From positions 2,232,001-2,296,000 of the forward strand of contig NZ_JASF01000005.1 in assembly GCF_000622405.1 (NCBI RefSeq): DNA of 64,000 nucleotides, in the 5' to 3' direction. The stretch comes from Sulfitobacter donghicola DSW-25 = KCTC 12864 = JCM 14565. GTDB taxonomy: Bacteria > Pseudomonadota > Alphaproteobacteria > Rhodobacterales > Rhodobacteraceae. Below, piece after piece: positions 1 through 64,000 of this stretch; within the stretch, counting starts at the first letter, position 1, and each line of letters starts with the position of its first letter. The notes below the pieces were generated by a model. The model was not told the origin of the DNA. It did no database searches and saw only the letters and a program-made list of their open reading frames with translations. A program made the translations under genes and the position numbers.

Positions 1-37
1 GAAAACAAGACGAGGTTTTGCGCGGAAAATACCAGCA

Positions 38-1204
38 TCAGCCCTGCCAGTCGCCCTCAAAATCTTTTGGAACCAACAGGTTGTGGCGGCCCAGATTTCC
101 GATCTGCGTTTCACCGCAAAGCGCCATAGTCGTGTCGAACTCTTTGTGGATCACTTCCAGCGCGCGGGTCACACCCGCCTGTCCCATCGCGCCCAGACCA
201 TAGATGAACGCGCGCCCGATATAGGTGCCCTTGGCCCCCATCGCCATGGCCTTTAGCACATCCTGACCAGACCGAATGCCGCTGTCCAAATGCACCTCAA
301 CCTGATCGCCAACCGCATCCAGTATCGAAGGTAGCATCCGGATCGAGCTGAGCGCCCCGTCCAATTGGCGGCCGCCGTGGTTGCTGACGATGATCGCATC
401 CGCACCAACCTGTAGCGCCATTTTGGCGTCTTCCGCGTCCAAGATACCCTTCAGGATCACCTTGCCGCCCCATTTCTCTTTGATCTTGGCAATCTTGCCC
501 CAATCAAGGGTCGGGTCGAACTGCTCGGCCGTCCATGCGCTCAGGTCGGACGCATCCGAGATGTTGTCGACGTGGCCCACGATGTTGCCAAAACCACGGT
601 TCTTGGTCTGTAACATCTCGATGCCCCAGCGCCATTTGGTTGCAAGGTTTGCAATGGTGGCAGGGGTCAGCTTTGGCGGGGCGGTCAGCCCGTTTTTGAT
701 GTCCTTGTGGCGCTGCCCAAGGATTTGCAGATCCAGCGTGATCACCAAAGCCGAACAATTCGCCGCCCGCGCGCGTTCGATCAACCGGTTCACATAGTCT
801 TCGTCCCGCATCGTATACAGCTGGAACCAAAACGGCTTGTGCGTGGCCGACGCCACATCCTCGATCGAGTTGATGGACATGGTGGAGAGGGTGAACGGCA
901 CACCAAAGGCCTCAGCCGCACGGGCCGCCTTGATCTCACCATCCGCATGCTGCATGCCCGTCAGCCCAACAGGGGCCAAGGCGACAGGCATCGAAACGTC
1001 TTCGCCGATCATCTTGGTTGCAGTGCTACGCCCTGACATATCCACGGCCACGCGCTGTCGCAGGCGAATCTGGTCAAAATCCGACGTGTTCTCGCGGAAG
1101 GTCTGCTCGGTCCAACTGCCGCTTTCGGCATAGTCATAAAACATCTTTGGCACCCGCCGACGGTGGATGCGTTTCAGATCGTCGATGTTGGTAATGGCCG
1201 GCAT
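38..1204 (-). CDS. lldD: L-lactate dehydrogenase (FMN-dependent alpha-hydroxy acid dehydrogenase)
   Basis: This 388-residue protein has the length and layout of the LldD/glycolate oxidase family, a flavin TIM barrel that oxidises L-lactate to pyruvate and passes electrons to the respiratory chain at the inner membrane. The N-terminus matches the family pattern (IDDLKRIHRRRVPKMFYDY). Near the C-terminus the active-site segment SNHGGRQLDG, with the catalytic His, and the FMN-phosphate segment DSGIRSGQDVLKAMAMGAKG are visible. A clear AGGAG ribosome site precedes the ATG at 1204. It is monocistronic here, and no lactate permease or regulator lies within the window. Other 2-hydroxy acids remain possible substrates. 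Confidence 0.9.
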   Translation of the reverse strand: MPAITNIDDLKRIHRRRVPKMFYDYAESGSWTEQTFRENTSDFDQIRLRQRVAVDMSGRSTATKMIGEDVSMPVALAPVGLTGMQHADGEIKAARAAEAFGVPFTLSTMSINSIEDVASATHKPFWFQLYTMRDEDYVNRLIERARAANCSALVITLDLQILGQRHKDIKNGLTAPPKLTPATIANLATKWRWGIEMLQTKNRGFGNIVGHVDNISDASDLSAWTAEQFDPTLDWGKIAKIKEKWGGKVILKGILDAEDAKMALQVGADAIIVSNHGGRQLDGALSSIRMLPSILDAVGDQVEVHLDSGIRSGQDVLKAMAMGAKGTYIGRAFIYGLGAMGQAGVTRALEVIHKEFDTTMALCGETQIGNLGRHNLLVPKDFEGDWQG

Positions 1205-1276
1205 TGTGGGGCTCCTAGGAAAATTGGTAAAGAAAGTTTACCTCTTCCCTGCCGCCAGATCAATGCCGCAAATTTT

Positions 1277-2068
1277 CTAGGCCGAATGCGCCCCGTCCGA
1301 CAGGGTTTTTACAAAGGCCAGAACCTCTTCCGTGCTCTTGCCCGCAGCGATCTGGCTCACAATGGCCGACCCCACAACAACACCATCAGCAACCTCGGCA
1401 ATTGCGCGGGATTTCTCGGGCGTGTTCACGCCAAAGCCCACAACCACGGGCAGGCCTGTCTCTTTGCTGATCCGCGCCACGGCAGGGGATACATCCCCCG
1501 CATCCGCTTCGGCAGCGCCTGTGATGCCTGTGATCGACACATAGTAAACAAAACCCGATGTGTTCTGCGCAACGCGCTTGAGGCGCTTGTCATCGGTTGT
1601 CGGGGTCGCAAGACGGATAAAGTTCAACCCAGCCGCCTGCGCAGGGATGCACAGCTCGCTGTCCTCTTCCGGCGGCAGATCCACAACGATCAACCCGTCG
1701 ATGCCAGCCTCTTTTGCCGCAGCAAGGAACTTGTCCACGCCCATGGAATAGATCGGGTTGTAATAGCCCATCATCACGATCGGCGTTGTGTCATCTTCCT
1801 TGCGGAACTCGGTCGCCAGCTCCAGCGTGCGGTTCAGCGTCATGCCACCATCCAACGCGCGCTGCCCCGCCAACTGAATCGTCGGGCCATCGGCCATCGG
1901 ATCGGTAAACGGCAGACCCAATTCGATGATATCAACCCCAGCCGACGGCAACCCGCGCACCACCTCTAACGAGCGTTCAAAATCAGGGTCACCCGCCATC
2001 ACATACGATACAAATGCCTTTTTGCCCTTGGCTTTCAGGTCAGCGAATTTGGCGTCGATGCGGGTCAT
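1277..2068 (-). CDS. trpA: Tryptophan synthase alpha subunit
   Basis: The protein (263 residues from the ATG at 2068) is a TrpA TIM barrel that cleaves indole-3-glycerol phosphate to indole and glyceraldehyde-3-phosphate and channels indole to TrpB. The family signature [19 protein letters not shown] contains the catalytic Glu and Asp, and the phosphate-binding [12 protein letters not shown] segment is present. The open frame extends 11 codons further upstream. The ATG opening [15 protein letters not shown] was chosen because it fits the usual family start and is preceded by GAAAGG. No other trp gene or leader attenuator is visible nearby, so the pathway genes must be split. Confidence 0.93.
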
Positions 2069-2236
2069 GATATTGGCCTTTCGAAAGTGTTCATCTCGCA
2101 ATGCCCAATTCGCGCGGGGAAATCAATGCGCAACGGGCACAGATGCGGCCATATCCGCCGATTAGCCCCCCTCACAGGCCTTGCACCCAAGGCTTTGACA
2201 CCCTAACAGAACCCAAACGCAAAAAAGGACGCTGTC

Positions 2237-3334
2237 ATGGGTTTCAAAATGGGTATCGTAGGTCTGCCGAACGTGGGCAAATCAACGCTTTTCAACGCGC
2301 TCACCCGCACCGCCGCTGCACAGGCTGCGAACTTCCCTTTCTGTACCATCGAACCCAACGTGGGCGAAGTGGCCGTCCCCGATGCGCGCCTTGACCAATT
2401 GGCCGAGATCGCCCAATCCAAATCCATCATCCCAACCCGCATGACATTCGTCGACATCGCGGGTCTGGTAAAAGGCGCCTCCAAAGGCGAAGGCCTCGGC
2501 AACCAGTTCCTCGCCAACATCCGCGAAACAGACGCCATCGCCCACGTGCTGCGCTGCTTTGAAGACGATGACGTCACCCACGTCGAAGACCGCGTGAACC
2601 CCGTGGCCGACGCCGAAACCATCGAGACCGAGCTGATGCTCGCCGACCTCGAAAGCATCGAAAAACGCCGCGCAGGCCTCGTGCGCAAAATCAAAGGCAA
2701 CGACAAAGAGGCCGTGCAACAGGATCGCCTGCTCGCCGCCGCCCAAGACGCCATTGAAAACGGCAAACCCGCCCGCACGGTCGAGATCGACGAAGACGAC
2801 GCCAAAGCATGGCGCATGCTGCAGCTGCTGACCACCAAACCGGTGCTCTATGTCTGTAATGTCGGTGAATCCGAGGCTTCCGAGGGCAACGACCACTCCG
2901 CCGCTGTCGCCAAAATGGCCGCCGCGCAGGGCAACTCGGCCGTGATCATCTCGGCCCAGATCGAAGAAGAAATCAGCCAGCTGGAAGACGAAGAAGCCGA
3001 AATGTTCCTCACGGAAATGGGCCTCGATGAGGCAGGCCTCGACCGGCTGATCCGCGCAGGATACGAGCTGCTGCACCTTGAGACATATTTCACCGTAGGC
3101 CCCAAAGAGGCCCGCGCATGGACGATCAAAGCAGGCACCTCAGCCCCCAAAGCCGCAGGCGTCATCCACGGCGACTTCGAAAAAGGCTTCATCCGCGCCG
3201 AAACAATCGCATTCGATGATTTTGTGACGCTGGGCGGCGAAGGCCCCGCCAAAGAGGCAGGCAAAATGCGCGCCGAGGGCAAAGGCTACACGGTTAAAGA
3301 CGGCGACGTCCTGCACTTCTTGTTTAATACATAA
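2237..3334 (+). CDS. ychF: Redox-regulated ATPase/GTPase YchF (Obg-like)
   Basis: This 365-residue protein is of standard family length. The P-loop GLPNVGKST is near residue 10, the G3 segment DIAGLVKGASKGEGLGNQ is near residue 75, and the C-terminal TGS-like domain ends in the conserved LHFLFNT-type tail. YchF/OLA1 proteins prefer ATP and associate with ribosomes, and they are linked to oxidative-stress responses. It is a single gene. A short inverted repeat (AGGCGG/CCGCCT) follows the stop near 3348-3363 without a T-run. The identification is firm. The cellular role is known only in general terms for the family. Confidence 0.95.
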   Translation: MGFKMGIVGLPNVGKSTLFNALTRTAAAQAANFPFCTIEPNVGEVAVPDARLDQLAEIAQSKSIIPTRMTFVDIAGLVKGASKGEGLGNQFLANIRETDAIAHVLRCFEDDDVTHVEDRVNPVADAETIETELMLADLESIEKRRAGLVRKIKGNDKEAVQQDRLLAAAQDAIENGKPARTVEIDEDDAKAWRMLQLLTTKPVLYVCNVGESEASEGNDHSAAVAKMAAAQGNSAVIISAQIEEEISQLEDEEAEMFLTEMGLDEAGLDRLIRAGYELLHLETYFTVGPKEARAWTIKAGTSAPKAAGVIHGDFEKGFIRAETIAFDDFVTLGGEGPAKEAGKMRAEGKGYTVKDGDVLHFLFNT

Positions 3335-3361
3335 GGCGCGCTGCCTCAGGCGGAACACCGC

Positions 3362-4798
3362 CTAGGTCACCCACCGATATACGCCAAAAATCAGCGGTGC
3401 GAAAACGCCGCTGATCACCACAGCTGCGCCGACATACCCCCAAAAGGTTGCGCGGCCGATCTGCTTTTTCATGTTTGATATTCTTGTCTCGGGAAGCGCT
3501 TTGTCCCGTGGCTGCGCGCCTAATTCCGCTGCGACCTTCTGCAAGCTGCGCGATTTTTGCGTCAACACGGCGGACAGCCCTGCAAATAGGTGAATGATGG
3601 TTGGCACCAAAGTTGTCAGCGCCATGATGTATAGCGCAACACCATTCTGCGGTGCTGTTTTTACATCTGCCCAATAGTCACTCCAAACAACGGGCAGGGT
3701 AGTTGGGCTGATCCATTCCCAAACCGTCAGGCCGCTGATGATGCTAACAACCAACAAGCACAGGCAAGCCGCAGCAAGGATCAGATCCAGCAGCATTTGC
3801 CCGATGATGAACCATAACTGGGGGCGGTGATTGACGATCTGGCTCAGGAAATGCCGCGTCACCCAAAGTGAGATCATATCAGCCGCTGCATTGAGGAGGG
3901 GCAGTAGGACGTAGAGTAATAGGATAAGGCTGGTTGTTTCAGGGGCACCGGCACCGGCAATGGCAACGACAGCGGCAACGGCAACGGCACCGGTACCGGC
4001 AACGATACCGGCAACGGCACCGGCAATGGCAACGACAGCGGCAACGGCAACGGCAACGACACCGGCAACGGCAACGACAGCGGCAACGGCACCGGCAATG
4101 GCACCGGCACCGGCAACGGCAACGACACCGGCAATGGCACCGGCAACGGCAACGGCAACGAAGAATAGCCGAACCGCCTTCGCGAGAAAACCGGTTCGGC
4201 TATTGCTTGTGTCAACGGATTTAAACAGGCGCGCAACAACATAGTCTCTAAAGCTTTTTGTTTTTATGGCTATGACGACGGCAGCTGCCCAACCTCCGAT
4301 CAAAATGATCAGGCGGATGAAACGTTCGAGCAGGCTTGGCGTGTCTCGAAACATCTCGATCCCCGCAGGGGCATTGATGTTAAATAAAACCCAGCCAAAA
4401 ATAATCGCAAAAATGGGATAAGCATAGGCAATAGTCAGGCTGGTGCTATAGGCCCGCCACGATAGCGCCTTTGTGCCATAAATCCGATCCGCAAACCCTA
4501 GAATGCGTTTCAGCGCCGCAAAATACGCATCCGCGCTGCGCCCTTGGTACCGTTCAATCAAATCCTCTCGCGATGCGATGTCACGCAACTCGATTTCAAG
4601 GTCCACTCCACGAAAATGGGAAACAACCCAGCCAAGAATGGGGATCCCGAGGGCTAAGAAAAGGCCCGCAATCGCAACAATCAGGGCCCAGTCTGTCGGC
4701 GCACCAGAGGGGGTTTGGGTCACAGCACCGATCAACCCATCCGCTCCCGCTGCACACCCACCGCTTTCACCAGCGGCCTCGCGGCACAAGAGCGGCAA
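3362..4798 (-). CDS. Polytopic membrane protein with (V/G/I)-A dipeptide repeat, function unknown
   Basis: I do not recognise this 478-residue protein. It has a hydrophobic segment near residues 38-60, a charged soluble stretch, several further predicted membrane spans, and a cytoplasmic-looking tail. The middle is an alanine-rich dipeptide repeat of about 72 residues, encoded by the hexanucleotide array at 3944-4159. The start is a TTG at 4798, chosen because an excellent AGGAGG lies about 7 bases upstream. It converges with ychF (27-bp gap). Because the repeat unit is 6 bp, changes in copy number would keep the frame and alter only the length of the hydrophobic region. Confidence 0.7.
   Translation of the reverse strand: MPLLCREAAGESGGCAAGADGLIGAVTQTPSGAPTDWALIVAIAGLFLALGIPILGWVVSHFRGVDLEIELRDIASREDLIERYQGRSADAYFAALKRILGFADRIYGTKALSWRAYSTSLTIAYAYPIFAIIFGWVLFNINAPAGIEMFRDTPSLLERFIRLIILIGGWAAAVVIAIKTKSFRDYVVARLFKSVDTSNSRTGFLAKAVRLFFVAVAVAGAIAGVVAVAGAGAIAGAVAAVVAVAGVVAVAVAAVVAIAGAVAGIVAGTGAVAVAAVVAIAGAGAPETTSLILLLYVLLPLLNAAADMISLWVTRHFLSQIVNHRPQLWFIIGQMLLDLILAAACLCLLVVSIISGLTVWEWISPTTLPVVWSDYWADVKTAPQNGVALYIMALTTLVPTIIHLFAGLSAVLTQKSRSLQKVAAELGAQPRDKALPETRISNMKKQIGRATFWGYVGAAVVISGVFAPLIFGVYRWVT
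3944..4159. repeat. 36-copy hexanucleotide array (GGCAAC/GGCACC and variants)
   Basis: 216 bp made of 36 consecutive 6-bp units, mostly GGCAAC, GGCACC, GACAGC, GATACC and GGCAAT. It lies inside the membrane-protein gene at 3362-4798 and encodes alternating Ala with Val, Gly or Ile on the minus strand. Because of the periodicity several other frames stay open through it (for example His-Arg-Gln and Leu-Pro runs). Those are shadows, not genes. Confidence 0.95.
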
Positions 4799-5048
4799 AA
4801 GCCACCTCCTGCAAATTCAAAGAATGCTCTTTGCGCAGTCAAACAGCCCATGAAAATCCTCTACCCAATACAGGCCCAAGATACCCGCACCGCGAGAGTT
4901 CACAACCCCCAGCCCCGCTTTCAACCCAATTTCCCACCCCACACCCGCAGCCATCCCCGTGTACGCGCGGTGCACATCCGGTGCACACTTTGTGACACCC
5001 CAAAAAACCCTCTTGCCCTCCCTCCCGCCCATCGCTAAACGGGTCAAC

Positions 5049-5138
5049 GGAGACGTGGCCGAGTGGTCGAAGGCGCTCCCCTGCTAAGGGAGTATACCGG
5101 GAACGGTATCGAGGGTTCGAATCCCTTCGTCTCCGCCA
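5049..5138 (+). tRNA. tRNA-Ser(GCT)
   Basis: A 90-nt gene whose 7-bp acceptor stem pairs GGAGACG at the 5' end with CGTCTCC. It has a long serine-type variable arm, a TTCGAAT T-loop, an encoded CCA at 5136-5138, and anticodon GCT within CTGCTAA (reads AGC/AGU). Its last 17 bases are repeated at 11773-11789, which marks it as the attachment site of the integrative element downstream. Confidence 0.97.
5122..5138. repeat. attL core (17-bp direct repeat, left copy)
   Basis: TCCCTTCGTCTCCGCCA is the T-arm/acceptor 3' end of tRNA-Ser(GCT), including CCA. An identical copy lies at 11773-11789. Integration at a tRNA 3' end that preserves a working tRNA is the usual outcome for this type of integrase. 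Confidence 0.88.
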
Positions 5139-5151
5139 TTCAATTCTAAAA

Positions 5152-5200
5152 CAATGGCTTAGGTCTTGGACGTGTAAGTGCGACACAGAGTGGAGCACAA
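5152..5200. repeat. Left putative integrase arm-type sites
   Basis: Two motifs sit between attL and the integrase start: CAATGGCTTAG at 5152-5162 and GTGCGACACAGAGTGGAGCA beginning at 5178. Both recur just inside attR: CAATGGCTTAG exactly at 11747-11757, and GTGTGACACAAAGTGGAACA at 11691-11710 (17 of 20 bases identical). Matching motifs at both ends fit integrase arm-binding sites. Confidence 0.5.
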
Positions 5201-5203
5201 GCC

Positions 5204-6787
5204 ATGAAGCTGCCTGCCTATGTCTCACCGTCTAGACACGGTATCATGTATTTCCGTTGGCCGTTGCCAATGTCCTCAGATCGCAAGCGCCGATCAGTTC
5301 GGATTTCCTTACGCACCAAATGTCCAGATAGGGCTGGCGATCTTGCCAGACATCTTGCATCCTGTGGTCGTATTATCAGGGATAACAAGGCATTGGCACG
5401 GCTCAGACAAGACGAAATGCGGGATATGGTGCGCAGCTATTTCATGGCTTCGCTAGATCGCTACGTTGAAAAGCTGAATGATACCGGATTGCCAGATCAG
5501 ACATTGGACCTCATGCGTCAAGAGTTTGATGTTCATGAAGACGCTGGTGGCGGCTATGATGACCTTTCGGACCTTTTCCTTGATACGGGTACTGTGGACA
5601 GCTTTCGGGCGTCTGCGGGCCTCTCAGGCGCTCAGTGGGCTGAAAATGAACCTGCCCTGCGTCACGAACTGCGCAAAGCCCGCCGGGATCAAATCAAAGC
5701 CATTCTAAGCGCCGCTGAGCGCCTTGAGGGGTATTCCTATGATGCGGCGCAGGAAAGGCCAGTAGCGCCACCAGAAGCGCCCTCTGTGTCTCTGGGTAAG
5801 GCCGTGGATGATTTTATGGCAGAAAGTCGCCCGCAATGGTCAAGCCAGATGGCAAACCGAGCGCAGGCATTTCTGGCCGTCATGCTGGAACATTTTGGCT
5901 CAGATCGCTCAATGACAGAGATATCCCGCCAAGATGCCAGTGCCTTGAAGAAGATCGTTCAAGCCTTGCCCGTCAATCGGAACACACGACCTGAGACCAG
6001 AGACTTGCCCTTGTCAGAGGCAATTAAAGTGGCAGGTGTTCAAAAGGTGTCAGTTGAGACAATCAACAATCACATGGCAATGTTTCAACGCTTTGGTGAT
6101 TGGGCTGAGCGGCATGGTTATGCACCGAGCAATGTGTTCGACCGCATGAAGGTCGCCAAACCAAAGAAATCTGCACCGGGCCGCAAAGATTACACTCACG
6201 AGCAAACGGCTAAGTTGTATGCAGAATTAACGCAAAATCATGCAGGACTGGTCAAGAAAGACGATCACAAGTGGGGTGCATTGTTAGGGCTGTTCACAGG
6301 TGCACGGTTGAATGAAATTGCTCAACTAGCGCTTGCGGATGTGTGCTGTGAAGACGGCATTTGGTTTTTGAACATCACAGATGATGGCGACGACAAAAAG
6401 CGTCTCAAGGCGAATGCTAGTAGACGCAAAGTGCCGCTGCATTCTGAACTGATTAAGTTGGGTTTTGTCGAATGGGTGAAGTCACAAGAAAGCAAGCCGC
6501 GCCTGTTCATGTCTTTCAGTTACAATGCCAAGGATGGTTATGGCCGCAACCTTGGGCGCTGGTTCAACGGGCCTTTCCTCAAGGGACTGGGTATGAAAGA
6601 AAGCGGGCTGGTTTTTCACAGCTTGCGCCATACGATGGTTGAGCGACTAGCCAAGGCCGATGTCCCCGAGCCGCTTTATCAGGACATTGTGGGCCATGAG
6701 CGCCAAGGCGTGACCCAGAAATATTACAACAAAGGCGGGCATACGCTGGCGCAAATGCAAGACGCCATCGAACGGTTTTCCGCCTGA
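5204..6787 (+). CDS. Tyrosine recombinase (site-specific integrase) of the tRNA-Ser island
   Basis: This 527-residue protein catalyses integration and excision at the tRNA-Ser site. The C-terminal catalytic domain shows Arg368 in FTGARLNEIAQL, His472/Arg475 in HSLRH, His498 in VGHE, and the nucleophile Tyr507 or Tyr508 in QKYYNKGG. The N-terminus (YVSPSRHGIMYFRWPLP) resembles the short beta-stranded start common to alphaproteobacterial island integrases, and a SAM-like core-binding domain precedes the catalytic part. It begins 65 bp past the tRNA, inside the left arm-site region. All catalytic residues are present, so it should be active. Confidence 0.93.
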   Translation: MKLPAYVSPSRHGIMYFRWPLPMSSDRKRRSVRISLRTKCPDRAGDLARHLASCGRIIRDNKALARLRQDEMRDMVRSYFMASLDRYVEKLNDTGLPDQTLDLMRQEFDVHEDAGGGYDDLSDLFLDTGTVDSFRASAGLSGAQWAENEPALRHELRKARRDQIKAILSAAERLEGYSYDAAQERPVAPPEAPSVSLGKAVDDFMAESRPQWSSQMANRAQAFLAVMLEHFGSDRSMTEISRQDASALKKIVQALPVNRNTRPETRDLPLSEAIKVAGVQKVSVETINNHMAMFQRFGDWAERHGYAPSNVFDRMKVAKPKKSAPGRKDYTHEQTAKLYAELTQNHAGLVKKDDHKWGALLGLFTGARLNEIAQLALADVCCEDGIWFLNITDDGDDKKRLKANASRRKVPLHSELIKLGFVEWVKSQESKPRLFMSFSYNAKDGYGRNLGRWFNGPFLKGLGMKESGLVFHSLRHTMVERLAKADVPEPLYQDIVGHERQGVTQKYYNKGGHTLAQMQDAIERFSA

Positions 6788-7928
6788 TACCCGTTGATTT
6801 CTAGACAGCCAAGCTGAGCTACTAATAGTTATTGTGAGATAGAAATGAGTGAATTGCCTTCAAGCCTTTACCTTCACGGATATGAAGCATCAGAACAGCC
6901 CAAAGCTGATAACATAGACGACCCTCAGTATTGGGCAGACACGTTCCATAAAGCTAAGTTAAGCTTGGAAATAGCCTTGCGTATCCATGACCCACTTTGC
7001 CTGCTTGCTCGCACAACATCTCTTTGCAATGTAGAAGGAGGGCTGAAGAAAAGAGGCCCTGAGACCATCACCCTACCAGCACTAGAAGTTCTTCAGGCAA
7101 TGCTTTTGCGTCAACGTGAGACGATCGCACGAGTTCCATTATCGCCCAATAATTTTGTCAGAACTTGGAGCACTGCTGAGAGCTTGCTTGATGCTTTTAT
7201 TCGCATGCAGCCGCGAGACAAAGAAGATGCTCTTTCAGAAATGGCAAACCGCTCACGCATGCAGACCATACATTATCGGTTCAATTTCGACCGTGATGCA
7301 GCATTAGCCGTAATCAAAAAGATCACTTCTCGATTTGATCAAAAGACACAATGTAGTCACCAGCTAGAGAAACGAATTTTCTCGCTCTTCGCCTTGATGG
7401 ACATCACAGTGCAGCGGCTTCACGAGTTTTATGATCGGGTCCAAGAGATTTATGAAGCAACGGAGCGCAGTACGGTTATTTCTGGGGTTGAATTTCTTTG
7501 TGAGAAAAGCCCGCTCGCATACCATACTTGGCAGCGGGTTGACCTTAGCGCTATTGACGACGGAACGCTTCAGTTCCTAGCATTCCAATTGTCAGAAATC
7601 TCTCATGAGTGGATTTATACATTTGCACCTGATGACCTGTCGGAACTTGATCGCGACACTGTTTCAAAGCTATCGGCAAAACAAGGTGATGAGGCCGATG
7701 GAGAGTTTGAGCATCTATTTATGAACAACCCAGTATGGGCCAAACCCTTCATCGAAAAGGATGATGGTTCATACTTCACGGCAGTTCCACATATCCCGCT
7801 GGCTTTTCCGTTTCGCATTATCGGGGCGTTGCTGCCTGAAGATGGCAAAACCCGCAAAGCACTATCAGATGCAAGAGCAGAAGCGTTGGAGGAGCTGATT
7901 GCCGAAGCTGTTCAGGCTGCAATGCCGT

Positions 7929-7970
7929 TGACCTGAGCCCCTAAAACTCCTCCAAATTTGTGTAGAGTCC
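7929..7970. repeat. IS left terminal inverted repeat
   Basis: Begins TGACCTGAGCCCC and includes CTCCTCC and GAGTCC blocks. These match the reverse complement of 9109-9149 (TGACCTGTGCCCC...CTCCTCC...GAGTCC) with a few mismatches and one 1-base length difference. Confidence 0.88.
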
Positions 7971-7991
7971 GCCCAACAAAAGGACGGACAA

Positions 7992-8255
7992 ATGAAGGCA
8001 CGATTTACGGATGAACAGATCATTGCGATGATCAAGGAACAGGAAGCTGGCGAGAAGACCGCTGATGTATGTCGGCGGCATGGGATCAGCTCAGCGACGT
8101 TTTACAAATACAAATCAAAGTATGGCGGCATGGAACCGTCTGATGCGAAGCGTTTGCGGGCACTTGAGGATGAGAATGGCAAGCTGAAGAAGCTGCTAGC
8201 GGAGCAGATGCTGGACAACGCCATGCTGCGAGATATCAATTCAAAAAAGTGGTGA
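7992..8255 (+). CDS. IS3-family transposase OrfA (helix-turn-helix subunit)
   Basis: This 87-residue protein has the typical OrfA layout. An N-terminal helix-turn-helix ([13 protein letters not shown]...[22 protein letters not shown]) is followed by a leucine-rich coiled region ([18 protein letters not shown]) for multimerisation. The slippery sequence A-AAA-AAG at 8243-8249 sits just before the stop and overlaps the start of OrfB, so a minus-one frameshift should generate the OrfAB transposase. OrfA alone normally binds the ends and restrains transposition. Confidence 0.93.
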
Positions 8256-9088
8256 CGCCTGCCTTGAAGCGGAAAGCTGTGGCGCACCTGATGGAACAAC
8301 ATCAGGTCAGCCAGCGGCGGGCGTGTGATGTTCTGCAAGTTGATCGGTCATCGGTTCGGTACCTATCGCGACGCAGCGATGATGCTGAACTAAGAGACGC
8401 TATCAAACGCGTTTCGAGAGAACGTCGACGGTTTGGGTGCCGCCGTGTCCATGTGATGATCGCGCGGGAGGGTTTCGAGGTGAACCACAAAAAGGTCAGG
8501 CGCATCTACCGCGAAGAGAAGCTGCAGGTGCGCCGCAGAGGCGGCAGAAAGCGCGCTTTGGGCACAAGGAAACCGATGGTACTGCCCGACGGTCCGAACC
8601 AACGCTGGAGCTTGGATTTCGTATCAGACGCGCTGACAGACGGACGTCGCTTCCGCATTCTTGCCGTCGTGGATGATTACAGTCGGGAGAACCTAGTGTT
8701 GGTCGCGGACACGTCTCTTTCAGGACATCGTGTCGTGCGTGAGCTGGGTAAGATCATCGCTGAACGCGGTATGCCGAAGACAATTGTGTCGGACAACGGC
8801 ACCGAGTTCACCAGCATGGCGATCCTCAAATGGGTTCAGGATACAGGCATTGATTGGCATTACATCGCGCCTGGAAAGCCCCAGCAAAACGGCTTCGTCG
8901 AAAGCTTCAACGGTAAGCTGCGGGATGAATGCCTCAATGAAACGCTCTTCGGCACATTGCGCGAAGCCCGACAAACGCTGGAGGAATGGCAAGAAGACTA
9001 TAACTGGCGCAGACCACATTCAGCTTTGGGCAACCTGACGCCCATGGAATTTTTGCAGAGAAAGACAATGGACAAAATGGCTGCCTAA
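8249..9088 (+). CDS. IS3-family transposase OrfB (DDE integrase domain)
   Basis: This 279-residue product is read by frameshift from OrfA or from its own GTG. An N-terminal HTH_21-type region ([20 protein letters not shown]) precedes the rve/DDE catalytic core. The catalytic residues are visible: Asp in SLDFVSD, Asp in VSDNGTEF, and Glu in [12 protein letters not shown]. The C-terminal [10 protein letters not shown] signature is typical of IS3 OrfB. The reading frame is undamaged, so the element is probably mobile. Confidence 0.93.
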
Positions 9089-9108
9089 GGCCAAAGATTT
9101 AACCCCAA

Positions 9109-9149
9109 GGACTCCGCGCCAAGCTGGAGGAGACTTGGGGCACAGGTCA
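9109..9149. repeat. IS right terminal inverted repeat
   Basis: The right end finishes GGGGCACAGGTCA at 9149, the inverted counterpart of the left end at 7929. The next four bases, CCGT, are the second copy of the target duplication. Confidence 0.88.
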
Positions 9150-10281
9150 CCGTCTGCCAAGGTTTATAGATCAGTCATCTGGGATGATCCAAAAGACGGG
9201 AAGGGCTACGAACATGACGTTGTCGCCGTGTTGGGCAACCAGATTTTCATGTTCGAAGCCAAGTCAGGAAAGATCAAAGAACCTGCAAGGCGTGGGGGTA
9301 TCCCATCGCTTAAGTCCACTTTGAAAGAACTGTTCGTCGAGCCTGCCGAACAATCGCAACGGCTTCAAGAGTACCTGAACGAGTACGGCAAAACCGCACA
9401 ACTAAGTCAAAAGGGTTCGAAAGAGCCTGTTGATATTGACCTAACCAAGCCCAAAGCAGTTTATCGCTTTGGCGTCACTATTGAGGGTCTAGCGTCTCTT
9501 ACGGCTGGACGCAGATATTTTGAAAGTCTCGGGCTGATAGCAGGATCAAGCCCTTGGGCACCTTCCCTGTCCATCGGGGAGCTATTGATGATCGTCAAGC
9601 ATTTGGATAGCGAGGTTTCTTTTGGACACTATCTTAGTAGGCGTTACAGTATTGAAAGCCTGTTGGATTTTGTTGGTGATGAACAAGACTTGTTGTCCAT
9701 GTACCTCACGAATGGCTTTTGCGTTTTGGGTGATGACACACGACAAAACACACTTATTCTCGTGGATGCGGATGACATGGTGCGAACACCCAAAACACCA
9801 GTCGATGATAGGCGGAATTGTGATATTTCTGGGGTGCAACTTGCACCGCGCTGGAAGTCTATTGTTCGTGAGGTCTATGCTGGGCACCCAAAGATTGACC
9901 GACATAAGTTCGATATTATATTTGCGATATTGAACATGCCACCCCCGATGCTGATGCACTTACAACGGCGAATTGGGCGATGGAAAACCGGTGGAGGTGG
10001 ATCATCAAAGTCGGGCGAACACGCTAAGTATGCTGTTGGAGATAGGCAGTTTGTGGTTCTCTTGAACTACATGGACAAGCAACAATTGAGAACAACACAC
10101 GACATAACTGGTTGGTGTCGTACCATGGCAATGAGTGTCGCGGATGACTTTGAAGGCACTACCGATTGTGTTGTCGTGACGTTATACAAGCATTCGAGCA
10201 CAAGGACTTATGACGGAATATCCTTTTTCCGCGTGAAGCCCTCATCGTCAGGAAGGCTTGGCGCGACATTTTGAGAAAGGC

Positions 10282-10539
10282 CTATGTTGGCTTCTCATCT
10301 ACACTTGCAACCATTGTCAAAATTGCACTTGCCGTTGGCATTCCATCACAGGCCACCATCCATTTAACGAATTCAATTACATCCAGCCTACGCTCTTGCG
10401 TCTCGACTTTCGCCACAAAGGACTGCGGCTTGTCCAGACGCTGAGCCAAGCCAGCTTGGGTCAACCCTGCATCAAGGCGCACCTGCCTGAGCCGTTGGCA
10501 CAGGTAAACGTGTTCAGGTGTACGAAGTGTCTTGGTCAA
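10282..10539 (-). CDS. Small XRE-family helix-turn-helix regulator
   Basis: This 85-residue protein is almost only a Cro/CI-type DNA-binding domain: RLRQVRLDAGLTQAGLAQRLDKPQSFVAKVETQERRLDV holds the helix-turn-helix (LTQAGLAQRL...SFVAKVE). It converges with the split nuclease-like gene (7-bp gap) and is divergent from the membrane protein at 10665. It probably controls the shared upstream region at 10540-10664, where TTAGGATA occurs twice. No toxin partner is adjacent on the same strand, so an antitoxin role is not supported. Confidence 0.85.
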   Translation of the reverse strand: MTKTLRTPEHVYLCQRLRQVRLDAGLTQAGLAQRLDKPQSFVAKVETQERRLDVIEFVKWMVACDGMPTASAILTMVASVDEKPT

Positions 10540-10569
10540 ATGACTGCCTGTTGATTGAGTTCAGGCAAT

Positions 10570-10607
10570 CGGATAATCCCAAGTTAGGATAATACCATTT
10601 TAGGATA
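10570..10607. promoter_or_regulatory. Candidate operator repeats between XRE regulator and membrane protein
   Basis: The divergent interval holds TTAGGATA at 10584-10591 and again at 10600-10607 (16-bp spacing). A short palindrome, GGATAATCC, lies at 10571-10579. Repeated half-sites next to a small XRE gene fit autoregulation. No binding evidence is available. Confidence 0.35.
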
Positions 10608-10664
10608 TTGATCTTATCTCAGCCTAAGAGGTTGAGCTTGATCAGGCATTTGAAAGGTCATCAC

Positions 10665-11363
10665 ATGTGGATTGTCGCAATTTTCTGCGTCGCTGGGTTT
10701 CTTCTGTGGCAAAGCAGCAAGCGCCGTGCGCAGCGGTTTGTGCGGTCTGTGTTCTTTCTTGAAATCATCGACAGTGGGGCGAGCACAGATACCGCAAACG
10801 GCCAAGTGGCACGATTGTTCACCAAGCATTCAAGTGCGGATAAAGACAACGCCGCCATTCGGCACGCAATGGACAAAGCAAACAGGCTAACGGATGGAAA
10901 GCAACTTCCATGGATACAGGAGGCTCGCGAGAAGGGCTTCGCAATCGACAGCGGAGATAGCCGAATTGACATGGCACATCTTGCTCAATCGCAATCGCGC
11001 ACCAATCCAGATCAAAATTTTACAGGACATTTTTCCGAAGGGGAATACATACAACCAAAAGGCGCACAGTTCCCCCATGCCCTGCCGGGATTGTCAGAGG
11101 CGTACCACGTTGGCCTTGAGCACATAGAAGCGAACAAAGGTAAGCTGGTGCCTACTATCAAAGCCGTTGCCCGCATTGGAATACGCTGGGCGCTATGGGG
11201 GGCTGTGGCGGGGTTCGCAATCGGCCTTGTGATCCCAAGGGTCGGCGTGTTCAGTTCTCTTGAGCTTTGGGCCGTACCAGTCGTTACGGCCTACGTCGGG
11301 GCCATGGCAGGGATTGCAATCGGAACCGTGTGCTGGGCCGTGCGTTGGGTTTATGGTCACTGA
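10665..11363 (+). CDS. Island-encoded membrane protein of unknown function
   Basis: A 232-residue protein from the ATG at 10665, which is preceded by GAAAGG. A TTG start 19 codons earlier is possible but has no ribosome site. It has one N-terminal transmembrane helix (WIVAIFCVAGFLLW), a hydrophilic region of about 140 residues, and a pair of closely spaced C-terminal helices (WALWGAVAGFAIGLVIP and VVTAYVGAMAGIAIGTVCW) with glycine-rich hairpin character. I recognise no family. Its position opposite the XRE regulator and beside the nuclease-like gene suggests island cargo, perhaps the membrane arm of a two-part system. That link is inference from location. Confidence 0.7.
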   Translation: MWIVAIFCVAGFLLWQSSKRRAQRFVRSVFFLEIIDSGASTDTANGQVARLFTKHSSADKDNAAIRHAMDKANRLTDGKQLPWIQEAREKGFAIDSGDSRIDMAHLAQSQSRTNPDQNFTGHFSEGEYIQPKGAQFPHALPGLSEAYHVGLEHIEANKGKLVPTIKAVARIGIRWALWGAVAGFAIGLVIPRVGVFSSLELWAVPVVTAYVGAMAGIAIGTVCWAVRWVYGH

Positions 11364-11388
11364 GGCATCGCCCGACCTTCTATGAGTG

Positions 11389-11534
11389 GTATCTGTCTGT
11401 TTTCCTGTGCCTTTTTGAGCTACGCACATATAGACAGAAAGAACCTAGCTTGGTTTGCGTTCTATTCCTCACATATAGACAGTAGGATGGCCCAGTATCT
11501 GTCTCGGTCAGTTATACCTTCATGGTATCTGTCT
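11389..11534. repeat. Cluster of CTGTCT/AGACAG repeats at the island right end
   Basis: Five copies of the core CTGTCT lie within 150 bp. GTATCTGTCT occurs directly at 11389-11398, 11495-11504 and 11525-11534. The inverted form CACATATAGACAG occurs at 11425-11437 and 11470-11482. This stretch of about 400 bp (11364-11772) has no convincing gene. The repeats could be integrase/excisionase sites or iterons. Confidence 0.7.
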
Positions 11535-11571
11535 ATTCCATTCCTGAATGGCTTTATGTAAATTATATATA

Positions 11572-11580
11572 TTATCCACA
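11572..11580 (+). promoter_or_regulatory. Consensus DnaA box in AT-rich DNA
   Basis: TTATCCACA, a perfect match to the consensus DnaA box, lies in a very AT-rich stretch (about 11550-11620) just after the CTGTCT repeat cluster. A single 9-mer can occur by chance. It is listed because of the neighbouring repeats. Confidence 0.35.
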
Positions 11581-11690
11581 TATATCAAAAATGTATAAGA
11601 TACTGATATTATAATGATTATTACACAATCACCTTTCTCAAATGAACTTATACTCAGATCACATTTGACAACATTACAATCCGGGCCGTA

Positions 11691-11757
11691 GTGTGACACA
11701 AAGTGGAACAACAGAGTAACCTTCGCTCTTGTATGTCCAGTTAAGTCAATGGCTTAG
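11691..11757. repeat. Right putative integrase arm-type sites
   Basis: GTGTGACACAAAGTGGAACA (11691-11710) and CAATGGCTTAG (11747-11757) repeat the motifs found at 5178-5197 and 5152-5162 beside attL. In the right copy the order along the sequence is reversed relative to attL. Confidence 0.5.
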
Positions 11758-11772
11758 AAATATGGTGGAGCC

Positions 11773-11789
11773 TCCCTTCGTCTCCGCCA
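11773..11789. repeat. attR core (17-bp direct repeat, right copy)
   Basis: Identical to the last 17 bases of tRNA-Ser (5122-5138). It marks the right limit of the integrated element. The following GAAATCCTAAATTT presumably is the original chromosomal sequence downstream of the tRNA. Confidence 0.88.
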
Positions 11790-11876
11790 GAAATCCTAAA
11801 TTTTATTAATTATATCATAAGTTTGGGGCTTCTCGCTGTTCTGGTGTCCCCCATTCCTGTTTGGCATGGTTGTCCC

Positions 11877-12770
11877 TCAATCTTGCGGCAAGTCTGGAAC
11901 AAATATCTGTTTGAGCGGTATCATAGAGCGATAGCGCGGGGCGAGTTGGGCATAGTGTTCGAAAATCAGCTCAACAAATTGTTCGCCGTTTATAAGCCTC
12001 AGCTTCGCGCGGTTGCGCTCCAACTCTACAGCACCGCGCGCGAATGACCCCAGATTGACGAACAGACCGTATTCGCCGTCTCCAAGTGTCCCTAACAACT
12101 GGTCTACGTCTGGGCGTGGTGTTTGGCCTGTGGTGCGCTTGCATTGCACTTTGACGATAGGGGGCTGGAATCCAAGCGGGTCCATATGAGCGATAACATC
12201 AACACCACCAACGCCGCTTTTCGGGGTGAGGCGCGCTGTGTAGCCCATACATTCCATCAAATGCGCCATGAAGTCCTCGAACTGGTGACCTGATAGGCGC
12301 GTCATAAACTGCTTTATGACGAAGTCGCTGGTGTTGGCCTCTGCCTGTACTGAGGCCGTAACGGTGGCTGTGTCGTCGTCTGTGGCGTCCTCTGCTGTGT
12401 CTTGTTCTGCACTGTCACTGGGCGAGGGCTCTCTGGCAGTTGGGTCAACCTTGCTTAGAAATTCGAGCGCAAACCGTCTAACGCGGAACAGGGTTAGGAA
12501 TGAGCCGATTTCATTAAGCGCACTTTGACTGAACTCACTGCGTGGGATGTGCTTCAACCACTCGACGCGCTGGCGGGTTGGGTAACCGTCTTGGTCTTCT
12601 TTGTCGTACTGAACTACGCCTGTAAAACGACCGATATTTACCATGCGGTCTGACTTTGACGGATACACGACCAAATCACCTTCTTTGATAACATTTGCGA
12701 ACTTGAACAGTGTGCCAGCATCAACTGGTATCGCACCCGCCTTTTTGTCAGGATAGGCGGCGGCACCAGC
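11877..12770 (-). pseudogene. 5'-truncated Mrr-like type IV restriction endonuclease
   Basis: The frame is open from about 12770 down to the stop at 11877, roughly 298 residues. The upstream portion reads through AAAYPDKKAGAIPVDAGTLF, a segment that belongs inside the Mrr N-terminal domain. The C-terminal catalytic domain is clear: GHQFEDFMAHLMECMGY, then GVGGVDVIAHMD and VKVQCKR, the D...QxK active site of Mrr-type enzymes that cut modified DNA. The true start and roughly the first 50 residues are missing because the gene abuts a truncated IS3-family remnant at about 12765-12774. A TTG at 12674 could start a shortened product keeping the catalytic domain. Presumed non-functional. Confidence 0.8.
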
Positions 12771-13217
12771 TTTGTCTGGACCCGAGAGGGTTGGCTGTCT
12801 CTAGCCGTGATCCTGGATTTGCATTCCCGACGTGTCATAGGCTGGGCTGTGAGCAACCGCATGAAGCGTGACCTCGTGATCCAGGCGTTGAAGATGGCCA
12901 TCGCGTTCCGGAAACCACCCAGAGGATCCATCCACCACACGGATCACGGTAGCCAATATTGTTCGCACGACTATCAGAAGATCCTGCGAAAGCATCGGTT
13001 CAAGGTGTGGATGTCACGGAAAGGCAATTGTTATGACAACGCAGCTGCCGAGACCTTCTTCAAAACCATCAAGGCCGAGCTGATTTGGCAAAGATCATGG
13101 GAAACAAGTCGACAAGCTGAGATGGCGATCTTCGAATACATCAACGGGTTTTACAATCCACGCCGCCGTCACTCAGCATTGGGCTGGAAAAGCCTGGTCG
13201 CTTCGAGCGAAAAGTGA
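12771..13217 (+). pseudogene. Truncated IS3-family OrfB transposase
   Basis: Readable from WTREGWLSLAVILDLHSRRV onward. It keeps the second catalytic Asp (HTDHGSQY) and the Glu (NAAAETFFKTIK), plus the C-terminal YNPRRRHSALGW signature. It lacks the N-terminal HTH and the first Asp that belongs just before the WTREGW segment. It cannot be catalytically active alone. The open frame from GTG 12807 gives 136 residues. Confidence 0.85.
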
Positions 13218-13260
13218 CCTAAACGAGCACTTGGGGCGGCACTAAAGCAGGACAGGTCCA
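12771..13260 (+). mobile_element. Truncated IS3-family element (right end only)
   Basis: The last 490 bp or so of an IS3-type element. It keeps the C-terminal part of OrfB and the right end, which closes with GGACAGGTCCA at 13260. OrfA, the first catalytic Asp and the left end are gone. The break lies at the 5' break of the Mrr-like gene, so one deletion probably removed both 5' ends. It is a different subtype from the IS at 7929-9149. Confidence 0.8.
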
Positions 13261-13336
13261 GGTCTAGGAAACTAGGGGCACCTCACAGACATTCAGGTGG
13301 CAGTGCGCTCAGACGCCCCTGCCACCTGCCGGAAGC

Positions 13337-13933
13337 TTAGTGATCTGCCTTAAAAAGCAAACGCATGGTCACAGGACTGACACGGGTGATTGAATCAAGG
13401 CTCGCCAGCTCCTGCATCTTGTCGATACTTGCGTTGAAGGCTGTGTCTTCGATGCTCAGCATCATCATGCCGTTGGTTGTTACCAGAACCTGATCTTCGC
13501 TCAGGCGCATCACAAAGAAAGATGCATCCAAATCAGTATCTGTACCAAGCAAGCTGAGCGTGCCGGAGGTTTCGACGGTTTTTGCGTCACCTGATGCCAG
13601 CGCAGAAATCTCAGCCATATCAAGTTGAGCGGAAATGGTCGCGGTGGGTGCATTTGCGAAAACAATCTCCCTCATACGCTCATTCCGGATGTCGATCATG
13701 GTTTCTACAGATGCAAGACCCAAGGTAATGGACACAACACCATTTGCATCCACCGTTCCAGTGACATCGCTGATGGTGTGGCTTTCGCCAGTATAGTCAT
13801 TTTTGACAGATCCGAACGAAACAGCAGATAATTCTGTATCAACCGTCCAGCTTTCTGCGTGACCACCGGCAAAGCTTGCCCCTGCCAATAGCGACAATGT
13901 GATAGCGGCAGCAATGGATTTAAGTTTTATCAT
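13337..13933 (-). CDS. YceI-family periplasmic protein
   Basis: This 198-residue protein has a clean signal peptide (MIKLKSIAAAITLSLLAGAS, cleavage near AFAGG). It then shows the YceI pattern, WTVDTELSAVSFGSVKN and a long beta-rich body forming a lipocalin-like barrel that binds polyisoprenoids or amphiphiles. It is secreted to the periplasm. It is divergent from the ECF sigma factor gene with a gap of about 125 bp, which suggests, without proving, that it belongs to that sigma regulon. Roles in acid or osmotic stress have been proposed for the family. The substrate is unknown. Confidence 0.85.
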   Translation of the reverse strand: MIKLKSIAAAITLSLLAGASFAGGHAESWTVDTELSAVSFGSVKNDYTGESHTISDVTGTVDANGVVSITLGLASVETMIDIRNERMREIVFANAPTATISAQLDMAEISALASGDAKTVETSGTLSLLGTDTDLDASFFVMRLSEDQVLVTTNGMMMLSIEDTAFNASIDKMQELASLDSITRVSPVTMRLLFKADH

Positions 13934-13984
13934 TGGAGTTCCTTCAGTAAAGTTTCAGTCCGCCTGCTTTTTGGGGCGGCTATA

Positions 13985-14010
13985 GGAATAACACCCAGAG
14001 GAGCACCGTT
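13985..14010 (+). promoter_or_regulatory. Candidate ECF-type promoter upstream of the sigma factor
   Basis: GGAAT at 13985-13989 and CGTT at 14007-14010 are separated by 17 bp. This resembles the GGAA(C/T)-N16..19-CGTT pattern of many ECF promoters and would place transcription start a few bases past 14015. It would fit autoregulation and would require the coding start to lie further downstream, for example the TTG at 14059. Confidence 0.4.
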
Positions 14011-14058
14011 ATTCGCTGGCTATCAAGAAAAACTCAAAAAAAAGCCGTAGGTGATGGT

Positions 14059-14532
14059 TTGGCTGCGCTCTACCCGCTTTTGTGGCGGTTTTGTCTGGTG
14101 CTTACGAAAAACCGCACCGATGCCGATGATCTTGCGCAGGCCGCGTCGGAACGTGCGTTGTTGCATGCCAGTAAGTTTGAGGTCGGGACAGATTTGGATC
14201 GTTGGGTATTCACCATAGCACGACGTCTTTGGCTGAATAACAAGCGACATGAGAAATTACGCAACGGACAAGGTCTGGTGCCTGTCGAGAGTACTGAGCT
14301 GGAAGATAACGCTCCGTCTGTAGAAACGAATATTTTTGCCCGTCAGGTGTTAAAGAAGATACAAGCCCTGCCAGAGGGGCAGCGGTTATGCGTGTTTTTG
14401 GTGTATGTCGAAGGTCAGAGCTATCGCGAAGCTGCAGACATGTTAAATATCCCCATTGGCACGGTGATGAGCAGGCTTTCAACGGCGCGGCGCACCATTT
14501 CTGAAGATGTAAACCAAGAGAGGACGGACTAA
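14059..14532 (+). CDS. ECF-subfamily RNA polymerase sigma factor
   Basis: A protein of about 157 residues with region 2 (LYPLLWRFCLVLTKNRTDADDLAQAASERAL) and region 4 (LPEGQRLCVFLVYVEGQSYREAADMLNIPIGTVMSRLSTARRTI, helix-turn-helix). It directs polymerase to stress promoters and is followed directly by its presumed anti-sigma gene (1-nt overlap). No ATG exists at the expected start. The TTG at 14059 with AGGT about 7 bases upstream is used here. The frame stays open upstream, where a rare ATT at 14011 follows an AGAGGAG. The start is uncertain; the family call is firm. Confidence 0.88.
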   Translation: MAALYPLLWRFCLVLTKNRTDADDLAQAASERALLHASKFEVGTDLDRWVFTIARRLWLNNKRHEKLRNGQGLVPVESTELEDNAPSVETNIFARQVLKKIQALPEGQRLCVFLVYVEGQSYREAADMLNIPIGTVMSRLSTARRTISEDVNQERTD

Positions 14533-15269
14533 TGAACACATATTCCCAGCCGTTTTCTGATGATGAAATCATGATGTTTGCCGATGGTCAGGCCGATGCC
14601 GATCTAGCGCAAGAGATCACATTTGCTATGCAGTCAGATCCGGATTTGGAAAATCGCATCAAAATATTGCAGGCTCAGGCCTTTGATATCAAAGATGCAT
14701 TTGATCTGGGTCGGCTTGCTGCGCCAAAGGTCCCAGAGCACCTCTTGGCGAAGAAAGCACAATCTGGTCGGATCGCACCCCAACTTATTCGCACAACGGC
14801 ACTTGCGGCCTCTTTTGTGTTTGGGCTGATTGCGATGCACTTACTTGAGCCTGCACCAACTTGGGTGGAACGTGTCGCCTCTTATCAGGCTCTTTATGTG
14901 ACAGACACGCTGGCTGGGGGGGCGCAAGCCCCCGGAAAAACCGAAGCTGTCCTATCGCAAATGAAGCGTGAAACTGGCGTTACCCTTCAGGCTATTCCTG
15001 ACGTGCCAGGGATGGTGTTCAAGCGCGCCCAACTGCTTGCGATTGATGACGCGCCTTTGCTGCAAATCGCCTATTTATCCGAAGACGGAACGCCATTTGC
15101 ATTGTGCATCGTCGCCGCTAGCAATTCTGGCCGGGCGGTTGAAACAACCCGATCTCACAACCTTGCGACCGCAACATGGACCAAAAATGGTGTTGGCTAC
15201 GTGTTTATTGGTGGAACGGATGCGGCACGGGTCTCCAATGTCGCCGAAGGCCTTTCCAGCGAAATTTGA
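14532..15269 (+). CDS. Transmembrane anti-sigma factor
   Basis: This 245-residue protein begins at an ATG overlapping the stop of the sigma gene (TAATG), so the pair is translationally coupled. The N-terminal cytoplasmic part (FSDDEIMMFADGQADADLAQEI) has the short helical pattern seen in ZAS-like or RseA-like anti-sigma domains, but no zinc-binding HxxxCxxC is evident. A single membrane span lies near residues 92-105 (TALAASFVFGLIAMHLL), followed by a periplasmic domain of about 140 residues that probably senses the signal. It presumably holds the ECF factor inactive at the inner membrane. The signal is unknown. Confidence 0.8.
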   Translation: MNTYSQPFSDDEIMMFADGQADADLAQEITFAMQSDPDLENRIKILQAQAFDIKDAFDLGRLAAPKVPEHLLAKKAQSGRIAPQLIRTTALAASFVFGLIAMHLLEPAPTWVERVASYQALYVTDTLAGGAQAPGKTEAVLSQMKRETGVTLQAIPDVPGMVFKRAQLLAIDDAPLLQIAYLSEDGTPFALCIVAASNSGRAVETTRSHNLATATWTKNGVGYVFIGGTDAARVSNVAEGLSSEI

Positions 15270-15354
15270 TGTACCTTGCTTTTGCCCGCTACAGAATGTC
15301 GGGCTTTTGGCGCGAAGATTACGTAAGGAAAGCGTCTGTAACTCTAGGGGCAGC

Positions 15355-16119
15355 TCAAGGTTTGTTTGGGCTATGTTTTTGCAGCTTGGTTTTGCCGTCT
15401 GAAATCGACACGCCTTTGCGCCAAAGGTGATCTTGCATCACCGTCGGATACTGGCTGGCGTAATCGCGGAACCTGTCATTCGTCACAGCAAAACATATTG
15501 GCATGTATTTGAGGCACTCTAGTATGTATTTATCCGCTTGAACCCTACTTGGGACGACATAAATCTCGTCACGCTGAAGGCCGAAAATGTCTTCCAGCTG
15601 GGGCACGGAATGCGGTGTGCCACGCAGAAAAGCACCATGTCCGCCAAGGGTGTGGAAGATATTGGCATCAAAGAAACAAATGACGCGATACCCTTCTGAT
15701 CGCAGTTGCGCGGCAATTTCGCCCAACGGCTGGGCGTCTAGTTTGTTGTCGTGCCCGAAATGGTAAATATTGCTGCCATCAATGACGACTGATTTCTTGT
15801 CCAGCCTAAGATCCGCCATGAAACCCTGTCGGTCATTGTCTAGCAAAAAATGAGATTTTTTAACGCGCGGTCTTCTTACTCTGCGGAGTACAAACCACCA
15901 GAAGAGGGTTTGTGCCGTGAAAAAGAGCAAAGCCGTGATTGTGTCGACATCCGCTTGCCCGAATAACCACCAGATGGCCAGCGTAGAAATGCAAGCCAGC
16001 GACGCGCTGTCGATCAATGCCTTCAGGTGGCCCCCTATTTTCCTGCCGATACTAGGATTTGGGTTTTCGGCAGAACGTCGGGTGAGCACCTCTCCTAAGG
16101 TGATTGATTTGGGGGGCAA
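15355..16119 (-). CDS. Membrane-anchored NYN-domain (Zc3h12a-like) ribonuclease
   Basis: A protein of about 254 residues with two N-terminal transmembrane helices (residues roughly 38-53 and 60-77) joined to a cytoplasmic NYN/PIN-like domain. The nuclease core is visible as VVIDGSNIYHFG (first Asp), VICFFDANIFH (second Asp), QADKYILE and FAVTNDRFRDYA (acidic ligands), in the order of Zc3h12a-like NYN RNases. It would act as an Mg-dependent RNase at the membrane. It follows the MYG1-family gene by 13 bp on the same strand, so the two are probably co-transcribed. The start (TTG at 16119) is doubtful because no ribosome site is visible. Confidence 0.8.
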   Translation of the reverse strand: MPPKSITLGEVLTRRSAENPNPSIGRKIGGHLKALIDSASLACISTLAIWWLFGQADVDTITALLFFTAQTLFWWFVLRRVRRPRVKKSHFLLDNDRQGFMADLRLDKKSVVIDGSNIYHFGHDNKLDAQPLGEIAAQLRSEGYRVICFFDANIFHTLGGHGAFLRGTPHSVPQLEDIFGLQRDEIYVVPSRVQADKYILECLKYMPICFAVTNDRFRDYASQYPTVMQDHLWRKGVSISDGKTKLQKHSPNKP

Positions 16120-16132
16120 GGGAGCAGGGCCT

Positions 16133-17068
16133 TTATGTTGGCTGTTTAACTTCTTTCGCTTCTTCTACAGCGATGTTTGCCATTTCCAGAATAGCTGCGC
16201 GTGAATTGGCGACAGCTAGAAAACGGGCGTTGTGGCAGAAGGTTGCCCCTTTTACGCCGCAGGCTAATTCCAGCGCTTCATCGGTTAATCCAGCCCAGGA
16301 TGCGGGGAGGTCGGCGCGTTGCTCAAAGGTGTCATTAGATAGTTTGATCCCGTTGAGCGTCCAGTCGTCGCCACGTGGGGTGATGACAAACCACATGTGG
16401 TCGGCCTCCATCTGGTCCAAAGCCGAGCGGTAAGGCATACCCATTGGCAATTCCAGAATGGGAGAGCTACCAGCCTTGGTGATGGCCTCTAAAACGATCC
16501 CCATTGCGCGCGCTTTGGCGGCCATATTCTGGATCTGCGCTTCGACAAAGCTGCGTGCGATTGGCAGCGCGGCCATAAAAGCGTCGTCATCGGCAGTCGG
16601 AGAGGGGTCATCAAACACGGGTTTTAGACTGCCCAGCAGTGACGGCAGGGTCATAATGGACAAAGGCCCCGCAACGGAAGGCTCCATCGCGCCGTTATCC
16701 AGTAAATCAATGGGCAGGACAAATTTTGTGTCAAACTTGCTGTGGATTTCGTCATGGGCTTGGGCTGGTACGCCCATCGCAGCGAGATAGTCGCGGCCAA
16801 AATGGGCCCAGATCAATCCAAAAGAACTATAGGGCTGGTCGTCTTCCCGCAGAGGGCCTGGGCGTTGATGATGGTCAAAGATTTGCTCTTCGACGTTAAA
16901 AGCCCCGCCGACATCATAGATTATCTTTTCTTCTGAAGGTTTTATCCATTCTTTGTCACGCGTTCGCATTATTGTGGCATCAGGAAAAAGCCGAGTAAGG
17001 ATAACAGATGACAACAGCTCATCAGCATGAAAACCGCCTGAGTGCGTAACGAGATGTTTGATGGCCAT
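16133..17068 (-). CDS. MYG1 / UPF0160-family phosphoesterase-like protein
   Basis: This 311-residue protein opens with the family hallmark THSGGFHADELLSSVI, followed by RTRD and IFDHHQ segments that form a DHH-like metal site. MYG1 family proteins are DHH-type 3'-5' exonucleases; the eukaryotic member processes RNA in nucleus and mitochondria. The bacterial role is little studied. It is the upstream gene of a probable two-gene unit with the NYN ribonuclease-like protein, so two RNA-active proteins may be made together. It is divergent from the reductive dehalogenase gene, with a 415-bp interval between them. Confidence 0.88.
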   Translation of the reverse strand: MAIKHLVTHSGGFHADELLSSVILTRLFPDATIMRTRDKEWIKPSEEKIIYDVGGAFNVEEQIFDHHQRPGPLREDDQPYSSFGLIWAHFGRDYLAAMGVPAQAHDEIHSKFDTKFVLPIDLLDNGAMEPSVAGPLSIMTLPSLLGSLKPVFDDPSPTADDDAFMAALPIARSFVEAQIQNMAAKARAMGIVLEAITKAGSSPILELPMGMPYRSALDQMEADHMWFVITPRGDDWTLNGIKLSNDTFEQRADLPASWAGLTDEALELACGVKGATFCHNARFLAVANSRAAILEMANIAVEEAKEVKQPT

Positions 17069-17483
17069 GGTTTAGTTCCAAGAATCGAGAAAATTTTAGT
17101 CGTGCTGGATTCCGATGAAAGAATTCACTCGGTGCTTTGTCAAAGCCCAGCAACCAATTCAAGTCGATTTTTCCCGTTCTACAAGAAGCAGCTTGGACGT
17201 CGCCCAATTGGTGTGCTGTTTTTGGCGGGATTGTTGTGGGGGGCAAACATAGGATTATAGCTTGGAAATACGCATTGGCTGGGGGGCTATGGCGCTACCT
17301 ATTTTCGGGAAAAACACCCTCATAGCGGGATCGGGCCTGTCCTTGAGGATTACCGTGTTACGGGTGCAATTCATACCTGCGATAGAAACTGGCGCGTTGG
17401 TCGGCAAGATTGCAGATTGAAGCTGCTGTTTTCTGGGTGGGGATGCTAAAGAGGTTCACCAACAGAACGCATCGGGAGAAGTT
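17069..17483. other. 415-bp divergent intergenic region without recognised gene
   Basis: It separates the MYG1-family gene (minus) from the reductive dehalogenase gene (plus). I see no convincing coding frame or known RNA. A GGGAGA ribosome site lies just before the ATG at 17484. The size would allow regulator binding, but no clear palindrome was found by eye. Confidence 0.5.
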
Positions 17484-20400
17484 ATGCGGTTGTTTTCAAA
17501 CAAGAACAGGCCCATCCATCTAGGGCCTTTCCCCAGCGAGCTGCTGGCCCGACGGTCTGACATGCCGCCCTTGAAAGACGTGCCGCAGCGCCAAGGGCTT
17601 TCATTTGAAAACAATCACGATCCGCGCAGCATAATTAATGCGATGGGGGAATATCAGGCGATGTTGGATGCCATTCGCCAAGGGAACAAGAATGCCCAGC
17701 CCGCTGCCTGCCCTGATGATCTGCAAGAGCGCGCAAATCACCTGAAGGCGTTCGGTTATTTTTCGGATGCAGCGGTGGTTGGCACCTGTTTGCTGCCCCA
17801 GAGCTCTATTTTGGAAACGCCGCTTCAAAACCCTGCGGTCCAGCGATTGGTCAATGCGTTGCAGACCCGTCAGACCAAAACACTGGCGGCTGGAATTGAC
17901 GGGATCATGGCCGATCTGCGGGATTCTGTGAATGCCTCCAAATCGGGGTTAGGCACGCATAGCCATGCTATTGTTTTTATGTATGAAAACCCCCGTGATC
18001 CTCAGCAGGATGAATGTGGAGGTGATTGGCTTAGGGGCGCGCAGGCCCATCGGGCTGGGCTTTTGGCGGCGGAAACGGCGGTTGTGATTGCCGAATACAT
18101 CAGGCTGTTGGGATATGACGCGCGCGCGCATACGGTGGCGGATGCTGATGTGGATTTGAACCAGTTGGCAGTGGCTGCGGGGGTGGCTAGCGTTGAGGAT
18201 GGCGCGTTGTACCATCCTTATGTTGGAACGCGGTTCGGTTTGGCCGCTGTGACGACGTCGTTTGCTGTTGCCACGGATTTACCTTTGGCTGAAATGGCGC
18301 AACAACCTGCCTCCGCTTTTGGCCGCAAATGGCGGTTTGGTGGCAGGTTCGAACGCAATGCCGCAAATGCGGTTCCATATGAAAACCGACGATTTGTTGA
18401 CGGCGCGCATCCGTTTGAAACGCTCAAAAGGGTTGATGAACCAACCACCTATATAGACGCGGCGCGGGTGGCACGTGTTCCTAAACGCGCCGATATGTTC
18501 GCGCGCGCGCAGTTTGGCGATATGGGAAAGCCTCTGCAGAAGGGCGCGGGTGGTGGGTATTACGCGCGCAAGGCGGCGCCTTCGATGGCACAGCGCCGCG
18601 CGCTTGGTGCGTTTGTTTTATTGCAAGACGGTGAACCCGCTCGGGAAAAGCAAGAAATCGCACCGCAAGAGGCTGCAGATTTGGTCAAGGCGACAGCCTA
18701 TTGGCTGGGGTGCGATGCGGTGGGGGTTTCGGCCTGTCCTGATTGGACATGGTATAGCCATGACGCCCGTGGCGACGTGTTGGTTCCGCGCCACGACCAA
18801 GCGATCAGCATGATCATCGATCAGGGCTATGAAACAATGGAAGGCGCCAGCGGAGATGACTGGATCAGTGTTGCGCAATCCATGCGCGCCTATCTGCGGT
18901 TTTCCCTGCTGGGGGGCGTGATCGCCCAGCAAATCCGAAATCTGGGCTATAGTGCCAAGGCGCATACGGTTCTGGATGGCGAGGTTTTGCAACCGCCGCT
19001 GTTGTTGCTGTCAGGTTTGGGTGAGGTCAGCCGCATTGGCGAAGTGATCCTGAACCCTTTTCTGGGGCCGCGTCTGAAGTCTGGGGTGGTCACAACGGAC
19101 CTGCCGATGGTGCATGACAAACCGATTGATTTCGGCCTGCAAAAGTTCTGCGAAAGCTGCAATAAATGCGCGCGTGAATGTCCTTCGGGTGCGATCACCG
19201 CTGGGCCAAAGCTGATGTTCAACGGCTATGAGATCTGGAAATCCGACAGCCAGAAATGCGCAACCTACCGCATCACCACACCGGGTGGGGCGATGTGCGG
19301 GCGCTGTATGAAAACATGTCCGTGGAATTTGGAAGGGCTGTTTGCCGAAAAACCGTTCCGCTGGGCGGCAATGAACCTGCCCGCGGCTGCGCCAGTTCTG
19401 GCCAAGCTGGACGATGCGCTGGGCAATGGTGGGCTGAACCCTGTCAAAAAGTGGTGGTGGGATTTAGAGCTGGATGAAAACGGCGGCTATCTTGCCGCCA
19501 AAAATCCGGTGAATGAGCGGTCGTTGCAAAAGGGGCTAGCGCTGAAATACGAGGATCAGACGCTGGCGGTTTATCCCGCGCCGCTTGCGCCCCCGCCGTA
19601 CCCTTATCCCTATCCGATGGACCGCGAGGCGGGCATTGAAGCGTATCAAGCGCTGGTCACTGCCGAAGAATATAAGGCCCATTTGACAGCCGGAACAATC
19701 GACCAAGTCGCCCATATCTATACGGCCGATGGGGACAGCCCTGTTATTCAAGTTGAAGTATCAAAGGTGGAACATGCTGCCGAGGGTGTCATCAAATATG
19801 AGTTTCGCGCCATCGACGGGTCCGACCTGCCGGAATGGCAAGCGGGCGCGCATCTGGACATCGTTGTAACGCCTGAATTCTTGCGCCAGTATTCAATGTC
19901 AGGCGATCCTGCGGATCGAAGCCGCTATCAAATCGCGGTCCTGCGCGAAGAAGACGGGCGCGGGGGCTCTAAAATGATGCAGCGCATTTTCCAGACGGGG
20001 CGGCGCATTTTTATTTCGCATCCGATCAACCACTTTGCCTTGGATGCTGGGGCACGTCACTCAATTCTGATGGGGGGCGGCATCGGGATTACCCCGATGA
20101 TTGCCATGGCGCATGAGCTACACGCCAAAGGTCAAAGCTTTGCGCTGCATTATTCAGGCCGTTCGCGCAGCGCGATGGCGCTGGTGGACGATCTGGCAGG
20201 GTTTGACTGGGCCGCGCATGTGCATCTGCATGTTTCCGACGAAGGCAGCCGCGCTGATCTGGATCAGGTGTTTCGATCTGCGCCAGAGGGCACCCATGTT
20301 TATACCTGCGGAGCCGAGGCCTATATGACCGCCGTTCTGGATGCCGCCGCAAAGGCTGGCATCCCCGAAGAGGCGCGGCACCTTGAATATTTCACGGTTC

Positions 20401-20690
20401 CAGAAACGCCTGACTATGAAAACCATGCCTTCACCTTGCGGCTGGCTAAATCAGGTCGTGACCTGCTGGTGCCAGCAGATCGCGCTGCAACGGATGTTTT
20501 GGCAGAGAATGGCGTTCACCTAGATGTAAAATGCAGCGATGGCCTGTGTGGTGTGTGTAAATGCGGGCTGATCTCGGGGGAGGTTGAGCATCGCGATTTT
20601 GTGCTCTCCAAAGCGCAGCGCGAGACAGGGGTGATCCTGTGCCAATCCCGCGCAGCCCAACCCGATGGTGTGATCGAGGTGGATCTCTAG
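17484..20690 (+). CDS. Self-sufficient (catabolic-type) reductive dehalogenase fused to flavin/2Fe-2S reductase
   Basis: A 1068-residue cytoplasmic enzyme with no Tat signal. Residues 1 to about 640 are RdhA-like, with an internally duplicated nitroreductase-like fold (AHTV near 216 and again near 494). Two 4Fe-4S clusters follow: C556-x2-C559-x2-C562-x3-C566 and C592...C605-x2-C608-x3-C612. The C-terminal about 320 residues are a ferredoxin reductase-type module (flavin site, GGGIGITPMIA near 866) ending in a plant-type 2Fe-2S domain (C1017, C1022, C1025, C1053). This matches the architecture of BhbA and NpRdhA, aerobic B12-dependent enzymes removing halogens from halophenols with NAD(P)H. 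Tyr424 and Lys492 may be the catalytic pair. No maturation genes lie beside it, and the substrate is unknown. Confidence 0.9.
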   Translation: MRLFSNKNRPIHLGPFPSELLARRSDMPPLKDVPQRQGLSFENNHDPRSIINAMGEYQAMLDAIRQGNKNAQPAACPDDLQERANHLKAFGYFSDAAVVGTCLLPQSSILETPLQNPAVQRLVNALQTRQTKTLAAGIDGIMADLRDSVNASKSGLGTHSHAIVFMYENPRDPQQDECGGDWLRGAQAHRAGLLAAETAVVIAEYIRLLGYDARAHTVADADVDLNQLAVAAGVASVEDGALYHPYVGTRFGLAAVTTSFAVATDLPLAEMAQQPASAFGRKWRFGGRFERNAANAVPYENRRFVDGAHPFETLKRVDEPTTYIDAARVARVPKRADMFARAQFGDMGKPLQKGAGGGYYARKAAPSMAQRRALGAFVLLQDGEPAREKQEIAPQEAADLVKATAYWLGCDAVGVSACPDWTWYSHDARGDVLVPRHDQAISMIIDQGYETMEGASGDDWISVAQSMRAYLRFSLLGGVIAQQIRNLGYSAKAHTVLDGEVLQPPLLLLSGLGEVSRIGEVILNPFLGPRLKSGVVTTDLPMVHDKPIDFGLQKFCESCNKCARECPSGAITAGPKLMFNGYEIWKSDSQKCATYRITTPGGAMCGRCMKTCPWNLEGLFAEKPFRWAAMNLPAAAPVLAKLDDALGNGGLNPVKKWWWDLELDENGGYLAAKNPVNERSLQKGLALKYEDQTLAVYPAPLAPPPYPYPYPMDREAGIEAYQALVTAEEYKAHLTAGTIDQVAHIYTADGDSPVIQVEVSKVEHAAEGVIKYEFRAIDGSDLPEWQAGAHLDIVVTPEFLRQYSMSGDPADRSRYQIAVLREEDGRGGSKMMQRIFQTGRRIFISHPINHFALDAGARHSILMGGGIGITPMIAMAHELHAKGQSFALHYSGRSRSAMALVDDLAGFDWAAHVHLHVSDEGSRADLDQVFRSAPEGTHVYTCGAEAYMTAVLDAAAKAGIPEEARHLEYFTVPETPDYENHAFTLRLAKSGRDLLVPADRAATDVLAENGVHLDVKCSDGLCGVCKCGLISGEVEHRDFVLSKAQRETGVILCQSRAAQPDGVIEVDL

Positions 20691-20694
20691 CGCG

Positions 20695-21759
20695 TTATTC
20701 CTGCTCGTAACCCGTCATCTCAAGATAGCCGATGCCGTCATGGCTGCCTGTGACCCGAACAGGCCCTTCCCAATAGGGGACGGCCATATCCATCCATGCT
20801 TGGGCATTACTGGCCTGCACGCTGACATCTACGCCATAGTCGGGAACGACAACCTGCCAACCTGTTGGAATGGCCACGCCGTTTACATCGGATGTTTCCA
20901 AAGGCGTTGCATCAAATCGGCCGTTGGGGATTGGCGTTGCACCGCCTGCTTTCGTGATCCAAGTCCCCGACGTGTAGTAGCTGCCGTCGGCTTGGCGCAG
21001 CCGAAACCCCATCAGCTTGTCGCCGCTCTCAAAAGACAGTGAAAACCAATCCCACCCCGTTTGATCCGATGCCAAAGGCTGCGAAGACCATTCGCGGTCC
21101 AGCCATGCGGTTCCCGTGACGGGGATAGTCCCCTCGGGCAGGTCCAACGTGCCAGATAGGTCAAAGAACGGTTGGGAGTAGTAATAGCTGGCTTGTCCTT
21201 GGCTGGATTTCACAGAATAGCCGCTGTCACCATGCAAAACCAACGGGCCCTTGGCCTTGAGCTGGATGTCATAGCGAAAGGCCGTGCCAGCCGCGCTGAG
21301 GGAGAGGGCGCCCCAATCCGCGCCGCGCATGTGCCATTCGTCAATCCACGCCTCAAATGGCGTGGCGGTGACGCCTGCCTGCCCCGTGCCGCCACGGGCG
21401 AACCTTTCGGCGGTGTAGTGGTTTGTCGGGGTGGTAACGGCGGCATTGCCAAACCAGATTTGCGGGCTGTCCCAGCCCTCTGTCGCAAAAGGAGCAAGGG
21501 CAGAGCGAAACAGGGTCCATTGCAACCCGTATGCTGTCCCATCGGGGCCTTTCATATTGGCCGTTAGATACCACCATTCGATGCGGTAATCGGGGTGGGG
21601 GCCATGATCGGCAGGAAAGACCAGCGCGGTATCAGGGCTAGGGGTATTAAAGCCCTCGGCGTCGCTGCCCATGCCTGCAAACCCTTGAGCGGCCAAAAGG
21701 GAAGGGCTGGTGAGCAAAAGGAAAGCTGCGGTCCAAAGGGCTTTAGCGTTCATTGGCAA
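20695..21759 (-). CDS. AttH/CrtC-like lipocalin-family secreted protein
   Basis: This 354-residue protein has a signal peptide (LWTAAFLLLTSPSLLAAQG) and the paired lipocalin-like domain seen in AttH and carotenoid 1,2-hydratase (CrtC) proteins. The hallmark HPDYRIEWWYLTANM, the WLDREWSSQPL segment and WDWFSLSF are visible. It is exported to the periplasm. Its start overlaps the end of the FtsX-like permease gene by about 17 bp (an alternative ATG two codons in is equally good), so it is the last gene of a three-gene ABC operon. AttH proteins are linked to attachment in Agrobacterium. The true ligand is unknown, and a carotenoid function is unlikely without crt genes nearby. Confidence 0.85.
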   Translation of the reverse strand: MPMNAKALWTAAFLLLTSPSLLAAQGFAGMGSDAEGFNTPSPDTALVFPADHGPHPDYRIEWWYLTANMKGPDGTAYGLQWTLFRSALAPFATEGWDSPQIWFGNAAVTTPTNHYTAERFARGGTGQAGVTATPFEAWIDEWHMRGADWGALSLSAAGTAFRYDIQLKAKGPLVLHGDSGYSVKSSQGQASYYYSQPFFDLSGTLDLPEGTIPVTGTAWLDREWSSQPLASDQTGWDWFSLSFESGDKLMGFRLRQADGSYYTSGTWITKAGGATPIPNGRFDATPLETSDVNGVAIPTGWQVVVPDYGVDVSVQASNAQAWMDMAVPYWEGPVRVTGSHDGIGYLEMTGYEQE

Positions 21760-24145
21760 ATACCTTTAACAGATCCGCAGGCGGGGTTCGGGCCAAACGG
21801 CGGGCAGGCCACGCAGCTGCGATCAGGGCCGCGGCAAGGGCAAACAGCCCCAGCAGCGCGTAGTCTTGGGGAAAGAAGAACATCGGCAAGCGCCAGCCAA
21901 AGGCTTCGACATTGACCACCGCCAACAGCACCCATGCCAGCGCAAGCCCCAGCGGCAGCGCCATTGCGGCGGTGAGGGTGGCCAATACAACCGCGCGGAT
22001 CAGCTCGAGCTGGCCCAAACGACTGCGCGTGAGGCCCAAGGCCCAAGCAGGCGCAAGCTGGGGCAGGCGCATACCCGCAAGGGTGAGCAGGCTCATAAAT
22101 ATGGCAAAGCCAGCGACGCTAAGGGTGAGCACGTTGAGGGCCGCGGTGACGGTAAAGGTGCGTTCGAACACGGATAGGGAAAAGGATTTTATCTGCGCCT
22201 GATCTGTGATGCTTTGCTCTGATAGGCCAAAATCGTTGATCAACTGCGCGCGCAAGCCTAACGGATCATCAGTGCGCAGGCCAAATCGCGTTGCTTGGAT
22301 AAGGGGGTAAAGCCGCTTGAACAGGGGCTCGGAAACGATCGCTTTTCCAATCGGGTTGCCGTAATCGCCAAACACACCTGCGATCGGCAGGCTATGCTCT
22401 GCTGAAAGGGCTAATCTATCACCAACCCAAAGGCGGGCTCTTCTGGCCAGTTGTTCGTTAACCAATACCGCCTCGCCGTTCGCGACACGCTCCCAAACCT
22501 GTGCCGAGCTGGCCAGCAAGGTCCAGTTTTCCCGATACGTCCTGCCAACGCGCGCGCCATAGATCTCGGCGGGAAGGCCAGCCAATTCAGCATCAGTTGA
22601 CAGGAGAGGCAGGATTTCGGACGTGTGATTTTTTATGTAGGTTTCAAAATCGCGGGCCTGATCGGTGCTTTCGGTGCTGACGTATAACTCAGAGGCAAGG
22701 CGCTGATCCAGAAAGCCCGTAAAGGTCAGGCGAAAGCTGGACACCATGGTCGAAACGCCCACATTGGCAGCCATGGCCAGCAACAGCGCCATCAAGGCAA
22801 GGCTAAGGCCTGACAGCTGTTGGCGCGTGTCGGCCCAAAACCACTGCGCAGTAACCCCTTTGGCGCGTTTTTCGGCAAATGCCAGTACACCGCCAAGAAA
22901 GAGCGGTAGCACAAGTGCTGCGCCAACCAAAAGGCAGGCCAATAGGCCAAATCCCATGATGAGCCCTTGGCCCCAAACCGCGAGTAATCCAGCCATGGCC
23001 AGCAAGGCGGCACTTGCCCCCATTTGAACCAGACGCACCTTTCCCCGCGCCGTTGCCCATGCGCGGGGTTGGGCGCTGGCCAGCAGCGGCATACGCGCAA
23101 CCGAGACCAACGCGCCAGCGGCGGCGATGGTTGTGCCAAAAACGGAAATAGCCAAACCCGATAGCCACCATGAGGCCCGAAACTGCAACGCGCCTGACAC
23201 GTCCGCCCCATAGAGCCCCTTTAGCGTGGCTGCGACATCGGGCAACAGGCTGGCTGCAATCAGATATCCGATGAAAACGCCCAAAACCCCGCCGATCAGC
23301 GCGAGGAGCAAAAGCTCAGCCGCCATAAGAAAGATCAGCGTAATCAGGGGCATGCCAAGGGCGCGCAGCGTGCGCACCATGGCGCGGCGCTGCTCAAACG
23401 CCAATCCAATCGCGCCATGTACGATGAAAATGCCGACCGCAAAGCTGAGCAATCCAAAGGCCGTCAGGTTGAGGTGGAAACTATCGGTTAGGCGGCCAAC
23501 ATCTGATCCGCCTTGTGCAACGATGCGTTCCAGTTCAGGGGCGATCTGCTGTAGGGGCGGCCGCCCGACAGGTTGAGCGGGGGCAATAATCAAACGGTTT
23601 AGAGTGCCTTTTGCCCCCAGCAATTCCTGAGCAATTGAAATGTCCGTCAGGGCAGTGTCTGGCGCGACCTCGGGGGTGGTTCGGATTTCTGCATCAATGT
23701 GCCCTTCCAGAAGATCGGCGACAGCTGGCGCGGCAAAGACGGGTCGGGTTTGCAAAACCGTGGCAAGCTGCGCGTCATCATCGCCTGTGCTAGCAGGCCC
23801 CAGCCCGCTGGGGGCGGTTAGCGGATCAATCCCGACCAGCCTGATCTGCACCCCCTCAATCGAAAGGTGACCCTCGACAACAGGACTAACCAGCCAACCC
23901 GCGCGGCGTAACGCAACAAAGGTCTCATTGGGGATGGTGGCGCCAGAGGTTGGCACCAGTTGATCGTATTGGCCTTCGCCCAAAGTTGCAGCAGCCGCAT
24001 CATAGCTGGCGCGGGCTTCGGCATTGATGGCCTGCACCCCCGACCACAAGGCCGTCGCCAAGGCCAGCCCAGCGATCAAGGTGAACAATTGCAACGGGTT
24101 GCGCCGCCAATGCGACCACAACGCAGAGAGGCCTGCGGCAATCAC
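21743..24145 (-). CDS. FtsX-like ABC transporter permease
   Basis: This 800-residue inner-membrane protein has the MacB/LolCE-like layout. One N-terminal helix (LFTLIAGLALATALW) is followed by a large periplasmic domain, three helices near 240-330, further helices around 380-460, a second periplasmic domain, and three C-terminal helices. The duplicated FtsX domain is typical of the AttG/YbbP-type lipoprotein or peptide exporters. It overlaps the ATPase gene by 4 bp (ATGA) upstream and the AttH-like gene downstream, so all three are made as a unit. The exported substrate is unknown. Confidence 0.88.
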   Translation of the reverse strand: MIAAGLSALWSHWRRNPLQLFTLIAGLALATALWSGVQAINAEARASYDAAAATLGEGQYDQLVPTSGATIPNETFVALRRAGWLVSPVVEGHLSIEGVQIRLVGIDPLTAPSGLGPASTGDDDAQLATVLQTRPVFAAPAVADLLEGHIDAEIRTTPEVAPDTALTDISIAQELLGAKGTLNRLIIAPAQPVGRPPLQQIAPELERIVAQGGSDVGRLTDSFHLNLTAFGLLSFAVGIFIVHGAIGLAFEQRRAMVRTLRALGMPLITLIFLMAAELLLLALIGGVLGVFIGYLIAASLLPDVAATLKGLYGADVSGALQFRASWWLSGLAISVFGTTIAAAGALVSVARMPLLASAQPRAWATARGKVRLVQMGASAALLAMAGLLAVWGQGLIMGFGLLACLLVGAALVLPLFLGGVLAFAEKRAKGVTAQWFWADTRQQLSGLSLALMALLLAMAANVGVSTMVSSFRLTFTGFLDQRLASELYVSTESTDQARDFETYIKNHTSEILPLLSTDAELAGLPAEIYGARVGRTYRENWTLLASSAQVWERVANGEAVLVNEQLARRARLWVGDRLALSAEHSLPIAGVFGDYGNPIGKAIVSEPLFKRLYPLIQATRFGLRTDDPLGLRAQLINDFGLSEQSITDQAQIKSFSLSVFERTFTVTAALNVLTLSVAGFAIFMSLLTLAGMRLPQLAPAWALGLTRSRLGQLELIRAVVLATLTAAMALPLGLALAWVLLAVVNVEAFGWRLPMFFFPQDYALLGLFALAAALIAAAWPARRLARTPPADLLKVFANER

Positions 24146-24798
24146 GCAAGCAACCCTTGGCGCAGGTTCAACTGGCGTGACATCTGCCCTGCCAACCTTG
24201 GCGAATGGGTCACCATGACCAAAGCGGCACCCGTCTGGGCGACCAACGATAGCATTTGCGCCATAACGTCACTTGCGGTGTCTTCGTCCAGATTCCCTGT
24301 AGGCTCGTCCGCTAGGATCAATTTCGGCTTTACCGCCAGCGCCCGTGCGATGGCCACCCGCTGCTGCTGCCCTCCTGATAGTTGATCGGGGTATTTTGAC
24401 AGCTGATCGCCAAGCCCCAATGCCGCAGCAAGCTTGGCCGCTTCGGCGGGGTTGTAGACACCAGAAAGACGCGCCTGAAAGGCGATATTTGCGGCAACAT
24501 CCAAGGAGGGGATGAGGTTGAACTGTTGAAAGATAATGCCAATGCTATGCCGTCTAAGGGCCGCGCGGCCTGCATCGTCCAGATGGGTGACATCGCGTCC
24601 ATCGAGAATAATTTGCCCCTCATCGGCCAAATCCAACCCGCCGATCAGGTGTAAAAGCGTGCTTTTGCCTGATCCGCTTTCCCCTGTTAGGGCAAGGGTA
24701 TCCCCAGCATTCACATGCATGTCGATCCCTTTAAGGACCGGAACATTCCCCTGCGCGGTTGAATAGGATTTCTTGAGGGACTTGACGCTGAGCAACAT
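24142..24798 (-). CDS. ABC transporter ATP-binding protein (LolD/MacB-type)
   Basis: A 218-residue nucleotide-binding subunit with Walker A GESGSGKST, Q-loop FQQFNL, signature LSGGQQQRVAIARAL, Walker B LILADEPTGNLD and the H-loop MVTHS. Length and sequence place it with the LolD/MacB/FtsE group that powers extraction or export rather than import. The ATG at 24798 (MLLSVKSLKK) with GGAG upstream was chosen over a longer frame starting at 24843. It is the first gene of the three-gene operon with the FtsX-like permease and AttH-like protein. Confidence 0.92.
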   Translation of the reverse strand: MLLSVKSLKKSYSTAQGNVPVLKGIDMHVNAGDTLALTGESGSGKSTLLHLIGGLDLADEGQIILDGRDVTHLDDAGRAALRRHSIGIIFQQFNLIPSLDVAANIAFQARLSGVYNPAEAAKLAAALGLGDQLSKYPDQLSGGQQQRVAIARALAVKPKLILADEPTGNLDEDTASDVMAQMLSLVAQTGAALVMVTHSPRLAGQMSRQLNLRQGLLA

Positions 24799-24921
24799 GG
24801 CGGTCTCCGTAGCTATCTGGAAACCTAACGAAGATCGCCGCAATGGCCATAGCTATTCGCCTATATCTTAGGCGCCAAATTGCCACTGTTCGATCAGTTG
24901 CCTGTCGTCGAGGGGGGAGGG

Positions 24922-24954
24922 GGCTGGCCGCAACGGGTATCCTTGCGGCCAGCC
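24922..24954. terminator. Strong hairpin after the uronate dehydrogenase-like gene
   Basis: A 12-bp perfect stem (GGCTGGCCGCAA / TTGCGGCCAGCC) with a 9-base loop. It sits between the end of the minus-strand gene at 24962 and the start of the ABC operon. There is no T-run on either side, so it may be a weak terminator or an RNA-stabilising stem. Confidence 0.5.
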
Positions 24955-24961
24955 GATAGAT

Positions 24962-25810
24962 TTAGCTTTTCTTGGTGTCGTCGATGACGTTCATGCCTGC
25001 CAAACCGGAATTGCCCAGCTCGACCCCTGCAAAGGGGCCGCCGTGGCACATGTGGTTGGGATCATGCGGGTCCATTGGAGGCTCGTTGGCGAGAACCTCT
25101 TCGGCGAATTGTTCCGCGTTATCGGTGGGGCGATAGCCGAGGAAGCTGGCCTTGGCATTGTCCACGGGCGCGCGGTCGTTGTTGCTGACGCCGTAAATCA
25201 CGGCAAAGCCTGTGACAGGTGTTTCGATGCAGCGCGTGACCAGCTGGATCAGGTCATCATAGCTAAGCCATGATCCCAAGGCGCGGGCGTTATTCACCTG
25301 TGCACAGGACAAAATCCGCATGTGAACGCTTTCTAGGCCGCGCTTTTCCCAATACATCCGGCCCAGATCTTCGGTAAAGCATTTGGCCAAACCATAGAAC
25401 GTGTCAGGGCGGTGGGCGACTTCGGTGTCGATGAATTCATTCTTTGGATACATACCAACCGCGTGGATGGACGAGCCATAGACAACACGGCGCACACCAT
25501 GGCGCGATGCGGCTTCCCAGATGTTATAGGACCCTACAAAATTCGGGCCAAGCAGCTGCTCAAAGGGGCCTTCGTCCACAAAGGCGCCCATGTGGACCAC
25601 CATTTCGGCGCCCTCAATAACGGCGTTCATCTCGTCAAAGCTGGCAAGGTCCGCCTGCATATAGGTTTCGCCTTCATACAATGTACCAGGCTGTTCTTTG
25701 ATGTCTGTTGAGACCAGTTCATCGCATAGTTTTGACAGAGGTTCGCGCAGGTATGATCCCAGACGACCAGCAGCGCCAGTGAGGACAATTTTGCTAAGTT
25801 TTGCGGGCAT
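24962..25810 (-). CDS. NAD-dependent epimerase/dehydratase, uronate dehydrogenase-like
   Basis: This 282-residue extended short-chain dehydrogenase has the NAD-binding TGAAGRLGSYL at the N-terminus, the catalytic Ser segment VVYGSSIHAVG and the YxxxK pair FYGLAKCFTEDLGRMY. The pattern, including FGWKP-like FLGYRPTDNAE near the C-terminus, resembles Agrobacterium uronate dehydrogenase, which oxidises galacturonate or glucuronate to the aldarolactone. The substrate here could differ, since neighbours are an acetyltransferase and an amine-type FAD oxidase instead of uronate genes. It is the last of three minus-strand genes in one probable operon. Confidence 0.8.
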   Translation of the reverse strand: MPAKLSKIVLTGAAGRLGSYLREPLSKLCDELVSTDIKEQPGTLYEGETYMQADLASFDEMNAVIEGAEMVVHMGAFVDEGPFEQLLGPNFVGSYNIWEAASRHGVRRVVYGSSIHAVGMYPKNEFIDTEVAHRPDTFYGLAKCFTEDLGRMYWEKRGLESVHMRILSCAQVNNARALGSWLSYDDLIQLVTRCIETPVTGFAVIYGVSNNDRAPVDNAKASFLGYRPTDNAEQFAEEVLANEPPMDPHDPNHMCHGGPFAGVELGNSGLAGMNVIDDTKKS

Positions 25811-25852
25811 GATTTAGGCCTTTCGTTTGTTTCTTTCGGTGCGCGCTGGGCG

Positions 25853-26296
25853 CTATAGTTTTTTGTCGTAAGTGATCCATTGGGTGCGCGTTGCCGTGCG
25901 GTCATAAAGGCTGCGTGCGCGATAGTTGTCATCCGCCGTGATCCAGCGGATCAGCGCCCATCCTTTTTCACGGCCCACCTCAGACACGGCATCAATCAAT
26001 GCTTGGGCTGCACCGCTGCCGCGCGCGCCTGGATCCACGTATAGATCATCCAAAAACCCCCGCATATTCGCCGCAAGCGGCGAAGCAAAGGGGCGGTAAT
26101 GGGTCAGGCCGATCAGCTTGCCCCCCGCTTCGGCGACAAATCCGTTCACTTCGTGGGTGTGATCGTGCAGCCATCCCCAAACGGTTTCACGCATTTGGGG
26201 TGTTTGTTCGACGCCGTAAAAGGCGGCGTAGCCCTGATACAAAAGATCCCATGCAGCTTTGTCAGCAGGAGTAATCGGGCGAATTGTAACGGTCAT
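25853..26296 (-). CDS. GNAT-family N-acetyltransferase
   Basis: A 147-residue acetyltransferase that starts TVTIRPITPADKAAWDLLYQGYAAFY and carries the acetyl-CoA-binding motif LYVDPGARGSGAAQALIDA (the R/Q-x-x-G-x-G/A loop is ARGSGA). The ATG at 26296 follows a good GGAGG; a TTG four codons upstream is less likely. It sits 17 bp after the FAD oxidoreductase and before the uronate dehydrogenase-like gene on the same strand. The acceptor may be an amine or amino acid handled by this cluster, but that is inferred from position only. Confidence 0.88.
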   Translation of the reverse strand: MTVTIRPITPADKAAWDLLYQGYAAFYGVEQTPQMRETVWGWLHDHTHEVNGFVAEAGGKLIGLTHYRPFASPLAANMRGFLDDLYVDPGARGSGAAQALIDAVSEVGREKGWALIRWITADDNYRARSLYDRTATRTQWITYDKKL

Positions 26297-26313
26297 GTAG
26301 ACCTCCAACGGAA

Positions 26314-27510
26314 TTAGATGACAGCAGTTTCCAAGAAGTGCTTCTTGTGCGCTGCGCGGTTCACATCAAAGGCACTTAGATCAAGGCTACGGTATTCACC
26401 ATAGGCGATCAGCTCGGCCACCCCGCGCCCCATGGCAGGGGATTGCTGCAAGCCATGGCCAGAAAACCCGTTAACAAAGACAAAGTTCGGGCATTCCTCG
26501 GCGCGACCAACCAAAGCGTTTTGGTCAAAACTATTAAAGGCGTAATGGCCGACCCATTCGTTGATGACCTTGATCGCTTCAAATTGGGGGATGCGGCTGG
26601 CCACGGTTGGCCAGACTTTGTTTTCCCAAATGCTGTGATCGAATGCAAAATCATCAAAGGCCACATCGGGATCTTCATCTGGTGGACACCCCGCGAGATA
26701 GTATTTCCCCTCCGAGCGCATGTGAACACCCGACGGATCAATGGTAAGCGGCAGATCACGGTCCAATGGCTGAGCCGCGTCAAAGATAAACGTATAGCGT
26801 TTGCGCGGGGCCACAGGAATATCCAGCCCAGCCATTTTTGCGGTCGCTGCCGCACGCGGGCCCGAAGCATTCACAACAGTACCACAGGCGACAACGGTGC
26901 CATCGCTTAGGGTTACGCTATCTACGTTGTTTCCAGTGCGGTTGATGGCGGTCACCTCGGCGTGGATGTATTCAACGCCATTGGCGCGCGCGCTGCGTTT
27001 GAACCAGTCAAACATTGTACCGCCATCGAAATAGCCTTCATCCACGAGGTTGTGGTTGGCGCCCAAGACGTCATCCAGCTGGTAAAACGGGTAGGCCTCG
27101 GCGATCTCATCGCGGCTCAGGTGTTTTGTTGCGGCCCCCAAAGATTCCTGAATCGTTTGGGCCTCTTTCAGAGTTGCCGCAAATTCTGGCGTGTCGGCCA
27201 GATACATATAGCCATAGCTTTGTAAGGTAAGATGCGGCACCTCTTCGCTGCCGCCCATAAAATCGCGAAAGTTCTTGATGAATTCTGCGCCGAACTGGCT
27301 GACCTGAATGTTGGTTGCATTGCTGAATTGTTGGCGAATGCAGCTGTTTGTGTGCGAGGTCGAGGCAAAGCTATATGTCGGGTCGCGCTCAACCACCAGA
27401 ACCTTGCCGTCAAACCCCTTCATCTGGGTCAACCACCACGCTACTGATGAGCCATAGATGGCCCCTCCGATAATTACGACATCATAACTGGGGTGAGCGG
27501 GGGTTTGCAT
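26314..27510 (-). CDS. FAD-dependent amine/amino-acid oxidoreductase (DAO family)
   Basis: A 398-residue flavoprotein of the DadA/sarcosine oxidase/dimethylglycine oxidase type. The dinucleotide-binding segment YDVVIIGGAIYGSS opens the protein. TSHTNSCIRQQFS matches the family STxxNxxxIRxQFS region, and NGFSGHGLQQSPAMGRGVAELI is the C-terminal flavin segment. It oxidises a secondary or N-methylated amine or an amino acid, with FAD passing electrons to oxygen or a quinone carrier. It heads a minus-strand operon with the acetyltransferase and the uronate dehydrogenase-like gene, and faces the divergent dipeptidase-like operon. Confidence 0.87.
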   Translation of the reverse strand: MQTPAHPSYDVVIIGGAIYGSSVAWWLTQMKGFDGKVLVVERDPTYSFASTSHTNSCIRQQFSNATNIQVSQFGAEFIKNFRDFMGGSEEVPHLTLQSYGYMYLADTPEFAATLKEAQTIQESLGAATKHLSRDEIAEAYPFYQLDDVLGANHNLVDEGYFDGGTMFDWFKRSARANGVEYIHAEVTAINRTGNNVDSVTLSDGTVVACGTVVNASGPRAAATAKMAGLDIPVAPRKRYTFIFDAAQPLDRDLPLTIDPSGVHMRSEGKYYLAGCPPDEDPDVAFDDFAFDHSIWENKVWPTVASRIPQFEAIKVINEWVGHYAFNSFDQNALVGRAEECPNFVFVNGFSGHGLQQSPAMGRGVAELIAYGEYRSLDLSAFDVNRAAHKKHFLETAVI

Positions 27511-27615
27511 GGCAGTTCCTTTTTATGGAGAGGTTTCGGGGCACGTAACCATGAAGTGATCGGAGTGCCTAGTGCTTTTCTACGCTGCAGCTGCAAACTG
27601 GGGAAAGGGGATTTG

Positions 27616-27693
27616 ATGGATGAATTTTTGAGCAACTCGGTTGACGCCAAGGCTATGGTTGGCGCGTGCGCACGCCAGCCTGCGCTCTGGTAG
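27616..27693 (+). CDS. Possible 25-residue leader peptide ORF
   Basis: A short frame (MDEFLSNSVDAKAMVGACAR...) preceded by AAAGGGG, ending 18 bp before the GTG alternative start of the dipeptidase-like gene. The peptide has no recognisable family. It may be a regulatory leader or chance. It is listed because it fills the upstream leader of the operon with a plausible ribosome site. Confidence 0.25.
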   Translation: MDEFLSNSVDAKAMVGACARQPALW

Positions 27694-27735
27694 ATTTTTC
27701 TGGACCAATCTGTGCTGCTCGGTCATCACTTGGGT

Positions 27736-28719
27736 ATGAAAACGCCTTTGATCGATAATCTGCAATACGCCAATTTCTCGCCCGCCATTTTTGAACAAAT
27801 GCGTGCAGGTGGTGTTGATGCCGTTCACGTGACCATCGCCTATCACGAAACATTTCGCGAGATGGTCCTGAACCTAGAACAGTGGAACCGCTGGTTCGAG
27901 GCGCATCCAGACCTGATTTTCAAAGGTACTTCAGCGGCTTGTGTGCGTCGTGCTCAGGAAACAGGGCGTACTGCGATCTTTTTCGGGTTCCAAAACCCTA
28001 GCCCGATTGAGGATGACATTGGCTTGGTTGAAATCTGCCACCAGCTGGGCATCCGGTTTATGCAACTGACCTATAATAACCAGTCGTTACTGGCGACAGG
28101 ATGTTATGAGGATTACGACGCGGGGCTAACGCGCATGGGCCGTCAGGTGGTTTCAGAGATGAACCGCGTGGGGCTGGTTGTTGATATGTCCCATTCTGGC
28201 GATCGCTCCACACTAGACGCGATTGAGCACTCCTCACGCCCGATCGCCATAACCCATGCGAACCCGTCGTGGTGGCACAAGGCCCTGCGCAACAAATCGG
28301 ACGAGGTCCTATCCGCGCTCACCCAATCGGGCGGTATGCTGGGGTTTTCGATCTATCCGCACCACCTTGAGGGCGGATCGCAGTGCACCTTGCAAAGTTT
28401 TTGCCAGATGATCGAAGAAGCTGCGCGCCGCTATGGGGCGGGGGCGTTGGGGATCGGGACGGATCTGTGTCAGGATCAACCTGATAGCATCGTTGAATGG
28501 ATGCGCGTTGGGCGCTGGTCCAAGGTAATAGATTATGGCGAAGGCTCGGCCGCAAATGCGGGCTTCCCGCCGATGCCGAACTGGTTTGCGGATAATCGGG
28601 ATTTTGGAAATATCCGTGACGGGCTGGCCGCGACCAGCCTGACCAGCAGTGAGATTGACGGCATCATGGGCGGCAACTGGCTGAACTTCTACGACAGCAG
28701 CTTTGGGCCTGCTTGTTGA
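27736..28719 (+). CDS. Membrane dipeptidase-family protein with incomplete metal site
   Basis: 327 residues from the ATG at 27736; a GTG eight codons earlier is possible, and neither has a strong ribosome site. The fold is that of peptidase family M19 (renal dipeptidase): DMSHSGD with His153, ITHANPSW with His174 and GIGTDLCQD remain. However, the first metal motif HxD is replaced by IDNLQYANF, and the bridging Glu region reads FGFQNPSP. This resembles the Pseudomonas PA5396-type subgroup near glycine-betaine/dimethylglycine catabolic genes. A true dipeptidase activity is therefore doubtful. The next gene overlaps its stop, so it is the head of a three-gene operon. Confidence 0.82.
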   Translation: MKTPLIDNLQYANFSPAIFEQMRAGGVDAVHVTIAYHETFREMVLNLEQWNRWFEAHPDLIFKGTSAACVRRAQETGRTAIFFGFQNPSPIEDDIGLVEICHQLGIRFMQLTYNNQSLLATGCYEDYDAGLTRMGRQVVSEMNRVGLVVDMSHSGDRSTLDAIEHSSRPIAITHANPSWWHKALRNKSDEVLSALTQSGGMLGFSIYPHHLEGGSQCTLQSFCQMIEEAARRYGAGALGIGTDLCQDQPDSIVEWMRVGRWSKVIDYGEGSAANAGFPPMPNWFADNRDFGNIRDGLAATSLTSSEIDGIMGGNWLNFYDSSFGPAC

Positions 28720-30371
28720 ACGGGGTGGGATCAACACCCGCGCAAATAGCTTTGCGCGCCCCCGATCAGGTCATGCGACTGTCGCGGATGGGGGCGATGT
28801 TTCCAACCCGCCTTTCGTTTTTGCGCAGCTTGATCCGGCGGTTGGCACAGGAAAAGGCACAAGTTGTTCGGCAAGCATGGGAAATGTGCAAAGACGGGTT
28901 CGGCCATGCGGTATTTAGTGTAGAATTGGGGGGGTATTGCTATTCACTGGTTGCGATCTCAACCGACCTTCCCCCCGAGCAACGCACCGACCGTGTGATC
29001 GCAACCGCATGGGACACGGCCTATGTTTTGTTCGACGGCGTGCCGGATGCAGCAGATATCGCGAGAATAGCCCAGAATGCGCCGCTGCAAGAGGTGGGGC
29101 GATTTGGTCCGCGCGATCTGGTATTAAGCCGCGCGAACAAATCCGTTCGCCTGTTTGCACATGTGACGCAGGCGCTGCGTGCGGGGCAGCAGCCAGATGA
29201 ACAGATGATCCGCGATGTCGGCTATTTGATGCGCACAACCGCCGTATACGGAAACGGCAAATTCGGGATCGCCGACCGCGATACCTATCACGACCGCCCA
29301 GGATTAGAGGGGCCATTCGCCGCAGAAATGTTGACCGTTTGGCTGATCCGCCATTTCACACATGAACTGGTCGAGCACGTCGGGCAGGGGCAACTGACTT
29401 CTTCTACAAAACGCCACTTGGGGATCGGGAATTCAACCGGCCTGGGCATGGCGCCGTTTCTGGTGACGCATCCGGTTTTGTTGAATAACTGGATGCTGGC
29501 GCGTGAAACCGCTCTTGCGCGGGTATGTGCGATTGAAACCTTGGATGATGCGCAGATCGCGCGCCTTCTTGCGCTTGCAAATCGCGCGGCGCTGCATTTG
29601 GCGCAATGGCAGGTGCCCGATGCCGAACACCAAATGCGGATTGAACAGCTAAAGAGCGATTGGGGGCATGCCATGGCAGCGCTGGACCAAGGGGCGCTTC
29701 AGGCCGATACCCCTTTGCAAGGGGTGATAGAGGCGGTTCAGCCCTATAGCGAAGATGTCCAAGAGCTGATGGCGGCCTTGGTCCTCGAACCTTTTGGTGA
29801 GCTGGTGGATGATTTGGCTGAAACCATGGCCGACGAAGGCAAAGCCTTTGCGCCGCCGATTTGTAATACGGATGCATTGGCACAGCAGATGCAATCCCAA
29901 TTTGGCTGGGCTTTGGGCTGTGATTATCACGCGCGGCCGAACTGCGGCCAATTCTGGTATGTGTCCGAGGCCAAGATGGAGCCGCGTCTGGGCCTGAGGT
30001 TTTCCGAAGAGGGCGCGGAACTGGAAACGCCATTGGATATTGGGCGGCGTGTCTGTGCGGCCTATAAAGATTTGCCTGCACAAAGCGAACCGGTCTCATC
30101 CTTTTTGGCACGCTATCCAGAACATGCTTTAGCCGTTGAGCGGGTCACGCTATCGGCGCGCTACCCTTACGGCGAAATACGCGATAATCTAATCGCGCAA
30201 ACATGTCTGCCCATTGATATGCTCCGCTGCAAACTGTCGTTTTTTGGGGCGTCCAAATTTGATCCAAAATCTGACCGCTGGACGCGCATCACCCTGTGCC
30301 AAGGCGCGCCTTTGGCGGATGAGTTGACTGAAACAGCCGATGATTGGTGGCTGCCGGTGTTTGGAACATGA
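28713..30371 (+). CDS. Conserved hypothetical protein, 552 residues
   Basis: I cannot assign a family. The TTG start at 28713 overlaps the dipeptidase-like stop, which suggests coupling; an ATG at 28773 is the first standard alternative. The protein looks soluble and mostly helical. Notable stretches are RLSFLRSLIRRL near 32, YGNGKFGIADRD near 169, and LGIGNSTGLGMAPFLVTHP near 236. It lacks signal peptide, membrane spans and recognisable nucleotide or metal motifs. It lies between a dipeptidase-like gene and a DUF3726 gene, joined by overlapping stops and starts, so all three probably serve one pathway. Confidence 0.65.
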   Translation: MLNGVGSTPAQIALRAPDQVMRLSRMGAMFPTRLSFLRSLIRRLAQEKAQVVRQAWEMCKDGFGHAVFSVELGGYCYSLVAISTDLPPEQRTDRVIATAWDTAYVLFDGVPDAADIARIAQNAPLQEVGRFGPRDLVLSRANKSVRLFAHVTQALRAGQQPDEQMIRDVGYLMRTTAVYGNGKFGIADRDTYHDRPGLEGPFAAEMLTVWLIRHFTHELVEHVGQGQLTSSTKRHLGIGNSTGLGMAPFLVTHPVLLNNWMLARETALARVCAIETLDDAQIARLLALANRAALHLAQWQVPDAEHQMRIEQLKSDWGHAMAALDQGALQADTPLQGVIEAVQPYSEDVQELMAALVLEPFGELVDDLAETMADEGKAFAPPICNTDALAQQMQSQFGWALGCDYHARPNCGQFWYVSEAKMEPRLGLRFSEEGAELETPLDIGRRVCAAYKDLPAQSEPVSSFLARYPEHALAVERVTLSARYPYGEIRDNLIAQTCLPIDMLRCKLSFFGASKFDPKSDRWTRITLCQGAPLADELTETADDWWLPVFGT

Positions 30372-30853
30372 GCCGTTCAATGAACGAAGTGATGGTGCTG
30401 GCCACCAAAGCAGCACGCGGGGCTGGCGCGCCGCCCAGCCAAGCTGCCCAGTTTGGCGCAGCTGCTGCGGCTCATCTGGCAGCCGAACGTGATGTTGAAC
30501 CTTTGCAGCAAGCGTTGGAGGAACTCCCGCAAGGGCCAATTCTGGATATCCCGCTGCGGATCATGGCGGTGGCTGAAGCCGCTACAGAGGGGCGCGGGCA
30601 AGGTTCTTATGGGGCTGTCAGCGCGCAGTTGATGCAAAGCTATCTGGCGACACTTCCCTACCGTGCGGTCCTGAAGGGGGGCGAGATTGAGATCGACCTC
30701 AACGCCACCTCAGACCGTGTGAGGCCTCAACGGATCGCGCTGCCAGAGGGGGTGTATGCGCAATGGTCAGACCTAGCCGCACGGCTGTTGGTGCCCGAAA
30801 GCGAAGCGTCGCGGCTGAATGGAGCCGGAGCGGGGATTAACGATAACGACTAA
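30368..30853 (+). CDS. DUF3726-family protein
   Basis: 161 residues beginning [20 protein letters not shown], a pattern I associate with DUF3726: a helical N-terminus, then [14 protein letters not shown] and a C-terminal beta region. The ATG at 30368 overlaps the preceding stop (ATGA), so translation is coupled to the 552-residue protein. It ends 4 bp into the convergent truA gene. Function is unknown. The cluster position links it to the FAD oxidoreductase and dipeptidase-like proteins. Confidence 0.65.
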
Positions 30854-31617
30854 CCAAAGGGCGGCGTGTCGTAGAGGACTTTCGCCAGATAAAGCCCATG
30901 GGGCGGTGAAACGGGGCCGCAGGCCGCGCGATCCCGCGCTGCAAGGGCGGTTTTTACATCATCAGGTGTCAGCGATCCACATCCAACCCGCTCAAGCGTG
31001 CCAACAAAGCTGCGCACCTGATTGTGTAGGAAAGACCGCGCGCGCACATCAAAATGCACTTCGGTGCCATGGTCGGTTTCGACATTGGTGATATCGAGGC
31101 GATCCAAGGTCTTGATCGGGCTCATCGCCTGACAAATCGTCGAGCGGAAGGTGGTAAAGTCATGCTCGCCCAGCAAATGGCTTGCGCCTTCCATCATCAG
31201 ATCAACATCAAGCGGTTGTTTTACCTGCCAGACATAGCCGCGCGTATGGGTAAGCGGCGCGCGGCGCGGCATGATGCGGAATAGATACTGGCGCTCGGTT
31301 GCGGAAAAACGCGCGTGGAATGTGTCGGGCACCTGCGCACAATTCACAACCGATACCGGATTTGGCTTGAGGTGATAGTTCAGCGCCTCGGAAAGGCGAA
31401 AGGGCGTCCAGTCGCGTTTCATGTCGCAATGGGCGATCTGGGCCAGCCCGTGCACACCTTTGTCGGTGCGCCCAGCAGCGGCGATGGTGTGGGGGCCAGG
31501 CTCGAGCTTGCAAAGCGCCTGTTCAATGGCGCCCTGAACCGAAGGGTGGTCCGCTTGGCGCTGCCATCCATGGAAGGGGGCGCCGTCATATTCTATCTGG
31601 AGTGCAAAACGTGGCAT
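30850..31617 (-). CDS. truA: tRNA pseudouridine synthase A
   Basis: A 255-residue enzyme that converts U38-U40 in the tRNA anticodon arm to pseudouridine. The start [20 protein letters not shown] and the catalytic-Asp segment [16 protein letters not shown] are diagnostic. It also has [14 protein letters not shown] and [13 protein letters not shown]. It is convergent with the DUF3726 gene (4-bp overlap of stops) and divergent from ycjX. Confidence 0.96.
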
Positions 31618-31702
31618 AAAGGGGCTTTAACGTGGGGGCTGACCTGTGGCAATCCCTGCTAAACGGTCCTATGTATAAGGCTGCAAAGAGGGCAGAGCGC
31701 GC

Positions 31703-33118
31703 GTGGTCATTTCTCAAATAGCTGACGGCATATGGCGGCAGGTCGAAGCCGTCCAAGATACGGTTTCAGAAACCTTCTTCGAGCCGGTGATCCGGCTTGG
31801 GGTTACGGGGTTGGCGCGTTCTGGAAAAACGGTGTTTATCACCTCACTGGTCGCCAATCTGATCGATCGCGGGCGAATGCCCGGATTGGTCGCGGCTGGC
31901 GAAGGCCGGATCGAGGCCGCATTTCTACAGCCCCAGCCTGACGACACGATACCGCGGTTCGAATATGAGGCGCATCTGGGGGCTTTGACGGCTCAATCCC
32001 CCAATTGGCCCGACAGCACCCGCGCGGTTTCCGAATTGAGGCTCAGCTTGCGCGTGCGGCCAAAGGGGCTTTTGTCTGGTCTGCAAGGGCCGCGCACCAT
32101 TCATCTGGATATTGTTGACTACCCGGGGGAATGGCTGCTGGATCTTGGGCTGTTGGATGTCACCTATGACGCGTGGAGCGCGCAGACGCTGGAGCGGATC
32201 GCCAAACGGACGCAAGCCCAAGCGTATTTAGAGAGGATCAGCACCGTTGAGCCAGATGCCCAACTAGACGAACCGCTGGCAAAGGAGCTGGCTGCGGCAT
32301 TTGCCGCCTATCTGACCCAAGCGCGCAGCGACGGGTTTTCCGATTGCACGCCGGGGCGGTTCCTATTGCCGGGGGATTTGGCGGGCTCACCCGTTCTGAC
32401 CTTTGCACCACTTCCTGCACAGGGCAGCGATGGGCGCAAAAGCCTTCGCCGTGAAATGGCGCGACGGTTTGAGGCCTATAAACGCGAAGTGGTAAAGCCG
32501 TTCTTTCGGGATCACTTTGCCCGTATCGACCGCCAAGTTGTGCTGGTCGATGCGCTGGGCGCTATCAACGCAGGGCCACCCGCGGTCGAGGATTTGCGCG
32601 CAGCGATGAGTGAAACACTTGGTGCATTCCGCCCGGGGCGAAACGGCTTTCTCAGCAATCTTCTGGGCGCAAAGCGGGTTGAGAAAATCCTGTTTGCGGC
32701 GACCAAGGCGGACCACCTGCACCACAGCCAGCACGCCCAGCTTACCTCGATCATGGAAGCGTTGACCCGTGAGGCCCGCGAACGGGCGCGCTTTGCAGGG
32801 GCCGATACGCAGGCATTGGCGATTGCGTCGCTACGCGCCACCACCGAAGACACGATGAGCCACGAAGGGGCCGCATTGGACGTCGTTCGCGGCACATTGT
32901 TGGAAAATGGTAAGGAAGCAGCCTTTTACCCGGGTGAATTGCCCCAAGATCCATCGCATTTGTTAAACCCTGCGCGGTCGGGTGCGGACAGGTGGCTAGA
33001 TGCGGATTACCAAATTATGCGCTTTGCGCCAGCCCCACTTACCTTGCGCCCCGGAGACGGGCCACCCCACATACGGTTGGACCGCGCAGCAGAATTTTTA
33101 ATCGGAGATAGATTATGA
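31703..33118 (+). CDS. ycjX: YcjX-like P-loop stress protein (DUF463)
   Basis: This 471-residue protein has an N-terminal P-loop LGVTGLARSGKTVFITSLVANL near residue 30, the switch-like DYPGEWLLDL near 140, and TKADHLHHSQH near 335, as in the YcjX/DUF463 GTPase-like family. In Escherichia coli ycjX and ycjF are co-expressed with the phage-shock genes. The GTG at 31703 is used as start. It overlaps the next gene by 4 bp (ATGA). It forms an operon with an acetyltransferase and a YcjF-like protein, and this places it in envelope stress. Confidence 0.9.
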   Translation: MVISQIADGIWRQVEAVQDTVSETFFEPVIRLGVTGLARSGKTVFITSLVANLIDRGRMPGLVAAGEGRIEAAFLQPQPDDTIPRFEYEAHLGALTAQSPNWPDSTRAVSELRLSLRVRPKGLLSGLQGPRTIHLDIVDYPGEWLLDLGLLDVTYDAWSAQTLERIAKRTQAQAYLERISTVEPDAQLDEPLAKELAAAFAAYLTQARSDGFSDCTPGRFLLPGDLAGSPVLTFAPLPAQGSDGRKSLRREMARRFEAYKREVVKPFFRDHFARIDRQVVLVDALGAINAGPPAVEDLRAAMSETLGAFRPGRNGFLSNLLGAKRVEKILFAATKADHLHHSQHAQLTSIMEALTREARERARFAGADTQALAIASLRATTEDTMSHEGAALDVVRGTLLENGKEAAFYPGELPQDPSHLLNPARSGADRWLDADYQIMRFAPAPLTLRPGDGPPHIRLDRAAEFLIGDRL

Positions 33119-33564
33119 GCGTCGTCATGATCCGCCCCGCACGCACGCTGGATGCGGGAAAACTTGCAGATATTATGAGCGAGGCAAACAGCCGCCTTAC
33201 GTGGTTGCCTAAGCTGTATAGCGGCGCCGAGGAAATCATGCTGATCGGTGACATGATCGAGGCAGGATGGGTGCGCACCGCCTATCTGGACGAAGAGCTG
33301 GCAGGTTTTATTGCCCGCAAAGGCACTGAAATCCACGCCCTATACTTGCGCCCGCACCTGCAAGGGCGCGGGGTGGCGCGCAAACTGATCGTGGATGCGC
33401 AGCGAAACGCCAAAAAGCTGGGCTTGTGGAGCTATGAAGAGAACGAGCGCGCCTCGCGGTTCTATGGTAAAGCTGGATTTGCGGAGGTCAGCCGCACGGA
33501 TGGCTCGGGAAATGATGCCAGACTACCTGATATCCGTTTTGAGTGGTTAAGGGAGGCCGTGTAA
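33115..33564 (+). CDS. GNAT-family N-acetyltransferase in the ycjX-ycjF operon
   Basis: This 149-residue protein has ALYLRPHLQGRGVARKLIVDA, the acetyl-CoA loop (Q-G-R-G-V-A), and the C-terminal RFYGKAGF motif of small GNAT enzymes. Its start overlaps the ycjX stop and its stop overlaps the ycjF-like start (TAATG), so the three genes are tightly coupled. An acetyltransferase between ycjX and ycjF is not part of the classic arrangement. Its acceptor is unknown. Confidence 0.87.
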   Translation: MSVVMIRPARTLDAGKLADIMSEANSRLTWLPKLYSGAEEIMLIGDMIEAGWVRTAYLDEELAGFIARKGTEIHALYLRPHLQGRGVARKLIVDAQRNAKKLGLWSYEENERASRFYGKAGFAEVSRTDGSGNDARLPDIRFEWLREAV

Positions 33565-34577
33565 TGGCCAAAGGCCCAGTTCTATTTGATCTGGAGGACG
33601 CTACGGCCAAGCGCCCGTCGGTGGCCGACGCGCCTCCGGTGCAGGATATAGTGGAAACGGGCGCGCCACAGGGGCAGGCGATGCAGATCGCCGCACGGCT
33701 GGCTGCGCGCAAACCATCCCGATTGACCCGCCTGTTCTGGGCCTTGGCTGTTGCTTTGATCGGGGCGCTTGTTTCTATCGCTGCGTGGAGCTTTATCACC
33801 GATTTGCTGGCGCGCTATCCGCTGTTGGGTATCGCGATGAGCGTGCTTTTGGCTGCGTTCCTTTTGGTTTTGGCGTTGGTTGGCCTGCGCGAATTAGCAG
33901 CCTTTGGCCGTTTGGGCCGGATTGACGGCTTGCGCCATAGGGCCACGCAGGCGTTAGCCCATGAGGATTTGGCACAGGCACGGCAAGTCACGGACCGTTT
34001 GGTTGGGCTGTATAAAGGGCGCGAGGATACCCGTTGGGGGCGGGATCGGCTGGCCGAGTTGCGGGGGGATCAATTGGATGCCGCTGGGTTGTTAGCGGTG
34101 GCTGAGGCCGAGGTTCTCGGCCCTTTGGATAAGGCCGCGCAGCGCGAGGTCGAGGCCGCTGCACGGCAGGTCGCCACCGTCACTGCATTGGTGCCACTGG
34201 CGCTTGCGGATGTCGCTGCGGCCCTCACGTCAAACCTGCGAATGATCCGGCGCATCGCCGAGATCTACGGCGGGCGTTCGGGCTTTTTCGGGAGCTGGCG
34301 ATTGACCCGCGCGGTGCTGTCCCATCTGGTTGCCACAGGCGCGGTTGCTGTCGGTGATGACATGTTGGAGCCTATTTTGGGCGGCTCATTATTGGGCAAG
34401 CTGAGCCGCCGTTTCGGTGAAGGTTTGGTGAACGGCGCCCTGACCGCACGTGTTGGGGTTGCGGCGATCGAAGTGTGCCGCCCCTTGCCATTTACGACTG
34501 AGGCACGCCCCAAAATACGCGCCATAATAGCGCAAAGCCTTGGCGGGTTATTTGGTAAGAACGACGGCGAAGGCTAG
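33564..34577 (+). CDS. YcjF-like / TIGR01620 (DUF697) membrane protein
   Basis: 337 residues from the ATG at 33564. A charged N-terminal tail of about 60 residues is followed by two transmembrane helices (LFWALAVALIGALVSIAAW and GIAMSVLLAAFLLVLALVGL), then a cytoplasmic domain with the DUF697-like ALVPLALADVAAALTSNLRMIRRIAEIYGGRSGF region. This is the membrane partner expected next to YcjX. The pair may form a membrane-linked P-loop complex in stress response, as inferred from co-occurrence in other bacteria. Confidence 0.85.
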   Translation: MAKGPVLFDLEDATAKRPSVADAPPVQDIVETGAPQGQAMQIAARLAARKPSRLTRLFWALAVALIGALVSIAAWSFITDLLARYPLLGIAMSVLLAAFLLVLALVGLRELAAFGRLGRIDGLRHRATQALAHEDLAQARQVTDRLVGLYKGREDTRWGRDRLAELRGDQLDAAGLLAVAEAEVLGPLDKAAQREVEAAARQVATVTALVPLALADVAAALTSNLRMIRRIAEIYGGRSGFFGSWRLTRAVLSHLVATGAVAVGDDMLEPILGGSLLGKLSRRFGEGLVNGALTARVGVAAIEVCRPLPFTTEARPKIRAIIAQSLGGLFGKNDGEG

Positions 34578-34657
34578 GGAATTCCTTACTTTTATCTTCC
34601 TGCGTTGGAGGCTAGGCTGTCGTTGAAGTAGAAATTTTGACGGCAGGGTGAGCTGAC

Positions 34658-37525
34658 ATGGATGGTATTATTGCGACCGTAGTGATTATTGCTCTGGCGA
34701 TCCCGATTGCCATTATCTCGCTGATTGTAGGGCATGGTAATCTGCGAAAAAGGATTTCGGATTCTGAATTTGAAATCAAAAAGTTACAATCCAAACTTAA
34801 TGCGTTAGATGAACTTTATCGCAGGCAGAAATCGCCTAAGCCCTCTGAGGCGCAAGCGGTTGATGGTGAACCCGCACAAGAAGCGGACAAGCCGCAAGAG
34901 GAATTGCAAGCGGAAGAGGCTGTGACCCTTGCAGAGGCCGCACCGGAAAAAGTGATAAAGGCGAAAGACCCCGTCACAAGTTCCGTTCCGAAAGTGCCGC
35001 CTGCGATTAAGACGCCGAAGGTGGCCGAAACGCCAACTGCTTTCGATCAGACGATGGGGCGGTTTGGCGCGTGGTTGCAGCAGAATTGGTTCTACGCTGT
35101 CTCGGCTGCATCGCTGGCATTGGCTGGCATTTTTCTGGTGCAATACGGAATGGAAAACGGGTTGCTTCCCCCCAAGGCGCGGGTGGCGGCGGGGCTTGCC
35201 TTTGGTGCTGCGTTGATCGGCGTGGGGGAATTCATCCGCCGCCGCTTTGGCGATGATGTTCAGTCAACCACTGCTTATCTCCCATCGGTGTTTTCCGGCG
35301 CGGGGATTGTCACCCTGTTTGGGGCGATCCTGTCGGCGCGGATGCTGTATGATTTGATCGGCGGCGGTGCGTCGATGGTGGGCATGGTTGCTGTTGCGCT
35401 TTTGGCTGTTGTGCTGGGCTGGTTGCACGGGCCGCTGTTGGTGGCGGTTGGTGTGATCGGAGCCTATGGCGCGCCCTTCATGTTGGCTGACTCGCAGGCA
35501 GATGCCAGCCCGCTGTTCGGCTACTTCGCCGTTGTTGCTGCCCTTGGGCTAGCAGTTGATACGATCCGTCGTTGGGGGTGGATTTCGGCGCTCACGCTGA
35601 TGTTGGCCTATGGGATGGGTTTCCTGATTGTGCTGGGCGGTTCCGCCGCGCAGTGGAGCGGCCAGCTGTATTTTGCCATTTTGCCGATGCTTGCGATCCT
35701 CATTCCTGCGCGTAGCCTGTCGCCAGATCACGCGGGGCCACCTGCCGTGCTGGGCCTATTGGACCGTGCGACATTGGGGGCGAAAGATCGCGGCGTTGCT
35801 TGGCCTTCCTTCCCAACGCTGTTGGCCTTCACCAGCGTTGCGGCAAGTTGTTTTATCTTGTTGACGATATGGAAAACGGGCGAGGCCGAGTTATGGCTGA
35901 GCATGGGCCTGTTGGCGGTCATGGGTGTTTTGCTGATTTCGTGGTCTGACAAAGCCCCCGCATTGCAAGACGCGGCGCTGTTGCCTCCCATTGCTTTGCT
36001 GCTGTCTGTCTTTGCGCAGTCCGAAAACGCGAGCGAGACCTACAGGAATTTCCTGCGGACCTATAGCGAAAACCCAGAGGCGGATTTCCCTTGGGTGATT
36101 ACCATTCTGGTTGCAATCGGAGTTGGGATTTCCATCCTTGGGCTATGGCGCGCACTGCGGGGAGGGCAATTTGCTGTCCCTTGGGCGGCTTTCGCTTGTG
36201 TCTATGCACCAGCGATGGCGATTGTTCTGGAGATGGGCTGGCAGCCGGCGGATGTGATTGGGGCCTATCCGTGGGCGCTGCATGCGGCAGCTTTGGCCGC
36301 AACGATGTCGCTGTTTGCTGAACGTTTGGCGCGTCGCGACGCAGAGCAGCGATTGCGGGTTAGCTTTGCCATGATGTCTGCACTGTCGTGTATGTCGTTT
36401 GCCTTTGTGATTGTGCTCAGCTCGGTTGCGCTGACGGTCGCCTTGGCGGTCACTGTGGTTGCGGCGGCGGCGTTGGATCGGTTGTGGAAACTGCCGACGC
36501 TGGGGATTTATATTGCGGTGGGTGTCGTGACTGTCGGGTACCGGCTGGTTGTTGATCCTGGTTTGCGTTTCGGGATCGACGGCCCTTTGCCAAGCGTCTT
36601 GTTGGCTTATGGCGGATCGCTGGCGGCCTTTTTGGCGGCGCTTTGGCTGTTGCGGCCTCTGGTTCGGCCAACGGCGCAGGTCATGCTGGATTCGGCGGTG
36701 TGGTCTACTGCGGGGTTGACGATCAGCTTGCTTTTGCTGCGCTGGATCGAAAACGCCATCGGGGTCTCTTATATGGATACGCATTGGAGCTTTGGCCTGC
36801 ACGCGGCGATCTGGATGGGTCTGGCGCTGGCTCAGGTTCAGCGAGCGGATGCGGGGACGTCCAAAATCTTAACGAAATTGCGTTGGGGCTTGGCCGCGCT
36901 CTTTGGGGTGTTCGGCGGTGGGGCATTGTTTGCGGCGCTGACGGCTGGGAACCCGCTGTTGAACAAGTCCCTCCCAAATCAGGTGTTTGGCCCTGTTCTG
37001 GTGAATACGCTTGCTGCGGCTTATCTGGTGCCTGCTGCTGTTTTGCTGCTGGGCGCATGGCGTTTGACGCAAATTGACAGGCGTCTGCGGGTGGCTTTTG
37101 CCACCATAGGCGGCAGTGTTGCGGTGATCTGGGCACTGATGGTCATTCGCCACTTCTGGCAGGGGGGGCTATCAATGAGCCTGCGCTATGGCATCTCTCA
37201 GCCTGAACAATACACCTATACCATCGTGTTGTTGGTCGCGGGTGCGGGGCTGTTTTATCAATCCCTCGCGCGCCGCTCGCCTATGCTGCGCAAGGCGGGG
37301 CTGGTTGTGATTGGCCTTGCCGTGGCCAAAGTGTTCCTGATCGATATCTCAGACCTAGATGGGCTGACGCGGATCTTCTCGCTTTTGGTTTTGGGGCTGT
37401 CGCTGGCTGGGTTGGCGTGGCTCAACCGCTGGGCACAGGAACGCGACCGCGAAGAGGGGGGCGCGCCTCCACCTCCTTCACCGCCTGCATTACCTGATGA
37501 GGATCAAGACTCGCTTGCTCCTTAG
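34658..37525 (+). CDS. DUF2339 multi-pass membrane protein
   Basis: This 955-residue protein has one N-terminal helix, a short coiled-coil (RKRISDSEFEIKKLQSKLNALDELYRRQ), an acidic/Ala-Pro linker to about residue 125, and then more than twenty predicted hydrophobic helices. FGAWLQQNWFYAVSAASLALAGIFLVQYG and the following VAAGLAFGAALIGVGEFIRRR mark the DUF2339 family start, and SDLDGLTRIFSLLVLGLSL is the conserved C-terminal segment. Function of the family is not established. It is a single gene before ileS. Confidence 0.87.
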   Translation: MDGIIATVVIIALAIPIAIISLIVGHGNLRKRISDSEFEIKKLQSKLNALDELYRRQKSPKPSEAQAVDGEPAQEADKPQEELQAEEAVTLAEAAPEKVIKAKDPVTSSVPKVPPAIKTPKVAETPTAFDQTMGRFGAWLQQNWFYAVSAASLALAGIFLVQYGMENGLLPPKARVAAGLAFGAALIGVGEFIRRRFGDDVQSTTAYLPSVFSGAGIVTLFGAILSARMLYDLIGGGASMVGMVAVALLAVVLGWLHGPLLVAVGVIGAYGAPFMLADSQADASPLFGYFAVVAALGLAVDTIRRWGWISALTLMLAYGMGFLIVLGGSAAQWSGQLYFAILPMLAILIPARSLSPDHAGPPAVLGLLDRATLGAKDRGVAWPSFPTLLAFTSVAASCFILLTIWKTGEAELWLSMGLLAVMGVLLISWSDKAPALQDAALLPPIALLLSVFAQSENASETYRNFLRTYSENPEADFPWVITILVAIGVGISILGLWRALRGGQFAVPWAAFACVYAPAMAIVLEMGWQPADVIGAYPWALHAAALAATMSLFAERLARRDAEQRLRVSFAMMSALSCMSFAFVIVLSSVALTVALAVTVVAAAALDRLWKLPTLGIYIAVGVVTVGYRLVVDPGLRFGIDGPLPSVLLAYGGSLAAFLAALWLLRPLVRPTAQVMLDSAVWSTAGLTISLLLLRWIENAIGVSYMDTHWSFGLHAAIWMGLALAQVQRADAGTSKILTKLRWGLAALFGVFGGGALFAALTAGNPLLNKSLPNQVFGPVLVNTLAAAYLVPAAVLLLGAWRLTQIDRRLRVAFATIGGSVAVIWALMVIRHFWQGGLSMSLRYGISQPEQYTYTIVLLVAGAGLFYQSLARRSPMLRKAGLVVIGLAVAKVFLIDISDLDGLTRIFSLLVLGLSLAGLAWLNRWAQERDREEGGAPPPPSPPALPDEDQDSLAP

Positions 37526-37588
37526 GGGGCAGGTGCCTATAAGCCTGTTCAAGATGACAACACGTTTGATCATACAGCGAATTACTTC

Positions 37589-37619
37589 CCCGGCGCTCAG
37601 CCAGTTCTGAGCCGCCGGG
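37589..37619. terminator. GC-rich hairpin upstream of ileS
   Basis: Stem CCCGGCGCTCAG pairs with CTGAGC-C-GCCGGG (12 bp, one bulge) around loop CCAGTT. It lies 64 bp after the DUF2339 stop and 69 bp before the ileS start. No T-run follows, so it may be a terminator of limited strength or a leader stem. It does not resemble a T-box. Confidence 0.4.
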
Positions 37620-37687
37620 CCAAGGTGTTTGAGCCGCTCGCACCGCCCCCATATCCCTGACATATCCGACTAAAAAGGACGCCCGAC

Positions 37688-40627
37688 ATGTGCGCCGAGA
37701 CCCCAGAATATAAAACCACATTGAACTTGCCCAAAACCGATTTTCCCATGCGCGCTGGCCTGCCCAAGCGCGAGCCAGTGTGGCTGGAACGTTGGGAAAA
37801 GATGGGCGTGTATAACCAGCTGCGCGAAAAGGCCAAAGCGGCGCCGCGCAAACCCTTTACGCTGCATGACGGCCCGCCCTATGCCAACGGCCATTTGCAT
37901 ATCGGTCATGCGCTGAACAAAACCATCAAAGACATGATCGTGCGCAGCCACCAGATGATGGGCAATGACGCGCGCTATATCCCTGGTTGGGACTGCCACG
38001 GCCTGCCGATCGAATGGAAGATCGAAGAGCAGTACCGCAAGAAAGGCCGCGACAAGGATCAAGTGCCGATCAACGAATTCCGCGCCGAATGCCGCAGCTT
38101 TGCTGCGGGTTGGGTTGATATCCAGCGCGAAGAGTTCAAACGCCTAGGCGTTCAGGGTAACTGGGAAAAACCCTATTTGACGATGGATTTCCACGCCGAA
38201 CGTGTGATCGCCGAAGAATTCATGAAGTTCCTGACCAATGGCACGCTGTATCAGGGGTCCAAGCCTGTCATGTGGTCACCTGTTGAGCAAACCGCATTGG
38301 CCGAGGCCGAGGTTGAGTACCACGACAAAGACAGCTTTACGATCTGGGTAAAGTTCGATGTTGTCGGGGCTGCGGATCTGGAAGGGGCACAGGTTGTCAT
38401 CTGGACGACGACTCCTTGGACGATCCCGTCCAACAAGGCGGTCGTTTACGGCGCTGGCATTTCCTATGGCCTATACGAAGTCACAGGTACGCCGGATGAA
38501 TGCTGGTTGAACGTGGGTGATCGTTACCTGCTGGCCGATAATCTGGCCGCTGATGTTATGGGCCGTGGCCGTCTGGAAGAAGATCAGTGGACGCGCGTTC
38601 GTGACGTAACCAATGAAGAGCTCGAAACCATCAGCCTCAAGCACCCGTTCAACGGTGTCGAAGGCGGTGAAGGCGAATGGGACGACATCCGCGATTTCCG
38701 TGCGGCCGAGTTTGTCACCGACACCGAAGGTACGGGCTTTGTGCATTGCGCGCCGTCCCACGGCCTAGAGGAATATGACCTCTACCGCGAGCTGGGGATG
38801 TTGGAGCAGGTGATCACCTATAACGTGAACCCTGATGGCCGCTACCGCGATGACCTGCCGTTCTTTGGTGGCAAGGCGATCCTCAAGCCCAACGGCAAAG
38901 AGGGCAACGCCAACGCTGCCGTGATCGACAAGCTGGTTGAGGTCGGCGGGTTGCTGGCGCGTGGCAAGATCAAACACAGCTACCCGCACAGCTGGCGTTC
39001 CAAAGCGCCGGTGATCTATCGCAACACGCCGCAGTGGTTTGCCGCGATCGACCGCCCTGTGGGTGACGGGCAGGACACGTTTGGCAAGACCATCCGCGAA
39101 CGCGCCCTGACCGAGATCGACAACGTGAAATGGACACCTAAATCAGGCCGCAACCGCCTGCATGCTATGATGGAGGCACGCCCCGACTGGGTGCTGTCGC
39201 GCCAGCGCGCATGGGGCGTGCCGCTGACCTGCTTTACCTTGAAGGGCAAGCTGCCAACGGATGCCGAATTCCTGCTGCGCAACGACGCGGTGAACAAACG
39301 TATCGTTGAGGCGTTTGAAGCTGAAGGTGCGGATGCATGGTATGAAGAGGGCGCCAAGGAACGTTTCCTCGGCGGTATCGTGAACCCTGATGATTATGAT
39401 CAGGTCATGGATATCCTTGATGTGTGGTTTGATTCCGGTTCGACCCACGCCTTTACCCTGCGTGACCGCGAAGACGGGTCTGACGATGGTATCGCTGATG
39501 TTTATATGGAAGGCACCGACCAACACCGCGGTTGGTTCCACTCGTCCTTGCTGCAATCATGTGGCACCTATGGGCGTGCGCCGTATCGCAATGTGGTTAC
39601 ACATGGCTTCACCTTGGATGCCAAGGGCATGAAGATGTCCAAATCCATCGGGAATACAATCGTTCCAGAAAAGATCATCCAACAATACGGTGCGGATATC
39701 CTGCGTCTTTGGGTGGCTCAGACTGATTACACCAGCGACCAGCGGATCGGTGATGAAATCCTGAAAGGCACCGCAGACAGCTATCGCCGCCTGCGTAACA
39801 CCATGCGCTATATGTTGGGCTCGCTGCCTGACTTTGACGCGTCCAAAGCGGTTGCCGCCGAAGACATGCCCGAGCTGGAGCGCCTGATCCTGCATAAACT
39901 ATCCCTGCTGGATGAGGTTGTGCGCGACGGATATGCGCGGTTTGACTTCCAAGGGGTGTTCCGCGCGATCTTTGATTTCGCCACGCTTGATCTGTCATCG
40001 TTCTATTTCGATATCCGCAAGGATGCGCTTTATTGTGATGGCGACACGCTGCGCCGTCTCAGCGCGCTGACGGTTCTGGATCACCTCTATAGCCGCCTGA
40101 CCACTTGGCTGGCGCCGATCCTGCCGTTCACCATGGAAGAGGTCTGGCTGCAGCGTAACGGCGAGGACACGTCGGTCCATCTGATCGACTTTCCTGAAAC
40201 GCCTAGCACGTGGCGCGACGATGCGCTTGCCGCGCGGGCCGAGACCGTGCGCGCGGTGCGCCGCGTGGTGACTGGCTGCTTGGAAGAGCAACGCACAGCC
40301 AAGGTGATCGGCTCGTCCCTAGAGGCCGCGCCGGTGGTCTATCTGAACGCTGAACTGGCCGCGATCATCACTGATCCCGAAACCTTTGCCGATCTGTGCA
40401 TCACCAGCCAGATCAAACTGGTTGAGGGCGAAGGGCCAGCGGATGCCTTTACATTGGATGATGTGAAAGGTGTGAGCGTTGTGTTCGCCAAGGCCGAAGG
40501 CCAGAAATGCGCCCGTTCGTGGAAGATCCTGCCAGACGTTGGCACATACAGCTTCCCGGGCGTGAGCAAACGCTGTGACGAGGCGCTGCGCGAAAAAGGG
40601 TTTAACCCCTCAGATTTCGCAGTCTGA
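37688..40627 (+). CDS. ileS: Isoleucyl-tRNA synthetase
   Basis: A 979-residue class Ia synthetase that charges tRNA-Ile. The HIGH motif is in PPYANGHLHIGHALNK, the KMSKS loop is MKMSKSIGN, and the CP1 editing domain includes VIWTTTPWTIPSNKAV. The C-terminal anticodon-binding region ends without the four-cysteine zinc motif of some bacterial IleRS; the tail is short (KCARSWKILPDVGTY keeps a single Cys of that region). The start follows AAAAAGGA. A hairpin without T-run follows the stop at 40639-40666. Confidence 0.97.
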   Translation: MCAETPEYKTTLNLPKTDFPMRAGLPKREPVWLERWEKMGVYNQLREKAKAAPRKPFTLHDGPPYANGHLHIGHALNKTIKDMIVRSHQMMGNDARYIPGWDCHGLPIEWKIEEQYRKKGRDKDQVPINEFRAECRSFAAGWVDIQREEFKRLGVQGNWEKPYLTMDFHAERVIAEEFMKFLTNGTLYQGSKPVMWSPVEQTALAEAEVEYHDKDSFTIWVKFDVVGAADLEGAQVVIWTTTPWTIPSNKAVVYGAGISYGLYEVTGTPDECWLNVGDRYLLADNLAADVMGRGRLEEDQWTRVRDVTNEELETISLKHPFNGVEGGEGEWDDIRDFRAAEFVTDTEGTGFVHCAPSHGLEEYDLYRELGMLEQVITYNVNPDGRYRDDLPFFGGKAILKPNGKEGNANAAVIDKLVEVGGLLARGKIKHSYPHSWRSKAPVIYRNTPQWFAAIDRPVGDGQDTFGKTIRERALTEIDNVKWTPKSGRNRLHAMMEARPDWVLSRQRAWGVPLTCFTLKGKLPTDAEFLLRNDAVNKRIVEAFEAEGADAWYEEGAKERFLGGIVNPDDYDQVMDILDVWFDSGSTHAFTLRDREDGSDDGIADVYMEGTDQHRGWFHSSLLQSCGTYGRAPYRNVVTHGFTLDAKGMKMSKSIGNTIVPEKIIQQYGADILRLWVAQTDYTSDQRIGDEILKGTADSYRRLRNTMRYMLGSLPDFDASKAVAAEDMPELERLILHKLSLLDEVVRDGYARFDFQGVFRAIFDFATLDLSSFYFDIRKDALYCDGDTLRRLSALTVLDHLYSRLTTWLAPILPFTMEEVWLQRNGEDTSVHLIDFPETPSTWRDDALAARAETVRAVRRVVTGCLEEQRTAKVIGSSLEAAPVVYLNAELAAIITDPETFADLCITSQIKLVEGEGPADAFTLDDVKGVSVVFAKAEGQKCARSWKILPDVGTYSFPGVSKRCDEALREKGFNPSDFAV

Positions 40628-40638
40628 ATAAATTGATT

Positions 40639-40666
40639 GAGCATGGCCCCCACGTGGGCCATGCTC
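40639..40666. terminator. Perfect 11-bp hairpin between ileS and ogt
   Basis: GAGCATGGCCC pairs perfectly with GGGCCATGCTC around a 6-base loop, 12 bp after the ileS stop and 7 bp before the ogt start. There is no T-run. It may act as a partial terminator or hide the ogt ribosome site. Confidence 0.5.
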
Positions 40667-40672
40667 CTGCGC

Positions 40673-41128
40673 ATGAATACATGCACTGTCCCCACACAAT
40701 TCGGCGATTTGATCCTGTTCGAGCAGGAAGGCTTTATCACCAAGCTCGACTGGGGCGTTGCTGTGCGTGAAGATACCAGTGACGGTCTAAGCGAGGCGCG
40801 CCGCCAACTGCGTGCCTATGATGCACGTGAGTTGGAGGCGTTTGACCTGCCATTGCGTGTTGAAGGATCTGATTTTCAACGCGCTGTTTGCGCGGCCATG
40901 TCGGCGATCCCTTTTGGTTTCACCTGCACCTATGGGGATATCGCCAAACAGCTAGGCGCCCCTGCCCAAGCTGTGGGAGGGGCCTGTGGGGGCAATCCGA
41001 TCCCCGTGATTATCCCCTGCCACCGTGTGATGGGGGCAAAGGGGCTGACAGGGTTTTCAGGGGCAGGGGGCGTCGAGACAAAGGTCGCCTTGCTGCGCCA
41101 TGAGGGCGCAGGCGGTTTCCTGATTTAG
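40673..41128 (+). CDS. ogt: Methylated-DNA-protein-cysteine methyltransferase (Ogt/AGT)
   Basis: A suicide repair enzyme of 151 residues. The acceptor cysteine lies in NPIPVIIPCHRVMGAKGLTG, the DNA-binding helix is PFGFTCTYGDIAKQLGAP, and the arginine-finger helix is present. It transfers O6-alkyl groups from guanine to its own Cys. The ATG at 40673 (NTCTVPTQFGDLILFEQ) was chosen, as the longer frame would begin inside the hairpin. It is convergent with pcs (4-bp overlap of stops). Confidence 0.93.
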   Translation: MNTCTVPTQFGDLILFEQEGFITKLDWGVAVREDTSDGLSEARRQLRAYDARELEAFDLPLRVEGSDFQRAVCAAMSAIPFGFTCTYGDIAKQLGAPAQAVGGACGGNPIPVIIPCHRVMGAKGLTGFSGAGGVETKVALLRHEGAGGFLI

Positions 41129-41823
41129 ATATCGCGACCATCAAACAGGATTTGCTGCACGATGCCTGCAAACAGCAGGTAGGTCGAGGTTACAACCAAG
41201 CCCCATGCGGCCCAGCTTTCGGGATGGAAATTCACCCATGCGGCCCAACCCGCAAAAAACGTCCATGCCAATGCCATGGGCAATGTGACCATGCGCCAGC
41301 GTTCCGTTCGGACGGGGTGCACAAATTTCAGCGGCAGGAACATGGTCACGGATAAAAAGGCGACCAGAACAAGGCTGATGTACCATGGGATGTTCAACGC
41401 AAAGATGACCAGCACCAGCATGTTCCAGCACCCTGGAAATCCGGAAAAGGAATAATCTTTTGTTTTCATGCGTGTATCGCAAAAATACATGGCGCTGGCG
41501 AAGGTGACGATGATCAGGGCCAGCCAGCCGCTCCACCCGTCCATGAGGCCGGATTTAAACAGGGCAAAGGCGGGAATGAAAACATAGGTGAGATAATCGA
41601 TGATCAGGTCCAGCAACACGCCGTCAAACTCGGGGGCGTTGGTTTTTACATCATATTTGCGCGCCAGAGGGCCATCGATCCCGTCCACAAAAAACGCGAC
41701 CACCAACCACAGGAACATCATGTCGTATTTGGCGTCCACAGCGGCCAGCAGGGCCAGCATCGCAAAAACCGCGCCAGAGGCGGTCAGCAAATGAACGGAG
41801 AGTGCTTTTTGTCGAATGGTCAT
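41125..41823 (-). CDS. pcs: Phosphatidylcholine synthase
   Basis: A 232-residue inner-membrane enzyme of the CDP-alcohol phosphotransferase family that condenses CDP-diacylglycerol with choline to give phosphatidylcholine. The motif D-G-x2-G-P-x-A-R...D...D is visible as FFVDGIDGPLARKYDVKTN...FDGVLLDLIIDY. About eight helices follow. Length and the YSFSGFPGCWN segment fit the Pcs pathway known in rhizobia and roseobacters. It implies choline uptake elsewhere in the genome. Confidence 0.93.
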   Translation of the reverse strand: MTIRQKALSVHLLTASGAVFAMLALLAAVDAKYDMMFLWLVVAFFVDGIDGPLARKYDVKTNAPEFDGVLLDLIIDYLTYVFIPAFALFKSGLMDGWSGWLALIIVTFASAMYFCDTRMKTKDYSFSGFPGCWNMLVLVIFALNIPWYISLVLVAFLSVTMFLPLKFVHPVRTERWRMVTLPMALAWTFFAGWAAWVNFHPESWAAWGLVVTSTYLLFAGIVQQILFDGRDI

Positions 41824-41867
41824 GGTTTTCTCTCACAATTCAGAAAGCTAGGGCATAAAGAAGCGCT

Positions 41868-42806
41868 TTATGCACGTGGATGGGCGCGTTTGTAAACGTC
41901 CATCAGGCGTACAGTATCCACAGCGGTGTAAGCTTGGGTTGTCGATAGCGACGCGTGCCCTAGCAGCTCTTGGATCGCGCGCAAATCGCCGCCTGCATCT
42001 AGCAGGTGGGTGGCAAAGCTGTGGCGCATCGCATGAGGGGTCGCCGTGGCAGGCAGGCCAAGCTGCATTCGCGCGTTTGCCATCACCTTTTGGATCGCCC
42101 CTGCCGATAGCGCACCACCGCGCACACCGCGAAACAGGGCTGTGTCGTCTTGTTGGGCATAGGGGCAGGCGCGCAGATAGGCGTTCACGGCGTCTTGGGC
42201 TGCTGGCAGAACGGGCACAACCCGTTCTTTGCCGCCTTTCCCAAGAATGCGTAGAACATCGGGCAGGGGGGCGTCGGCTCCGCGCAGGGCCAAAGCCTCG
42301 GAAATGCGCAGCCCGCAGCCCCATAGCAAGGTCAGTACAGCAACATCGCGCGACGCGACCCATGGTTCGCTGGCGCTGGTCTGGACGCAGTCGATCAATT
42401 CACGGGCGGCATCAACGGCAAGGGGGCGGGGTAGCTTTTTGGTGAACTTGGGGGCGCGGGTTGCCAAAACGGCTGTGGGTTCAAAACCTTCACGCTCGGC
42501 CAGCCAACGGTAGAAGGCTTTTACAGCGGATAGTTTGCGCGCAAGGCTGCGTGGGCCTACGTCATTGCCGCGGGTCGAGGCCATCCATGCCCGCATATCG
42601 CTAACCGTGATCTTGGACAGGGCGCCCAGACCATGAGGCTGCCCGTGGTGGATGCTCATGAATGCCAAAAATTCAACCACATCGCCGCGATAGGCCGTAA
42701 TGGTGTTTTCAGCCGCCCCTTTCAGGGCGCGCTGATGATCCAGCCATGTTTGCAGGGCATCCCGCGCAGCAGGAGAAATAGCAAGGGTATCGGGTGTTTC
42801 GCTCAA
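41868..42806 (-). CDS. xerC: Tyrosine recombinase XerC
   Basis: A 312-residue recombinase that, with XerD, resolves chromosome dimers at dif during division. Catalytic residues are in LLWGCGLRISEALAL (Arg), HAMRHSFATHLL (His-x-x-Arg), LLGHASLSTTQAYTAVD (His and nucleophile Tyr). The N-terminal SAM-like domain (TWLDHQRALKGAAENTITAYRGDVVEFL) is present. Its start overlaps the upstream DUF484 gene stop (4 bp), the usual linkage of xerC. This separates it from the longer island integrase at 5204. Confidence 0.93.
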   Translation of the reverse strand: MSETPDTLAISPAARDALQTWLDHQRALKGAAENTITAYRGDVVEFLAFMSIHHGQPHGLGALSKITVSDMRAWMASTRGNDVGPRSLARKLSAVKAFYRWLAEREGFEPTAVLATRAPKFTKKLPRPLAVDAARELIDCVQTSASEPWVASRDVAVLTLLWGCGLRISEALALRGADAPLPDVLRILGKGGKERVVPVLPAAQDAVNAYLRACPYAQQDDTALFRGVRGGALSAGAIQKVMANARMQLGLPATATPHAMRHSFATHLLDAGGDLRAIQELLGHASLSTTQAYTAVDTVRLMDVYKRAHPRA

Positions 42807-43510
42807 GACAGCCAGCGGCGCATGGTCCGCTCAAACACACCTGTAAAGAACGCCAGTAGGTCGGTCCCCTGCTGAGGGCCGAACATATGCGGGTCTTCGG
42901 CACCCATAACCAACATGCCAGGCAAGCGTCCCGCGCCAAAATCTAGTTTGAGGCAAGCCTCGGAGCGGATCCATTCGGCGTTGGGGCCATAGATGTTTTC
43001 GGAGGCATCCTGAACCGAACGCAGGGTCACTTGGCGCACGGCGCCACCACGGCCTTGGCTTAGGTAGGTGTCGATGAACCCGGGTTCTGAAACGCTCAGG
43101 ACTTCGCCAAGGCGCTGCACGGCAGGGTCGTTGTCGTTTTGGACGGATTCGAGAACCAGCTTGACCGCGTCAACGCGCAGGATTTCAGCAACTTCGCCGC
43201 CCAAATCGCGCAGGAATGTCTCAAACTCGAGCGGATCAAGCATCCGCAGGATGGCGCGGTGGATCTGGTTGGTGCCAGCAAGGTTTTCATAGGCTGCTGC
43301 AATCACGCTGCGGTGGGTGTCTTCGAGACGGTCAAGGCGTGTCTCAAGGCGCTCCATCGCGATGCCGCGCAGATCGACGATATTACCGCCCATCGCCTTT
43401 TCATTGGCCGCAATCAGGGCCTGCATGACATCGTTGTCATCCAGAATCACATCGGGTTGCGAAATGATCACTTCACGAAGGGAGTCTTCTATTTTTGGGC
43501 TGCTGCTCAT
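42803..43510 (-). CDS. DUF484-family protein
   Basis: This 235-residue protein consists of a helical N-terminus and a GAF-like domain. The pattern EDSLREVIISQPDVILDDNDVMQALI, the coiled helix MERLETRLDRLEDTHRSVIAAAYENL and the C-terminal GMLVMGAEDPHMFGPQQGTDLLAFF match DUF484 (YigA-like). It lies directly upstream of xerC with a 4-bp overlap, an arrangement conserved in many proteobacteria. Its biochemical role is unknown; a link to XerC function is inferred from linkage. Confidence 0.9.
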   Translation of the reverse strand: MSSSPKIEDSLREVIISQPDVILDDNDVMQALIAANEKAMGGNIVDLRGIAMERLETRLDRLEDTHRSVIAAAYENLAGTNQIHRAILRMLDPLEFETFLRDLGGEVAEILRVDAVKLVLESVQNDNDPAVQRLGEVLSVSEPGFIDTYLSQGRGGAVRQVTLRSVQDASENIYGPNAEWIRSEACLKLDFGAGRLPGMLVMGAEDPHMFGPQQGTDLLAFFTGVFERTMRRWLS

Positions 43511-43671
43511 GCTGCTCTCATCTTGTTTTCAAGTTCTATAGCACGGCAGTTTTTGGTTTTCTGCTCTTTTTTCGTTAACGCGTCGATAATCGTGCCATAA
43601 TTATCAATACAGGGGAGGGTGAGTGGCGCATTCCCCTGACTTGCCTGACCAGATTTCCCTAGGGTCAGCTT

Positions 43672-43758
43672 ATGGAAAACCAGCAATCAAATGTGCCAAC
43701 GCCGATCTTTCCACTGACCCCTGAGGAATTGCGCGCGCTGCTCGGCAAAAGGCCGTAA
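43672..43758 (+). CDS. Possible 28-residue small protein
   Basis: MENQQSNVPTPIFPLTPEEL begins this short frame, with AGGGT just upstream of the ATG. It lies in the 266-bp gap between DUF484 (minus) and fsa (minus). The Pro-rich start followed by a short amphipathic helix looks less random than most shadow frames, but no family is recognised. Confidence 0.35.
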   Translation: MENQQSNVPTPIFPLTPEELRALLGKRP

Positions 43759-43776
43759 CACCGCGCGCGATCGTTT

Positions 43777-44430
43777 TTACAGGATGTTCTGGCCGGTTTT
43801 GGCCCAGTCCTTCATGAATTGATCCAGACCTTTGTCTGTCAGCGGGTGTGTGGCCAGCTTGCGGATCACCTCTGGTGGGGCGGTCATGACATCTGCGCCA
43901 ACCAGCGCACATTCACGCACATGGCCGACCGAACGGATAGAGGCGGCAAGGATCTGCGTGTCAAAGCCGTAGTTGTCATAGATGGTGCGGATGTCTTCGA
44001 TCAGGTCCATGCCGTCAAGATCGATATCATCAAGGCGACCGATGAAAGGCGAGATGAACGTCGCGCCCGCTTTTGCGGCCAGTAGCGCCTGATTTGCAGA
44101 GAAGCACAGGGTCACGTTGACCATTTTGCCTTCGCTTGACAGAACCTTACAGGCTTTTAGGCCATCCCATGTCAGCGGCAGTTTTACGGTGATGTTTTCG
44201 GCGATCTCGGCCAGTTTGCGGCCCTCGGCGATCATCGCGTCAGCTTGCGTTGCGACAACCTCGGCGGAAACAGGGCCGGAAACGATGTCACAGATTTCTT
44301 TGGTGACTTCTAGAATGTCGCGGCCTGATTTCAGGATCAGGGAAGGGTTGGTTGTCACCCCGTCCACCATGCCTAGGTCGTTCAGCTCGGCGATGTCTTT
44401 GATTTCGGCGGTATCTACAAAAAATTTCAT
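43777..44430 (-). CDS. fsa: Fructose-6-phosphate aldolase / small transaldolase
   Basis: 217 residues from the ATG at 44430 ([13 protein letters not shown]), the normal start of the TalC/FSA subfamily; the longer open frame upstream is dismissed. The Schiff-base lysine lies in [14 protein letters not shown], and [15 protein letters not shown] is the family signature. It transfers or cleaves dihydroxyacetone units in the non-oxidative pentose phosphate pathway. In alphaproteobacteria this short type usually serves as the transaldolase (tal). It is divergent from priA. Confidence 0.92.
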
Positions 44431-44545
44431 ATCTGGTCCTTCACGGTTGGAATGGGGCGCAGGGCGGTTATGTTGGGCGAACGCGTCGGCCCATGTCTTG
44501 TGTCGCTGATAGCCCCCGATCCTCTCAGGTGCAAGGAAGCCTCGG

Positions 44546-46741
44546 TTGTCTGAACAGATGTTCTTTGAAGAAGGTGCATTAATTGCTGTGCTCACCACGC
44601 AGCCGTTGGACCGTGCATTGGACTATAAAGCGCCCGAAGGCGGCTGCATGCTGGGCGCATTTGTTGAGGTGCCACTGGGGCCGCGCAAGGTGATTGGCGT
44701 TGTCTGGGGTAAGGGCAAAGGGGATTTTGACTATAACAAGGTCCGCGCGGCGTACCGTGTTCTGGATGCCGCGCCCATGCGGGCCGAAATGATGTCGTTT
44801 TTGGAAAAATCGGCTGCATACACGCTGACCCCGCTTAGCGCGATGTTGCGCCTGACCACCCGCGCACCGGGTTTGGGTGATCCGCCCTCGATGCGCAAAA
44901 TCTATCGCCGAGGCGAGGGGGAACCTGACCGTGTGACCAAGGCGCGTACGCAGGTTCTGGACACGTTGAACGAATATGGGGATCTATCTTTCACCCTCAA
45001 AGAGCTGGCCGAGATGGCTGGCGTGACCTCATCCGTCATCAAAGGGTTGGTGAAACAAGGTGTGGTCCACGAAGAAGACAGCCCCCGCGATCTGCCATTC
45101 CACCCGCTAAACCCCGATTTGCCCAGCAAGGAACTGACCGAGGATCAGGCGGCGGCCTCAGCGGTGCTGGCCAAAGGGGTGTCTTCGGGGGCCTATGGCA
45201 CAACCTTGCTGCGCGGTGTGACGGGATCGGGCAAGACCGAGGTCTATCTAGAGGCCGTTGCAGCGGCGTTGCGGGCAGGGCGGCAGGCGCTGGTTCTATT
45301 GCCTGAAATCGCCCTGACGGCCGAATTTCTGACCCGCGTCGAAGAACGTTTTGGCGCAAAACCAGCCGAGTGGCACTCGGGCGCGACAATGACCGAGCGG
45401 CGGCGCATTTGGCGCATGGTCGGCCAAGGGCAGGCGCAACTGGTGATTGGCGCGCGTTCGGCATTGTTTTTGCCCTATCAGAACCTTGGCCTGATCGTTG
45501 TGGATGAAGAACACGACACCTCTTACAAGCAAGAAGAGGGTGTTTTGTATAATGCACGGGATATGGCGGTGCTGCGGGCGTCGATCTGCGGGGCGCATGT
45601 GGTGCTGGCCTCGGCCACGCCATCGTTGGAATCATGGGCCAATGCGCAGGCGGGTAAGTATACCAAGCTAGAGCTAACATCGCGTTTTGGCCCTGCGGTG
45701 ATGCCAACGATGGGGGCCATTGATATGCGCTCTCAGGGGTTGCCATCCGATCGCTGGGTTTCGCCCAAGTTAAAGGAAGAGGTGGACGCGCGCCTTGCTC
45801 GGGGCGAGCAGGCGATGTTGTTTATCAACCGTCGCGGCTATGCGCCTGTTACGCTGTGCCGTGCATGCGGTCACCAAATCGCCTGTGATCACTGCGATGC
45901 GCGGATGGTTGAGCACCGCTTTCTTAAGCGCCTCGTTTGCCACCAATGCGGCGAAAGCAAACCCATGCCCACCGCCTGCCCATCTTGCGAGGCCGAGGAT
46001 AAACTCGCCCCCGTAGGACCAGGGGTTGAGCGGCTGGGCGAAGAGGCCACAGCCCTATGGCCAGATGCAAAGATTGCGACGCTAAGTTCGGATATGTACG
46101 GATCAGCCCGCGCGCTAAAGGCCGAGATCGCAGGGATTGCGGAAGGGTCGGCGGATATTGTCATTGGTACGCAATTGGTTGCCAAGGGGCACAACTTTCC
46201 CAAACTCACGCTTGTCGGGGTGATTGACGCTGATTTGGGCCTGATGGGCAGTGATCTGCGCGCAGCCGAGCGGACCTTTCAACTGATGCGGCAGGTCGCA
46301 GGGCGTGCAGGGCGCGCCGAGGCGCCGGGCACCGCGTTGTTGCAGACCTATCAGCCCGAGCACCCTGTGATCGGGGCCATTTTGGCAGGAGATGAGGAGG
46401 GATTCTGGAGGGCCGAAGCCTCTGAGCGCCAGCATGCTGCAATGCCGCCCTATGGACGATTGGCAGGGATCATCCTCAGCGGGCCTGATATGGGGGCGGT
46501 TTTTGATGCGGGCAACCAATTGGCGCGAAACGACCGCCCGTTGCGCGATATCGGCGCACAGGTCTACGGGCCCGCGCCTGCGCCCATCGCGCGGGTGCGC
46601 GGGCGCCACCGCGTGCGCCTGTTGGTAAAGGCGGAAAAAGGGGTGCCCCTACAGCGTGCTTTGGCGGCGTGGGTCAGCCAGATCAAGCTGAAGGGCGATC
46701 TGCGTTTGGCCGTGGATATTGATCCGCAAAGTTTCTATTGA
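44546..46741 (+). CDS. priA: Primosomal replication restart helicase PriA
   Basis: A 731-residue superfamily 2 helicase that reloads the replisome at stalled forks. Walker A is [14 protein letters not shown], the DEEH box is [15 protein letters not shown], and the zinc-binding insert has paired cysteines ([28 protein letters not shown]). [15 protein letters not shown] motif V is present. The start is TTG 44546, supported by AAGGA 8 bases upstream; the ATG four codons later has poorer spacing. Confidence 0.95.
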
Positions 46742-46822
46742 GCAACGCCAAAGGCCAGTCGCACATTGACTGTGCGCTAAATTCCTATCGCCTTTGTCGA
46801 TTGTCAGGCGTAAGCCTACCCT

Positions 46823-48055
46823 ATGATAGATTTCCTGACCCTAGATGACGCCAAGGACCAGCCGCTATGGCGACGTCCGATATCGCTGCTGTTTCTCATG
46901 GCTTTGGCCATGCCGATTGCGTTTTTCACGTGGTATGCGCTGCTGAATAACTTCGTTCAGGAGGTTGCCAGCTTTGACGGTGCGGACATTGGGCTGCTGC
47001 ATACGGTCCGTGAAATTCCGGGGTTTCTCTCTTTTCTGGTGATTTTCCTGATTATTGCTCTGCGCGAACAGGTGTTGGGGTTGAGCTCGCTGGTGCTGCT
47101 GGGGGCCGCGACGGCGGTAACCGCGTGGTTTCCACAGCTAACGGGGATTATGATCCTGACCTTCCTCAGCTCGGTCGGGTTTCACTATTACGAAACGGTG
47201 AATCAGTCGCTGCAACTGCAATGGCTGCCAAAAGACCGCGCGCCTGTGATTATGGGGCAGTTGATGGCTGTCGGGTCGGCCGCGACTTTTTGCGTCTACT
47301 TTGTGATCATGATCCTGTGGGAGCCCTTGGGCCTGACCTATAATGTGGTGTTCATGCTGGGGGGAGGGATTACCGTTGCCTTGGCCCTTTTCGCTTTGCT
47401 GGCCTATCCGCAATACGAAAGCCCCCATCCCCAGATCAAAAAGCTGGTCCTGCGCCGCCGCTATTGGCTGTATTATGCGTTGCAGTTTATGGCCGGTGCG
47501 CGGCGCCAGATTTTTATGGTGTTTGCTGGGTTCATGATGGTCGAGAAATTCGGCTTTGCCGTGCATGAGGTTGCGGGGCTGTATCTGATCAACCTTGTGC
47601 TGAACATGTTGATCGCCCCCGTGCTGGGCAAGATCGTCGCGCGATTTGGTGAACGCCGCGCGCTGTTGTTTGAATATGCGGGGCTGGTGTTTGTCTTTCT
47701 CTCTTATGGCGGTGTCTATTTCTTTGATTGGGGGTTTCAGGTGGCTGCAGTGCTATATGTGCTGGACCATATGTTCTTTGGCTTGGCCCTTGCGCTGAAA
47801 ACCTATTTTCAAAAGATCGGCGCGCCTGGTGATATGGCGCCAACGGCTGCTGTTGCCTTTACGATCAACCATATTGCAGCGGTGTTCTTGCCTGTTCTTC
47901 TAGGGTTGCTTTGGCTGGTCTCGCCTGCAGCGGTATTTTTGCTGGCGGCGGGTATGGCCATGGTTTCCTTCATCTTGGCCACATTTATTCCGCGCCACCC
48001 CGAAGCGGGTCGTGAAACGATATTTTCGTTGCGCGCCCCTCAGGCCGCAGAATAA
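46823..48055 (+). CDS. Major facilitator superfamily transporter
   Basis: A 410-residue protein with about twelve hydrophobic helices and short loops, in two six-helix halves typical of MFS permeases. Segments such as FLALGQ-type charged loops are modest, and no substrate motif is recognised. The cytoplasmic loop RRRYWLYYALQFMAGARRQIFMVFAGFMMV starts the second half. It is a single gene, and neighbours (priA, prmA) give no clue to the substrate. Confidence 0.82.
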   Translation: MIDFLTLDDAKDQPLWRRPISLLFLMALAMPIAFFTWYALLNNFVQEVASFDGADIGLLHTVREIPGFLSFLVIFLIIALREQVLGLSSLVLLGAATAVTAWFPQLTGIMILTFLSSVGFHYYETVNQSLQLQWLPKDRAPVIMGQLMAVGSAATFCVYFVIMILWEPLGLTYNVVFMLGGGITVALALFALLAYPQYESPHPQIKKLVLRRRYWLYYALQFMAGARRQIFMVFAGFMMVEKFGFAVHEVAGLYLINLVLNMLIAPVLGKIVARFGERRALLFEYAGLVFVFLSYGGVYFFDWGFQVAAVLYVLDHMFFGLALALKTYFQKIGAPGDMAPTAAVAFTINHIAAVFLPVLLGLLWLVSPAAVFLLAAGMAMVSFILATFIPRHPEAGRETIFSLRAPQAAE

Positions 48056-48225
48056 GCGTTAGAGCAGTTTATCATCGGCGCGGCTTGCGTGGTGGTAGGC
48101 TGTTCGAGGTGGAGGGGGCCGCAATTGGGCGGGTTCTATGTAAAAGGGCGGTCTGAACGGATGCAGCCCTTGACCCCGCTGCGCCAGCCCCATACCCGAA
48201 CTCTGACAGACACAGGAGCCGATAG

Positions 48226-49104
48226 ATGCCAACCTTTACCGCGCTGACGACACTCATGGGCCGCGATGCCGCCTATAAACTGGGCGAAGCCATGGAAGAC
48301 CTGACACCAGAGCCGACAGGCGTCGGGGTGTTTGAGGTCGAAGACGGATCAGGCCTGTGGGAAGTGGGCGGCTATTTCGAAGAAAGCCCCGATGCAACTG
48401 CGCTGGCTGTGCTGGCCGTGGCGATGGAGGCCAAAGAGTTTGTGATCTCTGAGTTGCCCGAAACCGACTGGGTTGCCCATGTGCGGCGCGAATTGGCGCC
48501 CGTCGAGGCGGGCCGCTTTTTCGTCTATGGCTCGCATGATGCGGATAAAGTGCCCGAAAATTGCGAGCCTTTGTTGATCGAGGCGGCGATGGCATTCGGC
48601 ACGGGCCATCATGGCACGACGCTGGGCTGTTTGAATGCGCTGGATCGTTTGGCGAATGACGGTTTTGTCGGTCGCAAGGTTGTTGATATCGGCTGTGGGA
48701 CAGCCGTGTTGGCCATGGCGGCGGCTCGGATCTGGGAAGATCAGGTGTTGGCATCAGATATTGACGAGGTAGCCGTTGATGTGGCCGAGGCCAATGTCAA
48801 AGCAAACGGGTTGGACGGGCGCGTTGCCTGCGTTGAGGCTGCTGGCTTTGATCACCCCACGCTGGCCGGCGCTGCGCCCTTTGATCTGGTCTTCGCCAAT
48901 ATCCTGAAAGGGCCGCTGATTGCCTTGGCCCCCGATATGGCTGGTGTGATGGCACCAGAGGGCTATGCGATTCTATCTGGCATTTTAAACGAACAGGCAG
49001 ATGAGGTAATTGCGGTTTATGCACGATCTGGCATCAATCTACACCACCGCGAAAGCATTGGTGACTGGACGACAATAGTGCTCCGAAAAATGAACGCGAA
49101 TTAA
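48226..49104 (+). CDS. prmA: Ribosomal protein L11 methyltransferase
   Basis: A 292-residue SAM-dependent enzyme that trimethylates ribosomal protein L11. The class I fold is clear: motif I KVVDIGCGTAVLAMAAAR, then ASDIDEVAVDVAEANVKANG, and the NPPY-like active loop as LVFANILKGPL. The substrate-recognition domain occupies the N-terminal third. The AFGTGHHGTT motif before motif I is typical of PrmA. It is monocistronic. Confidence 0.94.
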   Translation: MPTFTALTTLMGRDAAYKLGEAMEDLTPEPTGVGVFEVEDGSGLWEVGGYFEESPDATALAVLAVAMEAKEFVISELPETDWVAHVRRELAPVEAGRFFVYGSHDADKVPENCEPLLIEAAMAFGTGHHGTTLGCLNALDRLANDGFVGRKVVDIGCGTAVLAMAAARIWEDQVLASDIDEVAVDVAEANVKANGLDGRVACVEAAGFDHPTLAGAAPFDLVFANILKGPLIALAPDMAGVMAPEGYAILSGILNEQADEVIAVYARSGINLHHRESIGDWTTIVLRKMNAN

Positions 49105-49209
49105 CCCTATTTGTGTTAAAATCGCCTTATTTGCCCCAATTCTGCCATATTTGATCTCTAAAAATTAAATCAACAACGGTGGGGGCTGTTGTTGAGAGAG
49201 ACCGCTGCT

Positions 49210-49557
49210 ATGGTTTACACAAGAGAAGACTTTCACGCCCGCGTTGGGAACGTAGACAAACAACAGTCACGTTTGGTGCGCCGAGGCTATACAACCCGTA
49301 TCGACAAAAATGGCGTGATCGTTGCAAAGCCAAAGGCGATGCGCATCCGCTTGCCCATTAAAGGCGCTGTGTTGCTGGTTCTCAGCTTTTTCTGCTTCAA
49401 AGCCTTTATGCTGGCCGCAAATGGCCCTGATACCTATCAGGACCGTCTGGCGACGCTGGAAAGCGGCAATGCGGCCGAAGCCTTTGGCGCAAGCGTTTTG
49501 GCCATCGACCCTGTAACGCAATATATTGCGGATCAAATGGGCCCGCTTCTGCGTTAA
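49210..49557 (+). CDS. Small single-pass membrane protein, unknown
   Basis: 115 residues starting MVYTREDFHARVGNVDKQQ. A basic, probably cytoplasmic N-terminus of about 50 residues is followed by one transmembrane helix (IKGAVLLVLSFFCFKAFMLA) and a periplasmic tail of about 45 residues. The ATG at 49210 is preferred over upstream frames. No family is recognised. It is followed by paired hairpins ending in a strong terminator at 49639-49676. Confidence 0.7.
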   Translation: MVYTREDFHARVGNVDKQQSRLVRRGYTTRIDKNGVIVAKPKAMRIRLPIKGAVLLVLSFFCFKAFMLAANGPDTYQDRLATLESGNAAEAFGASVLAIDPVTQYIADQMGPLLR

Positions 49558-49571
49558 TTAATTTATACCGT

Positions 49572-49638
49572 TATAGCAGACCCTCCGGGGGGAGGGGTGG
49601 CTATAGCGGGCTTGCGCGCGTTCTAGTAGGCGCAAAGG
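49572..49638 (+). other. Structured interval with two hairpins before the terminator
   Basis: The first stem pairs TATAGC...CCCTCC with GGAGGG...GCTATA (about 49574-49608). The second pairs CTTGCGC with GCGCAAAG (about 49613-49636). They lie between the membrane-protein stop and the strong terminator. This could be a 3' untranslated region or a small RNA. The purine/pyrimidine-rich CCCTCC/GGAGGG could pair with ribosome sites. Confidence 0.3.
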
Positions 49639-49676
49639 AAAGGCCGCGAATGGAGTGATCCATTCGCGGCCTTTTT
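49639..49676 (+). terminator. Strong Rho-independent terminator
   Basis: A perfect 16-bp stem (AAAGGCCGCGAATGGA with TCCATTCGCGGCCTTT), loop GTGA, followed by TTTTT. It ends plus-strand transcription from the gene at 49210 and faces the DUF1127 gene terminator. Confidence 0.92.
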
Positions 49677-49682
49677 AGGTCT

Positions 49683-49713
49683 GGAAAAAGAGCCGGTGCA
49701 GTTGCGCACCGGC
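49683..49713 (-). terminator. Rho-independent terminator of the DUF1127 gene
   Basis: On the minus strand GCCGGTGC pairs with GCACCGGC around a 6-base loop and is followed by TCTTTTTCC. It lies 8 bp past the DUF1127 stop. Confidence 0.85.
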
Positions 49714-49720
49714 GTCTTGA

Positions 49721-49939
49721 TTAGCGGATGAACGCGCTACGTGCGACGGCGTCGATGTCGCCGCGTACAAGGCCGATATCTTCCAGTTCGCGGTTGGAGA
49801 GAGCGGAAAGCGCTTTGTTTGTTGCGCGTGCGTCGTTCCATGCGGAAATCGCGTGAGCCAGATCGGCTACAAATGCGAATGTGCGGTTTGCAAATGATGC
49901 AACGCCATAGTTGGTGCGGGTGGTGTCAAAAGCAGCCAT
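49721..49939 (-). CDS. DUF1127 small protein
   Basis: 72 residues starting MAAFDTTRTNYG and ending in the DUF1127 motif LSALSNRELEDIGLVRGDID. The ATG at 49939 has AAGGA 8 bases upstream; the longer frame is rejected. In Rhodobacter a related DUF1127 protein (CcaF1) is a stress-induced RNA-binding regulator, and the Arg-rich C-terminus is the RNA-binding part. Here the C-terminus is short and less basic. It is divergent from ruvC with a 339-bp gap. Confidence 0.92.
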   Translation of the reverse strand: MAAFDTTRTNYGVASFANRTFAFVADLAHAISAWNDARATNKALSALSNRELEDIGLVRGDIDAVARSAFIR

Positions 49940-50225
49940 TGGAGCCGTCCTTTTATTAGTGTGAATGCTGAACTCATCAGCGTTATGCTGCCCAATTAGG
50001 CAGAGTTGAAACATCTAGCAAGAGGTGTAATTGCACGGCTGATATGCGTTTTCTGCATGGCAGAGAAAGATGGTTAACCTATCGTTAAGTATGGCAAAAT
50101 CCTGCCTATTAGGATGTCGCATTCAGGATGGTTTTGCGTCGCTTTTGCTGCATTGCGGCACGGGGTGGCGTTTTTGAACCTACCCGATGTCGTTTTTGGA
50201 TTATTTATCTAAAGATGTAGGCAAT

Positions 50226-50240
50226 GTTCGCGTTTCGTGC
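50226..50240. promoter_or_regulatory. Near-match SOS (LexA) box upstream of ruvC
   Basis: GTTC-N7-GTGC, one base off the alphaproteobacterial LexA pattern GTTC-N7-GTTC, lies 39 bp before the ruvC start. ruv genes are often SOS-controlled. The rest of the 339-bp gap (49940-50278) shows nothing else recognisable. Confidence 0.35.
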
Positions 50241-50278
50241 TACTGCATCAAAAAAGCAACAAGACTAAGAGGCATCAA

Positions 50279-50788
50279 ATGATACGGGTGATCGGAATCG
50301 ATCCAGGTCTGCGAAATATGGGCTGGGGCGTCATTGATGTGGCGGGAAGCAAGCTGAGCCATGTGGCAAATGGAATCTGTCATTCTGATACAGGTGTAGA
50401 ATTGGCCGAGCGATTGTTGTCGCTGCACGCTCAGCTCACGCGTGTTTTTACGACCTATCGCCCTCATACTGCGGCTGTTGAACATACTTTTGTTAACAAA
50501 GACGGTGTCGCGACCCTGAAATTGGGGCAGGCGCGGGGGATCGCTTTGTTGGTGCCTGCGCAAATGCAGCTGACTGTCGGGGAATATGCACCCAACAACG
50601 TGAAGAAAACTGTTGTGGGTGTGGGCCATGCAGATAAGGGGCAGGTGGCGCATATGGTGCGCATGCAATTACCAGGTGTTCAGTTTGAAGGCCCAGACGC
50701 AGCAGATGCATTGGCCATTGCGATTACCCATGCACATCACGGCGGCGCCTCCAGCCTTGCCGAAGCAGTAGCAAAGGCAAGCGCATGA
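50279..50788 (+). CDS. ruvC: Holliday junction resolvase RuvC
   Basis: A 169-residue endonuclease that cuts Holliday junctions bound by RuvAB. The catalytic acidic residues are in [16 protein letters not shown] (Asp7), [12 protein letters not shown] (Glu), and [16 protein letters not shown] (two Asp). The ATG at 50279 is chosen; the frame is open 14 codons further, but the family starts here. It overlaps ruvA by 4 bp. Confidence 0.96.
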
Positions 50789-51447
50789 TTGGAAAACTAA
50801 CAGGCCGGATCGAATACCGCGCAGCGGATCACATCCTGATCGACGTGCGCGGCGTTGGCTATCTGGTATTTTGTTCCGAACGTACCTTGGCAGGATTGCC
50901 AGCCGTGGGCGAGGTTGCGGCCCTATATACTGATCTGCTGGTGCGCGAAGACCTGATGCAGCTATTCGGGTTCACAACCTTGGCCGAGAAAGAATGGCAT
51001 CGTCTGCTGACATCTGTTCAGGGCGTTGGGGCAAAAGCGTCACTGGCGATCCTTGGGGCGCTTGGCCCTGACGGGGTCAGCCGCGCGATTGCGTTGGGCG
51101 ATTGGAATGCCGTGAAGGTTGCCAAAGGCGTCGGGCCAAAGATCGCGCAGCGTGTGGTTCTGGATCTCAAGGATAAGGCGCCATCGGTTATGGCGATGGG
51201 CGGCACGGTGGCCGAAGCATTGGGTGAACAGCCAGCTGAGGTGGTCGAGACCCCTGTGAAACGCAAGGCGCCAGCCCCTGCATCAAATGCCTCTGCGCAA
51301 TCCGAAGCGCTTTCTGCTCTTTCCAACCTTGGTTATGCGCCGGGGGATGCGGCAGGTGCGGTTGCGCAAGCAGCCGGTGACGCGCCAGATGCCGAAACGC
51401 CAGCCCTTATTCGCGCGGCGTTGAAACTTCTGGCGCCAAAAGAGTAA
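50785..51447 (+). CDS. ruvA: Holliday junction branch migration protein RuvA
   Basis: A 220-residue junction-binding subunit starting [20 protein letters not shown]. The helix-hairpin-helix motifs are [18 protein letters not shown] and [20 protein letters not shown] flexible linker precedes domain III ([17 protein letters not shown]), which contacts RuvB. It is longer than the enterobacterial protein because of the linker. It is followed by a small hairpin (GCCCC-TAA-GGGGC near 51463-51475), then ruvB. Confidence 0.96.
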
Positions 51448-51493
51448 TGTGCGAACAACGCGCCCCTAAGGGGCTATTCGCTTTGGGGGCGGC

Positions 51494-52513
51494 ATGATTG
51501 ATAGTGATCCGATAATGCGGCCAGAGGGGCTGCCCGAAGATACTGACCGCGCCTTGCGTCCGCAGATGCTGGATGAATTTGTCGGGCAGGCTGAGGCACG
51601 GGCAAACCTAAAGGTGTTTATCCAATCAGCCAAACAGCGCGAAGAGGCGATGGATCACACGTTGTTCCACGGCCCTCCGGGGCTGGGCAAGACGACATTG
51701 GCGCAGATCATGGCGCGTGAGCTGGGTGTCGGGTTTCGGATGACCTCTGGCCCCGTTTTGGCCAAAGCTGGTGATCTGGCGGCGATCCTGACCAATCTTG
51801 AGGCCCGCGATGTCTTGTTCATTGACGAAATCCACCGCCTAAATCCAGCGGTCGAAGAGGTGCTATATCCCGCGCTAGAGGATTTTGAGCTTGATCTGGT
51901 TATTGGAGAAGGCCCTGCCGCGCGCACTGTGCGGATCGAACTCCAGCCCTTTACGCTGGTGGGGGCAACCACGCGCATGGGGCTGCTGACGACTCCGCTG
52001 CGCGATCGTTTTGGCATTCCCACCCGCTTGCAGTTTTATACCGAGGATGAGCTGTACATCATCGTTGACCGTAACGCGCGCAAGCTGGGCGCGCCCGCAG
52101 ATGAAGGCGGCGCGCGCGAAATCGCAAAACGCGCCCGTGGCACGCCACGGATTGCGGGGCGTCTGCTGCGCCGTGTGGTGGACTTTGCCATCGTTGAGGG
52201 CGACGGTCGGGTCACCCGTGAATTGGCCGATATGGCCCTAACCCGTTTAGGGGTGGATCATTTGGGGCTTGATGGGGCGGATCGCCGTTATCTGCGCCTG
52301 ATTGCGGAAAACTATCAGGGTGGCCCCGTCGGGATTGAAACCATGTCAGCCGCGCTAAGTGAATCCCGCGATGCATTGGAAGAGGTGATCGAACCCTTCC
52401 TGTTGCAGCAGGGGTTGATCCAACGTACCCCGCGGGGGCGAATGCTGGCGCAAAAGGCGTGGTCCCATCTGGGGATGGAGCCGCCAAAGCGGGACGTTGA
52501 TCTATTCGGTTAG
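51494..52513 (+). CDS. ruvB: Holliday junction branch migration ATPase RuvB
   Basis: A 339-residue AAA+ motor with Walker [14 protein letters not shown], Walker [12 protein letters not shown], sensor 1 [20 protein letters not shown] with the arginine finger, and a C-terminal winged helix ([21 protein letters not shown]). It forms hexameric rings on the junction with RuvA. It is the third ruv gene and continues into the ybgC/tol operon, the normal alphaproteobacterial order. Confidence 0.97.
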
Positions 52514-52553
52514 ACCAGCGGCACGCGAAGGACAAAGAAAAGGGCAACAGGAT

Positions 52554-53183
52554 ATGAAACCGGAACAGATAGAGCAGCTGTTTACCCGCGGCGACGGGCA
52601 GTTTGCCTTTGCGCGTTGGGGGCGGCCCATTGCGCCAAATATTTTTGGGGTAGAAGACGAGACCTTGAAGGTTGTCAAAGGCGCGTTAGAGGCGGTTGCC
52701 GTTCTGGCGGACCATAAAATGGCCGAAACGGATATGGAGCTTGGCTCCAACCTGATGATGTTCTTCTTTTCGGATTGGGCCGAGTTGTTGGATGTGACGG
52801 GGATGGAGCGCCTTGTGCCAGACCTTGGCCCTTTGGTGGCGCGTTTGCAGGCGGCGGATGCCAATCAATACCGTTTCTTTCGGTTTGATGAGGACGGCGC
52901 GATCAAGGCGTGCTTTGTCTTTTTGCGGATGGATGAAAAGCTGGCGGCAATGGATGCACAAGCCTTAGCGCTCAGCCAGATCGTGCAATCCTACCTTTTG
53001 TGGTCCGATACGGCATTTCGGGATCAATCCCCCCTTGCTATTGTGGGCGAAACGACAATCTTGCGCCCCGACATCTCTGAAGTGATCCGCGCGGCCTATG
53101 ATCCCGTGCTGCCCTCAGCGGCAACCGACCCAAGCCACGCCTTGCGGTTGTTTGCGCGCATGCAAGTCGGGGCGGATCAATGA
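52554..53183 (+). CDS. Conserved hypothetical protein between ruvB and ybgC
   Basis: 209 residues starting MKPEQIEQLFTRGDGQFAFARWGRPIAP, with the ribosome site AACAGGA. Soluble, mixed alpha/beta; the segment FFFSDWAELLDVTGMERLVPDL and YRFFRFDEDGAIKACFVFLRMDE are conserved-looking. No catalytic motif is recognised. It overlaps ybgC by 4 bp (ATGA) and shares the ruv-tol operon. Confidence 0.75.
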   Translation: MKPEQIEQLFTRGDGQFAFARWGRPIAPNIFGVEDETLKVVKGALEAVAVLADHKMAETDMELGSNLMMFFFSDWAELLDVTGMERLVPDLGPLVARLQAADANQYRFFRFDEDGAIKACFVFLRMDEKLAAMDAQALALSQIVQSYLLWSDTAFRDQSPLAIVGETTILRPDISEVIRAAYDPVLPSAATDPSHALRLFARMQVGADQ

Positions 53184-53566
53184 TCCACCGCAAAGAAATC
53201 CGCGTCTATTATGAAGACACTGATATGGCGGGGATCGTTTATTACGCGAATTACCTGCGTTTTATTGAACGTGCGCGCAGCGACTGGGTGCGCGATGTGG
53301 GGATTGATCAGCTTGCCATGAAAGAAGACGGCGTTGTCTTTGCGGTGCGTCGGGTCGAGGCAGACTATATTTCACCCGCTCGGTTTGATGACATTCTTGA
53401 GGTGCGCACAACGTTAGATAGCCTTAGCCCTGCACGGATGGTGATGCAGCAAGAGGTGTGGCGCGCGGATGATCTGATCTTTACCGCCAAAGTGCAAATT
53501 GTCTGCATCGGAGCCAGCGGAAAGCCGGTGCGCCTTCCGGCGGAATGTCGCCTGCTGAAAACGTGA
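53180..53566 (+). CDS. ybgC: Tol-Pal system-associated acyl-CoA thioesterase
   Basis: A 128-residue hotdog-fold thioesterase. The catalytic Asp lies in YYEDTDMAGIVYYANYLRFIERARSDW, a strong signature of the 4HBT/YbgC family. It hydrolyses acyl-CoA thioesters and is encoded with tolQRAB in most proteobacteria. It is linked to the envelope system by gene order more than by known mechanism. It overlaps the preceding gene by 4 bp. Confidence 0.95.
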   Translation: MIHRKEIRVYYEDTDMAGIVYYANYLRFIERARSDWVRDVGIDQLAMKEDGVVFAVRRVEADYISPARFDDILEVRTTLDSLSPARMVMQQEVWRADDLIFTAKVQIVCIGASGKPVRLPAECRLLKT

Positions 53567-53676
53567 TTAGGCAAGGGTACGCTTGGCCCTCGCTTTTTTC
53601 TTTGCGCTGCGCTAGATTCACCCCAAATGGAGCCTGATAACAGGCCCGACCGAGGCAGAAGAGTAGAGCACATAAC

Positions 53677-54372
53677 ATGCAGACAGCATTGATCGCAGCC
53701 GAAATCGGCGGCAGCATTACCGTATGGGGCATGTTCGCCCAAGCGACCTTTACCGTGAAACTGGTGATGATCGCCCTGATCGCAGCCAGTTTCTGGACAT
53801 GGTCCATCATCGTTCAAAAAACGATCCAATACCGCGAAGCGAAACGCGAAGCCGCGCAATTTGACCGCGCCTTTTGGTCGGGCGAACCGCTGGATGGCCT
53901 TTATGAGCAGATCGGGCCAGAGCCGTCAGGCGCTGCTCAAAAGATTTTCGCAGCTGGCATGACCGAATGGCGCCGCTCGCACCGCGAAGACGGCGGGCTG
54001 ATCCCCGGTGCAACTGCGCGGATCGACCGCTCGATGGATGTTGCCATCGCGAAAGAGGCAGAGCGCCTGCAAAAGGGCCTTCCGGTTCTTGCTACGACAG
54101 GTTCAACCGCTCCGTTTGTGGGCCTGTTCGGTACCGTTTTCGGGATTATGAACGCCTTTATTGAAATTGCAGAGCAACAAAACACCAACCTCGCCGTTGT
54201 CGCCCCGGGTATTGCCGAGGCCTTGCTGGCGACAGGCCTCGGCCTGATGGCCGCGATCCCTGCGGTGGTTTTCTATAACAAGCTGAACGCAGATAGTGAT
54301 CGCATCCTCGGGGGCTATGAGGCCTTTGCCGACGAATTCGCCACGATCCTCAGCCGCCAGTTGGATAGCTGA
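53677..54372 (+). CDS. tolQ: Tol-Pal proton channel subunit TolQ
   Basis: A 231-residue inner-membrane protein with three helices of the MotA/TolQ/ExbB type: FTVKLVMIALIAASFWTWSIIV, then the pair GSTAPFVGLFGTVFGIMNAFIEI and AEALLATGLGLMAAIPAVVFY. The FVGLFGTVFGI segment carries the conserved Gly/Thr residues. With TolR it makes a proton-driven stator energising TolA, which ties the outer membrane to the divisome. Confidence 0.95.
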   Translation: MQTALIAAEIGGSITVWGMFAQATFTVKLVMIALIAASFWTWSIIVQKTIQYREAKREAAQFDRAFWSGEPLDGLYEQIGPEPSGAAQKIFAAGMTEWRRSHREDGGLIPGATARIDRSMDVAIAKEAERLQKGLPVLATTGSTAPFVGLFGTVFGIMNAFIEIAEQQNTNLAVVAPGIAEALLATGLGLMAAIPAVVFYNKLNADSDRILGGYEAFADEFATILSRQLDS

Positions 54373-54375
54373 GCC

Positions 54376-54849
54376 ATGGCGGGTGGTGTCATGCAAAAAA
54401 GCGGTGGCGGAAACGGGCGCCGCAGACGGCGCGGTGGTGCGCAACCAATGGCCGAGATCAACATCACGCCCTTCGTGGATGTCATGCTGGTTCTGCTGAT
54501 CATCTTTATGGTTGCAGCCCCTTTGCTGACGGTTGGTGTGCCTGTTGAGCTGCCCAAAACAGCCGCACAAGCCTTGCCCGCCGAACAAGAAGAACCTTTG
54601 ACCGTGACGATCACGGCTGAAGGGGGCGTGCAGATCATGACAACCGAAACGCCCCGTCAGGAGCTGGTTGCGAAACTACGCGCGGTGGCGGATGAACGTG
54701 AAGGCGACCGCGTCTTTTTGCGGGCCGATGGTTCGGTGCCTTATAGCGCTGTGATGGAGATCATGGGCGCGCTGAATGCGGGTGGTTTTTCCAATATCGG
54801 TCTGGTGACGGATATTGGCGGGCCGACGCTGGACGGTTCTGGGAACTAA
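54376..54849 (+). CDS. tolR: Tol-Pal subunit TolR
   Basis: A 157-residue ExbD/TolR protein. A basic Gly-Arg-rich N-terminus precedes the single transmembrane helix INITPFVDVMLVLLIIFMVAAP, in which the Asp of PFVDVML is the proton carrier. The periplasmic domain of about 95 residues follows (DGSVPYSAVMEIMGALNAGGFSNIGLVTD). It is spaced 3 bp from tolQ and 3 bp from tolA. Confidence 0.95.
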   Translation: MAGGVMQKSGGGNGRRRRRGGAQPMAEINITPFVDVMLVLLIIFMVAAPLLTVGVPVELPKTAAQALPAEQEEPLTVTITAEGGVQIMTTETPRQELVAKLRAVADEREGDRVFLRADGSVPYSAVMEIMGALNAGGFSNIGLVTDIGGPTLDGSGN

Positions 54850-54852
54850 GCG

Positions 54853-55950
54853 ATGCTGCCGCTGCGCAAAACAGGACATATCGTATCCGGATTGGGCCAT
54901 GTTGGCGCAATCGGGTGGATTATGTTCGGCGGCTTGTTCACGTCGCGCCCTGATCCTGTTGAGGTTCAGGAGGTTGCGATGATTTCAGGGGCCGAGTTTC
55001 AGGCCTTGGTCGATGCATCCCGCCAGCCTGTAGAGGTTGCCCAAACCCCGACACCCGCAGCGCCAGAGGTTACCGAAGACGCGCCAGAGGTTGATGCCGC
55101 TCCTGATGAGCCAGCGCCAGCGCCTGTGCCCGAAGTTGCAGAACCTGCCGAGGAACCTGTGGAAGAGATTGCACCGGAGGTGTCCGATGCCGCACCCGAA
55201 CTGCCAGAACCCGCCGCTGAAGTAACAGTGGAAGATGCGCCAATAGCTGAAACGCCCGTCGAGCGCGCAACCGAAGTTGTCGCCCCCGATCCATCCCCCC
55301 GCCCAGAGCCTGAAACCATTCAAGAGCCAACACCTCAAGAGGCGGTTGTGCCCGAAGAGACAGGCGAAACCGTTGAGCAGCCCCAAGAAGCGGCCGAAAC
55401 GCCACAAGCCAGCGACCGGATCGTGACCGAGGCCACCGAAGAGCCAGCCGCCGCGCCAAATGCGTCGATGCGCCCCCCCGCGCGCCGCCCATCTGCGCCG
55501 CGCCCTGCAGCTGAGCCAACCCAAACAGCTCAGACCCAACCCCAAGACGACAGCGCCGTAGATGATGCCGCCGTACAAGCCGCGCTTGAGGCGGCGCTGA
55601 GTTCGGCAGCGAATGAAATCCCAACGGGCCCGCCTATGTCATCAGGTGAAAAAGACGCTCTGCGCCTTGCCGTTCAAAACTGTTGGAACGTCGATCCTGG
55701 TGCGCGATGGGCCCAGACAACTGTGACAGTTGCCATGAGTATGACGCAGGATGGCAAAGTCGTCTCGTCCTCTTTGCGGATGATTGCCAGCGAGGGCGGG
55801 GATGCATCGACCGCGAATGCGGCCTTTGGTGCTGCGCGCCGTGCGATATTGTTGTGCCAAAAGGAAGGCTACCCTTTGCCGGCCGAAAAATACGGCCAGT
55901 GGAAAGAGATCGAGATGACCTTTAACCCAGAGCGGATGCGGATCAGATGA
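54853..55950 (+). CDS. tolA: Tol-Pal spanning protein TolA
   Basis: This 365-residue protein has one N-terminal membrane helix (HIVSGLGHVGAIGWIMFGGLF), a long Pro/Ala/Glu-rich arm (residues about 55-235), and a C-terminal domain (LRLAVQNCWNVDPGARWAQTTVTVAMSMTQDG) of the TolA/TonB fold with two cysteines. It connects TolQR to TolB-Pal at the outer membrane. The arm is acidic/proline-rich in place of the long Ala-Lys helix of the E. coli protein. Its stop overlaps a 68-codon frame before tolB. Confidence 0.92.
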   Translation: MLPLRKTGHIVSGLGHVGAIGWIMFGGLFTSRPDPVEVQEVAMISGAEFQALVDASRQPVEVAQTPTPAAPEVTEDAPEVDAAPDEPAPAPVPEVAEPAEEPVEEIAPEVSDAAPELPEPAAEVTVEDAPIAETPVERATEVVAPDPSPRPEPETIQEPTPQEAVVPEETGETVEQPQEAAETPQASDRIVTEATEEPAAAPNASMRPPARRPSAPRPAAEPTQTAQTQPQDDSAVDDAAVQAALEAALSSAANEIPTGPPMSSGEKDALRLAVQNCWNVDPGARWAQTTVTVAMSMTQDGKVVSSSLRMIASEGGDASTANAAFGAARRAILLCQKEGYPLPAEKYGQWKEIEMTFNPERMRIR

Positions 55951-56153
55951 GCGTGCCTCACCATATTTCCCACTGCCGTTTTGGGGCGGGTGATGTTTTG
56001 ATCATCGGCGCCAACCCGTGCCAAACAATGGCACCTGATAAACAGGCCGAACTATATTGTGGGAGAGATCAGTTCAGTCTCCCCGTTAAGAAAAACCATC
56101 AATGGCGGAAAAGCGGACTGCGGTTCAGCCCTGAAAGGATGATTTCCAAATGA
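55947..56153 (+). CDS. Possible 68-residue protein bridging tolA and tolB
   Basis: The frame starts with an ATG overlapping the tolA stop (ATGA) and ends in a TGA overlapping the tolB ATG (ATGA), exactly filling the gap. No family is recognised, there is no signal peptide, and composition is mixed (basic near the end). Either a coupling ORF that carries ribosomes into tolB or a chance frame. Confidence 0.35.
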
Positions 56154-57472
56154 AGTATTTGAGTATTTGTTTAGCGCTTCTTTGCGCGTTTGGTCTTTCC
56201 TCCGCTGTTAGTGCCCAACAAGGCCCCCTAAGGATCACCATCGAAGAGGGGATCATTCAGCCGCTGCCCATCGCTATTCCCGATTTTCAGGCCGAAACGG
56301 GCGAAGCGGGGCAATTGGCGGGTGATCTGGCGCGGGTGATCGCAGCTGATCTTCAGGGCACGGGCGTTTTTCGTGAAATCCCCAGCTCGGCCTTTATTGC
56401 ACAATATAGCGACTTTAATGCGCCTGTTTCCTTTCCTGATTGGAAGGCAATCAATGCGCAGGCTTTGGTCACGGGGGCCGTTTCGGTTTCTGGCAATAGC
56501 GTAAACGTAAAGTTCCGCGTGTTTGACGTGGTTTCAGGTTCTAATCTGGGTGAGGGGCTGCAATTTAGCGGCACAACCGAAGGCTGGCGCAGGATGGCGC
56601 ATAAGGTGGCCGATGAAGTCTATTCCCGCATCACAGGTGAGGGGGGCTATTTCGATAGCCGCGTTGTTTATGTTTCCGAGACAGGGCCAAAGAATGATCG
56701 CAAAAAGCGTCTTGCGATTATGGATTATGATGGCGCGAATGTACGCTACCTGACCGATAGCAGCGCGATTGTTCTTGCGCCGCGCTTCTCTCCTACGGGT
56801 GATCGGGTGCTGTATACCAGCTATGAAAGCGGGTTTCCGCGCATCTATGTTTTGAATGTCGGCTCGGTCCAGCGCCGCGTGTTGGAAAGCGCCGAAGGCA
56901 CGATGAGCTTTGCCCCCCGCTTTTCACCCTCTGGTCAAACGGTGGTGTTTTCCCTTAGCCAAGGGGGGAATACAGATATTTACACGATGGATATTGCCTC
57001 GGGCCAATCTGTGCGCCTGACCAATACGCCTTCGATCGAAACTGCCCCCAGCTATAGCCCCGATGGCAGCAAAATTGTATTCGAGAGCGACCGCTCAGGC
57101 TCGCCCCAGCTGTATATTATGGCTGCAACTGGCGGAGAAGCCCGCAGAATTTCCTTTGGTGAGGGGCGTTATGGCACGCCTGTATGGTCGCCTCGTGGAG
57201 ATCTGGTTGCCTTTACCAAACAGCATGGTGGCCGCTTTCACATTGGTGTGATGCGCACAGATGGATCCGAAGAACGCCTCCTGACCGCATCGTTTCTGGA
57301 TGAGGGGCCAACGTGGTCACCCAATGGGCGTGTGATCATGTTCACCCGTGAAACACAGGGCGCTGGCGGTGCATCTTCGATCTATTCGGTGGATATCACA
57401 GGCCGTGTTTTGCGTCAGGTTTCAACCCCTGAGGGTGGATCAGACCCCAGCTGGTCACCGTTGCAGCAGTAA
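56150..57472 (+). CDS. tolB: Tol-Pal periplasmic beta-propeller TolB
   Basis: A 440-residue protein with signal peptide ([20 protein letters not shown]), an N-terminal alpha/beta domain ([32 protein letters not shown]), and a six-bladed propeller shown by repeats such as [37 protein letters not shown] and [18 protein letters not shown]. It binds Pal in the periplasm and is released by TolA. Ribosome site AAAGGA lies upstream of the ATG. Confidence 0.96.
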
Positions 57473-57485
57473 CTCTTTTCAGGCG

Positions 57486-57510
57486 GCGCCACGGTGTGAT
57501 AAAGTGGCGC
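57486..57510. other. Hairpin between tolB and pal
   Basis: GCGCCAC pairs with GTGGCGC (11-base loop). No T-run follows. It may slow or stabilise mRNA so that pal is made more abundantly than the upstream tol genes. Confidence 0.35.
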
Positions 57511-57544
57511 TAACAATAAAAAACCTTATGTGAGGTCGAGACAG

Positions 57545-58069
57545 ATGAAATTCCTACCTATGAGCCTTCTGGTTGCAGCTGTTGCGCTGTCGGCCTGCAC
57601 CAACCCGAACCGTTTTGGCGGCGACGATGAATTGAGCACGCCAACGGCCCCTCTTGGCACGCCGTTGAATGGCATTGTGCCAGGCAGTGCAAATGACCCC
57701 AGCTCAACCGCCTATTTCAACCAAACGGTCGGTGACCGCGTGTTGTTCGAGGTGGACCAAGCCACGCTTACAGCGGCGGGTCGCGCGACATTGGACGGGC
57801 AGGCGGGGTGGCTGACCACCAACACTGATTATCAGGCCGTGATCGAAGGCCACGCAGATGAACAGGGCACACGTGAATACAACCTCGCCCTTGGTGCACG
57901 CCGTGCTAACTCGGCCCGCGAATATCTGCTGTCCAAAGGTGTGCCAGCCTCGCGCTTGCGCGTGGTGAGCTATGGTAAAGAGCGCCCGATCGAGGTTTGT
58001 TCGAATGAGGCCTGCTATGCCAAAAACCGCCGCGCGGTGACCGTGCTGGCTGGTGGGCAAAACAGCTAA
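57545..58069 (+). CDS. pal: Peptidoglycan-associated lipoprotein Pal
   Basis: A 174-residue lipoprotein with lipobox LSAC near residue 17, anchored in the outer membrane. The OmpA-like peptidoglycan-binding domain is clear: VLFEVDQATLTAAGRATLD, the NxxLxxxRA helix (EYNLALGARRANSAREYL), and SYGKERPIE. It ties outer membrane to the wall and binds TolB. The ATG at 57545 is preferred over an upstream GTG because the signal peptide begins MKFLPM. Confidence 0.95.
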   Translation: MKFLPMSLLVAAVALSACTNPNRFGGDDELSTPTAPLGTPLNGIVPGSANDPSSTAYFNQTVGDRVLFEVDQATLTAAGRATLDGQAGWLTTNTDYQAVIEGHADEQGTREYNLALGARRANSAREYLLSKGVPASRLRVVSYGKERPIEVCSNEACYAKNRRAVTVLAGGQNS

Positions 58070-58081
58070 AGGAACCTGAGC

Positions 58082-58897
58082 ATGCGATTTGCATTTATCT
58101 TTGCAGTGGTTTTGGGGGCGGTGCCATTGGGCGCGGCTGCCCAAGACGCGCAAACGCTGGCTGATATCCGTCAGGAGCTTTCGATTCTGAACGTGGAAAT
58201 GAGCAAGCTCAAGCGCGAGCTGTCGACCACAGGCACAGCGGGCGGCGTTCAGCTGGCAACATCTGTTTTGGACCGCGTAAATGCGATGGAAAGCGAATTG
58301 TCGCGTGTGACAGCCAAGACCGAAGAATTGGAATATCGCATCAACCGGATTGTCGATGATGGCACACGCCGCGTTGCCGATTTGGAGTTCCGTTTGGTTG
58401 AGCTTGAAGGCGGCGATATTTCGACTTTGGGTGAAACAACCACATTGGGCGGAACAGATCAGGCGACTGCCCCAGCCCCTGCGCCCACACCAACAAACAC
58501 CACAACACAACTCGCCGTGGGCGAACAGGACGACTTCAAGCGGGCGCAGGAGGCGCTCGCATCCAGTGACTTTCGTACCGCCGCAGACAAGTTTGCGACC
58601 TTCAATCAGACCTACCCAGGCTCTCCGTTAGCCGCAGAAGCGGATTTGCGGCGGGGTGACGCCTTGCAAGGGACTGGCGACACACGAGAGGCGGCGCGTG
58701 CCTATCTTGCCAGCTTTGGCGCGGCACCGACTGGACCAACAGCACCGGAAACTCTGTTCAAACTCGGCGCTTCCTTGGGGGCGTTGGGGCAAAGCAGTGA
58801 GGCCTGCGTGACTTTGGGCGAAGTTCCAGCGCGTTTTGCCAGCAGCGAATTTGCAGCGGCCGCAGTAGCCGAGCAAAGCAAGCTTGGATGCAACTAG
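58082..58897 (+). CDS. cpoB: Tol-associated periplasmic coordinator CpoB (YbgF)
   Basis: A 271-residue protein with signal peptide (FAFIFAVVLGAVPLGAAAQ), an N-terminal coiled coil (LADIRQELSILNVEMSKLKREL...ELEYRINRIVDD), a Pro/Thr linker, and C-terminal TPR repeats (DFKRAQEALASSDFRTAADKFATFNQTYPGSPLAAEA). CpoB links Tol action to septal peptidoglycan synthesis in E. coli. It is the last tol gene and overlaps tilS by 10 bp. Confidence 0.93.
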   Translation: MRFAFIFAVVLGAVPLGAAAQDAQTLADIRQELSILNVEMSKLKRELSTTGTAGGVQLATSVLDRVNAMESELSRVTAKTEELEYRINRIVDDGTRRVADLEFRLVELEGGDISTLGETTTLGGTDQATAPAPAPTPTNTTTQLAVGEQDDFKRAQEALASSDFRTAADKFATFNQTYPGSPLAAEADLRRGDALQGTGDTREAARAYLASFGAAPTGPTAPETLFKLGASLGALGQSSEACVTLGEVPARFASSEFAAAAVAEQSKLGCN

Positions 58898-60156
58898 ACC
58901 AAAGTTGGGTGATGCAGCAGGGCGCTGATGCCATGTTGCTGCATGCTATTGATGTTGCTTTTGGTAGCGAATTGCCAAAACGAGTCGGCATTGCTGTGTC
59001 GGGCGGCGGTGATAGTGTCGCGCTGCTGCATCTTTTTGCCCGTTGGTCCGAACAGACGGGCCACCCCATTGCCGCTGTTACCGTTGATCATGGCCTGCGC
59101 GCAGAAAGCCGTGCCGAGGCCGAAGGGGTTGCGGCGCTTTGTACGCAGCTGGGTGTTTCCCACGATATTTTTACGTGGAGCGGACCAAATAGTGGTGGCA
59201 ATGTTTCGGCAGCGGCGCGTGATGCGCGGTATGATCTGATGGCCAAATGGGCCAAGACCGCCAAGGTCGGCGGGATCGCATTGGGCCACACAATGGATGA
59301 TACGGCCGAAAATATGTTGATCCGGCTGGGGCGCTCTGCGGGTTTGGATGGGTTGGCGCAGATGCAAACCCTGTTTCGACGCAACGGCATCCTATGGTCG
59401 CGCCCTCTGTGGCAGCAGCACCGTTCAACCCTGCGCGATTACCTTAAACGTCAACAAATTGAATGGGTTGATGACCCCACCAACGATGACCCGCACTATA
59501 TGCGCACAAAAGCGCGCCGTCTTTTGCCCAGCCTAAAGGAGCTGGGGATAGATGCAGATAGCTTGCATCACTCGGCCTTTGCGCTTCGTCAATCCCAAGA
59601 GGCCTTGGCCCATTATACTCGGCAGGAGGCCCGCTCGCATGTGACGCAGGAGGGAGGGGACCTGTTGTTATCTGCTGATTTCACGCGGGAGGTTCCAGCA
59701 GATATCGAGCGCCGATTGACCGCCGCCGCGCTGCAATGGGTCGGGTCATTACCCTATCCGCCGCGCAAGGTTTTTGCAGGTTTTTTAGGGCGGGAGCTTG
59801 AGGCGCAAAATCGTTTGAACCTCGCAGGGTGCCTTGTTCAAAGGGGCAAAGGTCATATTCGGATCACGCGGGAATTTAACGCAGTTAAGGATACAGTAAC
59901 CAAAACCAACGAGATTTGGGACACACGGTGGCGGCTTGTCGGGCCGCATGACGACTCGCTTGAGGTCCGTGCCCTTGGTGAAGGGGTTCTTGCGCTGCCT
60001 GACTGGCGCGCAATTGGCGTTCCGCGCCATAGTTTGATGTCGTCCCCAGCGGTTTGGAAGGGAGAAAACCTAGTTGCGGCACCCCTTGCGGGATACAATC
60101 TGGATTGGTCTGCACAGATCGTCGCAGATTTCACCTCATTTTTGCTTTTGCATTGA
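58888..60156 (+). CDS. tilS: tRNA(Ile) lysidine synthase
   Basis: A 422-residue N-type ATP pyrophosphatase that converts C34 of tRNA-Ile(CAU) to lysidine. The PP-loop VGIAVSGGGDSVALLHLF has the SGGxDS motif, and ALGHTMDDTAENMLIRL is the HxxDDxxET-like segment. The start at ATG 58888 overlaps cpoB; the ATG at 58912 is possible. It functionally complements ileS in the window: both are needed for correct isoleucine decoding. Confidence 0.94.
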   Translation: MQLDQSWVMQQGADAMLLHAIDVAFGSELPKRVGIAVSGGGDSVALLHLFARWSEQTGHPIAAVTVDHGLRAESRAEAEGVAALCTQLGVSHDIFTWSGPNSGGNVSAAARDARYDLMAKWAKTAKVGGIALGHTMDDTAENMLIRLGRSAGLDGLAQMQTLFRRNGILWSRPLWQQHRSTLRDYLKRQQIEWVDDPTNDDPHYMRTKARRLLPSLKELGIDADSLHHSAFALRQSQEALAHYTRQEARSHVTQEGGDLLLSADFTREVPADIERRLTAAALQWVGSLPYPPRKVFAGFLGRELEAQNRLNLAGCLVQRGKGHIRITREFNAVKDTVTKTNEIWDTRWRLVGPHDDSLEVRALGEGVLALPDWRAIGVPRHSLMSSPAVWKGENLVAAPLAGYNLDWSAQIVADFTSFLLLH

Positions 60157-60234
60157 ACAAATCGGTTCAGTCTCTATTTTAGAAGAGTGGTTGGAGGAGT
60201 CACCTCTGACCGACAAGTATTCAGGAGAGTTTCC

Positions 60235-62157
60235 TTGGGCAATTTCCGCAATCTTGCGTTCTGGGCTGTGTTGCTTGTTCTCGTCTTTTCGTTGTTCAAT
60301 CTGTTCAACGGCGGCGGCAACAGCGGCTTGCAAAACCGCGAGATCAGCTATTCCGATTTCATCACATCTGTCGAGAACGGCAATGTTAGCAATGTAACCC
60401 TTGACGGTGAGCAGGTGCGCTTTCGTCAGTCTGATGGCAGTGACTATGTCACGATCAAGCCAAGCGACGCCGAGGTGACAAAGCTTCTTACCGATAACAG
60501 CATTCCTTTCCGTGCGGAAAGCCAGCAGGAAAGCGGTCTTCAGACCTTCCTGATTTCGCTGTTGCCCATTCTGTTGCTGATCGGTGTGTGGATTTATTTC
60601 ATGAACCGAATGCAGGGTGGCGGCAAAGGCGGGGCGATGGGTTTTGGCAAATCCAAGGCCAAGATGCTGACCGAAAAACATGGCCGCGTCACGTTTGACG
60701 ATGTTGCAGGCATTGATGAAGCCAAGGAAGAGCTGGAAGAGATCGTTGAGTTTCTGCGCAACCCGCAAAAATTCTCGCGGCTTGGCGGTAAGATCCCGAA
60801 AGGTGCTTTGCTAGAGGGCCCTCCGGGTACCGGTAAAACCTTGCTGGCGCGCGCAATTGCGGGCGAGGCGGGTGTGCCGTTCTTCACCATCTCGGGTTCT
60901 GATTTTGTTGAAATGTTTGTGGGTGTGGGCGCATCCCGTGTGCGCGACATGTTCGAGCAGGCGAAAAAGAACGCGCCATGCATCGTGTTCATCGATGAAA
61001 TCGACGCTGTTGGCCGCTCTCGTGGGGCTGGTTATGGCGGTGGTAACGATGAACGCGAACAGACGCTGAACCAATTGCTGGTTGAGATGGACGGTTTTGA
61101 AGCGAACGAAGGTGTGATCATCATCGCCGCGACAAACCGTAAGGATGTTTTGGACCCTGCCTTGCTGCGCCCAGGTCGTTTTGACCGTCAGGTGACTGTT
61201 GGCAATCCAGACATCAAAGGCCGTGAGAAAATCTTGGGTGTGCACGCGCGCAAAACGCCGCTTGGCCCTGATGTTGATTTGCGCATCATTGCACGCGGCA
61301 CACCGGGGTTCTCTGGTGCTGACCTTGCCAACCTTGTGAACGAGGCGGCGCTGACCGCTGCGCGTGTTGGCCGTCGCTTTGTTGCGATGCTGGATTTCGA
61401 AATGGCCAAAGACAAGATCATGATGGGCGCCGAGCGCCGCTCGATGGTGTTGACCCAAGACCAGAAAGAAAAGACCGCCTATCACGAGGCAGGCCACGCA
61501 ATTGTTGGTATCAAGCTGCCGAAATGTGACCCCGTCTATAAGGCGACAATCATCCCTCGAGGTGGCGCCTTGGGGATGGTGATGAGCCTGCCTGAAATGG
61601 ACAAGCTGCAGATGTTCAAAGACGAAGCCGAAGAGCGGATCGCCATGACAATGGCGGGCAAAGCGGCTGAAATCTGGAAATACGGCGCTGACAGCGTTTC
61701 ATCAGGCCCAGTGGGCGACATCATGCAGGCGAGCTCCTTGGCGCGCGCGATGGTGATGCGTTACGGTATGTCCGACAAGGTTGGTAACATTGACTACCAA
61801 GAAGCCGCCGCTGGTTATCAGGCCAATGGCGGGGCAGGCGGGTTTAGCGTCTCTGCGGCGACCAAAGAGTTGATCGAAAGCGAAGTAAAGCGGATCATCG
61901 ACGAAGGCTATGACCGCGCGTATCAGTTGATCGAAGACAACGCCGAAGAGTTCGAGCGCCTTGCACAAGGTCTGCTGGAATACGAAACCCTAACAGGTGA
62001 AGAGATTCAGCGCGTCATGGATGGTAAGCCCCCTAGCGAGCCTGACGAAGACGACAAGCCCGACAATGGCTCAGCGCCTAGCGTTACGGCGATCCCAAAG
62101 GCGAAGGGCAAAAAGACCCCTCCGTCGGGCGGGATGGAGCCTGAACCAAGCGTCTGA
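60235..62157 (+). CDS. ftsH: Membrane-bound ATP-dependent zinc protease FtsH
   Basis: 640 residues. The start is TTG at 60235 ([12 protein letters not shown]), supported by AGGAGAG five bases upstream; the longer frame from 60187 does not fit the family. Two N-terminal helices flank a short periplasmic domain. The AAA module has GPPGTGKT and [13 protein letters not shown] with the [23 protein letters not shown]. The zinc site is HEAGH. It degrades membrane and regulatory proteins. A strong terminator follows at 62193. Confidence 0.97.
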
Positions 62158-62192
62158 TCACTGTATGTGAAACAGTTGATAGAAAATATCAT

Positions 62193-62227
62193 AAGGCCCT
62201 GCGGTTGCGGGGCCTTTTCTTTTTGGT
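62193..62227 (+). terminator. Rho-independent terminator after ftsH
   Basis: A 10-bp stem AAGGCCCTGC / GCGGGGCCTT (one G-U pair), loop GGTT, followed by TTTTCTTTTT. It closes the ruv-tol-tilS-ftsH transcription block. Confidence 0.92.
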
Positions 62228-62269
62228 GCTCTCGGGGTTAGGTCAACCGTGAACCTAACGGAGGCCACA

Positions 62270-62854
62270 ATGGTTGAACGACGCGCAACAGATTTCATCG
62301 CAACGATTACATGGATGGGCAGGATGCCTGTGGATCGGGAAAATACCCGCTCTGTCGCGATCCCCTCTGCGATGGCGACATATGCGGGGTTCGAGGATGA
62401 TTTCCATGCTGGCCTGACACGCGCGTCTTGCTCTCGGGTAAAGGGGCAGCATCCCGTTGGCACGGAAATCCGCAACACCCGGCAGCTTTCTATACTGTCC
62501 TCTGAAGAGCTTGCGCAGATCGCTGCGGATATCGGCGTGGATCGTTTGGACCCCTTGTTGCTGGGGGCCTCGATAGTTGTGGAGGGGATCCCTGACTTTA
62601 CCTTTGTGCCACCTGGTTCACGGTTGCTGGCTGAAAATGGCACAAGCATTGCCATTGATGTTGAAAACGGTCCCTGCAACTTTCCTGCTCGCGAGATCGA
62701 AAAAGACGCAGCAGGCCACGGCGCCGCCTTCAAGGCCGCTGCACGGGGCAAGCGTGGGGTGACTGCGTGGGTCGAACGCGAAGGGCTGCTGAGCATTGGC
62801 ACAAAGATGCGTCTGCACATCCCTAACCAACGTGCATGGGCCGCTGAGGCCTAG
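62270..62854 (+). CDS. MOSC-domain-like sulfurase C-terminal protein
   Basis: 194 residues from the ATG at 62270, which has GGAGG in front; a GTG seven codons upstream is less likely. The sequence LSILSSEELAQIAADIGVDRLDPLLLGASIVVEGIPDFTFVPPGSRL and the invariant Cys of NGPCNFPAREI match the MOSC fold, which carries sulfur on that cysteine and occurs in molybdenum cofactor sulfurases and related enzymes. The exact substrate is unknown. It converges with the cytochrome c gene (5-bp gap). Confidence 0.88.
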   Translation: MVERRATDFIATITWMGRMPVDRENTRSVAIPSAMATYAGFEDDFHAGLTRASCSRVKGQHPVGTEIRNTRQLSILSSEELAQIAADIGVDRLDPLLLGASIVVEGIPDFTFVPPGSRLLAENGTSIAIDVENGPCNFPAREIEKDAAGHGAAFKAAARGKRGVTAWVEREGLLSIGTKMRLHIPNQRAWAAEA

Positions 62855-62859
62855 CGCAT

Positions 62860-63258
62860 CTACTCCTGAATGCTCTCAAGGTAGACCGCGATATCCAGCA
62901 ACGCCCGTGGCGTCGGTATGACCACGCCGGACGGGGCTTTCCACTGCACGGTCTTGCCTTGTAGATCCTCTTCAAATTCGGGCATGCCGCCGAATTGGTG
63001 GCGGCCGGAATAGCCGTTGATCTGGGCCATGACATCCACGGCAGGGAAAACGCCATTGTTGTTTTGTTGAAGAGTGGTCAAATCGCTAGGCGGTACTGTG
63101 AACTCACCGGCAAGCGGCCCGTCACCTTTGGCTGTGCTGCCGTGACAAGAGGTGCAGTGTTTTTCGTACAGGTGTTTGCCGCTTGTCTCCGAAACGGGGG
63201 CAGTACAGGCAAATAGGGATAAGGCGGGGATAACGAAGAACACGCTACGCAGAACCAT
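62860..63258 (-). CDS. c-type cytochrome lipoprotein
   Basis: 132 residues from the ATG at 63258. The signal sequence VLRSVFFVIPALSLFAC ends in a lipobox, so it is probably a lipoprotein. One heme site C-T-S-C-H follows in LYEKHCTSCHGSTAKGDGPLAG, the class I cytochrome c pattern, and the axial Met is likely in FGGMPEF. It carries electrons in the periplasm. A perfect FNR-type box lies 57 bp upstream, pointing to low-oxygen expression. Confidence 0.88.
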   Translation of the reverse strand: MVLRSVFFVIPALSLFACTAPVSETSGKHLYEKHCTSCHGSTAKGDGPLAGEFTVPPSDLTTLQQNNNGVFPAVDVMAQINGYSGRHQFGGMPEFEEDLQGKTVQWKAPSGVVIPTPRALLDIAVYLESIQE

Positions 63259-63314
63259 GATGTCATTCCTTGGATAGGTTTCGTTGAATCTGGGGCAAAA
63301 AACCAAGGCGCCTA

Positions 63315-63328
63315 TTGATGCGCATCAA
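63315..63328 (-). promoter_or_regulatory. Perfect FNR/FnrL box upstream of the cytochrome c gene
   Basis: TTGATGCGCATCAA is an exact match to the palindromic consensus TTGAT-N4-ATCAA of FNR-family activators (FnrL in Rhodobacteraceae). It lies 57 bp upstream of the cytochrome c ATG, inside the 302-bp divergent gap to fhs (63259-63560), where no other gene is seen. Confidence 0.72.
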
Positions 63329-63560
63329 TGCCCTTCAGATTGAGCAGCCAACCAGCAAGATTAAAAAAACAGTGTGGTTTCGCGGCGACGGATTGCTTGG
63401 CGTTAGGCTGCGGTACGAGATTTGGTTTCTTAAAAGAAACCTGCATTTGATCGGACGACGCAACGCGAACTGAAAATGTCGTAATCCAGACCTTTGGCTG
63501 GGACATGCCCTAGTATGCATTTCTCATAAATTGCGGAAACTGCTTTGAATGGGGAATACC

Positions 63561-64000
63561 ATGGCATTTAAGACTGACATCGAAATCGCGCGCGAAGCGA
63601 AGAAGAAACCCATTCAGGAGATCGGCGCCAAGCTGGGTATCTCTAGCGATGATTTGCTGCCCTATGGCCATGACAAAGCAAAAGTATCGCAATCGTTCAT
63701 CAACTCGGTTCAGGATCGCAAAGACGGCAAGCTGATCCTTGTCACCGCGATCAACCCAACGCCAGCAGGCGAGGGTAAGACAACAACAACTGTTGGTCTG
63801 GGTGACGGCCTGAATCGTATTGGCAAAAACGCATGTGTTTGCATTCGCGAAGCGTCGCTGGGGCCAAACTTTGGCATGAAGGGCGGGGCCGCTGGTGGTG
63901 GTTACGCTCAGGTTGTTCCGATGGAGGAAATGAACCTGCACTTTACGGGTGACTTCCACGCGATCACATCCGCGCACAACTTGCTTTCCGCCATGATCGA
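63561..64000 (+). CDS. fhs: Formate-tetrahydrofolate ligase (5' part, runs off window)
   Basis: The first 146 residues of Fhs. [18 protein letters not shown] and the P-loop [21 protein letters not shown] are diagnostic, followed by [34 protein letters not shown]. It makes 10-formyl-THF from formate, ATP and THF and feeds one-carbon pathways. The frame is open at the window end; full-length members have about 555 residues. Ribosome site GGGGAA lies before the ATG. Confidence 0.95.

Follow-up and report, generated by a model that had tools for sequence, protein, structure and literature searches.

The window, that is, the whole stretch of 64,000 nucleotides of Sulfitobacter donghicola DSW-25 analysed in this work, includes a gene, rdhA, that is predicted to encode a reductive dehalogenase. 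It is placed between a MYG1-family gene and a CrtC/lipocalin-ABC group, an order common to the nearest relatives. The open reading frame proposed in a preliminary description of this DNA was recovered with the same start and end (Table 1). At the Rfam thresholds no cobalamin riboswitch or other RNA element was detected near rdhA, and a tRNA was the only RNA found in the window; sigma-70-type promoters and terminators were not above those of shuffled sequence. Following the MYG1-family gene there is a gene on the minus strand (15355-16119) whose 254-aa product contains a Zc3h12a-like NYN ribonuclease domain. The region 5049-13217, which carries a tRNA followed by a phage-integrase-family gene (5204-6787), an rve transposase (8249-9088), a Mrr-type restriction endonuclease (11877-12674) and a second rve piece (12807-13217), resembles a small tRNA-associated integrative element.

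Table 1. Position of rdhA and of the regions encoding its predicted domains and motifs (coordinates of the window)
Feature	Position	Strand	Remarks
rdhA, predicted self-sufficient catabolic reductive dehalogenase	17484..20690	+	single ORF, 1068 aa, ATG start
GGGAGA, likely ribosome-binding site	17474..17479	+	4 bases before the rdhA ATG; assigned by eye
Vestigial RdhA core copy, residues 159-268	17958..18287	+	matches residues 437-548
Catalytic RdhA core segment, residues 437-548	18792..19127	+	holds Tyr470 (18891-18893) and Lys532 (19077-19079)
Two 4Fe-4S motifs, C556/559/562/566 and C592/605/608/612	19149..19319	+	Arg596 (19269-19271) lies between them
PDOR-like reductase module, residues 754-1064	19743..20675	+	Pfam and structure matches
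2Fe-2S site, C1017/1022/1025/1053	20532..20642	+	Pfam domain and homologue alignment

The RdhA domain was recognized by the NCBIfam model TIGR02486 'reductive dehalogenase' (199.1 bits, cut-off 160.35), and Pfam placed a 4Fe-4S double-cluster domain at residues 556-615 and a 2Fe-2S domain at residues 990-1057. The best solved relative is NpRdhA of Nitratireductor pacificus (4ras, 6zxu), aligned over residues 1-105 and 158-735 (E ~1e-157). For the C-terminal part, the same solved-structure search gave reductases, among them the phthalate dioxygenase reductase 2pia (E 2e-57), and the reductase part of self-sufficient P450s. A two-sequence search revealed the internal duplication (33% over 112 columns, E 4e-16). 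The internally duplicated fold, the C-terminal reductase with its 2Fe-2S domain and the positions of all twelve Fe-S cysteines had been read correctly in the preliminary description, as had the lack of a Tat signal, given that the RR.F.K motif is absent from the protein. An AlphaFold model built with 33 sequences, of middling quality (mean pLDDT 66.9) and weak around the Fe-S region, was used only to confirm the folds; in a fold search NpRdhA took ranks 1 to 14, a self-sufficient P450 rank 15, and 2pia rank 16. A respiratory RdhA was rejected on the basis of the missing Tat motif and of the Pfam-scanned neighbours, which are the MYG1-family and CrtC-type genes rather than rdhB.

In the alignment with NpRdhA, the residues Phe291, Ser422, Met423, Tyr426, Lys488 and Arg552 correspond to Phe339, Ser466, Met467, Tyr470, Lys532 and Arg596 of the window protein, so that the two 4Fe-4S motifs are accompanied by the Tyr/Lys/Arg catalytic residues of the self-sufficient RdhA type. 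Across all 167 aligned fused homologues, among them BhbA, there is no variation at these six pocket positions, at the eight cysteines of the 4Fe-4S motifs or at the four of the 2Fe-2S site. Tyr424 and Lys492, previously suggested as the catalytic pair, align instead with Tyr379 and Arg448 of NpRdhA; once the partners of Tyr426, Lys488 and Arg552 are renumbered as above, the alignment with NpRdhA and BhbA favours the earlier assignment to the self-sufficient catabolic RdhAs of brominated or iodinated phenols, which is the best reading of this protein. In the region of the second halogen, Ala419 and Asn452 of NpRdhA are replaced by Val463 and Val496 (Val in 136 and 138 of 141 homologues, respectively). 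In NpRdhA the change A419M moves the relative preference to a mono-brominated substrate and does not raise the absolute rate; for this reason, the valine at the equivalent position may matter. Among the 167 aligned proteins, the clade of the window protein showed no pocket residues that set it apart from the other fused RdhAs.

By its sequence, the window protein is a further member of the already described self-sufficient type represented by BhbA and JtRdhA (statements cited here from PMC10463259 and PMC13101508 refer to parts of these papers). BhbA, encoded in the plasmid pBHB of Comamonas sp. 7D-2 (WP_015585978), has the same domain order, is 50.6% identical over the whole length and shares all the key residues; it differs by having Ser and Ala in place of Val463 and Val496, and its gene lies on a soil plasmid, in a cluster that also has ligAB and a stretch resembling pobA. 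The one-chain architecture had also been attributed to NpRdhA, and this part of the comparison did not hold, given that NpRdhA is described as naturally truncated and devoid of the reductase (PMC10463259). Its RdhA part is 38-39% identical in the fold match and has the same catalytic residues, with fewer residues in common near the second halogen; the predicted fused PDOR module sets the window protein apart from this truncated type. JtRdhA of the marine bacterium Jhaorihella thermophila (WP_104007082) is alike in host habitat, one-chain RdhA-PDOR structure and absence of a Tat signal, and its six key residues are described as those of NpRdhA (PMC10463259), the same six that are present here; its activity has been measured, whereas that of the window protein is a prediction. 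JtRdhA carries FMN and base-off cobalamin, is driven by NADPH with a 1:1 coupling with or without air, and removes bromine and iodine from ortho-halophenols, while the chlorinated compounds tested inhibit it and are not turned over (PMC10463259). Its best substrate is 3,5-dibromo-4-hydroxybenzoate, relative to which the rates are 99% with 3-bromo-4-hydroxyphenylacetate and 50% with 3-bromo-4-hydroxybenzoate; E. coli W carrying JtRdhA grows on 3-bromo-4-hydroxyphenylacetate (PMC10463259). Ros_A3X954 of Roseobacter sp. MED193 also comes from the Roseobacter group, lacks a Tat signal and debrominates an ortho-bromophenol; in contrast, it is of the short type, with its Fe-S motifs at 283-345, and its activity is lost in oxygen (PMC13101508), therefore air tolerance of the window protein should not be taken for granted. 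In addition, strain MED193 encodes a fused homologue of full length that has 70% identity to the window protein.

From these comparisons we propose that the rdhA product is very probably a catabolic dehalogenase of ortho-bromo- and ortho-iodophenols; the presence of cobN in the host genome agrees with this view. By analogy with JtRdhA and NpRdhA in cofactors, electron path and halogen preference, the enzyme would be cytoplasmic, and the flavin of its C-terminal PDOR module would take up electrons from NAD(P)H and pass them on, by way of the 2Fe-2S center and then both 4Fe-4S clusters, to a base-off cobalamin located in the second RdhA core. Lys532, Arg596 and Ser466 would hold the phenol oxygen of the substrate, placing the ortho halogen on the cobalt, and Tyr470 would donate the proton as bromide or iodide leaves.

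Homologues of the window protein are common: at least 3426 at E <= 0.001 were found in a protein search in which 7992 candidates were scored. In the genus, 32 of 35 genomes carry a full or near full-length rdhA (manual count), the copy of G027 being cut by a contig end and that of G029 split between two frames; the gene is absent from G004 (64% complete), G005 and G011. In the family it is present in 149 of 394 genomes, equivalent to 148 of 393 sampled genera (E <= 1e-200), and the 80 named records retained include Sulfitobacter, Roseobacter, Ruegeria, Phaeobacter, Jannaschia, Hyphomicrobiales MAGs and Granulosicoccaceae. The wide distribution of bhbA homologues within the Roseobacter clade has been stated before (PMC13101508). 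The host genome has no second rdhA above the cut-off; a Tateyamaria assembly has two fused RdhAs, L041 and L053, that are 74% and 70% identical to the window protein, respectively. Nine records named as γ-proteobacterial Granulosicoccaceae or Granulosicoccus (L042, L045, L049, L051, L057, L075, L086, L102 and L105) contain copies 67-72% identical, to be explained either by gene transfer from one class to another or by wrong binning of MAGs.

The comparison of rdhA neighbourhoods included stretches from 100 genomes, of which 32 belong to the genus and 68 to the family; the latter were the best-scoring genomes for rdhA and are biased to closer homologues, since they were taken from the top of the match list. 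Eight loci for which gene calling gave no RdhA ORF of more than 500 aligned residues and ten that repeated a counted genome were dropped before the linkage counts. Over 167 distinct loci, no conserved rdhA operon was found. The commonest neighbour cluster in the set with one locus per genus occurs in 4 of 64 loci, the window counted, and the blocks in common, which include plain synteny of relatives, reach 15 of 32 loci among genus-mates and 10 of 83 in the named set. Nonetheless, hmgA, encoding homogentisate dioxygenase, lies close to rdhA in 10 of the 167 loci according to the ORF search; tblastn against the stored stretches raises the number to 12, with distances of 466-5343 bp and with hmgA on the upstream side in five cases and on the downstream side in seven. 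A random single-copy gene would be expected in 0.64 loci (flanks of 2,376,012 bp in all, not always full; Poisson values ignore kinship), and each of 15 control genes was found in one locus or none. Except for cobN and queG, the control genes bear names that we assigned; upon re-scan of eight, trpA, ychF, priA, ruvB and ftsH agreed, the one labelled leuS proved to be ileS, and two others had no match at the strict limit. A MarR-family regulator is near rdhA in 11 of the 167 loci (ORF search).

Three loci show a contiguous array of homoprotocatechuate genes and rdhA in the same direction, hpaE-D-G-H-rdhA: L062 (an Ascidiaceihabitans MAG), L041 (the hpa-linked copy of Tateyamaria) and L159, from the same genus. 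In all three, rdhA starts approximately 40 to 340 bp after hpaH and hmgA lies on the far side. Curated cut-offs were passed by HpaD in all three loci, by HpaE in L062 and L159, and by HpaH in L062; in L062 and L041 the HpaG-like proteins, although related, score below the cut-off, and the remaining hpa genes were placed by tblastn only. In a FastTree phylogeny of the 167 RdhAs (local support only; ORFs of less than 950 aa left out), the window protein belongs to a 52-row clade with support 98 that contains 11 of the 12 hmgA-linked loci (Fisher 1e-5, kinship ignored). The linked state requires at least 8 changes on this tree; therefore, the association of hmgA with rdhA is not one inherited arrangement. 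The two genes also tend to occur together: among 394 genomes, and with kinship ignored, hmgA is present in 131 of 149 genomes with rdhA vs 137 of 245 others (p 1e-11), and hpaD in 70 of 149 vs 55 of 245 (p 7e-7), whereas the control soxB goes with rdhA less (102 of 149 vs 145 of 245, p 0.07); the overlaps of hmgA and soxB were counted by eye. A literature search restricted to open-licence papers gave no evident report of hpa/hmg linkage to rdhA, and this linkage is a new clue to the role of an enzyme whose kind is already known.

The window itself does not show the linkage, the rdhA and hmgA genes of the host being about 230 kb apart. The view that rdhA stands alone was accurate for its immediate neighbours; elsewhere, the genome (3.54 Mb, 99.9% complete) has hmgA, pobA and cobN. 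Beside the host hmgA there are genes for a fumarylacetoacetase and for a FAD monooxygenase (NF006002) of the same family as that in the hmgA-linked loci; this region corresponds to positions 2013374-2018322 of contig C5 of the host assembly (G000; L123, L126). No hpaD was found in the host at E <= 1e-60, and no 4-hydroxyphenylpyruvate dioxygenase above the cut-off (22.6 bits vs 277). Given the latter result, homogentisate is perhaps made in this host from a hydroxyphenylacetate by the FAD monooxygenase, and not from tyrosine via 4-hydroxyphenylpyruvate dioxygenase.

The hpa/hmg linkage in relatives points to ortho-halogenated acids of the 4-hydroxyphenylacetate or 4-hydroxybenzoate type, and we consider that there is about an even chance that the natural substrates are ortho-halogenated 4-hydroxyphenyl acids. 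In the window clade these would be brominated or iodinated, for instance 3-bromo-4-hydroxyphenylacetate derived from halogenated tyrosine-type compounds, and the dehalogenated acids would enter ordinary ring cleavage, in this host by the homogentisate or the 4-hydroxybenzoate route. Alternatively, the enzyme could be a broad detoxifying dehalogenase for the free bromo- and iodophenols of algae and worms, such as 2,6-dibromophenol and tribromophenol, tied to no particular growth pathway. The 155 of 167 loci without hmgA within the stored stretch and the absence of a conserved operon agree with this possibility, as does the proposal of bromophenol turnover by roseobacters in the Ros_A3X954 paper, which speaks of bromophenols in general (PMC13101508). 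We regard it as possible but somewhat doubtful, because JtRdhA, fast on the acids, acts on 2,6-dibromophenol at 6.8% of its top rate (PMC10463259), and because the hmgA/hpa linkage recurs on the tree, far above the controls.

It seems unlikely that the enzyme acts mainly, like BhbA, on a halogenated 4-hydroxybenzoate whose dehalogenated product would then be taken over by PobA. JtRdhA does prefer a substrate of this kind (PMC10463259), the host has pobA, and pobA lies close to rdhA in 6 of the 167 loci in the ORF search, or in 7 when the BhbA plasmid was used in tblastn; against this, the 52-row clade holds only 2 pobA-linked vs 11 hmgA-linked loci, and pocket positions 463 and 496 are unlike those of BhbA. 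An epoxyqueuosine reductase-like or other cobalamin reductase without a halogenated substrate is highly improbable: in spite of a common fold class (PMC10463259) and a weak match to QueG (TIGR00276, 22.7 bits vs a cut-off of 200), for which the QueG identity was rejected, the protein exceeds the TIGR02486 cut-off and keeps all six halophenol-pocket residues, and the host has its own QueG (L118, 421.6 bits).

In the part of the JtRdhA paper searched, no mention of a natural or physiological substrate was found (PMC10463259), and the hpa/hmg linkage gives the fused-RdhA family a natural-substrate hypothesis. Tentatively, and at somewhat less than even likelihood, the window clade of fused RdhAs may be the dedicated entry step for halogenated tyrosine- or hydroxyphenylacetate-type compounds in roseobacters; rdhA would then practically belong to the 4-hydroxyphenylacetate/homogentisate pathways, and aerobic debromination and deiodination would be routine in more than one third of the family's sampled genera. 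With a single-gene dehalogenase of this type in 148 of 393 sampled genera, if these enzymes are air-tolerant like JtRdhA, debromination and deiodination would be common in oxic seawater.
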